Positions 1 through 64,000 of a DNA stretch of 64,000 bases are shown here, piece by piece. The DNA is from Diploptera punctata. Its lineage: Eukaryota; Arthropoda; Insecta; Blattodea; Blaberidae. Position 1 is the stretch's first letter. Every line of letters starts with the position of its first letter. The stretch covers positions 781,797-845,796 of the forward strand of contig JASPKZ010007287.1 of NCBI GenBank assembly GCA_030220185.1, given 5' to 3'. Made by a program: the position numbers and the translations under genes. Under the pieces are notes generated by a model, which had not been told where the DNA came from, did no database searches, and worked only from the letters and a program-made list of their open reading frames with translations.

Positions 1-34
1 ATTAATTAAATAAAAATAAAACATAGTTTTATTT

Positions 35-573
35 TTTTATTATTGATTTCGTACATCTCAATGATGGATAAATCATATTTGAAGAGAAAAATTATACGCT
101 CAGACCGGGACTTGAACCCGGGACCCTTGGTTCTCTAGACCAAGTGCTCTACCAACTGAGCTACCTGAGCAAGTACCGATCTAAACGCAAATCTTTCTCT
201 ATATACATTGTAATTCCCATCCACCAAATGCTGTGAAGCCATGCTTCTATCTTGCAAACGGCGGCTCCTTTATTAAGAAGACATATTTGGGAATTATACA
301 TTACAGCCAGTACGGCTTTTTCCAAGTTGGAAAAAGCCGTACTGGCTGTAATGTATAATTCCCAAATATGTCTTCTTAATAAAGGAGCCGCCGTTTGCAA
401 GATAGAAGCATGGCTTCACAGCATTTGGTGGATGGGAATTACAATGTATATAGAGAAAGATTTGCGTTTAGATCGGTACTTGCTCAGGTAGCTCAGTTGG
501 TAGAGCACTTGGTCTAGAGAACCAAGGGTCCCGGGTTCAAGTCCCGGTCTGAGCGTATAATTTTTCTCTTCAA
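35..573. mobile_element. SINE1 inverted dimer (tRNA-like hairpin) with 12-bp TSD
   Basis: Two copies of the tRNA-like SINE1 unit lie tail to tail as an essentially perfect palindrome centred on base 326, with arms of about 250 bp. The tRNA-like heads are at 98-170 (minus) and 482-554 (plus), 73 nt each, with acceptor, D, anticodon and T stems all able to pair. The anticodon loop reads CTAGAGA. A 12-bp duplication, atagttttattt, flanks the insertion at 23-34 and 574-585, so the dimer seems to have inserted as one unit. A perfect palindrome can be a library artefact, but the TSD argues against that. Confidence 0.85.
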
Positions 574-605
574 ATAGTTTTATTTGATTTTCATATTTAT
601 TATAT

Positions 606-656
606 AATTCAGTGACAGCTGTTTCGGTACACTGTACCTTCTTCAGACATGTTAAC
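606..656 (-). ncRNA. Hammerhead-ribozyme-like motif (left arm)
   Basis: On the minus strand: CUGAAGA, a 5-bp stem II (GGUAC/GUACC), GAAA, then the self-complementary ACAGCUGU ending in GUC, the classical cleavage triplet. Every invariant core base of a type I hammerhead is present. Stem I is weak as read. Confidence 0.8.
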
Positions 657-795
657 AAATTATGAATTGTGTTCCAACTGATCTAAGCAACAATACAACA
701 ATATTTATTGAATGAATCCCCTTTGTTAAATTTAAAATTTAAATAAATATTGTTGTATTGTTGCTTAGATCAGTTGGAACACAATTCATAATTTG

Positions 796-846
796 TTAAC
801 ATGTCTGAAGAAGGTACAGTGTACCGAAACAGCTGTCACTGAATTA
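796..846 (+). ncRNA. Hammerhead-ribozyme-like motif (right arm)
   Basis: Mirror copy of the 606-656 motif. CUGAAGA is at 805-811, stem II at 813-825, GAAAC at 826-830, and cleavage is predicted after C837. The core is intact. Confidence 0.8.
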
Positions 847-904
847 TATAATAAATATGAAAATCAAATAAAACTATGTTTTATTTTTATTTAATTAATA
901 AATT

Positions 905-1070
905 GATATCCCTTTAGGTGCCGTGAGCTGATTAGAACAGCTCTGATGCTTCTGTCCAATACCTGCCAGACAATATACTTAAACTACTTGCAAAGCCGAT
1001 CACATCGGCAGGTGCAATTTAAATCTCTGACACAAGAGATTTTACAGTGGCATGCAGAGGATTAATGTGA
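905..1070 (+). repeat. Interspersed repeat, second copy inverted at 36690-36870
   Basis: This block, with phrases about genomic order such as tgccagacaatatacttaaac and ctctgacacaagagat, recurs in reverse complement at 36690-36870 with scattered differences. There is no coding potential and the family is not recognised. Confidence 0.6.
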
Positions 1071-1249
1071 GGTATATGTAATGTTATGTAACTAATGTAC
1101 TGGTAGCTTTAATCATAAATTAGAAAATTGAGGCCCACTGTTCATAATTAACTATTAACTTCTATGATAAAAAACCAAAACATAATAACAGCCATACATA
1201 ATATAAGAACATGTCATGTTTGATTTGTCACAGAAATGGGATGCCAGAT

Positions 1250-1617
1250 GCTATGATCTCGAGGTAGCGTGTTGCTTTGTCATGCAGCTGGCCCGGGTTC
1301 GATCCTGGTCGGGACAAGTTTCCAGGGTGAGGATTTTTGGGGTTTTTCCTCACATGTAAGACAAATGTTAGGAAACTTTAAGGCCCAGATGGTTCCCAAA
1401 CATCATATGGCAATCCTAATCATCATCCATATTTGCCTTGGATTAAACTTAGGATTAAGGACTCTCCAGGCACACCACTATTATCATCACCCATCATATC
1501 ATCGGGGCAGTCGTAACTCTGCCTTCCAGGTGCCCCAATTTCAGAAGTGGGTTACAATTATGCCAATGCCCGCAGAGAAAACCAGAAATGTCAAAATGAC
1601 AACCTGGGGCATTGAAT
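1250..1617 (+). mobile_element. SINE2 (tRNA-derived), old copy
   Basis: The head carries a pol III B-box-like GGTTCGATCCT after a tctcgaggtagc A-box-like region. The body reads gggtgagg, a T-rich run, taagacaaatgt and aggaaactttaaggccc, as in the copies at 27050, 43885, 49070 and 62370. Its long 116-residue frame is only the SINE body read through and has no protein similarity that I recognise. Confidence 0.75.
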
Positions 1618-1864
1618 AAAAAAAGACAAATTTTTAAATGTTGACATGAACTATAGTCCTAGAGTTAGTAACTTGTTTAATAGCACTTTTTAACAAGTGT
1701 CACAGTTCAAATCTGGGAATATAAGAGGTAACAAATTTTGTTAAAGACTTCTTTTTTCAAAATTTTAGATTCTTTTACAAATCTACATGTTATCTATAGT
1801 TTTATTTCTCTTCCAAAGAAAGCTATACTCAGGATTTTTATTCCCTTCAAAATCTGTCCACTAC

Positions 1865-2035
1865 TATGGTCTTTGGGGTAACATCATGTCTTGGACACAG
1901 TGGGTTGGGTTTTGATCCCCATTCGGGACAAGTTTTCTGGGTGAGTTTTTTTTTTGGGGTTTTTCCTCGCCTTTAAGATAAATGTCTGGTAATTTTAAGG
2001 GCCAGATATTCCCTGAATACTATTTGGCCATCATA
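1865..2035 (+). mobile_element. SINE2 relic
   Basis: Diverged copy of the SINE2 head and start of the body: a B-box-like TTTTGATCCCC, gggacaagttttctgggtgag, then a degraded aaggccagat block. Confidence 0.55.
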
Positions 2036-2120
2036 ATTCACCTTGTTCAGTATGAATATGAGTGAATGGTATGTAAATACTTTTTTTAAAAATTATTATT
2101 CACTGAGAGCAATTAATATT

Positions 2121-2304
2121 ATAATTACAAAAAAATAAACGTTATCTCAGTCAAAACATAAATTTATTGTGTCGACTTTTCAATCTCCTGTTGTGAGATT
2201 ATTTTCAAGACATGGTTGAAAATAATCTCACAACAGGAGATTGAAACGTCGACACGATAAATTTATGTTTTGACTGAGATAACGTTTATTTTTTTTGTAA
2301 TTAT
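2121..2304. repeat. Inverted repeat with a decayed hammerhead-like core
   Basis: Arms 2121-2208 and 2216-2304 are nearly perfect reverse complements. Each arm reads UUGAAAA where CUGANGA would be expected, followed by a 6-bp AAUCUC/GAGAUU stem and GAAA(C)GUC. The layout is that of the window's ribozyme-bearing termini, with two core bases changed. Confidence 0.55.
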
Positions 2305-2509
2305 GAATGGTATGTCTTGTCTTAATGTTTGTTTTGTCTTTTAGGTACCTTTAACATTGTGTTGATCTTTCATCCAAAGATGCTCTCCACTTTTCTTGTG
2401 TGGTCAAAATAGTTTAAATATGATCCAGAGTTTAAAATCCTCTCCTGACAGGTCATGTCCCTCTAAGGCCCATGTGGAGTGGAAAGCATGTGAAAGTGCT
2501 TACAAAGGG

Positions 2510-2890
2510 ACTGTCAATAATTGTATGCCGAAATGTACCTTGAAATTTTTTCTAGAGATGCGTTGTGATGTATCAAGGCTGTGTCCAAAAAGAAAAATTA
2601 TCTCCTGCTTTTAACAGCAAGGCACCAAATCTCTCATTTAAACTACAGGGAAGTAATGTTTGGATAACCCTCACAACCTGCTGTCAATGTCATGTCCCGC
2701 AACACGCCACTCTGCTCTACTCATGCAGAGTGTCCATGTGCAATCATACAGTGGGTTGCCATTGCTGGAGTCTGGCTTAGATTTCTGTGTGTTGCAGTTT
2801 AAAATGACATAAGTTTTTGGACACGACCTTGGTATATCACAACGCTTCTCTGTGAGAAATTTCAAGGTAGGTTTTGGCATGCAGTGGTTG
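2510..2890. repeat. Diverged inverted repeat
   Basis: Bases 2514-2590 are about 80 percent similar by eye to the reverse complement of 2810-2887 (shared accttgaaatt, gcgttgtgat, gtccaaaaa). The short frames inside carry many cysteines but no recognisable domain. The origin is unknown. Confidence 0.45.
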
Positions 2891-3119
2891 ACAGTTTTCT
2901 TGTAAGAAAAGAAAGAAAACTCTGTTGATCCTTGCCAGGTTTGAGTCCTTGAATCATGAAATCAGAGCCAAGTATGGTAATCATTAGTCCATCAGAACCA
3001 TCATGAACTTTAGAGCAACAGTCTCCACAGATATAGGATGCTACTAAAACTGCATTTGAGAAGAAGCTAATTTGAAGATCAGTAAAATGAATGCTAGTAA
3101 ATTTAAGCATCTCGTTTAT

Positions 3120-3574
3120 TTGACATTATAATGAAACATTGTATCATCCATCCAAAAATAATACATCCCGTTTTTAAATAGGCAATGCATGATCAACGGT
3201 TATTATGACTCATAATTTTAGAAATAAAAATATAGTAGTAGTAATAATAATAGTAGTAGTCTAATGCCCAGAATCTTGGATGATCTTCATTCTCCTTCTT
3301 GCTTCCCAGTACAATTTTGATAAAGGTTCATTTCCAGTAATTTTGAAGTGCAAACCATTTTGCAAGATGATCTCCATTCATGATTGAACTCTGCTCTTTA
3401 CATAACACAAATTGTAGTTTTGTATATGGATATCATATTTAAATTAGCCCCCAAACAATCATGATCAGTTCTTCGATGAACAAAGACGCTGCTTCAATGT
3501 CTTTGGGTGAATGTGACGCAGGAGTTTTAATTATAGTTGACCATGATTTATTCATATGGCTTCTGTCGATGGAT
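3120..3574. other. No recognised feature
   Basis: AT-rich non-coding sequence with a short degenerate (TAG/TAA)n tract near 3230-3262. I see no gene, SINE or transposon terminus. Confidence 0.5.
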
Positions 3575-3835
3575 TTTTTTTTTAGGATGGAAAAATCCAA
3601 GGAACAAGTCCTCCGGGAGGAACTTTAAGCCGTGGGTCCAGAGTCCAAAGATTTTCAGGCTTGTAAATGATCCTTAAGCCTGAATAAAGAGACCTCTAAG
3701 CAAAATTTTACCGACATCAACATCCTAGTAATACTTTAATTGCCTGTTAGATGTCTCATTGGGTCGGTGTGTTGACCACATGCCATCCATGACATCTACG
3801 AGCAAATAAGGTAACCAAAAATTAACTTAACTTAA
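3575..3835 (+). mobile_element. SINE3 body (5'-truncated)
   Basis: Matches the body of the complete copy at 44240-44575: tccgggagg, actttaagcc, ccttaagcctgaataaagag, tgcctgttagatgtctcatt and acatctacgagcaaataagg. The tRNA-like head seen at 44240 is missing here. Confidence 0.7.
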
Positions 3836-3845
3836 CAAATTTAAT

Positions 3846-4475
3846 ATGGAAATATCAATTAACAAAACTAAAATTATGGCATTTCATGGGAAGGACCCCA
3901 TACAAAGTAAAATCTGTCTCCAGAATAAAATTTTAGAGAGATCTAATCAAGTTAAATACCTTGGATATTATCTCTCTATCTGGGATGAAAAAGATATCCC
4001 TGAAAAAATTACTAGTTATAATAAAAGTTTAGGAATTATTAATCAAGTTATGAAACCATCCCTTGTACAAAAAAACACCAGATTACGTTTTATATAACAC
4101 TTTGGCTAGAGCAGTAAGGTAGTGAAGCATGGACACTAAAAAGACAACATGAAAGCAGAATAACGGCTTGTGAAATGAGATTCATCCCTAGAACAGCGGG
4201 TTACACCAGATGGGATCGGAAAAGGAACACCGACATCTTAAAAGAATTGAAGACTATGCCAATTTTGGAATATATTAAACAGTACCAACTAAATTGGAAA
4301 CACCATCTTGAAAGAATGACTTCAAATCGGATCCCCAAAGCTGTTTATAATTATATACCAAGAGGACGAAGATCACTGGGCCGTCCTATGAAACGCTGGA
4401 GGGAAAATTTTCTATAGGAACGTAACAGGCCTTGGCCTAATACTTGGAAGGAAGAAGAAGAAGAAGAAGAAGAAA
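3846..4475 (+). pseudogene. LINE-D reverse-transcriptase C-terminal region with (GAA)n tail
   Basis: Two frames (3846-4094 and 4175-4417) continue each other after a frameshift. The first has KTKIMAFHGKDPI and QVKYLGY, the conserved region after the YxDD motif of insect non-LTR reverse transcriptases. The second has TAGYTRWDRKRN and GRRSLGRPMKRW, the usual basic C-terminus of such elements. After the stop comes a short 3' UTR and a (GAA)n run at about 4449-4475. The same 3' end occurs alone at 6718-6800 and inverted at 27417-27513. The element is 5'-truncated and dead. Confidence 0.75.
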
Positions 4476-4710
4476 AATTAACTTGGTCTCATAAAGGAGA
4501 AACTTTGGCTCAACAATGGGCTATGCATTATAGATAATCGATGATATATTCATCCTGTCAACTATCCATTTTTTTTTTTAAATTTGTGATCTTGTTATTT
4601 ATTTATTAGAATTTTTGCTGAGTAGAAAGGTACATTTCCTTTTCTTTGCATTATTGTAATACCTTTCTTCGCTAAAAGTAAAAAAAAATGTTTATTTGTT
4701 GTTTCTATAG

Positions 4711-4833
4711 GGAAAATGACTTCCAGCATCACTAGACTCACTAGATCTGTAAAAAGGCTCGAAAAACCACGACCTCTGAAAATAGCAGGGAATCATAATC
4801 GACTCTCTACAATTGATGGAAGATTGAATTCAG
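4711..4833 (+). CDS. mxt: Mextli (eIF4E-binding translation factor), first coding exon
   Basis: Begins after a pyrimidine-rich acceptor ending TATAG. The first ATG at 4716 opens a frame of 39 residues (MTSSITRLTRSV...) plus one base, ending at a GTATGA donor. An acceptor in front of the ATG implies at least one upstream 5' UTR exon, not found here. The phase-1 end matches the next exon. Across six exons the frame gives 347 residues with no stop. Mextli proteins bind eIF4E and act as scaffolds for translation initiation (established for Drosophila). Assigning this exon to mxt rests on phase, splice sites and continuity; the basic N-terminus itself is not diagnostic. Confidence 0.65.
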
Positions 4834-5266
4834 GTATGATGATGCTTTTTTTTTTTAAATTTTCTAAGTTTGGTTACTCTTGAAGTGTTATCTATTTTGT
4901 TTAGAGATTAGTTTGAAGACATTGATATGATAATTATCTTCAGGGTCTGCATTGTTTATTCTAAATTATTCCTATTTTGGTGTTTGTACACTGGAAAATT
5001 TTAACAATTCCCTTGTATAATATCAAAGATAAAGTGGATTGGGTTGTACAGTCTCTTTAGAAAAAAGACAGAAAAAAATATTAAAAATATTATCATAAAA
5101 TGGATCCTTTTAAAGCTAAGGGACAAGACTCCCAATAACATATCCTATATTGCACTTACCATTACAGGGGATAGTATACATGCCAAGATTTTTCTGAATG
5201 GATAAGAGCATCTCTGCAGTCTCAAAATTGTAATCAGTATGTTTTATTATTAATTTAACACTTCTC
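4834..5266. other. mxt intron 1, no recognised feature
   Basis: AT-rich intron sequence. I see no repeat terminus or coding frame in it. Confidence 0.5.
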
Positions 5267-5583
5267 ACTGAAGGACAAATTATATATAAAGAGAAAAATA
5301 TGCACTCACACTGGGGTTTGAACCCAGGACCTTTGGCTTTCTATGCCAATGCTCTACCAACTGAGCTACCTGACCACTCCAATCTAAATGCAAATTTTTC
5401 TCTTATACATTGTTAATTCCTGAGCGCCAAATGCTATGAACCTTTGCTCGATCACGCAAATGCCGGCTTATTTCTTAAGAAACTTTTATTGGGAATTTAA
5501 ACATTACTTTATAAAGCCAGTAGGGCTTCTTTCAATGTTCTTATTATTATTTTAATACTTCTCATTGAAGGACAAATTATATT
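5267..5583 (-). mobile_element. SINE1 monomer, minus strand
   Basis: Reverse-oriented SINE1. Its tRNA-like head is near 5304-5374 (tgagctacc, gctctaccaa, gggtttgaaccc). It is followed by the SINE1 body (aattcct, aagccagtagggcttctt). The outer gagaaaaat/atttttctc inverted repeats are present. Confidence 0.75.
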
Positions 5584-5901
5584 TGAAGAGAAAAATATAT
5601 GGAGATCTTAATATAAATACTAATCAGTATTTTTACTCATTATTAGAAAGTTGTTTTAAATTGCTCTATGTGTATCACCATTGTTAATTATTATTGAAAA
5701 AGAATACTGAATAACATTCGTCAATTATCTCCACAAATATATTTTGACGTTACATTCAACAATTGATTGACATTACAGTTACATCATGAATACAAATTTC
5801 TATTCTTGCCTTTATTTCTGGATTTCCTTTCCTATAAATATATATAATTTAATATTTTGAAATATCAGAAATAACTGAGTTAAAATAAGAAAGAAAACAT
5901 A
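5584..5901. other. Intronic, no recognised feature
   Basis: AT-rich sequence with no supported gene or repeat. Confidence 0.4.
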
Positions 5902-6002
5902 TGCTATTAATTATATTAAATTAATGTTGGGAAGTAAACATGAGGTATAATCATTAAAATTCATCGGAGAACATTTTGTTTAAACAACTCACCTCATAGG
6001 AT

Positions 6003-6064
6003 TCATGCTTCCATGATACTGCGGTTTCAAACACAGTCATGTTCTTCCTCAGCCATAACTCCGA
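6003..6064 (-). ncRNA. Hammerhead-ribozyme-like motif, PLE-A left end
   Basis: The minus strand carries CUGAGGA (6046-6052), an AACAU/GUGUU stem II, GAAAC, and ACCGCAGU before A and the predicted cleavage site. Stem I can pair as AUGG with UCAU. It mirrors the copy at 8558-8630. Confidence 0.75.
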
Positions 6065-6077
6065 CTGACGAAATTCT

Positions 6078-6620
6078 TCAGCGGTCAACTGTTCTATTGT
6101 CACCATTTTCAGTGCTGCCATCCATGGTTGAATTTATGAACTTCAAAATCAAAATAATTTCCTTAGGAATATCAACATTCATTGATCTATCTTTATTTTT
6201 CTGAATGTATATCTTCTCCCAAACTGTCAATTCCAAAGGCTTCTCTACATGTTTTAAAAGTTTAGCTTCTCTTCCAATTTTATGATGTTCTAATAAACTA
6301 TGTGCAGCAATTGCAGATTTTTCAAGTTCACAATTTTTAATACTTCTGAAATGTTCTTTTGTACGAGTTTCTAAATTCCTTTTTGTTTTTTCTATATAAA
6401 CTTTATTGCAATCTTCACTACTTATTTGATAAATTCCAGATTTCTTACTGTCTGGGACATTGACCTTTTTATTGGTACTTAGAAGATTACGCAGACTAAA
6501 TTTATTTATTGGCGCCAAAGAAATGTTGTATTTGTCAAAAAAAATTTTGAAATTTTGTATGCATTTCAGGATGGTAAGTAACTTTTTGTATTTTTTCTTT
6601 TCTTTGCAATTTTGTAGAGT
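6078..6620 (-). pseudogene. PLE-A left copy: GIY-YIG endonuclease region
   Basis: The C-terminal part of a Penelope-like polyprotein. The GIY-YIG nuclease is visible as SGIYQIS, then CNKVYIEKTKRNLETRTKEH, then KSAIAAHSLLEHH and LTVWEKIYIQKNK. The YIG glycine is Glu here (YIE), unlike the right-hand copy (YIG). PLE proteins pair a reverse transcriptase with this nuclease for target-primed integration (established). The open frame extends about 18 residues upstream (MVAGQRKARP...), but that stretch belongs to the inserted LINE tail, so its ATG is not native. Not functional as it stands. Confidence 0.8.
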
Positions 6621-6800
6621 ACTATAAGATGGCAGCCCCATCACTGGTCTTGCCTTCCTTTGGCCAGCAACCAATCGAAGGGACTATTATTATGCTTTCA
6701 AGTCTTATACGAGAATTTCCTGGAAGCTGGAGGGAAAAATTTCTATAGGATCATAACAGGCCTTGGCTTAATACTTGGAAGGAAGAAGAAGAAGAAGAAG
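6621..6800 (+). mobile_element. LINE-D 3' end with (GAA)n tail, inserted in PLE-A
   Basis: From 6718 it matches the 3' UTR of the copy at 4395-4475 (aacaggccttgg, aatacttggaaggaag) and ends in (GAA)n. The PLE reading frame on either side (LNEYT and QNCKEKKK) is contiguous in the right-hand PLE copy, so this is an insertion. The first ~97 bases are of unknown origin. Confidence 0.65.
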
Positions 6801-6912
6801 TATATTCATTAAGTCTTTTTTTGTGTTTGAATTTCTTCAACTTATCTTCAGTAGATAGGGACAAAGGGAATCTCGTTAATCCATTCATGCACGCCACTAA
6901 TTAGATGACGAG

Positions 6913-7826
6913 TCATTTGGCTACCTTAAGAGAGTCTTTATCAAAACCATTTAATCTAGCAGTGTTTAAGATATGTTTATATTCTTTGTTGAAATTGTTT
7001 TCATTTATTGGTACATTTGTCAGTCTATAGATTAAGCTATTGGATATTGCATGCTTATGAGCAATATGATTGAAGCCTAATGATTTAATGTAATTATCTG
7101 TATGACTTCTTTTCCTATATATATCAAATTCAATTTTTAGTGACGATTTTATTATTGATTTAACACTTCTCATTGAAGGATAAATTATATTTGAAGAGAA
7201 AAATTTTCGCCTAGACTGGGACTCGAACCCTAGATCGCAACTCGCCTCAGTAGCTCAGTTGGTAGAGCACTTGGCCCGGAAAGCCAAGGGTCCTGGGTTC
7301 GAGTCCCGGTCTAGGCAAAAATTTTTCTCTTCAAATATAATTTATCCTTCAATGAGAAGTGTTAAATTAATAATAAAATCGTCAATAGAAGCCCTACTGG
7401 CTTTATAAAGTTGTGTTAAATTCCCAATAAATGTCTTCTTTACTAAGAAGCCGCCATTTGCAAAGATAGAAGCTATGGTTTCAAGCATTTGGCGCGAGGG
7501 AATTACAACGTATATAAGAGAAAAATTTGCGTCTAGATCGCAACTTGCCTCGGTAGCTCAGTTGGTAGAGCACTTGGCCCGGAAAGCCAAGGGTCCCGGG
7601 TTCGAGTTCCGGTCTAGGCGAAAATTTTTCTCTTCAAAAATTCAATTTTTAGTGTTTGATCATCCCTAATTAAACATAAATCCAAAAATGGAATTTTCTT
7701 TTCTTTTTCCAATTCTATGGTAAACTTTACTGATTCATTCTGAAGGTTCAATAATTTAAAAGCATCTTCAATATATTTGGAAATTATTATCGCAAAAATA
7801 TCATCACATTGCTCATAAGCATGCAA
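6913..7826 (-). pseudogene. PLE-A left copy: reverse-transcriptase C-terminal region, split by SINE1
   Basis: Two frames belong together: 7826-7655 (KYIEDAFKLLNLQNES, KKIPFLDLCLIRDDQ) and 7142-6913 (LKIEFDIYRKRSHTDNYIKS, RLTNVPINENNFNKEY). This order, PFLDL, then YRKxxHTDxYI, then NVP...NxxKE, is typical of the PLE segment after the YxDD palm. The SINE1 dimer at 7143-7637 interrupts the LKIEF codons and duplicates 17 bp. The apparent start MRSVKSIIK is SINE sequence. Confidence 0.75.
7143..7637 (+). mobile_element. SINE1 tandem dimer with inverted 5' piece, 17-bp TSD
   Basis: Two plus-strand tRNA-like heads (7244-7316 and 7547-7619, 73 nt, period 303) are separated by one full SINE1 body. 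The left end is a short minus-strand piece of the same unit (7143 to about 7231). A 17-bp duplication, aaattcaatttttagtg, flanks it at 7126-7142 and 7638-7654, inside the PLE-A coding region. Confidence 0.85.
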
Positions 7827-8545
7827 TATTCAATTTTTAGCTTAATCTATAGATTGACAAATGTACCATTAAATGAAGAAAATTTCAACAAAGAATATAA
7901 ACATAACTTAAACACTGCTAGATTAAATGGTTTTGATAAAGGATTGATTATATATAAGTTGAAGAAATTCAAACACAAAAAAATACTTAATGAATATACT
8001 ACTCCACAAAATTGCAAAGAAAAGAAAAAAATACAAAAAAATTACTTACCATCCTGAAATGCATACAAAATTTCAAAAAAATTTTGACAAATACAACATT
8101 TCTTTGGCACCAATAAATAAATTTAGTCTGGGTAATCTTCTAAGTACCAATAAAAAAGTCAATGTCCCAGACAGTAAGAAATCTGGAATTTATCAAATAA
8201 GTTGTGAAGATTGCAATAAAGTTTATATAGGAAAAACAAAAAAGGAATTTAGAAACTCATATAAAAGAACATTTCAGAAATATTAAAAATTGTGAACTTG
8301 AAAAATCTGCAATTGCTGCACATAGTTTATTAGAACATCATAAAATTGGAAGAGAAGCTAAACTTTTAAAACATGTAGAGAAGCCTTTGGAATTGACAGT
8401 TTGGGAGAAGATGTACATTCAAAAAAATAAAAATAGATCAATGAATTTTGATATTCCTAACGAAATTACTTTGATTTCGAAGTTCATAAATTCAATCATA
8501 GATGGCAGCACTGAAGATGGTGACAATACAACAGTTGACAGCTGA
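7809..8545 (+). pseudogene. PLE-A right copy: RT tail plus GIY-YIG nuclease
   Basis: Overlapping frames 7809-8057 and 7990-8286, then a further frame to the stop near 8545, together encode the same protein as the left copy: RLTNVPLNEENFNKEY, KYNISLAPINKFSLGN, KSGIYQISCEDCNKVYIGKT, then after a frameshift KSAIAAHSLLEHHKIG and LTVWEKMYIQKNK. The YIG motif is intact here. The N-terminal RT is absent because the copy starts at the head-to-head junction. Confidence 0.8.
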
Positions 8546-8557
8546 AGAATTTCGTCA

Positions 8558-8630
8558 CCGGAGTTATGGCTGAGGAAGAACATGACTGTGTTTGAAACCG
8601 CGGTATCATGGAAGCATGAATCCTATGAGG
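8558..8630 (+). ncRNA. Hammerhead-ribozyme-like motif, PLE-A right end
   Basis: CUGAGGA at 8570-8576, stem II AACAU/GUGUU, GAAAC at 8594-8598, then the perfectly self-complementary ACCGCGGU and A8605 at the predicted cleavage site. Stem I pairs AUGG/UCAU directly next to the core, then GGA..U/A.UCC beyond an internal loop. This is the best-formed stem I in the window. It starts a few bases after the PLE stop codon. Confidence 0.8.
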
Positions 8631-8840
8631 TGAGTTGTTTAAACAAAATGTTCTTCGATGAATTTTAAATAATTTGCTATTAATTTAAAATTTCCATAAC
8701 TCCTACCGTAAACATGTAAAGCTAATGTAAATATACGTTTTTCAACATGGTTGAAATAAAAAGATTTATAGTTTGAATTTAGTTAAAATAAAAGGTAAGT
8801 AAAGTTGCATTTATATGATAAAGCAAAGTTAGTGTAGATA

Positions 8841-8986
8841 TGTAGAATTAGATTGAAGTAGAAACACAGTAGAGATAGATTATAGAATGTAGAATTAGCT
8901 TGTGTAGAAACACAGTAGAGATAGATTATAGAATGTAGAATTAGATTGTAATAGAAACACAACAGAGATAGATTATAGAATGTAGT
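8841..8986. repeat. Short tandem repeat, three ~47-bp units
   Basis: The phrase tgtagaattagattg...agatagattatagaa starts at 8841, 8888 and 8934, and its first bases recur at 8981. The units differ by a few bases. Confidence 0.8.
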
Positions 8987-9389
8987 CCGCTGCACTAGTT
9001 CCGGTAGTAAACATGCCTGCTCGTGACTAGTGGGTTTAGGCTTGATATCCAGTGGGTTGGAAATTTTAATTGTAACATTTTCAGTCCTGGTGCTAGAAGG
9101 AGTATAATTTTTAATTACTAGATTTTGCAGCAAATGCCTGAATTAAATTCCATGCCCTTTTGTGGTATATATGTTGAGAAGACTTGTGGTACTGTTAATT
9201 GGAATTCATCTTTAGGATTTGGAAATTATACCTGGTGGACTCCTTGGTATTGCATGACTTTATGTTGCCACTGGGTTTCACCTTCTTCCTTCTTTTCATC
9301 ATCCTTCATACGACACTCTTATACTATATACAAACATTTAAAACATACATTCATCCTACACTCATCTATATACAATACAAGTTGTCACT

Positions 9390-9475
9390 CCTGATGGAAT
9401 AGTGGTTATTATGCTCGCCTCTGGTTCCAAGGATTGTAGGATCAAATCTGACTCAGGTCAGTGGATTTTTAAATT
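9390..9475 (+). mobile_element. tRNA-like SINE3-type head
   Basis: aatagtggttattatgctcgcctctggttcc resembles the SINE3 head at 44240 (A-box-like tagtt.atgc, then ctctggttcc). The B-box-like aggatcaaatct is degenerate. The body after it is not recognisable. Confidence 0.5.
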
Positions 9476-9736
9476 GATGGTATTGGAACACACACATATT
9501 AAAGAATTGAGTAGATAAATGAGAAAACAAAAGTGTGAAAATATAATTTTTCAAGATCTGATATAAGAATCATTCAATATATTGTTAATTCAGTGATGGT
9601 TTCCACACAATAGTTCTTATTTTTTCTTCTTTCTTTTAATTTATATGTACTTTTGTTAGTGTTTAGCAATATTGGTTATAGTAATTTCTTGGAAAGTATT
9701 GGGAGATGTAATTTTGATTTATGTTTATTCTTTTAG

Positions 9737-9877
9737 TAGAAGACATCATGGTACTGGCAGATACCGTATCTTCAAATTTAGCAAATGCCAACTTCGATCA
9801 ATATTTGAGAGTGAATATTATTTCACTCTGCAATAGTTTGAAATTATGTGGATCACAACTTGAAGTTGTGTACAAAG
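9737..9877 (+). CDS. mxt: Mextli, second coding exon
   Basis: A clear TTATTCTTTTAG acceptor opens a frame reading VEDIMVLADTVSSNLA, then VNIISLCNSLKLC, then LEVVYK, and ends at AAAG/GTATGTGG. Entry and exit are both phase 1. The acceptor is a NAGTAG tandem: use of the second AG (exon from 9740) would drop a single valine without changing frame. The helical, leucine-rich content fits the N-terminal helical region of Mextli proteins, inferred from position in the gene. Confidence 0.75.
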
Positions 9878-9879
9878 GT

Positions 9880-10430
9880 ATGTGGTTTTTTATCTTTTTA
9901 CATATTATTACAGATGCTGTACCTACATCTTTAGGCCGCTGAGCCTCACATTTTATATTGCCCTTTTTGTCATAACGGGTCAGACAGTGTACGTCTTTGC
10001 TTAGATCCTTTGTGATTTTTTTTTTTCCATAATTTAAAAAGTTATTTAAATATTCTAACACATTGTGAAGCACTTCATCAGTACAAAACATTGCATACAT
10101 AAATTGAACTAAGTGGCCATATTTTGTGATTCAAAACCTGTGTTACTAGCATTTAACATCACAACACTCAATTGATATACACTAAATGAAATACTCCATT
10201 CACTAAAGCTGTTGCAAAATTTAGGAATGGATATTATCACATATACAAAGAGAAGGATATGAGCAAGATGATATGTTAGTAAAAGAGGCGCAAAAACATG
10301 AAACATCAATAAACAAAAAAATAAGTCCTATCACTTGGCCAAACTACAAATAGAAAACAAACTGAAAGGAGTACAACATAAGAGTTTAAAACTGTATATG
10401 TAATCAAGAAATGGGACATCATCCTTGAAG
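9880..10430. other. mxt intron 2 start, no recognised feature
   Basis: AT-rich intronic sequence. A CUGAUGA on the minus strand near 10080 lacks the following GAAA and is not called as a ribozyme. Confidence 0.4.
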
Positions 10431-10439
10431 ATGAAAAAT

Positions 10440-10680
10440 ACATTCCTGATTACCCACAAATAAAAATTGTGGCAATGTTCTGTTCAACCTCTGAACATGA
10501 CTCTGGTTGGCTGCACACCTCCATAGACAAAACATCTATAATTCTCCATAGTGCTCCCTGTGCAAACAACCAGACACCAATCATGGACAAGGAACATCTA
10601 CTACAATGCCAAGCAGTGTAAAAAATCTGAGGATATATTGAAACCCAGTTAATATCTTATTATTTGGACGCTAAGAAGAT
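10440..10680 (+). pseudogene. LINE RNase H/C-terminal relic
   Basis: The frame PQIKIVAMFCSTSEHDSGW ... MDKEHLLQC has the layout of the C-terminus of Jockey/I-type LINE proteins (a GHD-like segment, then a distant EHLL-C). Stops follow at once. The assignment is by pattern only. Confidence 0.4.
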
Positions 10681-11068
10681 TAAGTCATGTTTACTTAAAG
10701 TGGCACTGAGGGTGGGGAAAACAGTCCCATTGAGACTTGTATATGAACTTGCAAGAGAGATGTTTTTTACAGAAGACCTTAGGATGAAACCCCTTCTGCC
10801 ATCGACCGGTCTTTACACGAACTGCTACACCCAAACAAATTGAAGAAGAGGGAGATAGAATCTGTTTTCTATGCTATGGGAACCATGATAGAGAGGAACT
10901 GGACAAAAGCTATCCAGGAATTTCCATCACAAAGTATGTGAAAACAAGAAGTACCACGACCCAAATGAGAAGGGTATCTGTGCTTTGTGCGGTGGCAGAT
11001 GTGAACAATACCACATACCAAAGTGTCCAAAGAACACAAAAACATTGAACGAATACAGCAAAGATTGA
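10680..11068 (+). pseudogene. C-terminus of an unidentified transposon protein with Cys/His cluster (copy 1)
   Basis: Contains LAREMFFTEDLRMK, IERNWTKAI and, after a frameshift, HHKVCENKKYH followed by CALCGGRCEQYHIPKC and a stop soon after. The same arrangement occurs on the minus strand at 31081-31389, so both are copies of one repeat-encoded protein. The spacing C-x2-C-x3-C-x3-H-x3-C suggests a zinc-binding tail. I do not recognise the parent element. Confidence 0.5.
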
Positions 11069-11094
11069 ATCAATGTCCACTTGAGTAAACCTTT

Positions 11095-11102
11095 TCTTAT
11101 TA

Positions 11103-11154
<52 letters not shown>

Positions 11155-11290
11155 TATTATTATCATCATCATCCATCATCATAATCAATCAATCAATCAT
11201 CAATGAATAATCATATCAACAATCATCATCCATCTTCATCAATCATCATCTTCAGTCATTATCACCACCATCAATCATCATCATCATTAT
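11095..11290. repeat. (TTA)n and (ATC)n microsatellites
   Basis: About 55 bases of TTA repeats at 11095-11160, then imperfect ATC/CAT repeats up to 11290. The Asn-rich minus-strand frame over it is a by-product of the repeat. Confidence 0.9.
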
Positions 11291-11476
11291 TAATTTGGAT
11301 GCTAGATAGGGAATGGATGAAGTCCAAAATCCAGAGCATTAGCACAAACAACATTTTAATTTTTTTTTTAAATTGTATCATTCAGACTTGAAGTTAAGAA
11401 AATGTCACTCCATCTACAATATTAATATAAAATTATAGAATATTCACCTGAAAGGTCCGTCTCCTCAACTTAATTA

Positions 11477-12463
11477 TCATTTAACTGTAGCGCTTTCGGG
11501 ACTTGTCCCATCATCGGCAGGATTCAAAACTGGTGTTTCACTGAAGATCTGGTAGAGGGGGTTGCATGTATTGGGTTCGTTTTCGTTTATCAGGCTGTCG
11601 TTGTGAGCTGCTTTCATGATTTCCATCTCTTCGAGTACGTTTATCTTCGCTGGATTATTTTCTCTGTGCATTACTGTTAGGGTGTTTTCAATATTTAACA
11701 TGCGATGTCCTTCATGGATAACGTGTTTTGCATAGCTTGATTTACCTTCTGCGTGAATGAAGTCTCGAAAATGTTCTTTGAATCTGATGTTAAAACTCCT
11801 GTTTGTCCTTCCTATATAAAATTTGTTGCAGTCCTTACATGTCAGTTTATAAACTCCTTTACTGTTGAAAATGTTATTTTCTTCAATGTTATTGTTTATT
11901 ATGTTGTTTAATTTGTTATTGGTTCTGTATGCTATTTTTACGTTTTTATCGGCTTTCTTTAGTGCATTGGCTAATTTTGTCGTTTCTTTTCCTGTGTATG
12001 TAAGTGTTATCCATGTTTTCTTGTTGTTGTCAGATTCTTTTTCTAGTTTAGTTATGTTGGTTATGTTGTTCTTCCTTAAGTTATTCCTTTTTTGTTTTTT
12101 TACGAGCTTATCTATGAATTCTTCATTATAGCCATTGGTTTTTGCCATATACTTAATGTAGTTGAGTTCTTGGATATAATTGTCTTTGCTTAATGGGAGT
12201 TTCAACATTCTACTGACTAAGCTATTAAATGTACTAATTTTCTGTTGAAAAGGGTGTGTAGAATTTTTGTTTACGGCCAGAGCATTGTTTGTGGGTTTCC
12301 GGTAGATACCGATTTCTAGTTTATTGTTGTGTAGATTTTTGGTTATAGACAAATCTAAGTAGTTTATGCTGTTGTTAACTTCTATTTCTTCGGTGAAAGT
12401 GATTTTTTCATGCATGTTGTTTAGGTCTTGTAGTATTCTTTTTCTTTTCTGTTTCATTTTCAT
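11477..12463 (-). CDS. PLE-B left copy: RT tail and GIY-YIG endonuclease, longest open frame
   Basis: A 328-residue open frame. The N-terminal third has INYLDLSITKN and KLEIGIYRKPTNNA, then HPFQQKISTFNSLVSRMLKL, the post-palm region of a PLE reverse transcriptase. The C-terminal third is a GIY-YIG nuclease: KGVYKLTCKDCNKFYIGRT, then FKEHFRDF and the Ala-Lys-His-Val block. The catalytic YIG tyrosine and glycine and the following arginine are present. The upstream RT palm (IPMGSPTSG, YVDD) is out of frame near 12470-12630, so no intact full protein is made. The ATG is internal to the original ORF. Confidence 0.85.
   Translation of the reverse strand: MKMKQKRKRILQDLNNMHEKITFTEEIEVNNSINYLDLSITKNLHNNKLEIGIYRKPTNNALAVNKNSTHPFQQKISTFNSLVSRMLKLPLSKDNYIQELNYIKYMAKTNGYNEEFIDKLVKKQKRNNLRKNNITNITKLEKESDNNKKTWITLTYTGKETTKLANALKKADKNVKIAYRTNNKLNNIINNNIEENNIFNSKGVYKLTCKDCNKFYIGRTNRSFNIRFKEHFRDFIHAEGKSSYAKHVIHEGHRMLNIENTLTVMHRENNPAKINVLEEMEIMKAAHNDSLINENEPNTCNPLYQIFSETPVLNPADDGTSPESATVK
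11478..11525 (-). ncRNA. Hammerhead-like relic overlapping the PLE-B left ORF end
   Basis: The minus strand reads CCGAUGA (one base off CUGAUGA), a perfect GGGAC/GUCCC stem II, GAAA, self-complementary AGCGCU and A. Stem I CUG/CAG pairs. The motif overlaps the codons for PADDGTSPESATVK, the end of the ORF. Confidence 0.55.
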
Positions 12464-12678
12464 TTATTACTAGTACATCATCGACATATCGTGTTATTAG
12501 TTTTATGTTGAATTTGTGTATTAGTTCCTCAAAATGTTATTTTCCAGTTCTTGTAGGAAGATTTCTGCCATTATTCCAGATGTAGGACTCCCCATTGGGA
12601 TCCCGTCTTCTTGAATAAATAGTTCATTGTTAAATTGGAAGTAATTTTGCTTTATTGTTGTTGTTATTAGTTACTAAA

Positions 12679-13983
12679 ATGACGTCATTCGACATAAAAA
12701 ACCTGTACACTAATATCCCGATAAACGAAACAGCAAACATAATAAAACAAAAACTAACAGACAGTAAACTTGAAGATAACTATATCAATCAGTAAAACAA
12801 ACTAATAACAACAACAATAAAGCAAAATTACTTCCAATTTAACAATGAAACTATTTATTCAAGAAGACGGGATCCCGATGGGGAGTCCTACATCTGGAAT
12901 AATGGCAGAAATCTTCCTACAAGAACTGGAAAATAAACATTTTGAGGAACTAATACACAAATTCAACATAAAACTAATAACACGATATGTCGATGATGTA
13001 CTAGTAATAAATGAAAATGAAAACAGAAAAGAAAAAGAAATACTACAAGACTTAAACAACATGCATGAAAAAATCACTTTCACCGAAGAAATAGAAGTTA
13101 ACAACAGCATAAACTACTTAGATTGTCTATAACCAAAAATCTACACAACAATAAACTAGAAATCGGTATCTACCGGAAACCCACAAACAATGCTCTGGCC
13201 ATAAACAAAAATTCTACACACCCTTTTCAACAGAAAATTAGTACATTTAATAGCTTAGTCAGTAGAATGTTGAAACTCCCATTAAGCAAAGACAATTATA
13301 TCCAAGAACTCAACTACATTAAGTATATGGCAAAAACCAATGGCTATAATGAAGAATTCATAGATAAGCTCGTAAAAAAACAAAAAAGGAAGAACAACAT
13401 AACCAACATAACTAAACTAGAAAAAGAATCTGACAACAAAGAAAACATGGATAACACTTACATACACAGGAAAAGAAACGACAAAATTAGCCAATGCACT
13501 AAAGAAAGCCGATAAAAACGTAAAAATAGCATACAGAACCAATAACAAATTAAACAACATAATAAACAATAACATTGAAGAAAATAACATTTTCAACAGT
13601 AAAGGAGTTTATAAACTGACATGTAAGGACTGCAACAAATTTTATATAGGAAGGACAAACAGGAGTTTTAACATCAGATTCAAAGAACATTTTCGAGACT
13701 TCATTCACGCAGAAGGTAAATCAAGCTATGCAAAACACGTTATCCATGAAGGACATCGCATGTTAAATATTGAAACACCCTAACAGTAATGCACAGAGAA
13801 AATAATCCAGCGAAGATAAACGTACTCGAAGAGATGGAAATCATGAAAGCAGCTCACAACGACAGCCTGATAAACGAAAACGAACCCAATACATGCAACC
13901 CCCTCTACCAGATCTTCAGTGAAACACCAGTTTTGAATCCTGCCGATGATGGGACAAGTCCCGAAAGCACTACAGTTAAATGA
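12679..13983 (+). pseudogene. PLE-B right copy: reverse transcriptase and GIY-YIG nuclease with frameshifts
   Basis: Starts with SFDIKNLYTNIPINE, RT motif A with its catalytic Asp. A stop near 12793 and one extra A near 12847 break the frame. Then come EDGIPMGSPTSG (motif B), TRYVDDVLVI (motif C, YVDD), NYLDCL, YRKPTNNALAI, and the nuclease block up to NPADDGTSPES. Further frameshifts fall near 13120, 13500 and 13780. The left arm lacks the single-base insertion, so the changes arose after the arms were copied. The dead copy still shows the whole domain order RT, linker, GIY-YIG. Confidence 0.85.
13934..13982 (+). ncRNA. Hammerhead-like relic overlapping the PLE-B right ORF end
   Basis: Same as the left-arm motif: CCGAUGA, stem II GGGAC/GUCCC, GAAA, then AGCACU and A. 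The U4-to-C change is in both arms, so it predates pair formation or is native to this family. Confidence 0.55.
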
Positions 13984-14099
13984 TAATTAAGTTGAGGAGA
14001 CGGACCTTTCAGGTGAATATTCTATAATTTTATATTAATTTTGAATAAACCTCAACGGAACACATCATGAATCTTATAAAAGTTGACCATCTACAATAG

Positions 14100-14450
14100 T
14101 TATCAGCCGAAAGAGGCAATTCTAGTGATGGCCCCACTGACTTTCAGATTCCAGATACATTGATATATACTGTACTTTTTCAATAATCTTGGGGATAGTT
14201 ATACTGCCATCAGTCAGTTCCTATAATCTTGTTTGTTCAGAAAGTACTGAAATATAACTCACGAATGAAAAGGTCATTGGGATGTCAGAAGTTGTAAGCA
14301 ACAAACAGTTCTTTAAGGACTAGAGCCTGTCAGAGTGATAATGAAACATGATTCAGTTTTCATTAAACAAATTCAGAATCTATATAAAACATAATATTAC
14401 AAAAAAAAAACTACAGTTTAAATAAACTAATAAAAACCAACAAAAATGAA
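14100..14450. other. Intronic, no recognised feature
   Basis: AT-rich sequence between PLE-B and PLE-C. No gene or repeat is supported. Confidence 0.4.
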
Positions 14451-14454
14451 AAAA

Positions 14455-14935
14455 ACTGATAAAAATAAAAAGTCAGGAATATATCAAATTGAATGCATGG
14501 GTTGTGAAAAGATATATATAGGGAAAACAAAAAGAAACCTAAAAATTAGAACCAAAGAACACATAAGAAATATTAAAAATGGAGAAAAAAGAAATTGAAA
14601 AATCTGCAGTTGCTGCTCATGTTTGGTCTGAAAAACATAATATAAATTCAGACACTAAATTATTAAAACAGTTAGAAAATACAAAAGAGCTGACTATTTG
14701 GGAAAAAATTTATATTCAGAAGAACAGAAACAGAGTTATGAATTTTGATATTCCGATGGAGGGTGACCTTGTTTGGAGGTTCTTTGGCCAACCACAGGAT
14801 GGAGCTGACATTGACATCCAGGTGGTGCAACATAATGCAACATAAATAAAACCAGTCTGGGAAAGCTGACGATAAAACAGAATTGTTTTGAAACATGTCA
14901 CAAGAACAAATCAACATTAATATTGAGGTAAGATG
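14455..14935 (+). pseudogene. PLE-C fragment: GIY-YIG nuclease and 3' end
   Basis: A frame from about 14470 reads KSGIYQIECMGCEKIYIGKTKRN and RTKEHIRNIKNG; after a one-base shift it continues as EIEKSAVAAHVWSEKHN and LTIWEKIYIQKNRNR, then a stop at 14843. GIY and YIG motifs are intact. It is 5'-truncated: no RT palm precedes it. A hammerhead core follows the stop. Confidence 0.8.
14855..14910 (+). ncRNA. Hammerhead-ribozyme-like motif, PLE-C end
   Basis: CUGACGA (14866-14872), stem II AAAACA/UGUUUU, GAAAC (14890-14894), self-complementary ACAUGU and C14899 (GUC). Core intact. Stem I is not obvious. Confidence 0.75.
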
Positions 14936-14969
14936 TCCAGACCAAAAATAATATAATTAAATAATATTA

Positions 14970-15300
14970 CAGTCAATTCCAACACATGGTGGGGTCATTG
15001 GCAATGAGACAGCTGACCTGTTTTTTATATATAAAGGGAACAGAAATTAAAAAAAAAGAAAAAAGCAAACAAAATCTTTCATATGACTCAATAAAACAAA
15101 TCATCAAAAGAAAAATCAATACCAGATGAAGAGCAACAATGAATTAGGCCTAAACTAATAAGTAACCATAATATAATTACCGACCTATGCAAATCATCAA
15201 TAGCAGCCTTCAGACTCACTATTGGTCATGATTTTTTAAGTAAACACTTGCATAAAATTGGAATATCTACAGTACCAATTGTGTTTGTGCTCAAAGAAGG
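14970..15300 (+). pseudogene. LINE RNase H and C-terminal relic
   Basis: The frame QSIPTHGGVIGNETADL corresponds to the QWIPAHCGVTGNETAD block of the RNase H domain in the LINE at 52268-52561. Further on comes SIAAFRLTIGHDFLSKHLHKIGI, the C-terminal GHD block of Jockey/I-type elements. Many stops; not functional. Confidence 0.65.
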
Positions 15301-15416
15301 AAGGTATGGCATGTGCTATTAACATATAAAGCACCTTTTAAGGAACTCATTTCCAGATATTGCAAAATGAGGATAACAATTATTATGTTGTCAAATTTGG
15401 AGTATTAGACACATAC

Positions 15417-15724
15417 TTAAAGATAAAGTGATCCCATTACAGGCCTTTAGGAGGCCCTTGGAGTAGTAGGAGGTTAAGGCTCCCACTTTTTCTAGACAAT
15501 CGGCACTTAATGTCAGCTGGGTTGTCAGTCATGCATGACAGGTGCCTTTACCCCCAGAACAAGCATCTGGTGCTCATTTTCGTTAGAGGCTGAGTTAATC
15601 CCAGACCCCGTGCCACAGAAGGTTTGGGTCAGTTTTTTTAAAAATATTGACCCCACCGGGACTCAAACCCTCGACCTTCCAGCTTGTAGCTTAGTACCTT
15701 AACCACTACGCTACGGCGTGCTCC
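15417..15724 (-). mobile_element. SINE4 (tRNA-derived), minus strand
   Basis: Reverse complement of a tRNA-like head (taccttaaccactacgctac, B-box-like gggactcaaaccctcgacc) followed by a body shared with 61853-62150 (gtagtaggaggttaaggctcccac, tgtcagctgggttgtca). Imperfect 12-bp duplications, ttagacacatac and ttagagacatac, flank it at 15405-15416 and 15725-15736. Confidence 0.75.
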
Positions 15725-16079
15725 TTAGAGACATACATAAATAAATTAAAAACAGTAACGGGAAATAGAGTATATTTTGCAAATTTGAAATTATTATAAT
15801 CAAGATTAATAATGAAATGAACAAAGCACAAATAATGTAATAAGCAGAATCCCTGTTAATAAATAAAGGTGATATAAACTTATTATGAATATTCAAAGAC
15901 ATAAAGTATAAGCTAATATGCGATAATGGAATTTGGAGGATCAGATCTAATTTGGAGATTGATCAGATAATAAGGGAGATGATTTAGGGAGGCATAGTAA
16001 ATCCTTGAAGTTTAATTGGTTAGCCATATTGAAAGGTTGTAAATTGATATAACACCAAGGTACCTGCTGAATAATGGAA

Positions 16080-16450
16080 TAATTATATGAGTCTGAAGGA
16101 AAGGAAGACCAGGAAGAGATAGTTACAGAATGTAAAAATGGATCTGAAAAGTATGGAAATTAGAATATTGAAAGAATTAGCATGGACATACACAAAGAAG
16201 GAATTAAGCAAAATCCATACTACAGAAATGAAAATCCTACATGGAATGCAACATAAAATAGGAAGAAAAAGATACATAATGACAAAATTTGGGAGACATT
16301 AAAGGTAGAAAAATTAAAAAAGGAAAATATATTAAAATTATGGAACATCTAAAAAGACTGGAAAAGAAAAATCAGAGAATATTAAGTCTCTAGTTACCAG
16401 GAAAACAACAGTGGGGAGGACCACGAGAAAGATAGATTAACAAAGTTTGA
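16080..16450 (+). pseudogene. LINE reverse-transcriptase C-terminal relic
   Basis: The frame KIHTTEMKILHGMQHKIGRK RYIM resembles the conserved C-terminal block of RTE/CR1-type ORFs (an EMRxLRR...KxRRDxIRN-like pattern). Stops and indels are common. Low-level similarity read by eye. Confidence 0.45.
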
Positions 16451-16852
16451 TAAAACTTACAAAAAAGGTGATAAAAAGTAAAACAATTAAAAAGAAGAAA
16501 ATCATGGAAGGTTAGAGATGATTGTAGACATATTTGGAATCATTGATATGAGAAGAGGATGATGATGATGATAGCAAAGAAGTCTCTGGAAGAGAATATT
16601 CCGCTAAAAAAATTAACGCAAATCCCCCTCTTCTATACTCTAGGGTTATAGTGCTATAGAAGATATATAGTATCTTTATTTTTTTATCCACATAAAATAT
16701 ATTAATTGTTTGGTGATATTGCATATTTTTCTTATGAGATAAATCTAGCATACATATTTTTATCTTTATAACTTGTATTAAAAGTAGTGAGCATGGGTTG
16801 TATGAAATAAATAAATATATATATATTTTTATGGTTTGTGTTTGTATTTCAG
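16451..16852. other. mxt intron 2 end, no recognised feature
   Basis: AT-rich intron end with a (GAT)n run near 16558 and a T-rich tract before the exon 3 acceptor. Confidence 0.4.
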
Positions 16853-17233
16853 ATCAGTTGGACAGAGCGTTCGTTGCATTTCGCAATGGCTGCAGAGATG
16901 AGCGATTGGACTATCTGTCAAGAGTACACCTGCTAGAAGTAATTGAACTCCGAGCAACTAATTGGCAATGTTGTGACAATCTGAGTTCTTACTACAAATC
17001 TATAACAAATCTTGATAATCAGGATTTATTACCTATTCCTGACACTCCAACACTTCTTACAATGTCGTCCACATTGCTTGGTTCGTCGTCTTCTCCTACA
17101 ACACCTCAAGCACCCTTATTGAGTCCTGGAGAAGTTATTAAGACATCAGGAAAATTTGCGAAGCCTACAAAAATACCAGGAAAAAATTACTGCAAGGATG
17201 AAGTTGTGATACGTAATTCCGATTCTGGTAAAG
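16853..17233 (+). CDS. mxt: Mextli, third coding exon (helical region, linker and KH start)
   Basis: Starts after TTTGTATTTCAG and reads DQLDRAFVAFRNGCRDERLD, then HLLEVIELRATNWQ, a motif I recognise from Mextli orthologues. A Ser/Thr/Pro-rich linker follows (residues about 140-190), then KDEVVIRNSDSGK, the first strand of the KH domain. I end the exon at 17233 (AAAG/GTTGGT), which gives SDSGK-VMGIKG at the next junction and keeps the KH sequence whole. An alternative donor at 17227 (CTG/GTAAAG) is a better splice match and also phase 1, but it would delete Gly-Lys just before the GxxG loop. The open frame runs past the donor for 24 intronic codons. Confidence 0.85.
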
Positions 17234-17800
17234 GTTGGTATTTTTATATGAAAATTGTGTTAATGCTTATTGCTCACAGTAAAAATTTTTCAGTATGTAA
17301 ATAAAAAAAATTTGTTTTCTTGAAAATAGTCAAAGATCTGTCAATTGAACTTTGTAATTTACTATTTTATTATTACACTACAATACTATCATTATTTTGC
17401 ACTGAAAATATTTAAATTCAGAATATTGTTTCATATTTTAATAAAAATTATAAGATGGGAATTAACATTGTTAGGTAATTCACAATTTATATAAGTGAGT
17501 CGAAAATAATTTTTTATATCTCTTAAATTTTGGGCTAATTTGTTTATAGGTTATCTCAAATGTCACATCACCAATGTTTACTCATGGATATGTAAGTGTT
17601 TGTATAGTTATGTACGAGTAGATGATATTTTCTCAATTATAAATTCCAAATATATTGAAGATGCATTAACCTTAAAGATGAATCAGTGATATTTATAATT
17701 GAATTAGAAAAGAATAACAAAAAAAATTGGACCTGTATGTATCAATACTTCTAAAATTCATTGTGAATCACCATTGAGGTTATGTAGTAAAATGTTAAAA
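17234..17800. other. mxt intron 3 start, no recognised feature
   Basis: AT-rich. A degenerate PLE-like phrase (SKYIEDALTLK, near 17645) may be a small relic of the PLE post-palm region. Nothing else is supported. Confidence 0.4.
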
Positions 17801-17813
17801 TATTAATATGAGT

Positions 17814-19611
17814 GTTAATATTATTCGTTTTTAAACACCTTAATGATGGACAAATTATATTTGAAGAAACTGGCTTTATAAGTAATGTTTAAATTCCCAA
17901 TAAAAAGTCTTCTTAACAAAGAAGCCGCCATTTGCAAAAATCGTAGCAACGGCTCGTAGCATTTGGGGTTAGGGAATTAACTATATGTAAGAGAAAAATA
18001 CGCGTTTAGATTGGAGGCCTAGGTGGCTCAGATGGAAGAGCATTGACATAGAAAGTCAAAGGTCCTGGGTTCAAACCCCAGTCTAGGCGTATATTTTTCT
18101 TTTCAAATATAATTGTCCATCATTAAGGTGTTTAAAAACGAATAATATTAACATTGAAAGAAGCACTACTGGCTTTATAAGTAATGTTTAAATTCCCAAT
18201 AAAAAGTCTTCTTAACAAAGAAGCCGCCATTTGCAAAAATCGTAGCAACGGCTCGTAGCATTTGGGGTTAGGGAATTAACTATATGTAAGAGAAAAATAC
18301 GCGTTTAGATTGGAGGCCTAGGTGGCTCAGATGGAAGAGCATTGACATAGAAAGTCAAAGGTCCTGGGTTCAAACCCCAGTCTAGGCGTATATTTTTCTT
18401 TTCAAATATAATTTGTCCATCATTAAGGTGTTTAAAAACGAATAATATTAACATTGAAAGAAGCACTACTGGCTTTATAAGTAATGTTTAAATTCCCAAT
18501 AAAAAGTCTTCTTAACAAAGAAGCCGCCATTTGCAAAAATCGTAGCAACGGCTCGTAGCATTTGGGGTTAGGGAATTAACTATATGTAAGAGAAAAATAC
18601 GCGTTTAGATTGGAGGCCTAGGTGGCTCAGATGGAAGAGCATTGACATAGAAAGTCAAAGGTCCTGGGTTCAAACCCCAGTCTAGGCGTATATTTTTCTT
18701 TTCAAATATAATTTGTCCATCATTAAGGTGTTTAAAAACGAATAATATTAACATTGAAAGAAGCACTACTGGCTTTATAAGTAATGTTTAAATTCCCAAT
18801 AAAAAGTCTTCTTAACAAAGAAGCCGCCATTTGCAAAAATCGTAGCAACGGCTCGTAGCATTTGGGGTTAGGGAATTAACTATATGTAAGAGAAAAATAC
18901 GCGTTTAGATTGGAGGCCTAGGTGGCTCAGATGGAAGAGCATTGACATAGAAAGTCAAAGGTCCTGGGTTCAAACCCCAGTCTAGGCGTATATTTTTCTT
19001 TTCAAATATAATTTGTCCATCATTAAGGTGTTTAAAAACGAATAATATTAACATTGAAAGAAGCACTACTGGCTTTATAAGTAATGTTTAAAATTCCCAA
19101 TAAAAAGTCTTCTTAACAAAGAAGCCGCCATTTGCAAAAATCGTAGCAACGGCTCGTAGCATTTGGGGTTAGGGAATTAACTATATGTAAGAGAAAAATA
19201 CGCGTTTAGATTGGAGGCCTAGGTGGCTCAGATGGAAGAGCATTGACATAGAAAGTCAAAGGTCCTGGGTTCAAACCCCAGTCTAGGCGTATATTTTTCT
19301 TTTCAAATATAATTTGTCCATCATTAAGGTGTTTAAAAACGAATAATATTAACATTGAAAGAAGCACTACTGGCTTTATAAGTAATGTTTAAATTCCCAA
19401 TAAAAAGTCTTCTTAACAAAGAAGCCGCCATTTGCAAAAATCGTAGCAACGGCTCGTAGCATTTGGGGTTAGGGAATTAACTATATGTAAGAGAAAAATA
19501 CGCGTTTAGATTGGAGGCCTAGGTGGCTCAGATGGAAGAGCATTGACATAGAAAGTCAAAGGTCCTGGGTTCAAACCCCAGTCTAGGCGTATATTTTTCT
19601 TTTCAAATATA
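17814..19611 (+). mobile_element. SINE1 hexameric tandem array with 12-bp TSD
   Basis: Six tRNA-like heads start at 18017, 18316, 18616, 18916, 19217 and 19517 (periods 299-301). Units differ only by one-base indels. Each head is 72 nt with perfect GCCTAGG/TCTAGGC acceptor pairing (one G-T), a GGGTTCAAACCCC T arm and anticodon loop ATAGAAA. Outside the head, agaaaaatacgcg and its partner tatatttttct extend the acceptor stem into a long hairpin. The first ~50 bases are an inverted piece of the unit. A 12-bp duplication, attaatatgagt, flanks the entire array at 17802-17813 and 19612-19623. Confidence 0.9.
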
Positions 19612-19622
19612 ATTAATATGAG

Positions 19623-19835
19623 TACCTGATATATCAGTCGTCCTCAATTAAAATGTCAAATGTTAAAATATTTAATTCCCCAACTAAAATGTTGAAGATG
19701 ACTGTTATATCAGGTACTTATTTTAATAATCATAGTTAAATATAGGAAATAACATTATGAGGTTCTTAATTCATGAATGAATGAGTCAGTTTTACATCTT
19801 ACCTCATAGTTTATTTTTTCTTAAACATGAGTCCC
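19623..19835. repeat. Short inverted repeat plus PLE-type terminus
   Basis: tacctgatatatcagtcgtcctcaa-type arm (about 19623-19647) pairs with 19691-19715. Then comes a terminus (tatgaggttcttaattcatg, acctcatagtttat) that recurs at 21700-21780 and 63503-63660. This looks like the end of a PLE family. Confidence 0.5.
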
Positions 19836-20516
19836 GGTCTAGAGGCGAAAATTTTTCTCTTCAAATATAATTTATCCTTCAATGAGAAGTGTTAAATTAA
19901 TAATAAAATCGTCAATAGAAGCCCTACTGGCTATAAAGTAGTGTTAAATTCCCAATAAATGTCTTCTTAACTAAGAAGCCGCCATTTGCAAAGATAGAAG
20001 CTATGGTTTCAAGCATTTGGCGCGAGGGAATTACAACGTACATAAGAGAAAAATTTACGTCTAGATCGTAACTCGCCTCGGTAGCTCAGTTGGTAGAGCA
20101 CTTGGCCCGGAAAGCCAAGGGTCCCGGGTTCGAGTCCCGGTCTAGGCGAAAAAATTTTTCTCTTCAAATATAATTTATCCTTCAATGAGAAGTGTTAAAT
20201 TAATAATAAAATCGTCAATAGAAGCCCTACTGGCTATAAGTAGTGTTAAATTCCCAATAAATGTCTTCTTAACTAAGAAGCCGCCATTTGCAAAGATAGA
20301 AGCTATGGTTTCAAGCATTTGGCGCGAGGGAATTACAACGTACATAAGAGAAAAATTTGCGTCTAGATCGTAACTCGCCTCGGTAGCTCAGTTGGTAGAG
20401 CACTTGGCCCGGAAAGCCAAGGGTCCCGGGTTCGAGTCCCGGTCTAGGCAAATTTTTCTCTTCAAATATAATTTATCCTTCAATGAGAAGTGTTAAATTA
20501 ATAATAAAATTACCAT
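19836..20516 (+). mobile_element. SINE1 tandem array, two full heads
   Basis: Begins with the last 20 or so bases of a tRNA-like head. Full heads follow at 20075-20147 and 20377-20449 (period 302), with SINE1 bodies between and after. These belong to the same subfamily as 7143-7637 (head gcctcggtagctcag, loop CCGGAAA) rather than to the hexamer subfamily. No clear TSD was found. Confidence 0.8.
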
Positions 20517-20553
20517 TAAGATGTTTGTTTAATAATTAAGACATTTGGTCTGT

Positions 20554-21082
20554 GGGCTGCGGAAAGGCTACTGTCTTTAACAGAGAGGAGAGCCTTTAAT
20601 TCCTTCCACCGAAGGCTTAAAGGAACCGACCTGGACAGTAACCTAGTGTCCAATCCCTCACCTTCTCGTGGTGCAGCTGTTAGTAATCATGCTTATGCAT
20701 GATGAACGAAAGGGAAGGGCTACTCACCAACAAGCACTGGTCAGCTTGGTGAGTTTTTCTTTTTTGACCGAATTGGTATTACTTCTCCTTCCCATACCAA
20801 TTCCCTCTTTCAACTTTTCTATCCAGTCTCCATTGACTGACCTCTTGTTTCTTTCGACCCTGATGGTATTAGAGTATTCGAGGCCTAGGGGTTCATTTCT
20901 CCTTCCTTCCTATACCTACTTTCTCTCTATGGGTGATGTAACCACCACATGTGGTGCCTACTACTAAACGGTTACAACTAGTTTATTGTACTCCAAAACA
21001 AACAGTTTTCTACTAAATATTGGAGTGCAAGAGAGCGAATGATTTCATTATCAAGTGCTCGACATTAGATACCAACCAACCA
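20554..21082 (+). mobile_element. SINE5 with a LINE-derived 3' end, 13-bp TSD
   Basis: A 529-bp element flanked by acatttggtctgt at 20541-20553 and 21083-21095. The 5' ~330 bp match 59740-60070 (gagccttt, aggaaccgacctg, tagtgtccaatccc, gtggtgcagctgttagtaa). The last ~85 bp and the (ACCA)n tail match the 3' end of the LINE at 52053-52150. Sharing of 3' ends usually means a SINE borrows that LINE's machinery. The insertion sits in the left arm of a PLE inverted repeat. Confidence 0.8.
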
Positions 21083-21095
21083 ACATTTGGTCTGT

Positions 21096-21262
21096 ACATT
21101 CTTACATATTATGGTTGTTCTTGTTGAACATATGTTTCAAGGCTTCTGAGCCCCATCGTCAGTGATTACAGACTCGTCTGGAGCTCAGAAGCCTTGAAAC
21201 ATATGTTCGACAAAAACAACCATAAGAGATAAGAATGTACAGACTAAATGTCTTAGTCATGG
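21096..21262. repeat. PLE-type inverted repeat with hammerhead
   Basis: Arms about 21086-21160 and 21177-21262 are inverted copies (agaatgtacagac, ggcttctgag). With SINE5 removed, the left arm extends through taattaagacatttggtctgt. The left arm carries an intact minus-strand hammerhead core. The right arm has CUGGAGC in place of CUGANGA. Confidence 0.65.
21122..21170 (-). ncRNA. Hammerhead-ribozyme-like motif
   Basis: On the minus strand: CUGACGA (21156-21162), stem II GGGGCU/AGCCUU with loop CAGA, GAAAC, self-complementary ACAUAUGU and U at the cleavage position. Confidence 0.7.
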
Positions 21263-21299
21263 ATCTAAATTTGTTCTTCAGAATATGTATCTTCTCCCA

Positions 21300-21760
21300 A
21301 GAAGAAATTCAATGTAGAGACTGCAATAAAGTGTACATAGGAAAAACAAAATGGGAATTTGGACACTCGCACAAAGGAACACTTCAGAAATATTAAAAGT
21401 GGTGAAATAGAAAAATCAGATATTGCAGCACATAGTTTGATGGAGAGTCATAAAATTGAAAAAGAGGCCAAACTTTTAAAACATTTGGGAAAACCTTTAG
21501 AAATGACAGTTTGTGAGAAGATACATATTCAGAAGAACAAATTTAGATCCATGAATTTTGAAATTCCTGATGAATGGAACCTGATCTCGAAGTTCATCAG
21601 ATCAACACCAGATGGCAACATTATAGATGGAGATTCCAATGAAAAGCCAGTAGTCATAATGTCGGTTAAAAATGGGAGGGGTATTTCCTCTTGAAAACTG
21701 CACTTCCCGTGTTTAAGAAAACATAAACTATGAGGTAAGATATAAAAAATAACTCATTCA
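21300..21760 (+). pseudogene. PLE-D fragment: GIY-YIG nuclease C-terminal part
   Basis: IQCRDCNKVYIGKTKWEF, a one-base shift, then DTRTKEHFRNIKSGEIEKS, AAHSLMESHKIEKE and MTVCEKIHIQKNK up to a stop at 21692. The GIY half is lost, the YIG half is kept. A PLE-type terminus (actatgaggtaag) follows. Confidence 0.75.
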
Positions 21761-21839
21761 TTCATGGCTTATTTTAACATTCTACTTGTATGTAATCATA
21801 AATGGAACAGTAACAGAAAATTAAATTCAATATCCATAG

Positions 21840-22760
21840 AAAAGACACTCCTGCAGATAATTACATTAAATATTCTGGTTTTATTCATATTACACATAAA
21901 CATGTAGTAGTCAATAGTTTAATGTACAAAATATACACAGTAACAAACATTCCATTCAGTGAAGAGAATTTTAAGAAGGAATACAATCACATTTTAAATA
22001 TAGCTAGTATAAATGACTTTGGGAAGGAGATAATAATAATAATAAATAAATAAATAAATAAATCAAAGAAATTCAAACAATAAAAAAAAAAGGATTAAAA
22101 GAATATACCACCCTACTATCTGATTCCAAGGAAGGAAAAAAATTCAAGAAATTACTTACAATCCTAAAACACACATAAATTTTAAAAATTATTCAATAAA
22201 TTCAATATTACGTTAGCGCCGTTAAACAAATTTAGCATGGGTAATCTTCTAATAACAAATAAGTTAATACACCAGATAATAAAAAAATCTGGAATTTTTC
22301 AAATTAGTTGCAAAGACTGCAGTGAAGTTTATATTTGTGTATAGGAAAAACTAAAATAAATTTAAACACTTGTATAAAAGAACACTAGAAATATAAAAAT
22401 GGTGAATTGAAAAATCGGCAATTGCAGCTCATAGTTTACTAGAGAGACACAAAATTGGAAAAGAAACTAAACTTTTGAAACATCTAGAGAAGCCCTTGGA
22501 ATTAACAGTTTGGGAAAAGATACATTCAGAAGAATAAATAAATACGTGAATTTTGAAGTTCCTGGCGAACAAGATTTAATCTTGAAGTTCATCAAATTGA
22601 CACCAGTGGTAGTTTGAAAGATTATGGTAGCGGCAGAAGTTTGACACAGTCAGAGTTGTGGTTGAAGGATAGAAGCAATGGCTTCTGAAACCAGTCTGTG
22701 AGAATCATGGAGTTTTATGAGGTCAGATGTAAAATGTTATGTTTGACTCATTTACATAAA
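21840..22760 (+). pseudogene. Degenerate PLE: linker, GIY-YIG nuclease, 3' end
   Basis: Recognisable pieces in order: VTNIPFSEENFKKEYNHILN, FSMGNLL, KKSGIFQISCKDCSEVYI, then a heavily shifted KSAIAAHSLLERHKIG-like stretch. A hammerhead-like relic (UUGAAGG, stem II AGAAGC/GCUUCU, GAAACCAGUC) is at about 22648-22700. Older than PLE-A, judging by its many indels. Confidence 0.65.
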
Positions 22761-23034
22761 TCAGTTTATAACTGTATGACGACTTAGTATTTATTCATGC
22801 TATTAATAAAACAGGTAAAGCTTAATGAAATTATTAATACCTCATAGTGTTACTTCCTTACTAAGTTTAAATGAAAGGTATAGCTTTTTCTGTCTTCATT
22901 TTTTTTTTATGTCCCAATAGGCTTCTGGATTCCAGCTCACCTCTAGATCTGAGGTTTTTGGGTTCTCAGGTTCTAAAAATATTAAATATGACCTCCTCTG
23001 AATATTATTGTTATTGAATCTCCAAATAGTACTT

Positions 23035-24745
23035 ACTTACTTACTCACTGGCACTATCAAACCCATAGATTCATGGCCACGCAGACAAGCTCTCCATACA
23101 TCCCTATCCTGAGCTAATGCTTTCCAATCATTCCCTGTATAATCTATTCAGATCATAGTTAATGTTATTCTCCCATCTCATTCTTGGTCTACGAACAGGG
23201 TGTTTTCCCTCTGGTTTTCCTACAAGAAGCTTCCATGCACTTCTTTCATTCCCCACATGTGCAACATGTCCTGCCCATCGCAGTCTACGAGACTTATCTG
23301 TTCTTATTATATCTGGCTTCCTATAAAGTCCATGTAGTTCAGTGTTATGTAGTCTTCTCCATTCACCTGTCTGTTCATCTCTGTTTGGTCCAAAAATTTT
23401 TCTAAGTACTTTATTCTCAAATACTCGTAATCTCCTTTCCTCCCTTGAAGTAAGAGTCCATGTTTCACACCCATATAATATAGGGTGATTCAAAAGTCAC
23501 TATACATTTTGATGATACAGTGACTGTATTAATTTTTTATGCACTTAATATAACAATATGCTAACCAAAGAAGAAAGAATAGCTGTTTTTTCTGCTCATC
23601 TTCGTGGTAAGACGTATGAACAAACGCGGGCAGATTTCGCCCATAAATTTAGGAAACCAGGCCCCACCAGGCTGGCTATAAAGAACCTGGTTAATAAATT
23701 TCAGCGTACTGGTAGTGTTACAGATGAAGAGCGTCCAGGGAGACTCGTCATACCACCAGATACCATGAAAAATGTACAGGATGCGATCACTCGCAGCTCC
23801 TCTGTGTCAACCATGAGACTTAGTAGAGAGCTGGGTATTCCTCAAACCACTGTGTAGAGAACTCTCCTCTACAAATTGCACAAACGTGCATATCACATCC
23901 AGGTCTTGCATAAACTTGAAGCTGAGAACTATGCATCCAGACAAGCTGTGTGTCATGATCTACTAGAATAACAATTTAATGGAAAATGTCTTATTTAGTG
24001 ATGAGGCTACATTCCACACATATGGACATGTCAATAGACACAATTGCAGGATATGGGGAGAGGACCAACAAAATGTGATGCAGGTGTGGAAACGGGAACA
24101 CTCAAAGTAAATGTGTGGTTAGGATTAACCAGGTCAACAGTTTACGGGCCCTTCATGTTTGGAGAGAAAACTGTTACTGGAAACGTATACCTCGATATGT
24201 TGGAACGGTTTTTGGAACCCCGATTGATATCTGATGTATTATGGATACTGTTGTTTTTCAACAGGATGGGGCACCACCTCATTTTGCCATTACGGTTCGG
24301 GACTACCAAAATCAAGCTTTTCCCGGTAGATGGATTACCCCGTGCAGCAGCAATGATGTGGCATCCCCGCTCCCCAAACCTGACACCTTTAGACTTTTCT
24401 GCCTGGGGATTTATAAAGTCTGACGTGTACCAGGTGAAAATAAACAACATTCAACAGCTAAAACAGTGGATTAGAGCCGCGGCTGCTAAGATTACACCAG
24501 CTATGCTTGAGAAAGTGTTTCGCAGTGTAGTGGTGTGGTAGTCGTTGTGTCTAGATGTGTAAGGTGATCACATTGAAATGCACTGAAATTATGTCCTATT
24601 GTGGCATATGTTTCAGTATTATTACATAGTGTAATAATACCTGCCTAAACACAAAATTTACAGTGACTTTTGAATCATAGTTTTATATATTTTCAGTTCA
24701 ATGTTTTGTGAAAGGAGTTGGGACATCAAAAAAACCTCCAAATAG
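23035..24745 (-). pseudogene. RTE LINE 3' fragment (minus), split by a mariner
   Basis: 23493-23128 encodes ILYGCETWTLTSREERRLRV, FENKVLRKIFGPNRDEQTGE, RLRWAGHVAHVGNE and RRPRMRWENN, the C-terminus of the RTE at 27.7-30.9 kb. The 3' tail is (GTAA)n. The upstream codons resume at 24680-24745 beyond the mariner. About 13 bp of LINE are missing at the right mariner junction. Confidence 0.8.
23483..24677 (+). mobile_element. Mariner/Tc1-type transposon 1 (defective)
   Basis: Terminal repeats tgattcaaaagtcactatac at the left and its near-copy at the right. TA at 23481-23482. The right end has lost its last GGG together with adjacent LINE sequence, so one small deletion crossed that junction. The transposase N-terminus (23558-23857: KEERIAVFSAHLRGKTYEQT, a helix-turn-helix region) stops at TAG near 23855. 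The catalytic half lies at 24044-24541 in shifting frames: NVWLGLTRSTVYGPFMF, DTVVFQQDGAPPHF, WHPRSPNLTPLDF. These are the DDE-type blocks of the IS630-Tc1-mariner superfamily. Not active as it stands. Confidence 0.85.
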
Positions 24746-24789
24746 TGCAAACCCTATTTCACCTTCCGGTATGCTAAGGTTTTAGTTCA

Positions 24790-25247
24790 ATAAAATTATG
24801 TGCATTCATTCACATTTTGCTTCATTTCTAGAGTTACATATCAATAATATTCTAATGTAATATAAATAATTAAATTAATTAATTAACAATCAGAAAAAAA
24901 ATTTAAAAACTAACTCAAAAGTCTCTTAAAAATGTGATAGATAAGGTCACACAGCTTTCTATAGCAGCATTTCTTATATAAAATATTTATCAAAGGCATT
25001 GAAATCTATTTTGGCAATAATCTAATTTAATAACAAATTCACGGTAATCAAATAACAGATGTGATACAGTCTGGCTGGAGTTCTTGGAAGTATAGGTTCC
25101 AAATAATGTCCAAATTTACCGTGTCCAGTCATAAATTGTGTTAAAACAAAATTTGGTTCTATGTATTTGCACTTTATTCAGTCAAACACTGTTGGGAAAA
25201 TAATCTTCTTGTCAAAGCACCATTACTACTGTTTAAACACTCTAACT
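24790..25247. other. Intronic, no recognised feature
   Basis: AT-rich intron sequence with no supported gene or repeat. Confidence 0.4.
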
Positions 25248-25512
25248 AACTTACTGGCTCTATCGAACCCGTAGGTTCATGGCCACATGAAAATAAGCTC
25301 TTCATACATCCCTATCCTGAGCAAATGTTTTCCAATCATCCCCTGTATAATCTACTTCCCTCAAATCATGGATAATGTTATTCTCCCACCTCATTCTTGG
25401 TCTACCAACTGGGTGTTTTCCCTCTGGTTTTTTTACAAGAAGCTTCCATTCACCTCTTTCATCCCCTATACGTGCCACATGTGCTGCCCATTGCAGACTA
25501 TGAGACTTAATT
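25248..25512 (-). mobile_element. RTE LINE 3'-end fragment, minus strand
   Basis: Reverse complement of the RTE C-terminus and 3' end: matches the 30590-30850 region (NNIxHDLREVDYTGDDW, then the cgaacccgtaggttcatgg 3' UTR). 5'-truncated. Confidence 0.75.
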
Positions 25513-25884
25513 CGTAGTAACCACTGAGTATTCCAATTTTGTATAAGATCTTTTCTTAATACTTCTTTAATATAATAGAGGACAGAAGGAATAAAAGTAA
25601 TCCTCCTCTGAATAGGATGTTAAGCTGTGGGATTTATAGTACATAAAAGAATATCTAGTCTGAAATAAAATGCTTCTAAACAAAATTTGTTTGCCCTTTC
25701 TTATAGATCTGTGATGTTAAAGAGCTTTGTTGAATAAAATACCATTGCTAAATAAAAAGAAAATATGATAATAGAATAAAATGAAATGGTGTGTATTTGT
25801 ATGAAGAAAAATGAGGCATTTACTGGAATACCTCATATTTGGCAATCCCATCTTCATGAATTAGACCATATTTTAAACTGAATT
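25513..25884. other. Intronic, no recognised feature
   Basis: No coding or repeat signal seen. Confidence 0.4.
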
Positions 25885-25940
25885 TATTACATTATATATA
25901 TATATATATATATTTATTTATTTATTTATTTATTTAGATG
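25885..25940. repeat. (TA)n/(TTTA)n microsatellite
   Basis: About 25 bases of TA followed by seven or so TTTA units. Confidence 0.9.
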
Positions 25941-26459
25941 TTATAACTATATTTTTGACATTTGGCAATCAAGGTAAATATGATATGTCAATATATAAAA
26001 ATTACGTGTCACGTTGTTTGTCCATGATGGAATCCTAGACTATTGAACCAATTTTAATAAAATTTTGCACACTTGAGACTTAGGGAAGTTTATAACTAAA
26101 TTTATAGTCGCATTATTTTTATAGCAAATTATTTGTTTATTATTTAACAGAGAGTTATAATTATCTGTGAGTTCCATACGATTCTAACAGATGGCCGTGT
26201 AACGTAATTGGTTTATTATTTAACGAGGTGGCTGTGCTTTTTGTTGCAACCGCAAATTTCAATTGAATTACAAATATTGATTATTTCATAATTTAAGTGG
26301 TTTTGTGTTTATTTTATTTTCTATATATTTTATTAATTATATTAATTCTGTGTGTAAGTATTAGTTTTAAGTAATCTGGCTGAAAGACAGCAACTTAATT
26401 TAAATTTAACTGGACCGAGAAGAGACATTGAACAATATGGCGAATCAGTTCTAGAGACC

Positions 26460-26965
26460 ATGAATGATAAGATATCAAGTGAATTTCCGCAAATTGGTAT
26501 AGGCCTATGTGACATAAATCTTACATTTAAGAAGAATGTCAATTTAAAAACATATGAAGGTCCTAAGGAACGGAATAACAAGAACTGTAAGTCTGTTAGT
26601 TATAATAATATGCCTAATATTACAGAAACAATCTCCATGCCTCAATTAAATGAAAAACAAGATGACTATAATATATCACAAGATGATATTACTATACAGA
26701 GACTTCTTGATGATGATGAGAATCCAAACTGCCAACAAGTTCGTAGAAAAAAACGAAAGTATAATGAAATCAGCAAGTCTCCTCAAAATGTTCCATCAAT
26801 AAATGTATATAATCTTTATGGATGATACTGAGAATGCAGACAACATAAATTCATCTCAATCAACAAAAAACACTTCCACATAAACCACCACCCATATTTA
26901 TACCGGGTGTAGTTAACGTACCAGAACTAAAAAAATTGTGTAAAACAAAAACTTTCTGATTTAGA
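26460..26965 (+). pseudogene. ORF1/gag-like retrotransposon fragment within the Helitron candidate
   Basis: An open frame of 121 residues (26460-26825) rich in Asp/Asn/Lys with a basic patch (VRRKKRKYNE). After a break it continues near 26888 with KPPPIFIPGVVNVPELKKLC and a stop. The KPPPIxxxGV block is characteristic of nucleic-acid-binding ORF1 proteins of Jockey/X-type LINEs, where it precedes the PRE_C2HC zinc domain, absent here. Possibly captured by the Helitron, possibly an older insertion; the sequence alone does not decide. Confidence 0.5.
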
Positions 26966-27049
26966 TTTCTCACTTAGTTTACTACAACATAATTTAACGT
27001 ATACCTTAGCCACAGCAACGCGTGGCCGGGACTTTATATATATATATAT

Positions 27050-27405
27050 AGTCCACTGCTGTGGTCTCGAGGTAGCATGCTGCCTTGTCACGCAGCGGGC
27101 CCGGGTTCGATCCCCGGTCGGGGCAGTTTTCCTGGGTGAGGTTTTTATCGGGTTTTTCCTCACCTGTAAGACAAATGTCAGGAAAACTTTAAGGCCCAAA
27201 CAGTCCCCGAAATCATATGGCCATCATCCTTACCTTATCATTATCATCCTTACCATTATAATTATCATCATCATCCTTCACCGGTGTGGAAAGCAACGGG
27301 AAGCTACCACACCTACACAATTCCCTAGTAAAGCTGCAAGCATAGCATGAAAATGCTATGATTGCAGTGAAGGACCTGCCTTCGGGCAGAATTACTATGG
27401 ATGGA
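27050..27405 (+). mobile_element. SINE2 (tRNA-derived), well preserved
   Basis: Full SINE2: tctcgaggtagcatgctgcc, B box GGTTCGATCCC, the gtgaggtttttatcggg body, the ccttcaccggtgtggaaagc 3' domain and ggatgg end. It is flanked by (TA)n on both sides, so the exact TSD cannot be resolved. The start matches the copies at 43885 and 49070. Confidence 0.85.
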
Positions 27406-27416
27406 TATATATATAT

Positions 27417-27513
27417 CTTCTTCTTCTTCTTCCTTCCAAGTATTAGGCCAAGGCCTGTTACGATCCTATAGAAAATTTTCCCTCCAGCGTTTCATAGGAC
27501 GGCCCAGTGAAAA
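27417..27513 (-). mobile_element. LINE-D 3' end, minus strand, with (TTC)n
   Basis: Reverse complement of the 4370-4475 tail: (TTC)n, ccttccaagtattaggcc, aggcctgttacg, then the codons of the basic C-terminus (ggacggcccagtga). Confidence 0.75.
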
Positions 27514-27689
27514 CAAAGTCGGATTAGTTACACTATTTATACTCAAGAACGGCTGGACCAATTTTTATGATCTTTGATTTGTTGGATTTGTTTCTGCCCC
27601 GAATAGCAGATAACTATTAAAACATCGGAAAAATTAACGTAAAAATATTTAAAGGCGATACGACGTTCGCCGGGCCAGCTAGTATGTAT

Positions 27690-30600
27690 ATGTCGAAGGT
27701 GATAAGCCAGACGAAATAAGTACCTTGGTCGAAAGAGTGACGATCTTTCACCGTAAAAATACAACCGTCAAGAAATGCGGACATGGGTTCTACTGGGGTA
27801 AAATTTTCCGGAGGTCAAATAGTCCCCCATTCGGTTCTCCGGGCGGGGACTACTTCAGGGAACCCATGCCAAAGGCTCAAACACAGGGACATGTTCCTAG
27901 GAACATGGAATGTTAGGACTTTATACAATAGCGGGGCACTAGAGATATTAACACGGGAATTGGATAAATCGCCCTTGGATATAGTCGCTTTACAGGAGTT
28001 AGAGGGTTAGGTGGCCAGGAGAAGGTAGTCAGGAATCAGGAAGCTTTGCATTATACTATGGGGGTGCAGAAAGACCTGCATTTGGAACGGGTTTTTTAGT
28101 CAGAAGAAGGATCCTATCCGCTATCCGAGATATTAAGTTTGTTAGTGATAGGATATCATACATAATTCTAAAGGGTAAACGACATGATTTTATAATTGTA
28201 AATGTACATGCCCCCACAGAAGATAAAGATGACAAGATCAAGGATGAGTTCTATGAAGAATTAGAATGCTTATTTGATAGCCTTTCACGATATCATATGA
28301 AAATTGTCTTAGGAGATTTTAATGCAAAAGTGGGGCGGGAAGATATATTCAAACCAACAATAGGCAAATTCAGTCTTCATGAAGATAGTAACGACAACGG
28401 GGTTAGATTAGTCACATTTGCCACATCAAAGAATCTCATTGTTAAGAGCACAACATTTCAGCATAAGGATATTCATAAATACACCTGGACGTCCCCAGAT
28501 GGAGAAACTCGGAACCAGATAGATCATGTATTAGTGGATAAACGGCTGGCACAGTAGCATCATTGATGTTAGATCAGTTAGAGGGACAGACTGCAATTCA
28601 GATCATCATCTGGTCAGGGTGAAAATCAGACAACGGCTATCGCTTATGAGAGGAACAAACGCTAAACATGATTCTGTAAAATATGAATTAAAAAACTTGA
28701 AAAATGATGAAATGCGGCAAGAATACCAAATCAAAATTGCTAATAGATTTGAAGTACTGGAATCTTCAGATGACAATGTGGCAAACGAAGAAGAAGAAGA
28801 ACTGATATAAATAAAGAATGGGAGGCTATAAGAGATACTATTAAATTGTCAGCATCAGAAAGCATTGGTGTTTAAAAAAGAGCCAAAACAAGAAATGGTT
28901 TGATGAGGAATGTGCCGACATTGTAAAGAAAGAAAGCTAGCAAAAATGAAATGGTTACACGAGCCAAATGAGGTAAATTTAGAGCAATTGGGTAGTGTTA
29001 GACGGGAAACCACCAAGTTACTAAAGAGTAAAAAGAGGGAATATTTGAGAGAGAAGATTAATGATCTTGAAATGAATGCAAAAAATAGGAACATTAGAGA
29101 ATTATATCAGGGAATTAGTATAGAGAAGAAAGGGTTTCAGGCTAGAACAAACATAATTCGGAATGAAAATGGGGATATGATTGCAGATTCCAAGAGTATA
29201 TTAAATAGATGGAAAAGTTATTTTAATCAGCTATTAAATGTACATACAGAACAGGACATTGAGGAGGATAAGTTACAGACAGCAGAAATGCTAGTCGCAG
29301 AGCCAAGTGCATTAGAGGTTGAAATGGCAATTGAAAAATTGAAGATGTATAAAGCATCAGGTTCAGATGAGATCCCAGCAGAACTGATAAAATCAGGGGG
29401 AGAAAAATTGATGGACAAGATACGCTGTTTGCTTAGTATGATTTGGGAAAAAGAAGCTCTTCCAGATGAATGGAAGGAATCAATTATCGTACCAATTTAT
29501 AAGAAAGGAGATAAAACTGATTGCAACAACTATAGGGGCTTCTCATTACTTTCGACTTCGTACAAAATTCTAACAAATATATTAGTAAGCAGACTTACTC
29601 CCTATATTGATGACATTCTAGGAGATAATCAATGTGCATTTAGAAGAAACAGGTCTACAACAGATCAGATTTTTAGTATAAGACAGATTTTAGAAAAGAA
29701 ATGGGAATATAATGGTACTGTACATCAACTATATGTAGACTTCAAAAAAGCATATGACTCAATTAAGAGGGAGAAGTTATATAGTATCCTTCTGGAGTTC
29801 GGAATTCCTAAAATGTTAGTTAGACTTATACGAATGTGTCTAAATGGCTCAACGAGTAGGGTGCGTGTAGGCAAACAGTTTTCAGACACTTTTGAAATCC
29901 AGAATGGGTTGAAGCAAGGAGATGCACTATCTCCTCTACTATTTAATTTTGTACTAGAGCATGCCATTAAATCTTTAGAGAATGAGGAAGGCTTACAACT
30001 CAATGGTATTAATAAGCTGTTAGTTTATGCTGATGATGTAGTACTACTGGCCGATAGCGAGGAGATACTAAAGGCCAACACGCACACACTATTGAGTAAC
30101 ACTAAGAAATTAGGACTGGAAGTAAATATCAGTAAAACTAAATATATGGTCACACATAGAAATACATTATATAATGGAAATGGAACAGCTAATGGCAAAT
30201 GAGGGAAATTTTGAGGAATTGGCTGAATTCAAATACCTAGGAACAATAATCACAAATAGGAATGAGATGCACAAAGAAATTAAACATAGGCTCAATTCTG
30301 GAAATGCATGCTATTATGCATTGCAGAGACTTTTGATGTCCCAACTCCTTTCAAAAAACGTTAAGCTGAAAATATATAAAACTATTATTCTACCAGTTAT
30401 ATTATATGGGTGCGAAACATGGACTCTTACTTTAAGGGAGGAAAGGAGATTACGAGTATTTGAGAATAAAGTTCTTAGGAAAATTTTTGGACCAAAGAGA
30501 GATGAACAGACAGGTGAATGGAGAAGACAACATAACAATGAACTACATGGTCTTTACAGGAAGCCAGATATAATAAGAACAGTTAAATCCCGTAGACTGC

Positions 30601-30866
30601 GATGGGCAGGACATGTTGCGCGTATGGGGAATGAAAGACGTGCATGGAAACTTCTTGTAGGAAAGCCAGAAGGAAAGCGCCCAGTTGGTAGACCAAGAAA
30701 GAGGTGGGAGAACAACATTAACTATGATTTGAGGGAAGTAGATTATACAGGGAATGATTGGAAAGGATTAGCTCAGGATAGGGATGTATGGAGAGCTTAT
30801 GTCCGTGCGGCCATGAACCTACGGGTTCGATAGTGCCAGTGAGTAAGTAAGTATATATATATATAT
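27690..30866 (+). mobile_element. Nearly full-length RTE-clade LINE
   Basis: About 3.2 kb, the usual size for RTE, with one ORF (endonuclease then RT), a very short 3' UTR and a (GTAA)n then (TA)n tail. It starts directly after the Helitron end; the precise 5' end is not certain. Other copies in the window (23035, 25248, 30885, 49849) are 5'-truncated pieces of its 3' end. Confidence 0.85.
27888..30832 (+). pseudogene. RTE ORF: APE endonuclease and reverse transcriptase, frameshifted
   Basis: The apurinic-type endonuclease shows [51 protein letters not shown] and [10 protein letters not shown], all in order. The RT is open for 430 residues (28910-30202): LPDEWKESIIVPIYKKGDK, CAFRRNRSTTDQIF, VDFKKAYDSI (motif A), GLKQGDALSPLLFN (motif B) and LVYADDVVLLADS (motif C, YADD). 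The C-terminus (30174-30833) has ILYGCETWTL, KVLRKIFGPKRDEQ and RLRWAGHVARMG. At least four frameshifts (near 28010, 28555, 28807 and 30170) separate the parts, so it is dead but recent. The endonuclease resembles the CFDP2/BovB-like type. Confidence 0.9.
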
Positions 30867-30884
30867 ATATGATGAGTTTAGCAA

Positions 30885-31610
30885 GAACAGTAATTCTCAT
30901 AGATTGCAATGGGCAGGACATGTGGCACAGATGGGGAATGAAAGAGAGGCATGGAAATTCCTTCTGGAAAACCAATGGGAAAGTGCCCAAGTAGACCAAG
31001 AATAAGGTGGGAGAATAACATTAACCATGATTTAATAATAGGTATTATCGCAGCCAATGGCCATGTAGAAAGAACTGTTTTCATGTCTTACAGAAGTCTG
31101 TTATCGATGTTCCTATGTTTTTACACTGTAATAGGTGATATCGGTTGCAGTGCGACCCGCATAGTTTGCACTTACACTTTTCTTCTGAGTTATGGTGCTT
31201 CACTGTTGTGCATATCCTATGGTGGAAACCATGGACTGCGACTCTCGTCACGGTGTGTCTGAGATCGTATCTGGCTGCTGTCCATTCCCTGTAGATCATC
31301 GCATCCGTTGCGTAGAACTCAGGCCATATCTGTTCTCTCTTCTCGTTGAGTTTCCACAGCAGTTCTTTGTAGGCATCTGTTGCCAGCACGAGAAGGTCCA
31401 GGTGGAGCTCTTCTATGAAGAATGGTTCCTTTGTCCGTATGTATGTTAGGCGTGAAGGCGTGTATTTTGATACGCTTAGCGCTACCTTTAAAAAGTGTGC
31501 TTTGACTCACTTTAACCATGATTTGAAGGAGTAGATTATACATGGGATAATTGGGTAACATGAGCTTATGTCTGCATGGCCAAAAACCTACAGGTCCGAG
31601 AGTGTTAATG
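30885..31610 (+). pseudogene. RTE LINE 3' fragment interrupted by a small insertion
   Basis: 30885-31020 encodes SHRLQWAGHVAQMGNEREAW and then the WENNINHDL block. 31525-31610 continues with EVDYTWDNW and the 3' UTR. The gap is the 478-bp insertion at 31034-31511, which duplicates ttaaccatgattt. Confidence 0.75.
31034..31511 (-). mobile_element. 5'-truncated retro-insertion encoding a Cys/His cluster (copy 2), 13-bp TSD
   Basis: Flanked by ttaaccatgattt at 31021-31033 and 31512-31524. The minus strand encodes KRIKIHAFTPNIHTDKG, a frameshift, then LLVLATDAYKELLWKLNEKR, PEFYATDAMIYREWTAAR, HGFHHRICTTVKHHN and CKLCGSHCNRYHLLQC, and a stop about 15 residues later. Copy 1 is at 10680-11068. The clean TSD and truncated 5' end point to retrotransposition of a transcript whose 3' end follows this ORF. 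I do not recognise the parent family. Confidence 0.65.
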
Positions 31611-31629
31611 AGTTGGTTATATATAATAA

Positions 31630-32330
31630 TATTTGAAGAGAAAAATTTTTGCCTAGACCGGGACTCGAACCCGGGACCCTTGGCTTTCCGGGCCAAGTGC
31701 TCTACCAACTGAGCTACCGAGGCGAGTTACGATCTAGACGCAAATTTTTCTCTTATGTACGTTTGTAATTCCCTCGTGCCAAATGCTTGAAACCATAGCT
31801 TCTATCTTTGCAAATGGCGGCTTCTTAGTTAAGAAGACATTTATTGGGAATTTAACACTACTTTATAGCCAGTAGGGCTTCTTTCGACAATTTTTATTAT
31901 TAATTTAACACTTCTCATAGAAGGATAAATTATATTTGAAGAGAAAAATTTTTGCCTAGACCGGGACTCGAACCTGGGATCCTTGGCTCTCCGGGCCAAG
32001 TGCTCTACCAACTGAGCTACCGAGGCGAGTTACGATCTAGACGCAAATTTTTCTCTTATGCACTTGGCCCGGAAAGCCAACGGTCCCGGGTTCGAGTCCC
32101 GGTCTAGGCGAAAATTTTTCTCTTCAAATATAATTTATCCTTTTCGTACAACGTACATAAGAGAAAAATTTGCGTCTAGATCGTAACTTGCCTCGGTAGC
32201 TCAGTTGGTAGAGCACTTGGCCCGGAAAGCCAAGGGTCCCGGGTTCGAGTCCCGGTCTAGGCGAAAATTTTTCTCTTCAAATATAATTTATCCTTCTATG
32301 AGAAGTGTTAAATTAATAATAAAAAATCAT
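31630..32330. mobile_element. SINE1 cluster: two minus units, then plus units
   Basis: Minus heads at 31651-31723 and 31954-32026 (period 303). A truncated plus head at about 32058-32108 and a full plus head at 32190-32262. The right body is shortened. The short direct repeat atatataataa (31619-31629 and 32331-32341) may be the TSD, but it is low-complexity. Confidence 0.8.
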
Positions 32331-32559
32331 ATATATAATAAATTTAGTTTAAAGGTCCATGTCATGAAGATGAGATTGCCAAATATGAGGCATTCCTGTA
32401 AATCTCTTACTTTATTTTCAGTAATAATACATTTTTTTTGTACTTAGATTTTTAAATTAGTTTACATATTATCTGATAATTAATTTGAAGAATAATTTCA
32501 TTAGAATGCATTAACATCGCATATTTCTGTACTATTAACCATAAGCAATGAATGATTTT

Positions 32560-32990
32560 AAGAAGTATTAGAACATTTTGGGCTATAGGGCCATGGTCCA
32601 TGACTAGTGTTTCTCCCAAACATTTCTCCTTTGACTATGGAGGTGATCTTCAGTGGTGAGTTCTTCTAGGTGATGTTCCCTGGTCAGAGACATGGCTGTA
32701 AATGAGCAATAGCTGGAACCCAATATTTATATTTGTGCTGGTCTCCGATGGCTGGACAAAGTCGAAGCTGATTGGAAAGTTGTCATCTACCTTCTGATTG
32801 GTTCAGTTCTGTCTCGTTATTAAGTAGGCTTATACATCTGTTATTTAATGTGTGATACCAAGTTTTAGCCAGTTTTAATACTTCATCTTTTTTATTGAAA
32901 TTGCCATTGTGTTTATAAAAATCCATGAAGGCCAAAACACACAATAAATAATACAGCCTTGGTTGGTATAGCATTCTAGGCATGTATACA
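32560..32990 (-). pseudogene. PLE-E relic, minus strand
   Basis: The minus frame FYKHNGNFNKKDEVLKLAKT WYHTLNNR (split by me for length) corresponds to the C-terminus of PLE nucleases (KHKDNFNRKD...AWYQ). Downstream on the minus strand lies a hammerhead-like stretch, about 32610-32665: CUGAAGA, a long irregular stem II, GAAAC, CUAGUC. Confidence 0.55.
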
Positions 32991-33065
32991 GTGGATCACC
33001 GACTGTATTGGAAACCTACTACAGAAACATAAAAACCATTTATAGGTCTACATAAAAAATAGAAA

Positions 33066-33130
33066 ATTGGAGTTTGTCTGAAGATGAAGGCAAAATGGCC
33101 TTTGAAACCAGTATCATAAAAACATGGAAC
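33066..33130 (+). ncRNA. Hammerhead-ribozyme-like motif
   Basis: CUGAAGA (33078-33084), stem II GAAGGC/GGCCUUU, GAAAC (33104-33108), CAGU then A. Core intact; stem III is the minimal AC/GU with a CA loop. A PLE-type end (tttgagatgagatataaaa) follows. Confidence 0.7.
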
Positions 33131-33224
33131 TTTGAGATGAGATATAAAAAATTTTATCCAATTCATTTACAAATTGAAAATACCTCATTGTGTTACTTCC
33201 CACTGTAATTTTGATTAAATAGAA

Positions 33225-33870
33225 AATTACTTTTGTTCAGCAAAGGATCCCTAGCCACCACTCTCTACTTGAGGCGTATATCAGCTTCCATGTTCATGTG
33301 GCAAATCATACATAGGGACTATGAAAAGAAGCATAGCCACTGTTTATCGGAACTTAGAAAGAATTGCAGACAGGGACAAATAGAAAAATCGGCTATAGCA
33401 GAACATGATACTGTGGAAAATGGACATCAGATTCTGTATGAGAAACAGAGATTTTAACCGTAACATCATATTATTCCCCTAGGCTCTACAGAGAGGCCAA
33501 AGAAGTTTATAAACACAAGGACAATTTCAATAGAAAAGATGATATAAAACTGGCTAAAGCCTGGTATCAGCTATTAAATAAGACATAACCAATGAGAGGC
33601 AAGATTGACGACTATTCAATCAGCTTCGACTTCGTCCAACCATTTGGGGGACAAGTACAAGTTTAAATATCGGGTTCCAGCAGTCTACCACTCATACACA
33701 GCCGAGTCTCCTACCAGGGAACACCATCTAGAAGAACTTGCCACTGAAGATGCTGGGCGAAACACCAATTATGGATCAAGGCCCTACAACATGGAATCCT
33801 CTAATACCATGACCACTGGCTGTGAAAGCCTGCATTCTATGATTGTAATACATTTTTAGATTTTCTATAA
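33225..33870 (+). pseudogene. PLE-E relic, plus strand: GIY-YIG nuclease C-terminus
   Basis: 33290-33455 encodes a degraded nuclease (YEKKHSHCLSELRKNCRQG, QIEKSAIAEHDTVENGHQ). It continues with a KHKDNFNRKDDIKLAKAWYQ-like block near 33510-33580, then the 3' region shared in inverted form with 32600-32850. A short hammerhead-like remnant (CUGAAGA..GAAAC) is near 33742. Confidence 0.65.
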
Positions 33871-33956
33871 ATAAAAGTTTTAATGTGAGCAATAGGCTTG
33901 TTATCTGAATGATCTGGGGGAAAGAATTTTTTACTTTGTTTTGTTGGTGTGGATAG

Positions 33957-34028
33957 TGATGGGCATCAAAGGTCGGCGAGTGCACATGATAGAGGAGCTG
34001 AGCGAGACCATCATTTCATTTCAGCGAG
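33957..34028 (+). CDS. mxt: Mextli, fourth coding exon (KH GxxG loop)
   Basis: A 72-base exon between TGGATAG and GAG/GTACGC. It adds V (split codon), then MGIKGRRVHMIEELSETIIS and FQR, phase 1 in and out. GIKG at residues 216-219 is the KH GxxG loop that contacts RNA, and the following helix is amphipathic. The exon is short and has no nearby stop-free frame of length, so ORF lists miss it. Without it the KH domain would lack its core. Confidence 0.9.
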
Positions 34029-34760
34029 GTACGCACAACGTGTGCCTAGCATGAAGTCACTAACTGTTACACACTGCTCAGAAATATGTTTGTCACATTA
34101 CTAACATACTAATTTGAAATAATTATAATGCTTGTTTCTCTTAGTCACTCAATAACAACTACATAGTTACTCATCAGACTTTGCTTTCTTTAAGTAAAAA
34201 AAAAATAAATAAAATAAAAAATTGTGAGATAGATAGGAATGAAACTTCTTCAAATGAAATTATTTGAATTGTTTCATGCTGACAGGGCCTCAGTTCATTT
34301 TGTTTTTATGCAATTGAGCTTTTACGTTAGCACATTCTGCATTCTTGTATATATATTTTTGCAATAAAAAGGGCTTTAGTCTGGCTTCACAGTTGTAAGA
34401 TTAGTATAACTCTTGGGCAGTATTCAAGGAAAAACATGTGCATAGAAGTGCAGAATATGCTAATAAAAAATCTAAATTTCATTGAAAGAATGGACTGTCC
34501 TTTCTGCATGAAGTGTTTCATTTATAATCTATTTAACTGCTAACTTAATGATTAGTCTGTGTATCCCATATTTGATACTTGACATGGAGGGGCTTAGAGG
34601 TAAACGAGGCTAAATGACATTTGGATGATTCTGATATATTCAAGTTTGAAGTTGAAACCTGTATTTAAAATTCCATACATTTTTGCTAAATAATCTCTCC
34701 TAACCATATAATAGAGCATTAGTACAAGTTTATAAATACATTTGGGAATTTTTAACTTTA
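34029..34760. other. mxt intron 4 start, no recognised feature
   Basis: AT-rich intron with no recognisable repeat. Confidence 0.45.
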
Positions 34761-34769
34761 TGAGGTTTT

Positions 34770-35165
34770 ATTGATAAGAATAAAATTAATCGTGAATTCT
34801 TCTTACGTCATACTTCTATGTTTTTTTAAACACAGCACTGCAGTATCGGCGACCATTGTCACCATCATCAGCTGTTTTCATGACTCTCAATTTTTTCTTT
34901 TGCCGGTAATTATCCAAACTGCCATCTGGTGTTCTTCTGAAGGAATAATTTTCTAAACTGCCATCTGGTGTTCTTTTGAAGGATGGCAGTTTAGAAAATG
35001 ATTCCTTCAAAAGAACACCAGATGGCAGTTCGGATAATTACTGGCAAAAGAAAAAATTGACAGTCGTGAAAACAGCTAATGATGGTGACGATAGTCGGCG
35101 ATACTACGGTGCTGTGTTTAAAAAAACATAGAAGTATGAGGTAAGAAGAATTCACGATTCATTTT
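34770..35165. repeat. PLE-type inverted repeat with decayed hammerhead cores
   Basis: Arms about 34773-34975 and 34980-35165 are inverted copies (gccatctggtgttctt, gaagtatga). The minus strand near 34840-34890 reads CUGAUGA, a 6-bp stem II and GAUAC instead of GAAAC; the plus strand reads CUAAUGA. The left arm holds an internal duplication of the ctaaactgccatctggtg piece. Confidence 0.6.
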
Positions 35166-35354
35166 ATTCTATTATAAATAAATATTAGATGAGTACTTAC
35201 TGTACAGTTTTGGAGTATGGAAGCATTGCTATTTTACTAGGACTGCTTTAAAAAAAAATTATATAAGGAAATCTAGTCTAGGTAACAGGTGATATTATTT
35301 TAATGATAAACGCTACCATACTTATTCTTAGTTTTTAATAGTTTTTTTTTTCTT

Positions 35355-35570
35355 TTTATCAGTGCCAACCAGGTTGTCAATATGACGTTTCTGGCATTCT
35401 CTCCTGGCATGGTATACTTGTAACCCACTTCTGGGGTTGGAGTGTCTGGAAAGTCGGGTTATGCTGTCCCAATGATATGAAAGGTGGTGATGATGCTAAT
35501 GATGTCCCAGGAGAGGCCTTAAACTAAACCAAATCAATGAGGCGAATATGATAATGATGATGTTTTTATT
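35355..35570 (-). mobile_element. SINE2 3' body, minus strand
   Basis: Reverse complement of the SINE2 variant body: ggttgtc, tgacgtttctggcattctctc, gtaacccacttctgggg, as at 1500-1615 and 49330-49440. Confidence 0.65.
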
Positions 35571-35574
35571 TTTA

Positions 35575-36330
35575 ATTTAACACTTTTCACAGAAGGATAA
35601 ATTATATTTGAAGAGAAAAATTATACACTCAATTTGAACCCAGGACCTTTGGCTTTCTAGGCCAGTGCTCTACCACTGAGCTATCTGAGAAACTCCAATC
35701 TAAATGCAAATTTTTCTCTTATACACTATTAATTCTTGATCACTGAATGCTGCAAACGTTTTCTCGATCATGCAAATGGCAGCTTCTTGTTTAAGAAGAT
35801 TTTAAATACTACTTTATAAAGCCAGTAGGGCTTCTTTTGATGTTTTTATTATTAATTTAACACTTCTCACTGAAGGATAAATTATATATGAAGAGAAAAA
35901 TTATATGCTCAGACTGGGATTTGAAACCAGGACCTTTGGCTTTCTAGGCCAATGCTCTACCTCTGAGCTACCTGAGATGTTTTTATTATTATTTTGATGT
36001 TCTTATTATTAATTTAATACTTCTCACTGAAGGATAAATTATATTTGAAGAGAAAAATTATATGCTCAGATTGGAGTTTGAAACCAAGACCTTTGGCTTT
36101 CTAAACCAATGCTCTATCTCTGAGCTACCTGAGAAACCCCACTTTAAATGCAAATAATCTCGTAGCTCAGTGGTAGAGCATTGGCCTAGAAACCCAGGAT
36201 ATTTGTATTTTTTGTATTAGATTGGAGTTTCTCAGGTAGCTCAGTGGTAGAGCACTGACCCAGAAAGCCAAAGATCCTGGGTTCAAATCCCAGTCTGAGT
36301 GTATAATTTTTCTCTTCAAATATAATGATA
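35575..36330. mobile_element. SINE1 cluster: three minus units, then two plus heads
   Basis: Minus tRNA-like heads near 35628-35692, 35908-35975 and 36064-36132, each followed by a full or partial body. Plus heads near 36162-36200 (partial) and 36228-36300. The heads carry the shorter D loop (agctcagtggtag) and loop CTAGAAA. Repeated phrase: ttaacacttctcactgaaggataaatta. Confidence 0.7.
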
Positions 36331-36689
36331 ATGATGACCAGATGGTATTTGTGATATTATTTTAAAGATAAGCAGTACCATACTTATTCTTAGTTCACAA
36401 TAGTTTTGTCATCATAAAAATATTATCCATCATCAATTACCATACATCAAATTCCAATGAATATCAGAAATGCTTTTTTATTATCAGAGGTATTAATAAG
36501 ACTTTTACTATACAATATTATTTTTATTATGAAATTAATATCCAGTTTTATAACAATCATCGCACAGGTGATCTATAAGCAAAAGTCCCTAAATTTGGTT
36601 GATTGTGTTTTTAAACTGAAGTCTGTTTTATCATCAAAAGTGTATTACTAATAAAGATCATCATCAACACCACTTTCAAATAAGTAACC
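36331..36689. other. Intronic, no recognised feature
   Basis: AT-rich. Nothing supported. Confidence 0.4.
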
Positions 36690-36870
36690 TTTAGAGGTAG
36701 TGGGAATGTCATTAACCCTCTGCAAGCCACTGGTAAAATCTCTTGTGTCAGAGATTTAAATCGCATCCGCTGATGTGATCGGCTACACAAGTAGTTTAAG
36801 TATATTGTCTGGCAGGTAATGGACAGGAGCACCAGAGCTAATCTAATCAGCTCACAGCACCTAAAGAGTT
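36690..36870 (-). repeat. Interspersed repeat (inverted copy of 905-1070)
   Basis: Reverse complement of the 905-1070 block; unknown family. Confidence 0.6.
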
Positions 36871-37098
36871 AAGAATATTAATTCAACCAGGATCCCTTTT
36901 CTTCAGCTAGGAGCCTTCATTTTGGAGGTTTTTGTTTTTTATCCCCCTTAATTCTGGTTGAATGAGCTTCATGAAGTAGTATTGTGGTGGAACTTAGAGA
37001 ATAGCTCTTGTAGAATCTTCTATTTTGCATACTTTAAGTATAGAATATAGAGGGATTTCAACATGACATTAGTCAAATGGTAAAGAGAAAAATTTTAT

Positions 37099-37171
37099 GC
37101 CTGAACCGGGAATCGAACCCTGAACCTTCAGCTTTCCGTGCTGATGCTCTATCCATTGAGCTAATTCAGGC
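37099..37171 (-). other. Solitary tRNA-like sequence (SINE1-type head)
   Basis: A 73-nt cloverleaf on the minus strand: acceptor GCCTGAA/TTCAGGC, anticodon loop ACGGAAA, T arm GGGTTCGATTCCC. The gagaaaaatttt flank on one side is SINE1-like, but the SINE1 body is missing. Probably a SINE remnant and not a tRNA gene; position 33 is C, not U. Confidence 0.6.
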
Positions 37172-37469
37172 TTCTGTCCCATCCAAGCATAAATCCTTCC
37201 CTTACCTTACTCTCTCGGTCCCACATTCAAATGCAATGAATCATCATTCACAAATACACAATGAATGGTTTCTACCTGAAGAAGACATGAAGGGACTCCA
37301 CACAGCTATAGCATTATTTATTTAGTCGCTGGTCTGCTAATTGAAGATTTTCCAAGGGAAATAGAATGAAAATAAATATCTTCATCAACATTGATTTGTA
37401 GTATATGGTTAGGAGGAATCTCTTTTTTGCACTCTAATCCATTTGATTAATCCATCCTGATCTTCTTTT

Positions 37470-37700
37470 TTTACGTTGTTGAGATGATTCTCTAAGGAAT
37501 CCATTCTATTTCTCTCTTTCTCTCTCCATGACATGATAGGCCTAGAAAGACCTTAGCCTACCAGCACCTTGGCCTACCAGCTGGGTGCTGATCTCACGTC
37601 CACATATGTTATCATAATGATGGTCAGTCAGTATAAGGATGAGATTTAGTCAGCATATCAGCAGCCATATAGCTAGTTTTCTCAACCTGGAATCCATTCT
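37470..37700 (+). repeat. Interspersed repeat shared with 55480-55645
   Basis: Common phrases: tctctccatgaca, aggcctagaa, gctgctgacctcac-like, gtcagcat and ttctcaacctgga. Family unknown. Confidence 0.55.
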
Positions 37701-39361
37701 ATTAATTGAAGCAGAATCTTGTGTTTTTTTAAATTTTCTATCATTCTTGCTATTGCAGACCTCCATTCGTCAGGTACAAAATCTAAAGTACTTGTTTTTA
37801 AATGTTTCAATATCTTCAAAATCTTTATAGTGCTCCATCATGAATGAATGTATTGTCTCAAAGTATTTGTGATCTGGGCACTCCAATGGCAAGGACTTTC
37901 TCAATATAATGTACATATAATACTTCACAATGTTTTTATTCTTATTTTGTCCATCACAACAAAAATTAAACGTTATTGTAAGGGAGTTAATGAAGGCTTA
38001 ATCAACATAAACAATCATGATAGTAACTATTATACAGTATATGAAGTCACATTAAAAGGAGAAAATACACTTACCAGTCTATAGAATGTCTATTATTTGT
38101 TGTGTCCATTATTCTGAAGATATGTTATCTGTTCCTTGCAACCATTATTATTATTATTATTATTATAGAATGTAACTTGCACCTAGACTAGTTTTTCTCA
38201 AGCAATAAACTGATTTTTTTTGAAAATAGCTAAAAATTTTCATCAGAGAGCAACATTAAAACAATTAAATTATGTCTGGGAGAATTTTAAACAATAGATG
38301 GAAACATGTAGATTTGAAATATGGGACTATCTCAGGTTCTTTTAAAAGCCACTTATTGCAGTTAACCTCTGAGCCCCTCATTTCTGGGTCTAAAACAAGA
38401 TTTATTCACCTTCACAAATGAGTAGCTACTTGAAATAATAAATAATGAAATTAAATAAAAAAGCTTCAAACTAAGATTCAGGGATTTACATTACGTAATA
38501 TTGTGTCTTCCTTTATTGAAATCTAGTTGCCAGTAAATGTTGATCTAGGTTCCTTCATGTTGTTGTCTCATTTATTTTAACTGTTAATGGTTTTGTTAAG
38601 ACTCAGTGGCTTTGAATGATGATGTTGTTTTCAAATGCTGGGCCTTGGCAACGAAGCCATTAGCTTTGAATGTTATATCTTTGATTATGTCAGTCTTGGT
38701 AGTCGCAGAATATTGTATCTGCCTCAGGATCTGAGAGTTACAGAAATTTTGCAGATTAAGAAAAGTTAATGATACAGCTTGTTTCAGAGAGGAAGTTGAA
38801 AGCTGTTTTGTTCCATGTCAAAGAGTTGTGTATAATATTAAAGGATATTCCAGGTATAGGAGCTGACTCCCTGGTGTTACAATTAGCATTGTAATTGAAA
38901 TTTGATGTGTTTTGGATTTTGTAAATTTAAAATCACAGATCATGCAGATATGAACTTGCAACTTTTGAATGTGATGGTAAAAATTTTATTCTTGAATTAC
39001 TCAGACTAATAATGTAACTTACGGATGTCCTTCTTTGTCCAATTACCTTCTTTTTTGAGTACATCTAGCTAATTATGAATCTTGCATCCCAGTACAATTT
39101 GGCAATATTACCTTTTTTTTATATTATCTAGTTCCTACACATGAGGAGATGCTAAGCATTCAAAAATGTTTGTGGTTGTTTCGGTTTGAATTACAAATTT
39201 TAATTTTGTTTAGAGGGCATTTTCATGAAATTTTGTTGTTTATTGGACAATATAGATGGATATGAGACCATTGTTCATTTGTGATGTCATTTATTTTTTA
39301 CTTTGTTTTCAATTCTTGTGCATTATGTGATTTGTTTTATGTTAGGTTCATTTTTTTACCA
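37701..39361. other. mxt intron 4, long stretch with no recognised feature
   Basis: AT-rich intron with a (TAT)n run near 38145. I see no coding or repeat signals. This is the longest unexplained stretch in the window. Confidence 0.45.
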
Positions 39362-39784
39362 ATGTGGATCCACCATCTCATTACCATACAATCCTACATG
39401 GGAAGGTACACATTGTATTGCTACTTGTTTAATTTTTATTAAATATCTTAGTGCATTTTTTTATTTCTGAAATAGTTTGTACTTTTAGTGTTTTATATAA
39501 GGAAGTTGTCTGAATAACTGATTTAGAATCCATTAAAACCACCACTTTTTCAAATTTATTTTGTTGATACAATGTTAAGGCGTATAAAGTAGCTAGATGT
39601 TGCCGTTCATAAGACACTTTTGTTCTTACCAATGGCTAAGTAATGACTATATAATTAAAAAACTGCTCCTACTCCTTCTCCATCTTTTATAAGGAAACCA
39701 ACCATAAATACTCTTTTAAGTCATCATTCTGGTCAATATTTTATGTTGAGAGTTATAAAGTAAGCAGTTTCAGAAACTCAATTG

Positions 39785-40010
39785 AATCTATTAATTAAAT
39801 AAAAATAAAACATAGTTTTATTTGATTTTCATATTTATTATATAATTCAGTGACAGCTGTTTCGGTACACTGTACCTTCTTCAGACATGTTAACAATTAT
39901 GAATTGTGTTCCAACTGATCTAAGCAATAATACAACAATATTTAAATTTAAATTTTTAAATTTAAATATGAAAATCAAATAAAACTACTTTTATTTAATT
40001 AATAAATATG
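39785..40010. mobile_element. Foldback element with one hammerhead (uninterrupted copy)
   Basis: Matches 1-34 plus 574-709 and the terminal part of 877-898, without the SINE1 insertion. Here the right arm is mostly deleted, leaving aatatgaaaatcaaataaaac and the terminus. It serves as the empty-site reference for the insertion at 35-573. Confidence 0.7.
39845..39895 (-). ncRNA. Hammerhead-ribozyme-like motif
   Basis: Same core as 606-656: CUGAAGA, stem II GGUAC/GUACC, GAAAC, AGCUGUC. Confidence 0.8.
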
Positions 40011-40419
40011 GATTTTCATCAAGTAAACACCAACTCAATTGATTATTCAATAGAATCTTTTTGTTTGTTCCTTCCACCAATTCTGAGTTTATGTTCCAGT
40101 TCCTGTAGACTAGGGAATTTTCTATTTCAGATTTTTTTTTACTTGTGTTGGAAGTTCTAACTTCTGCAAATAGTTGTTAGTTACACTAATCGGATCATTT
40201 TGTGTTTTTAGTTTTATTTTATGCCTTCTTTCAATCCAACCTTGATCATCTCGAGCTTTTATATTAATATAAACCTATGTAATAGTTGCTTATTTCTTTC
40301 TTTCTTTGATGGGCATATTCCCTGTATACTGTATTAATGCAGCAATCAGTGTGGTCTTAAGTGCTCTTGTAATAATTTTCAAGACTGTTTTGTTTTAAAA
40401 TCATTAGGAATTAACATTA

Positions 40420-40540
40420 TGAGGTTTAATTTAATAATTGAGTTTGTATTTTTTAACATTCTTACCTCATATGTTTGTTTTGTTGGACGATCATTTCAAA
40501 GCTTATTGCTCCATCTTCAGCTTGTCACAAACTGTTTTTT
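40420..40540 (-). ncRNA. Hammerhead-ribozyme-like motif at a PLE-type end
   Basis: On the minus strand: CUGAAGA (40514-40520), stem II GGAGC/GCUUU, GAAA, UGAUCGU then C. The outer part (ttcttacctcatatg, aacattatgaggttt) is the PLE-type terminus. Confidence 0.65.
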
Positions 40541-41724
40541 TTCTTTTCTTCAAGTTGTCGGCCCTGGATCTGTGTTCCAAAGAACTTGGTAATGAGGCTC
40601 CTTTCTCTCTGTTTGAATAATTTCAAGTATATTTTTGTTATTCAAGTTTACAGATTAACCAATACCTCATACCACAAGTGATAATAGGTTTTATGTATAT
40701 TTGGTAGGTTTTGTTTGATGTTTCTAGTGAACTCCCCAATTTGAAATGTCTAATCTGTTGTCAACTTGGATTCCAACATTTTCTACACGACTATTCATTG
40801 GTAATTTGTTTTCATTTTTAGAATAGCCTATTAATTATCATATTATTTTCATTTGCCTATTTTTTCATGTATCTCTAAGGCATTATTCATGGTTTTATTT
40901 AATTTTGCTGTTACTTTTTTTTTTCTGTAGTCCAAATTACTAGATCATCAGCGAACAAACAACATTTTATATTTTCACATTTCTTGAGGTAATTTATTAA
41001 ATTGTTTACATATATATTATAAATGGTGTGTTCTAATGCCACTCACTCACTTCTCGTGCTTCAGGTTTAATATAAATATGTTGAATAGTGTAGGGCTATT
41101 ATTAGCCCTTTGTGGTAAGCTACTATTATGTTTTATATTTATATAAATATTGTTAAAATTGGAGAGATCTACCTTTGTGCCAAAAATCTCCAAAACTACA
41201 TTAACATATTTCCTCTTACTGCAATGTGTTTAAGTTATTGATTATTTTTTATCTCCAAATTGTATCATAGGTATCTTAAAATATACAAATATTGCTAGTG
41301 AGCTTTCTTGCTTATGAAAGGCTACTTTAATCTCATGGGTAAGTCTAAATATTTGTTGGGATGTAGATTTTTCCCTGAAACTTGTTTTGGAGTCAGGAAA
41401 CTTTTCTTATCCAAATACTGCATTGTTAATGCAATTTTTCTTATAGTTGTAAAAATGAAGGGCTAGTTTAACTGGCATGTACAATGATGAAATATGTCTT
41501 AGTTTTTCTTTTTAAGTATTAGGATAATTATTGTTTTAATCCATTGTGATGGAAGGCTTTCTTCACTTTTTTAGAAACTGATTAAAGTATTATTACCACT
41601 CTTTTACATCCACTCCAAGATTTTTAACAAATTCTGGGAAATGGGATATATCCTAAGTTGTTTTCCTTTTAAAAATTCTTAATAACATCTTCAAATTTTA
41701 ATTCAGAAAATTCTTTATTAAATA

Positions 41725-42629
41725 CGAGGGCGGATCGGAAAGTAACGCACAATAATTTTTTTCTGCCTTGGTATTGCAGCTAGAATGTTGAAATTTCACA
41801 GAGATATAGTTTGAAGTTTTCACTACAGATGGTATTTTCTTCTCAGGTGCACCTCTTGCGAGAGAAGCTTTAACTATGCAACAAAGATGGCACGCATGCT
41901 ACAGTCGTCCACCTGTGAGGGACGGATCGGATCGGAAAGTAATGCACAGTAATTTTTTTTAAAAAGTTTAATAGTAAAAAAGGAAAAAAATCACAAATGA
42001 ACTTACATCTTTTACCTACTTTTCGACATAGTCACCAACTTTCTCAACACCTATTTCCCATCGTGTTACCAGTTTCAATATGCCCTGTTCGTAGAAGTCC
42101 ATTTGGTTGGAGTGTAGCCATCTGCGCACTGCTGATGCCTGCTTTGTTTCGGGCGTGTGTGTAGTGGTACGCCCACGACTCATCACCTGTGACGATTCCT
42201 TCCAGAAAGTCATGTCCTTGTGCGGTGTACCGCGTTAAGTGGTCCAAGCTTGCCATCATTCGTTGGCCCTTGTGGTCGTCTGTTAGGTTCTTAGGCACCC
42301 AGCGAGCACTAACTTTACGGAAGACATTGCTAAGGTCCATACAATCATCCCCATACACGCCACGCAGTCCCTGTGAATTTCACTGGGTTTATGCCCTTTG
42401 GCCCACAAAAATCGAACAACACTTCTCTGTTCCTCACAGGTGGATGACTGTAGCATGCGCGCCATCTTTGTTGCATAGTTCAAGCTTCTCTCGCCAGAGG
42501 TGCACCTGAGAAAAAAAATACCATCTGTAGTGAAAAACTTCAAACTATATCTCTGTCAAATTTCAACATTTTAGCTGCAATACCAAGGCAGAAAAAAATT
42601 ATTGTGCGTTACTTTCCGATCCGCCCTCG
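41725..42629 (-). mobile_element. Mariner 2, rearranged and internally deleted
   Basis: Flanked by TA (41723-41724 and 42630-42631) with ends cgagggcggatcggaaagta. The minus-strand transposase keeps the N-terminus (TCEEQRSVVRFLWAKGHKPS), KVSARWVPKNLTDDHKGQR, IVTGDESWAYHYT, and then jumps to the C-terminus (MDFYEQGILKLVTRWEIG). The centre of the catalytic domain, with the second and third Asp, is gone. The left 195 bp are an inverted duplicate of the right end, and an older internal end (ggatcggaaagtaatgcaca) remains at about 41931. Confidence 0.85.
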
Positions 42630-42639
42630 TATATATGAA

Positions 42640-43110
42640 TCTCTCTCTCTCTTTTTTTATTTTTTTACTCTTTAATGTATACTGATTTGCATACAAGGAG
42701 TTAATTTTATTTGCATATTAATTTGTTGTTACTGACTTGTTGCTTATCAATTATTCATGTGTACATGAAATTTTGTTTTGCTCTATAGTTTCCTCTCTGT
42801 TAGCTGTAGTTATAATCTTGTTTTTAATTTAGCTGTTTTTCCTCTCTGTTCTATTACATCCTCTGATAACGTAGAGGATTCTGCTTTTTTTTTTCTTGCA
42901 TTTTTTTTTCTATTTTCCTGTTCTTCCAGCTTTTTATTCCAAAATGCTTTGTAGTTTGATTGTCTACCTTTTGGTATTTTTTCTTTGCTTTTTCTTTCAT
43001 TATACAGCATAATTTATTAAGTATATTTCTGGGATGTTACTGTAGATTTGTTATTTTGTAGCATCTAATTCAACTTCTTTCCTGTATCAATACTTTAAAA
43101 AAATAAAAAA
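42640..43110. other. Intronic, no recognised feature
   Basis: T-rich intron. A Lys/Glu-rich minus-strand frame at 42810-43010 has no recognisable domain. Confidence 0.4.
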
Positions 43111-43114
43111 TAAA

Positions 43115-43560
43115 ATTCATAGAGAAAATTGAAAAGAATAATGCAATCAACTATCTAGATCTCATACTAACAAAAAATTTAATTAGCAATAGTTTAGACA
43201 TCAGCATTTACAGAAAATCAACCAGTGATACAATTACCATTCTTAAAAAATCTAGACACCCTCCACAACAAAAAATCAGTACCTTTACCAGCTTCATTAG
43301 CAGAATGATAAAACTACCACTTAACCAAGGAAATTACAATAAAGAATTAAAATACATAAAACTTCTAGCCTCCGATAAGGTTATAATGAAGAAATAATTG
43401 ATAAATTAATCAAAAAACAAATAAAGAATATGGTTTATTGAAATAAAGAATTCATAACGTAACAGCATTAAATAGGGAAATATATGATGAAAATAGAACT
43501 AAGTGGTTAACTCTCACATATACTGATTTTGAAACCATTAAAAACATGATAAATTAATAA
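43115..43560 (+). pseudogene. PLE-B-like fragment: RT tail
   Basis: The frame NNAINYLDLILTKNLI, LDISIYRKSTSDT, HPPQQKISTFTSFISRMIKL and NYNKELKYIKLLA parallels residues 30-110 of the PLE-B ORF. A one-base shift precedes GYNEEIIDKLIKKQIKN. No nuclease follows. Confidence 0.75.
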
Positions 43561-43569
43561 TATAAAAAT

Positions 43570-43635
43570 AGATACCTGAGATCTCAGTCTTCCTCAAATC
43601 CAAAGTTGAGGAAGACTGAGATCTCAGGTATCTAT
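43570..43635. repeat. Near-perfect short hairpin
   Basis: gatacctgagatctcagtct and its reverse complement form 27-bp arms around an 8-base loop. It resembles the inverted repeat at 19623-19715 and sits at the end of a PLE fragment, so it is probably a PLE terminus. Confidence 0.7.
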
Positions 43636-43851
43636 TTTTATATTTTTAATTCCAAGTTATTCTTTGTTTTAGCACCTGTTTTGTTTTTCTTCATTTAATA
43701 ATATAATTATGATCATTGGTTGGTATCCAGTTATTGGCTGTTCAATTATTTTGTTGGTAATTAAATCTTTTATACCAGTTGAGACTACTGTCAAATCTGG
43801 ATTAATTGTATTCCTAGAATAATGCAGAAAAATAGAAGTATTAGTGTTATA

Positions 43852-43854
<3 letters not shown>

Positions 43855-43887
<33 letters not shown>

Positions 43888-44238
43888 CACCGCTGTGGTC
43901 TCGAGGTAGCATGCTGCCTTGTCACGCAGTGGGCCCGGGTTCCATCCCCGGTCGGGACAGTTTTTCTGGGTGAGGTTTTTATCGGGATTTTTTCTCACCT
44001 GTAAGACAAATGTCAGGAAAACTTTAAGGCCCAAACGGTCCCCGAAATCATATGGCCATAATCATCATCATCCTTATCATTATTATCATCATCATAATCC
44101 TTCACCGGTGTGGAAAGCAATGGAAGCTACCACTCATACAATTTCCTAGTAAAACTGCAAAGCATAGCATGAAAATGCTATGATTGCAGTGAAAGACCTG
44201 CTCTCGGGCAGAATTACTATGGATGGATATATATATAT
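43855..44238 (+). mobile_element. SINE2, well preserved, in (TA)n
   Basis: (TA)n at 43855-43882, then the SINE2 head and body to ggatgg near 44226 and (TA)n. Same structure as 27050-27405, including the insertion into a TA run. Confidence 0.85.
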
Positions 44239-44239
44239 T

Positions 44240-44575
44240 GGCCACGGTGGACTAATAGTTATGCTGCTTGCCTCTGGTTCCGAGGGTCGCAGGTTCAAAC
44301 CCAGCCATGGTTAATGTATTTTTTTAGGATGGAAAAATCCAAAGAGGAAGTCCTCCGGGAGGGACTTTAAGCCATGGGTCCCAAGTCCAATGATATTCAG
44401 ACTTGTAAAAGATCCTTAAGCCTGAATAAAGAGGCCTCTAAGCAAAATTTACTGACATCAACATCCTAGTAATACTTTAGTTGCCTGTTAGATGTCTCAT
44501 TGAGTCAGTATGTCGACCACATGCCATCCATAACATCTACGAGCAAATAAGGTAACTAAAAATTAACTTCATCTC
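44240..44575 (+). mobile_element. SINE3, complete copy with tRNA-like head
   Basis: The head ggccacggtggactaatagt with ctctggttccgagg and B box GGTTCAAACCC, then a body that matches 3575-3835. A (TA)n run follows. Confidence 0.8.
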
Positions 44576-44617
44576 CTTATAAAAGAGAGACTATGGCTCA
44601 ATAATGGGCTATGCCAT

Positions 44618-44657
<40 letters not shown>

Positions 44658-44660
<3 letters not shown>

Positions 44661-45812
44661 TAAAAGTTGTTCAAAGAGGAATTACATATAACCATTTTTT
44701 TTTTCCCCCACATTCCGCATTATAAAAAAAAAACAAAAAAAAATATTAACCAATCTTAGATTATAGTGCACTGTGTATGTCTTTTTATGTACCTTGGATT
44801 AATTGTAGTTCTGCTGCCGTTGGAAAGAGAAGTATAGTATGTACGAGCGACTTCTATGGTGACATGTGAAAAAAGAGTCCCATATCATCAGTGTTAAAAA
44901 TGTCTCTTTGGCGTGTATCCTGAAATTAAAGTATGCAGTTTCGGTTTCAATTCACTAACTATAATTTCATCCACATCCTTTGATTCCCTGCAAATTTCAT
45001 TCCACACTATATTGTATCATTTTTTAAAACTGCCCACAACCAACCTCAATTATCTTGAAATTGTTATTCCCTAGGGATATAGCAAGCAGCTAGAGCTTGA
45101 CTTTGGAGATTTTTTTTATTGTGTACTAGTAAAACACTCTCACACTTTTTTTTTTTGCCATTTCCTTGTTTCCATTCATTATTTTTTCTTTGTGTTTTAA
45201 AATCTCATAAACTTGGATTTTTCCACATTTAAATTTAGTCGTTTTATTTTGCGTACTGAGAATTTGTATTTCTTTATCTTTAATCACTTTCACTTTTTCG
45301 TTTAATGACAATGATACATACGTTTTAGCCATCTTTATTCTGTAAATTCGAATGCTCACTGTGAAAGATACATACACAATCAGTCTCGAATCTTACACTA
45401 ATTTAAAATTTTACAGTGCACTGGTTATTTGTAAGACAGATGTCACACACCAAATATTTGTTAAACGAACCTGTATATCGCAAAACGGGTGTGCAATGAG
45501 GCTGAAAGAAAATTCCAGATAGAAGTAGAAACTCTACTTCTCCTGGCAGCAGGAATCATCATATATTGTTAATTCGCTAACAGGAATTCAATGAAGTGAA
45601 AACTAATTTATTTCTCTCTCTATCTTTCCGCCTTATAAACATTTTTTTCATGAATTGTGTAGAAATATCCTTCCATTTCTACATTGTACAGATTCCATTT
45701 TATACAAAATAAATACACGTAAAATTACTGTTATTTTGCTGGAACCAATAAATTTGTTCACAGTGGACAGATTTCCGCATTATTAACATTCTGGATTAAA
45801 TAAGTTTTACTG
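44658..45812 (-). mobile_element. Tigger-like (pogo superfamily) transposon, internally deleted
   Basis: 1155 bp between TA duplications (44656-44657 and 45813-45814), with ends CAGTAAAAsTTrTT. The minus frame at 45377-45126 reads KTYVSLSLNEKVKVIKDKE and KFKCGKIQVYEILKHKEKIM, the N-terminal HTH_psq DNA-binding region of Tigger/Jerky proteins. The DDE catalytic part is missing. Confidence 0.8.
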
Positions 45813-45814
45813 TA

Positions 45815-46029
45815 AAACGATCTTGAAACAGTCAAGGGCAAAACATATGGTAAGTAGGAAATAAGTAATAAACTAATCATAGAAGTAAAAAAATCAAATT
45901 GGTTACTTACACTTCATCTCATAATTTGCTCTCTTGCCAAGGATATGTTTTGTAGGTCATTATCCCAATTCTTAGCCAATGACTAACTGTTGAGATGACT
46001 GTTGGAAGCCTCATATATCCTCTTCCTCT
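45815..46029. other. PLE-type terminus and unassigned sequence
   Basis: The cttcatctcataatttg stretch is like other PLE ends. The rest is unassigned. Confidence 0.35.
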
Positions 46030-46243
46030 GATGTTGGGCTGGCAAACCTTACAAACAAATCCTACTCCTCTGGAATTTTCAAAATTCATTATTTTGTCTA
46101 TTCTGGATGTAGATCTTCTCCAAAATTGTGAGTTCTCTTAATTCCTTCCAGTTGTTTTAGGAATTTTGATTTCTCTTCAATTCTATGTTTTTCTGTCCAC
46201 ATATGTGCAGGTATCACCAATTTTTCTATTTCTCCATATTTTA

Positions 46244-47570
46244 CGAGGTGTGATCAATAAGTTTCCAGAATGGCTTCAAAACAATTATGCCATTGAGGAG
46301 TTTTTAATTTTCACCCAGGCTGTACATTCAGAATTTCCTTGTGATGAATTTGAGGGGTCGCGTGACCTTCTCTGACCTTGCAGTATGCTGGTAGAAGCTC
46401 TGAAGTGAAGACGTGTTTTGTGCGTGCGGCGATTTCTCTGTGTAGCAACAATGCGGGATTACGAGGAACAAAGAACATGCATCAAATTTTGCTTTAAACT
46501 TGGTAAAACTGCAACAGAAACATATCAAATGTTAAGAACAGCTTATGGGGAGGAAGCAATGGGCAAATCTCAAGCATTTGAGTGGTTTTCGAAATTTAAA
46601 AGGCGCGTGACATCGGTTAAGGATGAAAATCGTCTGGGATGACCATCTTCCAGCAAAACCAATAAAAATATTGATCGAGTGAGGGAAATGGTATTAAATG
46701 ATAGGCGCATTACAATACGAGAACTGTCTGATGCACTAGCACTCTCGTTTGGAAGTGTTCAAAGCATTTTGAAAGACGATTTGAACATGCGAAGAATTGC
46801 TGCAAAGTTCATGCCCCGCCTCCTTTCAATTGACCAAAAGGAAAGTCGTGTGATTGCCTGCACAGATCTTAAAGAACAACTTAAAAATGACCCATGGTTC
46901 ATGGAAAAGGTTATTACTGGTGATGAAACATGGATTTATGGCTACGATCCAGAAACTAAACAACAGTCTTCGCAATGGAAGAGTCCTGCATCTCCACGCC
47001 CCAAGAAAGCCAGACAAGTTCGATTGAATGTGAAGTCAATGATGATTGTTTTTTTTGACATTAATGGAATTGTGCATAAGGAATTTGTACCACGGGGTCA
47101 AACAGTGAATCAAGTGTACTACAAACAAGTGTTGCAAAGATTGAGGGAGAGTGTGCGACACAAACGGCCAGAGAAATGGAGGACTGGTTCCTGCATCACA
47201 ACAATGCGCCCGCGCACAAAGCAATTTCTGTCTGCCAGTTTTTGGACAAAAATAGGATGAGTACTGTTCCCCATCCAGCCTATTCTCCAGATCTGGCTCC
47301 AGCAGACTTTTTCCTGTTCCACGGTTAAAAATTCGGCTCCGAGGATATCGTTTTGAGGACATTGATGTCATTCAGCGCGAATCGCAGAAGGCATTGGACA
47401 CATTTAAAGAAGTCGACTTCCAGAAGTGCTTCCAGCATTGGCAGAAGCGCTGGGACAAGTGTATCAACTCCCAAGGTGACTACTTCGAGGGTGGACAGTG
47501 CTGAATAGAAACTTTGAAGTGTTGTGTTGTGTTTATGGCCTCATTCCAGAAACTTATTGATCACACCTCG
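46244..47570 (+). mobile_element. Mariner 3, nearly full length
   Basis: 1327 bp, the usual mariner size, with TA duplications (46242-46243 and 47571-47572) and ends cgaggtgtgatcaataagtt. The plus-strand transposase starts at 46451 (MRDYEEQRTCIKFCFKLGKT). One stop (TGA at 46640) and a frameshift near 47180 are the main lesions. VITGDETWIYGYDPETKQQS holds the first catalytic Asp. SMMIVFFDINGIVHKEFVPR is present, and HHNNAPAHK and YSPDLAPADFFLF lie past the frameshift, a DD34D-type pattern. Few changes, so it is a recent insertion. Confidence 0.9.
46451..47500 (+). pseudogene. Mariner 3 transposase pseudogene
   Basis: DNA-binding half 46451-46642, including the RTAYGEEAMGKSQAFEWFSK block (split HTH). 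Catalytic half 46679-47260 and beyond: RRITIRELSDALALSFGSVQ, then the DD34D domain. The two halves are in the same frame apart from the single TGA; the C-terminus is in another frame from about 47180. Catalyses cut-and-paste transposition in active relatives. Confidence 0.85.
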
Positions 47571-47839
47571 TACATTTCTCTGATGATCAGATTTATTTAA
47601 TTTTCTTATGTACATTTGTCTGCCTAACATCAGAGGGAAATGATACACAAGGCTTCCACAGTCATCTCAGCAGTTAATTTTTAACTGAGAATAGAGGTAA
47701 TAATCTTCAAAATGTATCCCAGCTGAGAGAACGAAATATGAGGTGAGGTGTAAATAATGTTATTTTTCTTTGATAAAATATCTCAGTGTTATTTTATATT
47801 AATTTTGTGTTTAAATAAAAACCACAAAAAGCAGTAAAC

Positions 47840-48060
47840 CAAAATTCAAATTGATGACAGGACACGATTGCCATAATTTACAAGATTTTGGTATGTATGA
47901 AACAAGTGTACTCAGCAAGAATTCAGATGACATGAGGGATAGTTAATATTTCCACTATCCACCGCTAAATCACAATGTTCAATGAAGAAACAACTAAACA
48001 ATATTCAATGTATGAACTTAATGAATTTACAAAAGAAATTGGGTATCGAAGTATGAACTT
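47840..48060 (+). pseudogene. LINE C-terminal relic
   Basis: KFKLMTGHDCHNLQDFGMYE resembles the FRLTTGHDCLxxHLxRIGI block after RNase H. No more can be said. Confidence 0.4.
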
Positions 48061-48185
48061 TTTACCCAGTATTTAATATGTTTTATAACTTGTTAAGAAT
48101 ATGTTAAAAGGCATACTTTGAGGAATAGATTTTTTCAAAAAGCTGAGTTTTCAGTAATAAGGTGCATATTGAGTGAGATATATAT

Positions 48186-48300
48186 ATGATTAAGAAAGTT
48201 TTCTTGGGTTTTCCGCATCATGGATTCAAGTTCAGCCTCTGGCTGCTGATTCAGTGGCAAAACGGGTGCGGAAAACTTTCTTAATCATACTTATATCCGT
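48186..48300. repeat. Inverted repeat
   Basis: gattaagaaagttttc at the left and gaaaactttcttaatc at the right, with a (TA)n tract after it. Confidence 0.6.
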
Positions 48301-48304
48301 GAAA

Positions 48305-48454
48305 ATCTGCAATATATATATATATATATATATATATATCCATCTATAGTAATTCTGCATTCTGCCCTAGGGCAGGTCTTTCACTGCAATCATAGCATTT
48401 TCATGCTATGCTTTGCAGCTTTACTAGGAAATTATGTGTGTGTATATATATATA

Positions 48455-48490
<36 letters not shown>
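48305..48490 (-). mobile_element. SINE2 3' end (minus) between (TA)n tracts
   Basis: (TA)n, then ccatctatagtaattctgc, aggtctttcactgcaatc and gctatgctttgcagctttac, the reverse complement of the SINE2 3' domain, then (TA)n again. Confidence 0.75.
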
Positions 48491-48496
<6 letters not shown>

Positions 48497-48744
48497 TTAT
48501 TATATTCTGATGTGGATGGGCTTTTAGAGTGAAATAGATTGTATTTTAGGATTAGTTCAACATTGTTTGAGTTAGTGACATACTGTATTGCTGGTTTTAA
48601 GTTTTTAACTTCACATTCTTTTGTGCTTTCCCAGAATGGGAAAAATCTCATTGTGCATTTGCATTTTAAATTTATGGACAGCTTTTGTTACATATATATA
48701 TGGAGAATTTATATCAGTATTTATAAGATAAATTAAAACAAGCA

Positions 48745-48960
48745 TCTCACTGACTGCTCTTTTGAGTGTAATGTCTGTGATGAAGATAAATTATGGGCTC
48801 CCAATGTGTGCTGCTTAACATGTTACCCAAAACTTGCAAAAGTGGCTGAACGGAAAGAAGAATCATTGTATGCCATTTGCAGATCCAATAATCTGGTATG
48901 AACTAACATCTGACTCAGAAGCAGATTATTTCTGTTTAAACAAAGATTATAGAATATAGG
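48745..48960 (+). pseudogene. Fragment of an arthropod repeat-encoded Cys-rich protein
   Basis: CNVCDEDKLWAPNVCCLTCY followed by, after a one-base shift, MPFADPIIWYELTSDSEADY and FCLN. The order C-x2-C, W-x-P-x-VC-x2-C, MPFxxPxIW, then DYxFC is one I recognise from a repetitive arthropod protein family, but I cannot name it. Confidence 0.45.
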
Positions 48961-49069
48961 ACAATCCATTTGAAATCAGCAAAAAAAAAATGTGAAAATT
49001 GAACTCGCATCTTTAAAAGTTTGCAATTTTTTATTATAGTGAAAGTTTGACATACTTAATATCTGAACT

Positions 49070-49451
49070 GTCCACTGCTGTGGTCTCGAGGTAGCGTGCT
49101 GCCTTGTCATGCAGTGGGCCCGAGTTCGATCCCCGGTTGGGACAGTTTTTCTGGGTGAGGTTTTTATCGGGGTTTTTCCTCTCCTGTAAGACAAATGTCA
49201 GGAAAACTTTAAAAGGCCCAAACGGTCCCCGAAATCATACGGCCATCGCAATCATCATCATTCATATTCATCTTAGATTAAGCTTAGGATTAGAGACTCT
49301 CCTGGCGCACCACTATCATCACCCATCATATCATCAGGGCAACATGACCCTGCCTTCAGGCGCCCCAACCTCAGAAGTTGGTTACAACTATGCCATGCCA
49401 GGAGAGAACACCAGAATGTCGAAAGACAACCTGGGGCATTTGCAAGAAAAA
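49070..49451 (+). mobile_element. SINE2, complete, 12-bp TSD
   Basis: 382 bp flanked by aatatctgaact (49058-49069 and 49452-49463). This is the longer body type (cttaggattagagactctcc, gcgccccaacctcag), ending in an A-rich tail. Confidence 0.9.
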
Positions 49452-49463
49452 AATATCTGAACT

Positions 49464-49838
49464 CAATTTCAGTTTAATATTTCAAGGAAGTACCACTATG
49501 AGGTTTTTTAAAGATAATGCAGGCCTAGTGTATAATTCTTCAATTTCAGTTCTTTGTTTGATATAATTAGAGAGTAATGGAGCTGTCAATTTATTGTATT
49601 TTTGAAAGAAGCTTCTTGTTTGAATTAAATTTCTCAATGTTTAATTACTTCCTCACCTTGAAAAGTTAGTCACATTATAGATGATTTTATGCTCTATTGT
49701 TTGAAACTTATTATGTTGATATTTATGTTTTTCTGAGTGGATTAAATTGATTAATTTGCTATTGACCTCAACAACCATTTTTTATAAAATTTAAAAAATA
49801 CCAGATTATTCCATGATGACCAGTTAATTGTTTGTTAG
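49464..49838. other. Intronic, no recognised feature
   Basis: Nothing supported. Confidence 0.4.
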
Positions 49839-49848
49839 TATTAAATTG

Positions 49849-50439
49849 ATTTAATCACAAACAGGAATGAGATGCACAAGGAAATTAAACATAGGCTCAA
49901 TTCTGGATACGCATGTTATGCATTACAGAAACTCTTGACATCCGAACTCCTTTCAAAAAATGTTAAACGGAAAATATACAAAACTATTATTCTACCAGTT
50001 ATATTATATGGGTGCGAAACATGGACTCTTACTTTAAGGAAGGAAAGGGGATTATGGATATTTGAAAATAAAGTTCTTAGGAAAATTTTTGGACCAAAGA
50101 GAGATGAATGGAGAAGACTGCGTAACAGTAAATTACATGATCTTTATAGGAAGCCAGATATAATGAGAATAGTTAAGTCTCATAGACTGCGATGGGCAGG
50201 ACATGTGGCATGAATGGGGAATAAAAGACGTGCATGGAAGCTCCTTGTAGGAAAAACCAGAGGGAAAACACCTAGTTGGTAGACCAAGAATGAGGTGGGA
50301 GAATAATATTAACTATGATTTGAGGAAAGTAGATTATACAGGGGATGATTGGAAAACATTGGCTCAGGATAGGAATATATGGAGAGCTTATGTCTGTGCG
50401 GCCATGAACCTATGGGTTCGATAGTGCCAGTGAGTTAGT
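49849..50439 (+). mobile_element. RTE LINE, 5'-truncated, 10-bp TSD
   Basis: tattaaattg at 49839-49848 and 50440-50449. Encodes MHKEIKHRLNSGYACYALQK, LPVILYGCETWTLTLRKERG and HRLRWAGHVA up to a stop, then the remaining C-terminus in another frame. The 591-bp length shows typical 5' truncation. Confidence 0.85.
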
Positions 50440-50449
50440 TATTAAATTG

Positions 50450-51080
50450 GTTAGATGAAAGGAACTTCCAAAAATAATTATTTTCCCTAAAATCTCCTGA
50501 GTGTAGACTGCTTGAAATACGTTATGCATTAGTAGAGATCACTCGTTTGCAGAAACAAGAATTAGTAATCGTCCTTTGTGCACTTACAAACATTTATTAT
50601 CATTAACATTGTGGATTAGTGGTTATTATGCTGACTTTATATTATCTTCATTTGGTAGCAAGTGCTATAATATTCGGTTTTTATCTAAAAGTGATGTCTT
50701 GTAATAATATTATTTTGTCATAAGTTGCAGGAAACAATAAAGTATACTGAATCTAAAGTTGTTTTGAGATAGAGATTGTTAATTTATAACATAATACAAT
50801 CAATACTGCTATAATTAAATTAATAATGTAAGATAATGTGATCCAATCTGCAAGAAAAAAAAAACTTAGTCACTAAATATATTTTTTTAAATCTAGCTTG
50901 AAATCTGTGAATGGTTGTTTACTTCAATATAGAGCTCCAAGTTTGGATGAAAATGTTTCTCTTCAAATATTAATTTGTCCTTCAGTGTGAATGATAAATT
51001 TAAATAAAAACATCACAAATAAACTTTACTGACTATAATAGTGTTAAAATCCCATTCAAGTCTTCTTGAATGAAAAGCTG
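50450..51080 (+). mobile_element. Unassigned sequence ending in a SINE1 relic
   Basis: Only 50955-51080 is recognised: ctcttcaaatattaatttgtcc, a degraded actggctata, then aagtcttctt, as in the SINE1 body. 50450-50950 shows nothing. Confidence 0.45.
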
Positions 51081-51319
51081 CAAAATGACATCTATACTGT
51101 ATCTGAGCTAAGTTCCAGTTGTACTGTAAAAAACTTGCGTAAGGTATTACTCTGTCTATTGAGAGAACCGTGGTACTACTTTTACCTACGTATGAGTGAA
51201 TTGTCTATGGAAATGTCAATGATAGAAACATTTTTCTTAGGCTACATCATATTTTATGGGAAATAAGACTGGATACAAGATAAGATGGTACCAATAATTA
51301 GTAACTTCCATTTCTTATT

Positions 51320-51600
51320 TATTTATGACAAAAAATTATATATGTACTTACCTAATCAGAACTTGCGTTTTTTCCCATGATGTCGATAGATATCCTTTAT
51401 ATACAATTTTTTAAGTCTATGAGCAGAATATATGCCAATCCTGACTTACTTGTAAATTCTGCTGTTATTTTCATTGCGTCCTCAATAGGATATTTTTCAC
51501 TATACTGTTTGAAAACATTCAAAATAATTAGTTTCTCTCTACTTCTCAAAGACTTCCCTTTTTGATGCTTCAAAAATTGTATAGGAGAAGCAGCCATTTG
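51320..51600 (-). pseudogene. Transposon-type DNA-binding N-terminus fragment
   Basis: The minus frame MAASPIQFLKHQKGKSLRSR, EKLIILNVFKQYSEKYPIED resembles the N-terminal helix-turn-helix of some insect DDE transposons. The ATG with upstream context sits at about 51598. Weak call. Confidence 0.35.
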
Positions 51601-51744
51601 AAAAATTGAAATTCTAAAGTATTCTGTATTGCACATGCGTAAGAAGCAATGAAATGCTTACTACTACTTATTTTAGGAATTCATACTATGAGGTATATTC
51701 ATTTAGGTAAACTTTAATCATTCACCTCACATTTTTCTTCTTAT

Positions 51745-51800
51745 TTTAATTTAAACTAGTTTCGGAACTTTTCATTTCAGTTCCATCATCAGTATCCCCG
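51745..51800 (-). ncRNA. Hammerhead-ribozyme-like motif
   Basis: On the minus strand: CUGAUGA (51786-51792), stem II GGAACU/AGUUCC, GAAAC, ACUAGU-type stem III and U. All core bases are canonical. Confidence 0.8.
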
Positions 51801-51997
51801 TGACCATTATTCTGTCGTCTTGGAAGAGCCATCTTTCGCTCCCTCTATTGGTAGACTGAAAAACCTCATAATCAGGTCATTCTCCCCGGGAATTTCAAAG
51901 TTCTTCAATTTCTCCTTTGAAATTCCCAGGGAGAGTGACCTGATTTCGAGGTTTTTCAGTCTGCCAATAGCGGGAGCGAAAGATGACAGAATAACGG

Positions 51998-52056
51998 TCA
52001 CGGGGATACTGATGATGGAACTGAAATGAAAAGTTCTGAAACTAGTTTAAATTGGT
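51998..52056 (+). ncRNA. Hammerhead-ribozyme-like motif
   Basis: CUGAUGA (52009-52015), stem II GGAACU/AGUUCU, GAAAC (52038-52042), UAGUU. Mirror of the copy at 51745-51800. Confidence 0.8.
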
Positions 52057-53750
52057 TGGTTGGTTGGTATCTAATGTTGAGCACTTGATAATGAAATCAT
52101 CCACTCTCTTGCACTCCAATATTTAGCAGAAAGGCTGGTCTCTTCTACAAAAGCTGGACAGCGGAGGAGATGGTTTCTTCATTTAAATTGCAAAAAGGGC
52201 ATTTAGGTGAATCTGTTATGCCAAGTCTGTGTAGGTGTTTATTCAGGCTGTCATGTCCCATTAGCAGTCAGAATGATGCTACTGCAGATTTTCTTTGTAA
52301 TGTAGTAATGTCATAAGCTTGTAGATTTTCCCATTCCTTTCCAGATGTTTTGGTGGTGTATTCTTCTCTAAGTTTATTGATATATTTATTTGAGATAATT
52401 CTTTTGATAGAGTGAAAGGAAACTGGAGTAGAAGTTGGGTTTGAAACAATTTTGCTACCCTTGGCCAGAAAATCAGCTGTTTCATTGCCTGTCACTCCAC
52501 AATGGGCTGGAATCCATTGAAGTACAACTTCTTTATGTAGACAGGATAACTGTTTTATCATTTTGTGACATTCAATAATTTTGATGCTTTTGGGTGTTGT
52601 GTCTCGTGTTATAGCGAGAATGGCTGCTTTGGAGTCACATAGAATTACAACTTTTGTAAATTTTTGGATGTGATATAAAAGATTTTATAAACTTAAGAAA
52701 ATTGCTAGAATTTCGCCATCAAAGTTTGTTGAATTTGTGTTTAGTTTACGATAAAAGGAAAAAAGTGGACATACTACACCAGCACCAGTGCCACCGTCAT
52801 TTGGTAGGCTGGAGCCATCTGTAAAAATATGTATCCATTCAGGAGCAGGGTATCTTAGATTTATTATTTCCAGTGACATTTGTTTTAAAATATATGGGGG
52901 AGTTTCAGATTTCTTGATGTCTTCTGTCAATGAAGGTTATATTCAATTTCCAAAAATTCTAGAGGGTTGTTTCTCATCTGCATATTTTCTTTTGAATGTG
53001 GAAGTTGCAATTTCTGTTTGATTTCTTGTACTATGCTTAAGAAGCTTCGCTGAGATTTTAAACATACTTGTGGTTTTCTTTGGGTCCAGTTATTGTGGGG
53101 TAGCCTTAAAAATTTTTCATACTGTGTGATTGCTGTTTTCTCAATTTCAAATGCTATGATTGGGTTATTTGTTAAGATTTGCATGGCAGTGATTGATGTT
53201 GTTTTTAACGGCTCCTGTTATCAGACGGAGGATTTTGGTTCTGCAATTTATTAAGTTTTTCCACTTTTGTAGTTACTAGGATTTCTTCACAATAATGAAG
53301 TATATGTTTTATGTACATTTGGTAGAAGATGTTTAGAGTTTGTGTGTTGGAACCCCACTTTTTCCCTGCTAATCGTTTTAATAATGGTAATCTTCTTTCT
53401 ATCTTTGTACATATATTCTCTATATGTTTCTTCCATGTTAATTTTGTGTCCAGAGTTATTCCTAAATATTTTGCTTCATGTGTTTGAGTTAATAATTCAC
53501 CCTCCAATTTCAGAGTGATGGGTAGTGGTTTCTTTCTTAATGTAAATAGTTGATAATTTGTCTTCTGTATATTTATCTTCATTAAGTTCTGGGATGTCCA
53601 ATTCTCTAACTGTATTAGTGATTGTTGGGCTATGGTTATTAATTGTTGACTTTGGTTTTTTGGCTTGGAGACCCATATTACAACATCATCAGCAAAAAGT
53701 AGATTTTTGTTTGGAGCTTTTCTATATGCTTAGGTAGATCATTAAATGTA
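52053..53750 (-). pseudogene. LINE-F (Jockey/I-like), 5'-truncated: RT tail and RNase H
   Basis: Minus strand: a frame with MKINIQKTNYQLFTLRKKPL and AKYLGITLDTKLTWKKHI (53582-53205), the post-palm RT. Then FTDGSSLPNDGGTGAGVV (52930-52685), the first RNase H block, and EVVLQWIPAHCGVTGNETAD (52561-52268), the last block. A YADD-like end (LLFADDVVIWV) is near 53670. It ends in a (TTGG)n tail at 52053-52070. Several frameshifts. The 3' ~85 bp are shared with SINE5 at 20990-21082. Confidence 0.8.
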
Positions 53751-53837
53751 GATTAAAATAAGAAGAAAAATATGAGGTCAGTGACTAAATTTTACCTAAA
53801 TGAAATGCTTATTTATTTTATATTTATATATATTCAG

Positions 53838-54922
53838 GATAAAATACACTAACATTTCACAGAAAAATTATAATGCTACACAAAAATAAATTACAATAAA
53901 AAAAAGCATTATATTCCTTTTATTATTTAAAAATAGGCTTTTATTTTATCAATTCATAACTTAACCAAATGAACTATAAATGTTCAAGATATATAAATTA
54001 AATTGATTAAAATCTCAAATAAAGTAAATTAGAATAAATTTGAAGAGAATTTTTTTTCCCAAACTGGGATTTTAACTCTAGGTCTCTGGTTTTACGTATC
54101 AGTGCATTATACAACTATGCTACCTGGGCATCATACTTTAGAAGAAAATTTTTCTCTCTGTTATACAATCCCACTTGCCCGAGGCCATGAACCTTCATTC
54201 TATACTTCTTCTGAGCTCAAGTTCCAGTTGTAATGTAAACAAACCACATGTATGGACTGCATTTTCATTGGTCGATTAACTATTTTACCTTTAAGCCTGT
54301 AAGAAAATGTACTTCGCTTTCTTACACTCACTCAAAATAAATACCAATATGATTCTTCCATATAGCTTATATAGACATGTGCTAGATAGTATATATTTTT
54401 ATTTTATTTATTTTGAGTGAGTGTTAGAAAGCAAAGTACATTTTCTTACATGCTTAAAGGTAAAATAGTTATTCGACCAATGAAAATGCAGTCCATACAT
54501 GTGGTTTGTTTACATTTCAACTGGAACTTGAGCTCAGAAGAAGTATAGAATGAAGGTTCATGGCCTCGGGCAAGTGGGATTGTATAAGAGAGAGAAAAAT
54601 GTTCTTCCAAAGTATGATGCCCAGGTAGCATAGTGGTATAATGCACTGGTACGTAAAACCAGAGACCTAGAGTTAAAATCCCAGTTTGAGAAAAAAATTC
54701 TCTTCAAATATTAATAGGGCTTCTAATTTATTTTATTTGAGATTTTAATCAATTTAATTTATATATCTTACATATTTATAGTTCATTTGGTAGAGTTATG
54801 AATTGTTAAAATAAAAGCCTACTTTTAAATAATAAAAGGAATATAATGCTCTTTTTTTTTTCTTATTGTAATTTATTTTTATGTAGCATTATAATTTTTC
54901 TGTGAAATATGAGTGTATTTTA
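53838..54922. mobile_element. Long palindrome containing SINE1-type heads
   Basis: Arms about 53838-54347 and 54413-54922 are inverted copies of ~510 bp. tRNA-like heads are at about 54057-54129 (minus) and 54619-54692 (plus), with decayed T arms (gagttaaaatccc). The inner part (gtccatacatgtggtttgtt, gcccgaggccatgaacc) is not SINE1. It could encode a long hairpin RNA. Confidence 0.7.
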
Positions 54923-55388
54923 TGTATAAATTTTGTATCTTAAGAATTATTTACTTTCACTGTTGTAATTATATATTTTGAAATGCATAGAAACATTTTT
55001 TTAAAAATTAAAATACTTCCACTTCTATCACACAAAAATGTTATATGGTATAGATTTTTCGCTGCATTTTTTCGTAATCAACAGGATTGATTTTGTAAAA
55101 ATCAGTTGTTTTGATTCCTGTGACAAATAGTTAAAATTTATTGATTAGTGTAATTCTTCATTTCAGTTTATTTTAGATGTTTAGTTTAGGACACTGATTC
55201 TTGGTCTTACCTGTACTTAAATAAATACAATTATGAAAAAAGCTGGTTTGTCATTACACATCTGCCATGAGATACCAATTACTTATGCTTGTGATTTAAT
55301 CTCTGCATGTTGTATGTGTTTTGTCGCATGTCAGTGCATGTTCATTTATTTGAATCTCATAATATTTTAGTGTGATATTCTGTTACAG
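54923..55388. other. mxt intron 4 end, no recognised feature
   Basis: AT-rich with a polypyrimidine-poor acceptor for exon 5. Confidence 0.4.
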
Positions 55389-55449
55389 TTAGTCCAGGAG
55401 CAAAAGAAAGACTGGTGCAAATTACTGGACCTTCTGAAGACCAAATAAA
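55389..55449 (+). CDS. mxt: Mextli, fifth coding exon (KH)
   Basis: Follows ATTCTGTTACAG and ends at AAA/GTGAGT. Reads V (split) SPGAKERLVQITGPSEDQI plus two bases. The LVQITGPxEDQI strand-turn is the second half of the KH fold and matches Mextli. Phase 1 in, phase 2 out. Confidence 0.85.
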
Positions 55450-55479
55450 GTGAGTTTTATTGTATTATTATGTATCTTG

Positions 55480-55645
55480 ATCTCTTTCTCTCCATGACAC
55501 AACAGGCCTAGAAGGCCCTCGATCTATGAGCTAGCTGCTGACCTCACATCTATATGTTCTAGTATAAGGGCTGACATGTGGTCAGCATGTTGGGTCTTAC
55601 AGCCATTATAGATGGTTTTCTTAACCTGGATACCTTCATCTATCT
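55480..55645 (+). repeat. Interspersed repeat shared with 37470-37700
   Basis: See the copy at 37470. Lies 30 bases after exon 5. Confidence 0.5.
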
Positions 55646-56029
55646 CTTGAATTTTATGCTTATTATGTAAGAAAGAAATAAGCTATTTCAGACTTTTTGC
55701 CATACGTGATAGATGACTAGAGTACAATGTTACAATTATTCTCTTGGTCATCTCTCCCTGGGCAAAATACCATTTAAGATACAACTAAAAATATATGCAT
55801 GATTGTAAGATTTTGCAATGCTGTGATAGCAGAAACTCAAGTGAAGAATCGAGTTCCTTTTGAATGAACTGTACTGATAGAAGTAAAAAAAATAAAAATG
55901 GAAATGTCAATTGCTTCTTTCTTCACATAGATTGTAGTTGATATTTTACGGTCTGATGTTGAAAAAGTAAGTTCTTTTTGTGTAATGATAACAAAATACT
56001 TAAAATGTTGATATTTTGACATTTGCATC
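55646..56029. other. Intronic, no recognised feature
   Basis: Nothing supported. Confidence 0.4.
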
Positions 56030-56632
56030 CTTTTTCACTTTCATATGAGATATTGCATCCTAGATATGTAAAATTATTCACCTGCTCAAAAATTTTATTG
56101 TCAAATACAATTTACTTCTGACAGGATCTATACCTTGAAATGATATGATTTTTGTTTTCTCTACAGATATCTTTAGTCCATATTCTTGTGTAATTTTGTG
56201 AAATTCATACAGACTTCTATGTAGGTTATTTTCTGAATTTGCAATTATTAGTTGGTCATCTGAAAACAGTAAGGTGTTTAAAATTAAATTTAAATGTTTC
56301 ATACCTCACCTCATATCTTCTCACTAGACCGGGAAACCCCCTATCACCCTTTTTGGCTAATTTATTTATGGGAAGTTTTGAGTAGAAAATAACAAGTGGA
56401 CAACTTTATTTAAAATTTTGGAGCAGATATGTTGTTGATGTAATAGCTATCGTGAATCATAAACAGAGGATGCTTTAAAGCTTTTGAACATTCAGAGTTA
56501 GTAGAATGAAAAATTTACCATGGAAACTGAAATTGAAAGACAAATCCCATTTTTAGATCTAAATTTAACAAGAAATGAAGAAAACAAGATGATGAAATCA
56601 AATATTTCCTACCTCTCCTCATATAAATCTTC

Positions 56633-56688
56633 TAAGTAGATCGCGATTTCGAGACCATAATGGTCTCGTCTTCAGTACAATCTTGGCG
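56633..56688 (-). ncRNA. Hammerhead-ribozyme-like motif
   Basis: On the minus strand: CUGAAGA (56669-56675), stem II GAGACC/GGUCUC (perfect), GAAA, then the palindrome AUCGCGAU and C. Next to the core GUA/UAC forms stem I. Confidence 0.75.
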
Positions 56689-56764
56689 ACTGATGTTATG
56701 TCGATCGGAAGAAACACTTCTTTTTTCCTATGTTGGTGGACCAATCGACATAACATCAGTTGCC

Positions 56765-56820
56765 AAGATTGTACTGAAGATGAGTCCGTTAGGGTCTCGA
56801 AATTGCTATCTACTTAGAAG
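56765..56820 (+). ncRNA. Hammerhead-ribozyme-like motif
   Basis: CUGAAGA (56774-56780), a weaker GAG..GGGUCUC stem II, GAAA, UUGCUAU and C. Mirror copy, with some decay of stems II and III. Confidence 0.6.
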
Positions 56821-57699
56821 ATTTATATGAGGAGAGATAGGAAACATTTGATTTTATCATAAATTAAACCTCATAGTGATTAATTCCTGTAAAAGTTAAA
56901 CAAGGTTAGAATTTGGAATATATAGAAAGAATACACATATAGATAACTATATTAAAGCTTTGGGATTACACCATTTTGCTCACATAGAGGCAGTATTCAA
57001 TAGTTTGACACATAGATTAGTAAATGTACCTATGGCCAAAGAAAATTGTGAAAAAGAATACATAATTAACGTAGCAACAGAAAATGACTTAGAAGAAAAT
57101 ATGGTACACAAGAAAATAAATAAATTTAAAAGACAAAAAGTAATTAATGAAAGCACACTTATAAAACAAACAGAATAAAACATAAAATTCAGGAAATACA
57201 GTTACCATCCATTGAAACACCACAAGTTTAAAAAAAAAATTAAAAAGTTTAATACAAGATTGGCACTGAAGAATGAATACAGCCTAAATGGGATAATTAT
57301 GACTTGTAAAAATTAAAAAAGTGAAGAAGAAAACAAATCAGGAATTTATCAGATCAAATGCAGGGATTGTGAAAAATTTACTTAGGGAAAACAAAAAGAA
57401 ATTTGAAAACAAGGGTGAAAGAACATCTTAGAAATGTCAAAAATGGTGAAGTGGAAAAGTCAGCAGTAGCTGCTCATGCTTGGTCTGAAAAACATCTAAT
57501 TGATACAAAAGCCAATCCGATTAAACAAATAGAAAAACAAAAAGAACTCACGGTTTGGGAAAAAAATCCACATTCAAAAAGCAAGAAAGAAAAACTTATA
57601 AAATTTGAAATTCCCATGGATTCTGAGTTGATCTGAAAGTTTATCAATCCACCAACAGAGGGAGGAAAAGCAGTTCTAATCGACATAACATCAGTCGAG

Positions 57700-57755
57700 G
57701 AGAAATTACTGAAGATGAAGCTGCCCAGGTTTTGAAACTAGTCTAGTTAGAAGAC
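57700..57755 (+). ncRNA. Hammerhead-ribozyme-like motif, PLE 3' end
   Basis: CUGAAGA (57709-57715), stem II AAGCU/GGUUU with wobble pairs, GAAAC (57734-57738), ACUAGU and C. Stem I AAUUA/UAGUU gives five pairs directly next to the core. Confidence 0.75.
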
Positions 57756-58569
57756 TGGATATGAAGTGAGGTATGAAACATTTAAATTTAATCTTAAATT
57801 AAACCTCATAGTGATTTTTTCCTATAAAAGTTCAAAATAAGGTATGTAATTTTACATTTTCTGATATTCTTATTCCAGATAGATATTTCTTGTTCCAACA
57901 ACATATTTGTCAATATAGATAGCAAAAAGTGTTAGGCAGAGGGGACAGCCTTGTCTCACACCAAGGTTTATAATTCTCTCTTCAAATATTTATCTTTCAT
58001 TTAATATCTATGGGTTGTCTTTGTAAATGATTTGTATGTTCTGCAAAAGTAAATTTTCTATATTTCTATCCTCCAAACTATTGAGAAGTTTTGGTCTTTT
58101 GACTGTCAAATGCTTTCTCAAAATCTCTTCTCTTTTGAAGCAATAATTAAAAGGAAGATGCTGAATCAATACATGATCGTCCCTTCTTAAATCCATTTTG
58201 AATATCCATAAGAAAATTGTGATTGCAACTTTTTTAAATTTTTCATTTAAAATTCTTATCTAAATTTTGTAACATGTGTTTAAAAAGCTGATTCCCCTAT
58301 AGTCCATTTTTCTCTTATCTCCCTTCTTGAACAGGGGTATTACTATGCTTATCTTCTATTCTTATGGAATATCTGTGTGCTCAAATACATTATTAATAAA
58401 GGACACTAATTTTTCATGGAACTGTTTGCCTGCATATTTATACAATTCAGAATTCTAGTCATTTGTCGCCAGTTGTCTTGACATTTTTAATTTTCTTTAA
58501 AATTTTGTTAAATTCTTCCAATGATATTATGGAGTCTATCTTATTATTACTTATAACAGGATTAGAGGC

Positions 58570-59459
58570 TGTAAGGCCTGGGCAAGGCTGGTACTCTTTA
58601 TGTGTCTCAGGGTTGCGGATTTTCACTGTGGGACAAGGCGAGGTTCGAACTAAGGATAGCTGACATTAAGGAGGCTTACCGAGACAAACACTGGCGTCAA
58701 TTTAATGATATTTATTATAACATAAGTAGCACAAGACAGTTCCAATTCCAAAACATTGGATTGGATTGAATATATTCCGGAATTTCTTTCCTTCAGAATG
58801 GTCGCGGGAATGCGAGTAGCGGTCAATACTAGACCTATTTTTGGAACACTGATAATTACTGGTCTTCACACGACCTAAGTTGATATAACACCAGCACACT
58901 GATGCTTTTAATATAAATCACTTTGTAACTTGCCGTTCTCAGCCTAACACTTTTTGTGTACCTAATGAGTCGCTTCCTCGCGACCGGCAAAATATACGAG
59001 TCCGCACAGCAGCGGACTTCAACAGTTAATCCTGCGCAGGAGTCTTATGTTAATTTTGTTCCACCCGGGGACAAATCCCGGAGCAGACTACTTTCCCAAT
59101 ATTCGGAATATATCCAACTCCATCTTACAAATGCACTTTACAAGACCAATATTTTCATTGGCTGAACATACATAAAAAACGCCTTACTAGCTGAATACTA
59201 TTTACTTATGGATTCTGATTGGGCATTACGGTTTCCACTATAGTTCAAGCAGAATCTCAGGATAATGATTGGTCGTGTATTTACAGGGTGTGATTTTCAC
59301 ACGCTGGTGAGAAGTTTATTAATTTATTGAACACAGATGGACATAGTTTTTGGCTACTGTCGCCATCTCAACAGGCGGTCTAGTGATTTTTTGACACACT
59401 TAAAGTTGACCGTCATTTATCTGTCTGGAAGGATGACTTCCAGAGCCGGGGACATTACA
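58570..59459 (-). mobile_element. Possible solo LTR (unconfirmed)
   Basis: A less AT-rich 890-bp block that starts TGTAAGG and ends CATTACA on the plus strand; on the minus strand it starts TGTAATGTCCCC, a common gypsy-type LTR start. It interrupts LINE-D. No matching 4-6 bp TSD is visible, and 59460-59650, also unlike the LINE, is unexplained. A short minus-strand phrase, TPGQCFPNNMASQLEM, precedes it. Confidence 0.35.
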
Positions 59460-59739
59460 TCTCCAGCTGTGAGGCCATATTATTAGGGAAGCATTGTCCC
59501 GGGGTCATAAACCGATTTACTTACATGCGTCCTTCTTCAAAGAACTTGAGATACAATGGACAGACATGCCTTTATGTATCTTCAAGCGTAACAGATTGGT
59601 AAAAGTTTCTCACGAAACGTTTTCTGGAAAGTGCAACTACATATATAATAATAATGTTTAATAATAATAAAATTAATTAGAGCAGTTATTTCTGCTACAT
59701 ACTTTAGAAAATTTTATAATTCATAAGTATTGTCAATCC

Positions 59740-60311
59740 GGTTGTAAAAGGGAAGATGCTAAGAGGAAGGAGAGCCTCTAATTGCTTTAAATTCTAAGAC
59801 TTAGAGGAACCGACCTGCACATCTTCCTAGTGTCCAATCCCACCTTCACGTGGTGCAGTTGTTAGTAACCATATACTTATACGTATAACTTATGTGGTGA
59901 ATGGACGGGGTGCACTGGTCAGCATGGTGAGATATTGACTGATATGGTATTACTTCCACTTCCATACCATATCTCTTTTTATCTTTCCTATCCAGTCTCC
60001 CTGGACTGAACACTTGTTGTTTTTTGACCCCGATAGTGTTAGAGTATTCGAGGCCGAGAGCATCATTTCATCTTATCTTTTCTGTCAAAATCTTCCTAAA
60101 GGGCAGATCAGGCTCTTAGCTGTAGTGAAAGCAACTGATCTAAGGATGGACACCTGAAAAAAAAAATCCCTGGTCCTCCAGGTTGGGGGTTGATGCGGTA
60201 GGCCAGCTCCCTCCCATCAGAAAAAAATTGCAATGCTAAAAAACCTGAGAGAGATAGCTATTAGGAATCGGACAATGTCAAAGACATTAATCAACCGATG
60301 ATCTATCTATC
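59740..60311 (+). mobile_element. SINE5 with a different 3' end, 12-bp TSD
   Basis: 572 bp flanked by tattgtcaatcc (59728-59739 and 60312-60323). The 5' part matches 20554-20900. The 3' part (ggttgggggttgatgcggta, (ATCT)n tail) differs from the copy at 20554. Confidence 0.8.
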
Positions 60312-60640
60312 TATTGTCAATCCAAAAGAGTTTTGTAATAATTGAAAAACTTTTCTTTGTTACTCTGAAATTAATTTTGGTAGATTCTTTAATATCTATA
60401 TCTAAATGTTTTAGTGTTTTAAAGGCATTTGTTTGGAACTTACGCAAGTCTGATTTAAAATGTGTAATAAAATCTAACCATGACTTCCTATGTCTCTTTC
60501 TTATTTTCCTCTTAACTTTAGCTCTACAGTATTTGAATTCTACCTCATCTGCTATTTTGTTTGTGCTTAACTATTTTTATAAGCTGCACTTTTTCTGAAA
60601 TCAATTGTCCAGAGGCTAAAAGGTAGCAGCCGTACGACTA

Positions 60641-60924
60641 GAATACTTAGCATTGGACCAGTAACCAACTTAAGGAATCTTAACTTTACTAGCAAGTCTC
60701 AGTAGAAAGCAAGCCAGAATTAATTTTAATTATATGATGAAATGATTATGATGAAATGGTTCTGGTAATTACTTTATTTCTTTGGACATGCACAATAAAC
60801 ATACATACTTTTCCAACATACCTGAATGAACAATAAGTCATGCTCAGAAATTTACATTCTAAATTATTAACATTCTTGAAATTTTATAGGAACAAATCAC
60901 TATGAGGATTAATTTAAGATAAAA
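60641..60924. other. Intronic, no recognised feature
   Basis: AT-rich; possibly the start of the PLE terminus at its end (caaatcactatgagg). Confidence 0.35.
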
Positions 60925-61350
60925 TCAAATGTTTCATACCTCTCATATTAATCTTCTAAGTAGATCGCAATTTTGGGTTCATGACAAACCCATCGTCAGT
61001 AGCATTTTGCCGACTGATGTTATGTCGATCGGAAGAACCACTTCTTCTTCTTCTCTCAGTTGGTGGACTGAGAAACCTCTAGATCAGGTCAGAATTCATG
61101 GTTTGGGGAAAAATCCACATTCAGAAAAACAAAGAAAAACTTATGAACTTCAAAATTTCCGCGAATTCTGACCTGATCCAGAGGTTTATCGGTCCACCAA
61201 CAGAGGGAAGAAGAAGAAGTGGTTCTTCCGATCGACATAACATCAGTCGGCAAGATGCTACTGATGATGGGTTTGCCATGAACCCAAAATTGTGATCTAC
61301 TTAGAAGATTAATATGAGGAGAGGTATGAAACATTTGATTTTATCTTATA
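60925..61350. repeat. PLE-type inverted repeat with decayed hammerheads
   Basis: Arms about 60925-61090 and 61145-61345. The right arm encodes the PLE C-terminus (IHIQKNKEKLMNFKISANSD and RRSGSSDRHNISRQDATDDG). Minus 60962-61010 and plus 61250-61305 have CUGAYGA and a perfect GGGUU/AACCC stem II, but the GAAA reads AAAA. Confidence 0.7.
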
Positions 61351-61852
61351 TTAACATTCTTATTTGGTATTTATGTGTTATACATGATAGTCCAACTAAA
61401 AGTAATCAAGAAAAGAACATAATCATTTTGAAACAAGATTGACAGTGAATATGGGATCAAAAATAAAATAAATTACTTGTATTTGTTATCTACTACAATT
61501 ATGGTTACTTTAAATTACATACTTTAAAGATAAAGTATTGTTTAACTTTTTAGATACAAATGAGTGGAATAAAGATAATTTATTTACTGTTTGTTGGATT
61601 TATGTCTTTAATTTCAGTTCTGAATTTATCAATAATGTGATTACTAAGATCTGACATAATTTTCATACTGGAGTTATATAATTTTGGGCTGAAATTACTA
61701 CTGTCTAATATTTTGACTTGTGTGACATATGAGTTCAATTGAAATCTTATATGAATTTTGTATGGTGTTCTAATTTTATGGATCAGATTTGTAATAATTT
61801 TTATTTTGAAGTAATGGATCAGTAAAGTATGTTATAAATTTGTTCAATATTA
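61351..61852. other. Intronic, possibly degenerate LINE, no firm call
   Basis: The minus strand gives scattered readable stretches (SPKLYNSSMKIMSDLSNHII) that I cannot place. 62164-62360 seems to continue it beyond SINE4. Confidence 0.3.
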
Positions 61853-62150
61853 AAGGTAAAATGATACCACTGCAGGCCTCAGGAGGCCCTTGGGGTAGTA
61901 GGAGGTTAAGGCTCCCACTTTTTCTGGACAATTGGTACTTGGTGTCAGCTGGGTTGTCACCCCTGCATGATGGCCACTTTACCATCAGAACAAGCATCTG
62001 GACTCATTTCCATTATGGGCTGAATCGACCCTAGGGCCATAGTGCCGTCAGAAAGTTTGGGCCGTTTAAAAATGCAGATCCCCCCAGGACTCAAACCTCA
62101 CCTTCTGACTTGTGGCGTAGTGCCTTTACTACTACACTACAGCATGCCCC
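61853..62150 (-). mobile_element. SINE4, minus strand, 13-bp TSD
   Basis: 298 bp flanked by ttgttcaatatta (61840-61852 and 62151-62163). tRNA-like head reversed at about 62085-62150 (tactactacactacagcatg). Same family as 15417-15724. Confidence 0.85.
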
Positions 62151-62369
62151 TTGTTCAATATTAGGGACATTAAATTCTGTATAAATAAATTTTTGTTGTA
62201 TAGTCTATGGGTCTTCTTAAACAGATCTTAAATGTTTCTGCTGTAATATAAGTGGTGGTAGATTTGTCCTCGAAGTTCCATCACAACTTATAATTTCATA
62301 ATGAATATTGTTGATAGAATCTGAGCTAAATACATCACACACAATACCTGTATTGGGACAATTGACCAT

Positions 62370-62690
62370 CCATCCATCCATAGTACTTCTGCCTGAGGGC
62401 AGGTCTTTCGCTGCAATCATAGCATTTTCTTGCTATGCTTTGCAGCTTTACTAGGGAATTATAGGTATGGTAGCTTCCCATTGCTTTCCACACCGGTGTA
62501 GGATGATGATGATGACCGGATGATTTTCAGGGACCGTTGGGCCCTAAGCATCCTGACATTTGTCTTACAGGTGTGGAAAAACCCTGAAAAAAACCTCACC
62601 CAGGACCCTGTCCTGACCGGGAATCGAACCTGGGCCCGCTGCGTGACAAGGCAACATGTTACCTCGAGACCACAGCGGTGGACAGTTGAC
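62370..62690 (-). mobile_element. SINE2, minus strand
   Basis: Reverse SINE2: the 3' domain first (agtacttctgcctgagggc, gctatgctttgcagcttt), then the body and the head at about 62620-62685 with B box gggaatcgaacc. ttgaccat flanks both ends. Confidence 0.85.
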
Positions 62691-63159
62691 CATAAAGTTA
62701 TTCAAATTTATAAACTGGACATTTGTGTTGACTGGTGAGGAAAACTGGCAGTTCTGTAGAGCAAGTGGTTAAATACTTGCCTTCCACATCTGTATCCCGA
62801 GGTTATTCCATGTGGGGTTTGTGGTGGATGAGTCACAGCCGTGGCTTAATTTCATCACTTCTCCATACTCAAGTCATCTGTTTTGTCATTTAATCTGCCC
62901 TATGATGGTGCAAGAGTCCTAGTCGGCCAGCATTCATGAATATCGCAGACCATAAATAATAGGAGGCTTCATCTCATCTCATCCCTCGACTTGGCATTTC
63001 ACCAAAGTTGAGTAGAGAGTTTATTTTTATCAAGGAAATCTAGGAACAAAACGTAAGGGATATAGATTAGCCCTAGTGTTAGAACTTGAAATTCCAAAAC
63101 ACAAGTATTAAAATGTGCCACTTGAACCAATATGTACAGTAATTTACTTTTTGTTTTAG
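62691..63159. other. mxt intron 5 end, no firm feature
   Basis: 62730-62990 has an unrelated tRNA/SINE-like look (agtggttaaatacttgcc, ggaggcttcatctcatctc) but no second copy in the window. Confidence 0.35.
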
Positions 63160-63427
63160 TCATGCTAAGCATTTGATGGAGGATACAATACGACGCAATG
63201 CATCACCAGTGAGGATTGAACAGCCTGACAAGCAGATGGGAGGATCAAGTAGCAGTCTGAATAGTAGTGCGTCAGATGAGAGCAACAGGTATCCCGGTGG
63301 CATACGCAGATCTGCTTTACTACACAGCTTCTCTACCAACGATGCAAGTCTGGGGGAATATAAGTACACAGTTACTGTTGGCAATCAGTCAATCAAGATC
63401 ACTGGCACAAACTTAGATTTAGTAAGG
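63160..63427 (+). CDS. mxt: Mextli, sixth coding exon (KH end and following domain)
   Basis: Acceptor TTTGTTTTAG, donor AGG/GTATGT. Completes N258, then HAKHLMEDTIRRNASPVRIE, the last KH helix, then a Ser-rich linker (residues about 280-300) and LGEYKYTVTVGNQSIKITGT NLDLVR, another conserved strand-rich block of Mextli. It ends in phase 0. The eIF4E-binding motif known from the C-terminus of Mextli proteins has not been reached, so further exons lie beyond 64000. Confidence 0.9.
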
Positions 63428-63502
63428 GTATGTATCATGCATGATATTCTCACCTCAGTCTAACTTTAGACCCTAGGAAGTAGCTTGATCCCAGTAGAAT
63501 AA

Positions 63503-63660
63503 TGGTTCATAGTTAAATATGGCAAATAATTTTATGAGGTTCTTATTCATGAGGAATGAGTCATTTTTTTATATCTGACCTCATAGTTTGTTTTCTTAAA
63601 CACAGGAACTGCAGTTTTCAAAAGGAAACATAAACTATGAGGTAAGATATAAAAAATTAC
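63503..63660. repeat. PLE-type terminus pair
   Basis: tcatagttaaatatggcaaat, tatgaggttcttattcatg, acctcatagtttgttttctt, then an inverted aaacataaactatgaggtaag. Same family as 19736-19835 and 21700-21780. Confidence 0.55.
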
Positions 63661-63669
63661 TCCTTCAAG

Positions 63670-63900
63670 AGTAATGGTTACCATTCTATCCTCTGGTTTA
63701 GAAGTTTGCAGGTTCAAATCTAGCTGGATTTTTTCAGGGCATTAAGGCCCTATATATGGCTTCTTCTGCAAAGGAAGTGAAGCCAAGTGTCCTGTTTTGT
63801 AGATTACTCAACATAAAAGAATCTCGAGCCTCAAATAGAGACATTTGAGCAAAGTTTGTCAGCCTTTCATATTTCTCTGTTAAGTGTCATTAAATGAAGC
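63670..63900 (+). mobile_element. SINE3 relic
   Basis: tRNA-like head (taatggttaccattctatcctctggttt, B-box-like GGTTCAAATCT) and a diverged body (gcctcaaatagagacatttgagcaaagtttg). Confidence 0.55.
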
Positions 63901-63904
63901 ATTA

Positions 63905-64000
63905 CCTATTATTATCACCACCACCGCCGCCAACACCAACCACCACCACCAACACGCAGCACCACCAACCTCACCACCACCCAATACTCCACCCACACTC
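63905..64000. repeat. (CAC/ACC)n microsatellite
   Basis: Imperfect ACC/CAC repeats run to the window edge. Confidence 0.85.

Follow-up and report, generated by a model that had tools for sequence, protein, structure and literature searches.

A family of tandem tRNA-bearing repeats in the Diploptera punctata genome whose insertion ends point to Penelope-like elements

The array at 17802..19623 and its tRNA-like module

The window analysed here is a stretch of 64,000 nucleotides of the Diploptera punctata genome. An earlier note had described, at 17802..19623, a hexamer of tRNA-like units with a short inverted piece at its left, enclosed by one target-site duplication (TSD). The sequence and a blastn comparison with the unit confirmed that the array between its TSDs is real and lies at exactly these coordinates. 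The units are indeed tandem and nearly identical, their number being refined to 5.82 units of 300 bp plus an inverted arm of 52 bp. The inverted piece is present as well and is not incidental, as it forms the other arm of an insert with two arms, and its outer end lies at an alternative site (B). The features of the array are:

17802..17813, left TSD ATTAATATGAGT, a perfect 12-bp match identical to 19612-19623
17814..17865, minus strand, left arm, an inverted unit fragment of 52 bp running from unit position q284 down to q233, outer end at site B (blastn against the unit; sequence)
17866..17869, GAAA at the head-to-head junction of the two arms (sequence)
17870..19614, plus strand, right arm of 5.82 tandem 300-bp units, outer end at site A (q245) (blastn; sequence)
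18017..18089, plus strand, tRNA-like cloverleaf of unit 1 (ARAGORN; Rfam tRNA, 59.1 bits)
18288..18403, plus strand, approximate extent of a predicted long stalk enclosing the tRNA in one unit (fold z = -5.28)
19612..19623, right TSD ATTAATATGAGT, identical to the left TSD

The right-arm units measured 299, 300, 300, 300 and 301 bp, with a last one of 245 bp whose final 3 nt are common to the right TSD. They were 99.7-100% identical to the reference unit, which was drawn from this same array. Each unit carries one cloverleaf, the further ones starting at 18316, 18616, 18916, 19217 and 19517 (ARAGORN, Rfam). No open reading frame (ORF) of at least 120 aa overlapped the array, and thus none for the reverse transcriptase (RT) and GIY-YIG endonuclease of a Penelope-like element (PLE); we therefore do not file the array as a PLE and call it PLE-type in its insertion only.

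ARAGORN named the module tRNA Ser by its anticodon. A true serine tRNA is defined by a long variable arm, which this tRNA-like module lacks, its variable loop being 4-5 nt. An A box at q155 and a B box at q199, read by eye against the consensus, are the pol III boxes of a tRNA SINE, and runs of five and four T (q225 and q231) follow the tRNA in mid-unit. Among 19 aligned copies, the acceptor stem paired in 116 of 133 cells (shuffle mean 102.7) and the anticodon stem in 91 of 95 (shuffle mean 80.5), values that 0 of 2000 shuffles reached in either case. T-stem pairing was not above shuffles, 78 of 2000 reaching it with all copies and 358 of 2000 with one copy per family. This covariation is partly built in, because the tRNA finder had found 17 of the 21 copies; of the four that it did not find, two were read by eye, and w54619 and w54056 were kept out of the pairing test. 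The modules of the families may also descend from different host genes, and some of the covariation would then be inherited.

A long stalk around the tRNA was predicted in three subfamilies (z of -5.28, -5.93 and -6.05), and in the predicted fold minimum it competes with the acceptor stem. When the leaders and trailers of six divergent families were paired together, 4 of 720 assignments were as good as the true one, itself included, and a family's own pairing was best in only three of nine families (X, u6, w5303). This test is supportive of the predicted stalk but mixed. Both tRNA and stalk lie upstream of site A, which falls about 10 nt past the predicted stalk. Since the T runs come directly after the tRNA, a role of the stalk in processing or enzyme recognition is favoured over one as promoter.

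The window holds other elements. An RT ORF (RVT_1) with a second, overlapping ORF lies at 28910-30833, which we take to be an RTE-type LINE, and a transposase fragment (Pfam Transposase_1), presumably mariner-type, at 46679-47260. Long hairpins at 2157-2267, 670-781, 34947-35039 and 51859-51956 gave sub-threshold microRNA-family scores, mostly on both strands, and are perhaps palindromic short transposons.

Ends, arms and target sites across the family

A search of the genome (3.12 Gb, 10165 contigs) with one unit gave 678 candidates, the best 40 of which were scored. Thirty-nine loci besides the window were fetched. L019 is a haplotig of L011 and L031 of L030, which leaves 38 distinct arrays. 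Array lengths in this sample are not representative, because the 40 primary arrays were picked as the best among 678. The two haplotigs were removed before counting, together with elements shorter than about 70 bp or lying at the edge of a locus, except those in the window, and the classification of ends and TSDs covered the loci before L048. In this classification the script fused the L036 array with its neighbour and classed it as 5'/5', and it chose a 9-bp TSD for L009 where another boundary analysis gives 16 bp. Matches of 51 nt at array ends were dropped, as they look like an effect of the search window. The same end and TSD analysis placed four further inserts in the window:

35..576, second insert, B/A, subfamily u3, TSD ATAGTTTTATTT
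7135..7648, third insert, B/A, subfamily u2, TSD match AATTCAATTTTTAGTG, nested in a PLE insert
31625..32324, fourth insert, A/B, subfamily u2, rearranged middle, TSD TATATATAATAA
35558..36326, fifth insert, B/A, TSD ATGATAATGATGA

The outer ends fell at two unit positions about 42 nt apart, A near q244 and B near q286. Bins drawn after the data were seen (A, q236-258; B, q276-296) span 44 of the 300 positions and took in 87 of the 106 outer 3' ends of 68 elements, incidental copies included. Many of the 19 ends outside both bins came from diverged families or interrupted arrays. Both ends were binned in 31 of the 68 elements, and 30 of these paired A with B; the exception, L045, was B/B, and no insert was A/A. 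All eight incidental inserts with two binned ends, which the query had not picked, were likewise A/B.

A TSD match of at least 9 bp bordered 27 of the 31 double-ended inserts, a count that includes L045, whose TSD is doubtful. The other four had matches of 6-7 bp (L025, L036 3438-3882, L037 and, by the script, L017, for which the other analysis gives 12 bp). Exact matches of at least 9 bp occurred in 1.75% of randomly paired flank windows, and chance is therefore an unlikely cause of the TSDs. Their length was most often 12 bp (14 of 30 TSDs), and their AT content was 0.82 (30 TSDs) vs 0.66 in the window. For several one-armed arrays (L010, L016, L039, L040, L041, L043), no TSD was found.

Two opposed arms, joined head to head, made up 26 of the 38 distinct arrays, with the 3' end of a unit outermost on either side; the other 12 had a single arm. 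At the 26 head-to-head junctions the arms overlapped by 0-6 bp in 18 cases, by 9 bp in one and by 28 bp in one, and were separated by gaps of 4-7 bp in five and of 47 bp in one. In this selected set, biased to long arrays, 50 of 64 arms exceeded one unit, the longest reaching 9.46 units; shorter inserts exist among the incidental copies. Both arms were often multi-unit (3.52 + 3.59 in L024, 2.21 + 3.59 in L013, 2.39 + 3.70 in L047). The 64 arm 5' ends showed no peak, with at most 6 per 10 nt vs a simulation mean of 6.5 and a distribution that deviated slightly from uniformity (KS p = 0.03), and thus gave no sign of a fixed 5' end of the RNA.

Several copies deserve mention in their own right. 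At L020 675-754 lies a minimal insert of about 80 bp, with an A arm of 20 bp, a B arm of 73 bp and a 16-bp TSD match, both arms having stopped almost at once. The array of L032 is broken at 3494-3786 by what looks like an ordinary tRNA SINE from a different family, and this SINE could be used to date the array. Many units share recurrent C>T and G>A changes at CpG (unit positions 81-82, 132-135 and 220), as expected if the arrays are methylated. Together with family X, two other families follow the same plan of tRNA plus tandem units, with different stem sequences:

L040 3559-4191, other family with 328-bp units, 9-bp TSD AGGGAATTC read by eye
L017 2992-4991, other family with 291-bp units

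Resident Penelope-like elements and the proposed mechanism

The window also holds resident PLE inserts of a similar plan, each with a GIY-YIG-like ORF:

5913..8668, second resident PLE insert, 11-bp TSD TGCTATTAATT
6078-6674, minus strand, GIY-YIG-like ORF in this insert, 21.5 bits, just below the Pfam cut-off of 22.6
11425..14095, resident PLE insert of two opposed arms with a short and a long end, enclosed by the 12-bp TSD CCATCTACAATA
11477-12463, minus strand, GIY-YIG-like ORF in this insert, 20.6 bits, just below the same cut-off of 22.6

GIY-YIG sequence is abundant in the genome, with 45022 first-look candidates; 150 were scored and all 150 passed the cut-off. Of the resident PLE inserts, 19 candidates were examined; in 11 the boundaries carried clean TSDs (9, 10, 11, 12 in six, 15 and 18 bp), and each of these inserts, judged by eye, had a short and a long end. 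Two of the remaining candidates had matches off the boundary and six had matches of only 5-8 bp. No autonomous PLE with the unit's tail sequence appeared among the stretches listed of 26 PLE 3' regions, a small sample of a very large set, and the tail was not noticed among PLE arms in other loci, where the probes were partly contaminated by the unit and other repeats. A protein search with the window PLE returned four matches and no useful name.

The two kinds of element also meet. At 19733-20510 a Penelope-type arm adjoins a u2 arm 5' to 5', a candidate chimera that we did not use as evidence because its sole candidate TSD is 9 bp (TTTAATAAT) and its filler is of uncertain origin. At L018 2640-2880 and 3931-4499 and L036 2416-3112, Penelope inserts lie within unit arrays (12- and 9-bp TSDs) and a unit array lies within a Penelope tail (13-bp TSD), so that each kind hits the other.

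The biochemistry of PLE insertion has been described in vitro for a green anole PLE protein, which cut and extended both strands at AT-rich DNA, with reverse transcription initiating within the RNA at a pair of adjacent sites, which correspond to the genomic 'tail' (PMC11167929). No strand difference in start site was seen, and the start sites lay within an AC-rich stem loop of the ORF (PMC11167929). Other PLEs have been described with inverted arms, a 31-bp tail and TSDs of 8-10 bp (PMC3846280), and for butterflies there is mention of 'short, nonautonomous Penelope elements' (PMC6685494). Like PLEs of the Penelope/Poseidon group as described in these sources, the unit inserts have two 3' ends tens of nt apart, opposed arms, tandem or partial-tandem units, an AT-rich target, a TSD and microhomology joins (PMC11167929, PMC3846280). 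Unlike PLEs, the unit is only about 300 bp long, has no ORF and carries a tRNA-like module; no hammerhead was found in it, nor a sequence match to a PLE tail. Two further differences concern the anole element as that study describes it: the two sides of the unit inserts use different start sites (30 of 31), and the unit, having no ORF, has no AC-rich ORF stem loop in that form (PMC11167929).

Two adjacent internal starts, extension of both strands and AT-rich targets are the published PLE signature (PMC11167929), and it is on this ground, together with the like plan of the resident PLEs, that we read the inserts as products of PLE machinery. The ends, TSDs, two arms, A/B rule, junction overlaps and resident PLEs of like plan are all observed; the identity of the protein, a multi-unit RNA template and a role for the tRNA and stalk are what we infer from them. 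The unit, about 300 bp long and bearing a tRNA-like module, is probably a non-autonomous retroelement that a resident PLE protein with RT and GIY-YIG endonuclease inserts from multi-unit RNA. The endonuclease would cut both strands of AT-rich DNA about 12 bp apart, and each free 3' end would prime reverse transcription inside the multi-unit RNA, on one strand from site A and on the opposite strand from site B, about 42 nt away. Each cDNA would extend back over a variable number of units. The two would then be linked head to head, in most cases across 0-6 bp of homology, and once the staggered cut is repaired a single TSD would enclose the whole insert. The tRNA and stalk may serve as promoter, processing signal or landmark for the enzyme.

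The hexamer with a short inverted piece described in the earlier note is thus not supported in that form: the array is no ordinary SINE hexamer with a stray fragment, and its ends show dual internal priming of Penelope type. Such priming implies a multi-unit template, of which a circle is one form; circles and long linear multimers are both compatible. Because internal initiation loses the 3' part of the RNA, arms from a linear template would be no longer than their source, a loss that a circle would avoid. Rather unlikely, in our estimate, is a further step in which the tRNA module has replaced a hammerhead: the host's tRNA-processing enzymes would release unit-length RNA from longer transcripts by cutting at the tRNA, and a tRNA ligase would close or concatenate it into endless templates, while the competing folds of tRNA and stalk could switch between processing and reverse transcription. 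Families u1-u3, X, L040 and L017, which differ in their stems, would belong to this class.

Template, later growth and significance

The earlier note had taken the single TSD as a sign that a multimer was inserted once. This is still the most likely origin of the array, with the qualification that the number of units can change after insertion. Joined flanks of 33 inserts were compared with unoccupied relatives of the target repeat, and four matched well: L028 (95% over 254 columns), L046 (96% over 255 columns), the window insert at 35-576 (98.7% over 154, and 100% over 154 at 746-899) and L016 551-1357 (87.5% over 272 columns). Among 200 non-CpG events in the 38 arrays, 171 were private to one unit, 16 were shared by a subset of units and 13 were array-wide, that is, common to every unit covering the site; CpG events, left out of this main count, were 61, 14 and 1, respectively. 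The 171 private events indicate that most mutations postdate the present size of the array. The haplotype 115-117 was homogeneous in 33 of 36 arrays vs a shuffle mean of 11.8, its pair identity being reached in 0 of 5000 shuffles. Taken together, homogeneous haplotypes and mostly private events suggest that the arrays began as copies of an almost uniform multi-unit template and acquired their mutations later.

How this template arises is a separate matter. The earlier note had pointed to a circular RNA or rolling-circle template as in retrozymes, where the unit would be excised and closed into a monomer RNA circle that the RT rounds repeatedly. This route is a version of the template step and not exclusive of PLE insertion, and we hold it as a tentative possibility. 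It would fit the arms of many units with no 5'-end peak and the homogeneous haplotypes, and the circle would escape the 3' loss of internal initiation. Metazoan retrozymes are tandem repeats of about 300 bp with circular RNA (PMC7229834), and PLEs have been proposed as their movers (PMC7761336). Non-coding units, low GC and TSDs when present are further likenesses to the non-LTR retrozymes of metazoans as these sources describe them, whereas the opposed arms and paired end sites of the unit have no counterpart in the descriptions compared (PMC7229834, PMC7761336). Against this route, the hammerhead core CYGANGA, sought on both strands of the element copies, gave a single match at the extreme edge of one L016 element. 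Retrozyme membership thus fails for want of a hammerhead, and the tRNA with covarying stems is a further difference. We rejected Rfam as a hammerhead test, since it missed the hammerhead-like motifs of four PLE loci (L048, L056, L058, L069). Such motifs occurred in at least five of the 26 PLE 3' regions (these four and L066), L048 having the only one in its set of six. Subset-shared variants, i.e., mixed unit types, were present in 13 of the 38 arrays, which disfavours a monomer circle as the only template; in L022, L021, L014 and L045 the variant was in both arms and absent from some units, and L015 and L029 switch unit type along the array.

Local expansion, in which a short insert came first and later unequal exchange multiplied the units inside it, is unlikely as the general explanation. 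Alleles with different unit numbers at the same TSD, which the earlier note had named as the finding that would favour it, occurred in one of two haplotig pairs. L030 and L031, whose flanks are 99.1-99.4% alike, share a TSD, yet one of them has an extra unit, and this unit carries an 82-bp insert that includes an ATT run; it is this pair that shows that unit number can change. L011 and L019 have the same number of units. Variants in contiguous subsets of units (L015, L032, L038, L042) also favour expansion, arms of more than one unit hold the overlap needed for exchange, and the longest arrays, which the selected set favours, may have grown. Against it stand the excess of private over subset-shared events and the frequent multi-unit state of both arms, as in L024, L013 and L047.

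An ordinary LINE-driven tRNA SINE that combined twin priming with tandem units is very improbable. The tRNA-like pol III boxes at q155 and q199 and the LINE-like ORFs within the window speak for it, and the unit resembles tRNA-derived SINEs in having A and B boxes, no ORF and many copies. Twin priming by LINEs fixes the 3' end alone, whereas both outer ends of these inserts are fixed sites. Ordinary tRNA SINEs, in the words of the earlier note, insert as monomers, and the multi-unit arms described above, in a sample biased long, do not follow this. Multi-unit two-armed inserts, a tRNA in mid-unit followed by T runs, and array ends that showed no poly-A or simple-repeat tail where examined are likewise unlike tRNA-derived SINEs. 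Integration of a tandem DNA circle or rolling-circle (Helitron-like) DNA would account for tandem, near-identical units and is extremely improbable in view of the AT-rich TSDs of about 12 bp, two opposed arms, A/B rule and fixed ends.

Related arrangements have been described elsewhere. Squamate SINE-derived satellites, whose arrays derive from SINE portions, and the orphan tRNA-like repeats of amphibians (about 200-360 nt), which have no assigned SINE in the account available and are likened to the unit by description only, also hold tRNA-like sequence in tandem units (PMC10702118). The TRIMp3 elements Helenus and Ajax carry a small-RNA-gene promoter inside a non-autonomous retroelement, which, unlike the unit, is of LTR-retrotransposon type (PMC10886601).

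Insertion by PLE machinery, as we prefer to read these arrays, bears on how such elements move. The ends of this repeat family point to PLEs, the third class of retroelements, whose mechanism is known largely from a single recent study in vitro. That study saw no strand difference, whereas the A/B rule (30 of 31) suggests one start site per cut side in the genome. The usual view is that LINEs mobilise short elements that bear a tRNA. In the literature searched, with most subscription papers outside it, we found no tRNA-bearing element assigned to Penelope machinery. Because the RNA 3' of an internal start is not copied, propagation would be open only to templates that are multi-unit or circular; if so, this would explain the tandem arrangement of both Penelope relatives and retrozymes. 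A PLE-driven origin may also apply to the orphan tRNA-like tandem satellites of amphibians, a possibility that can be tested.
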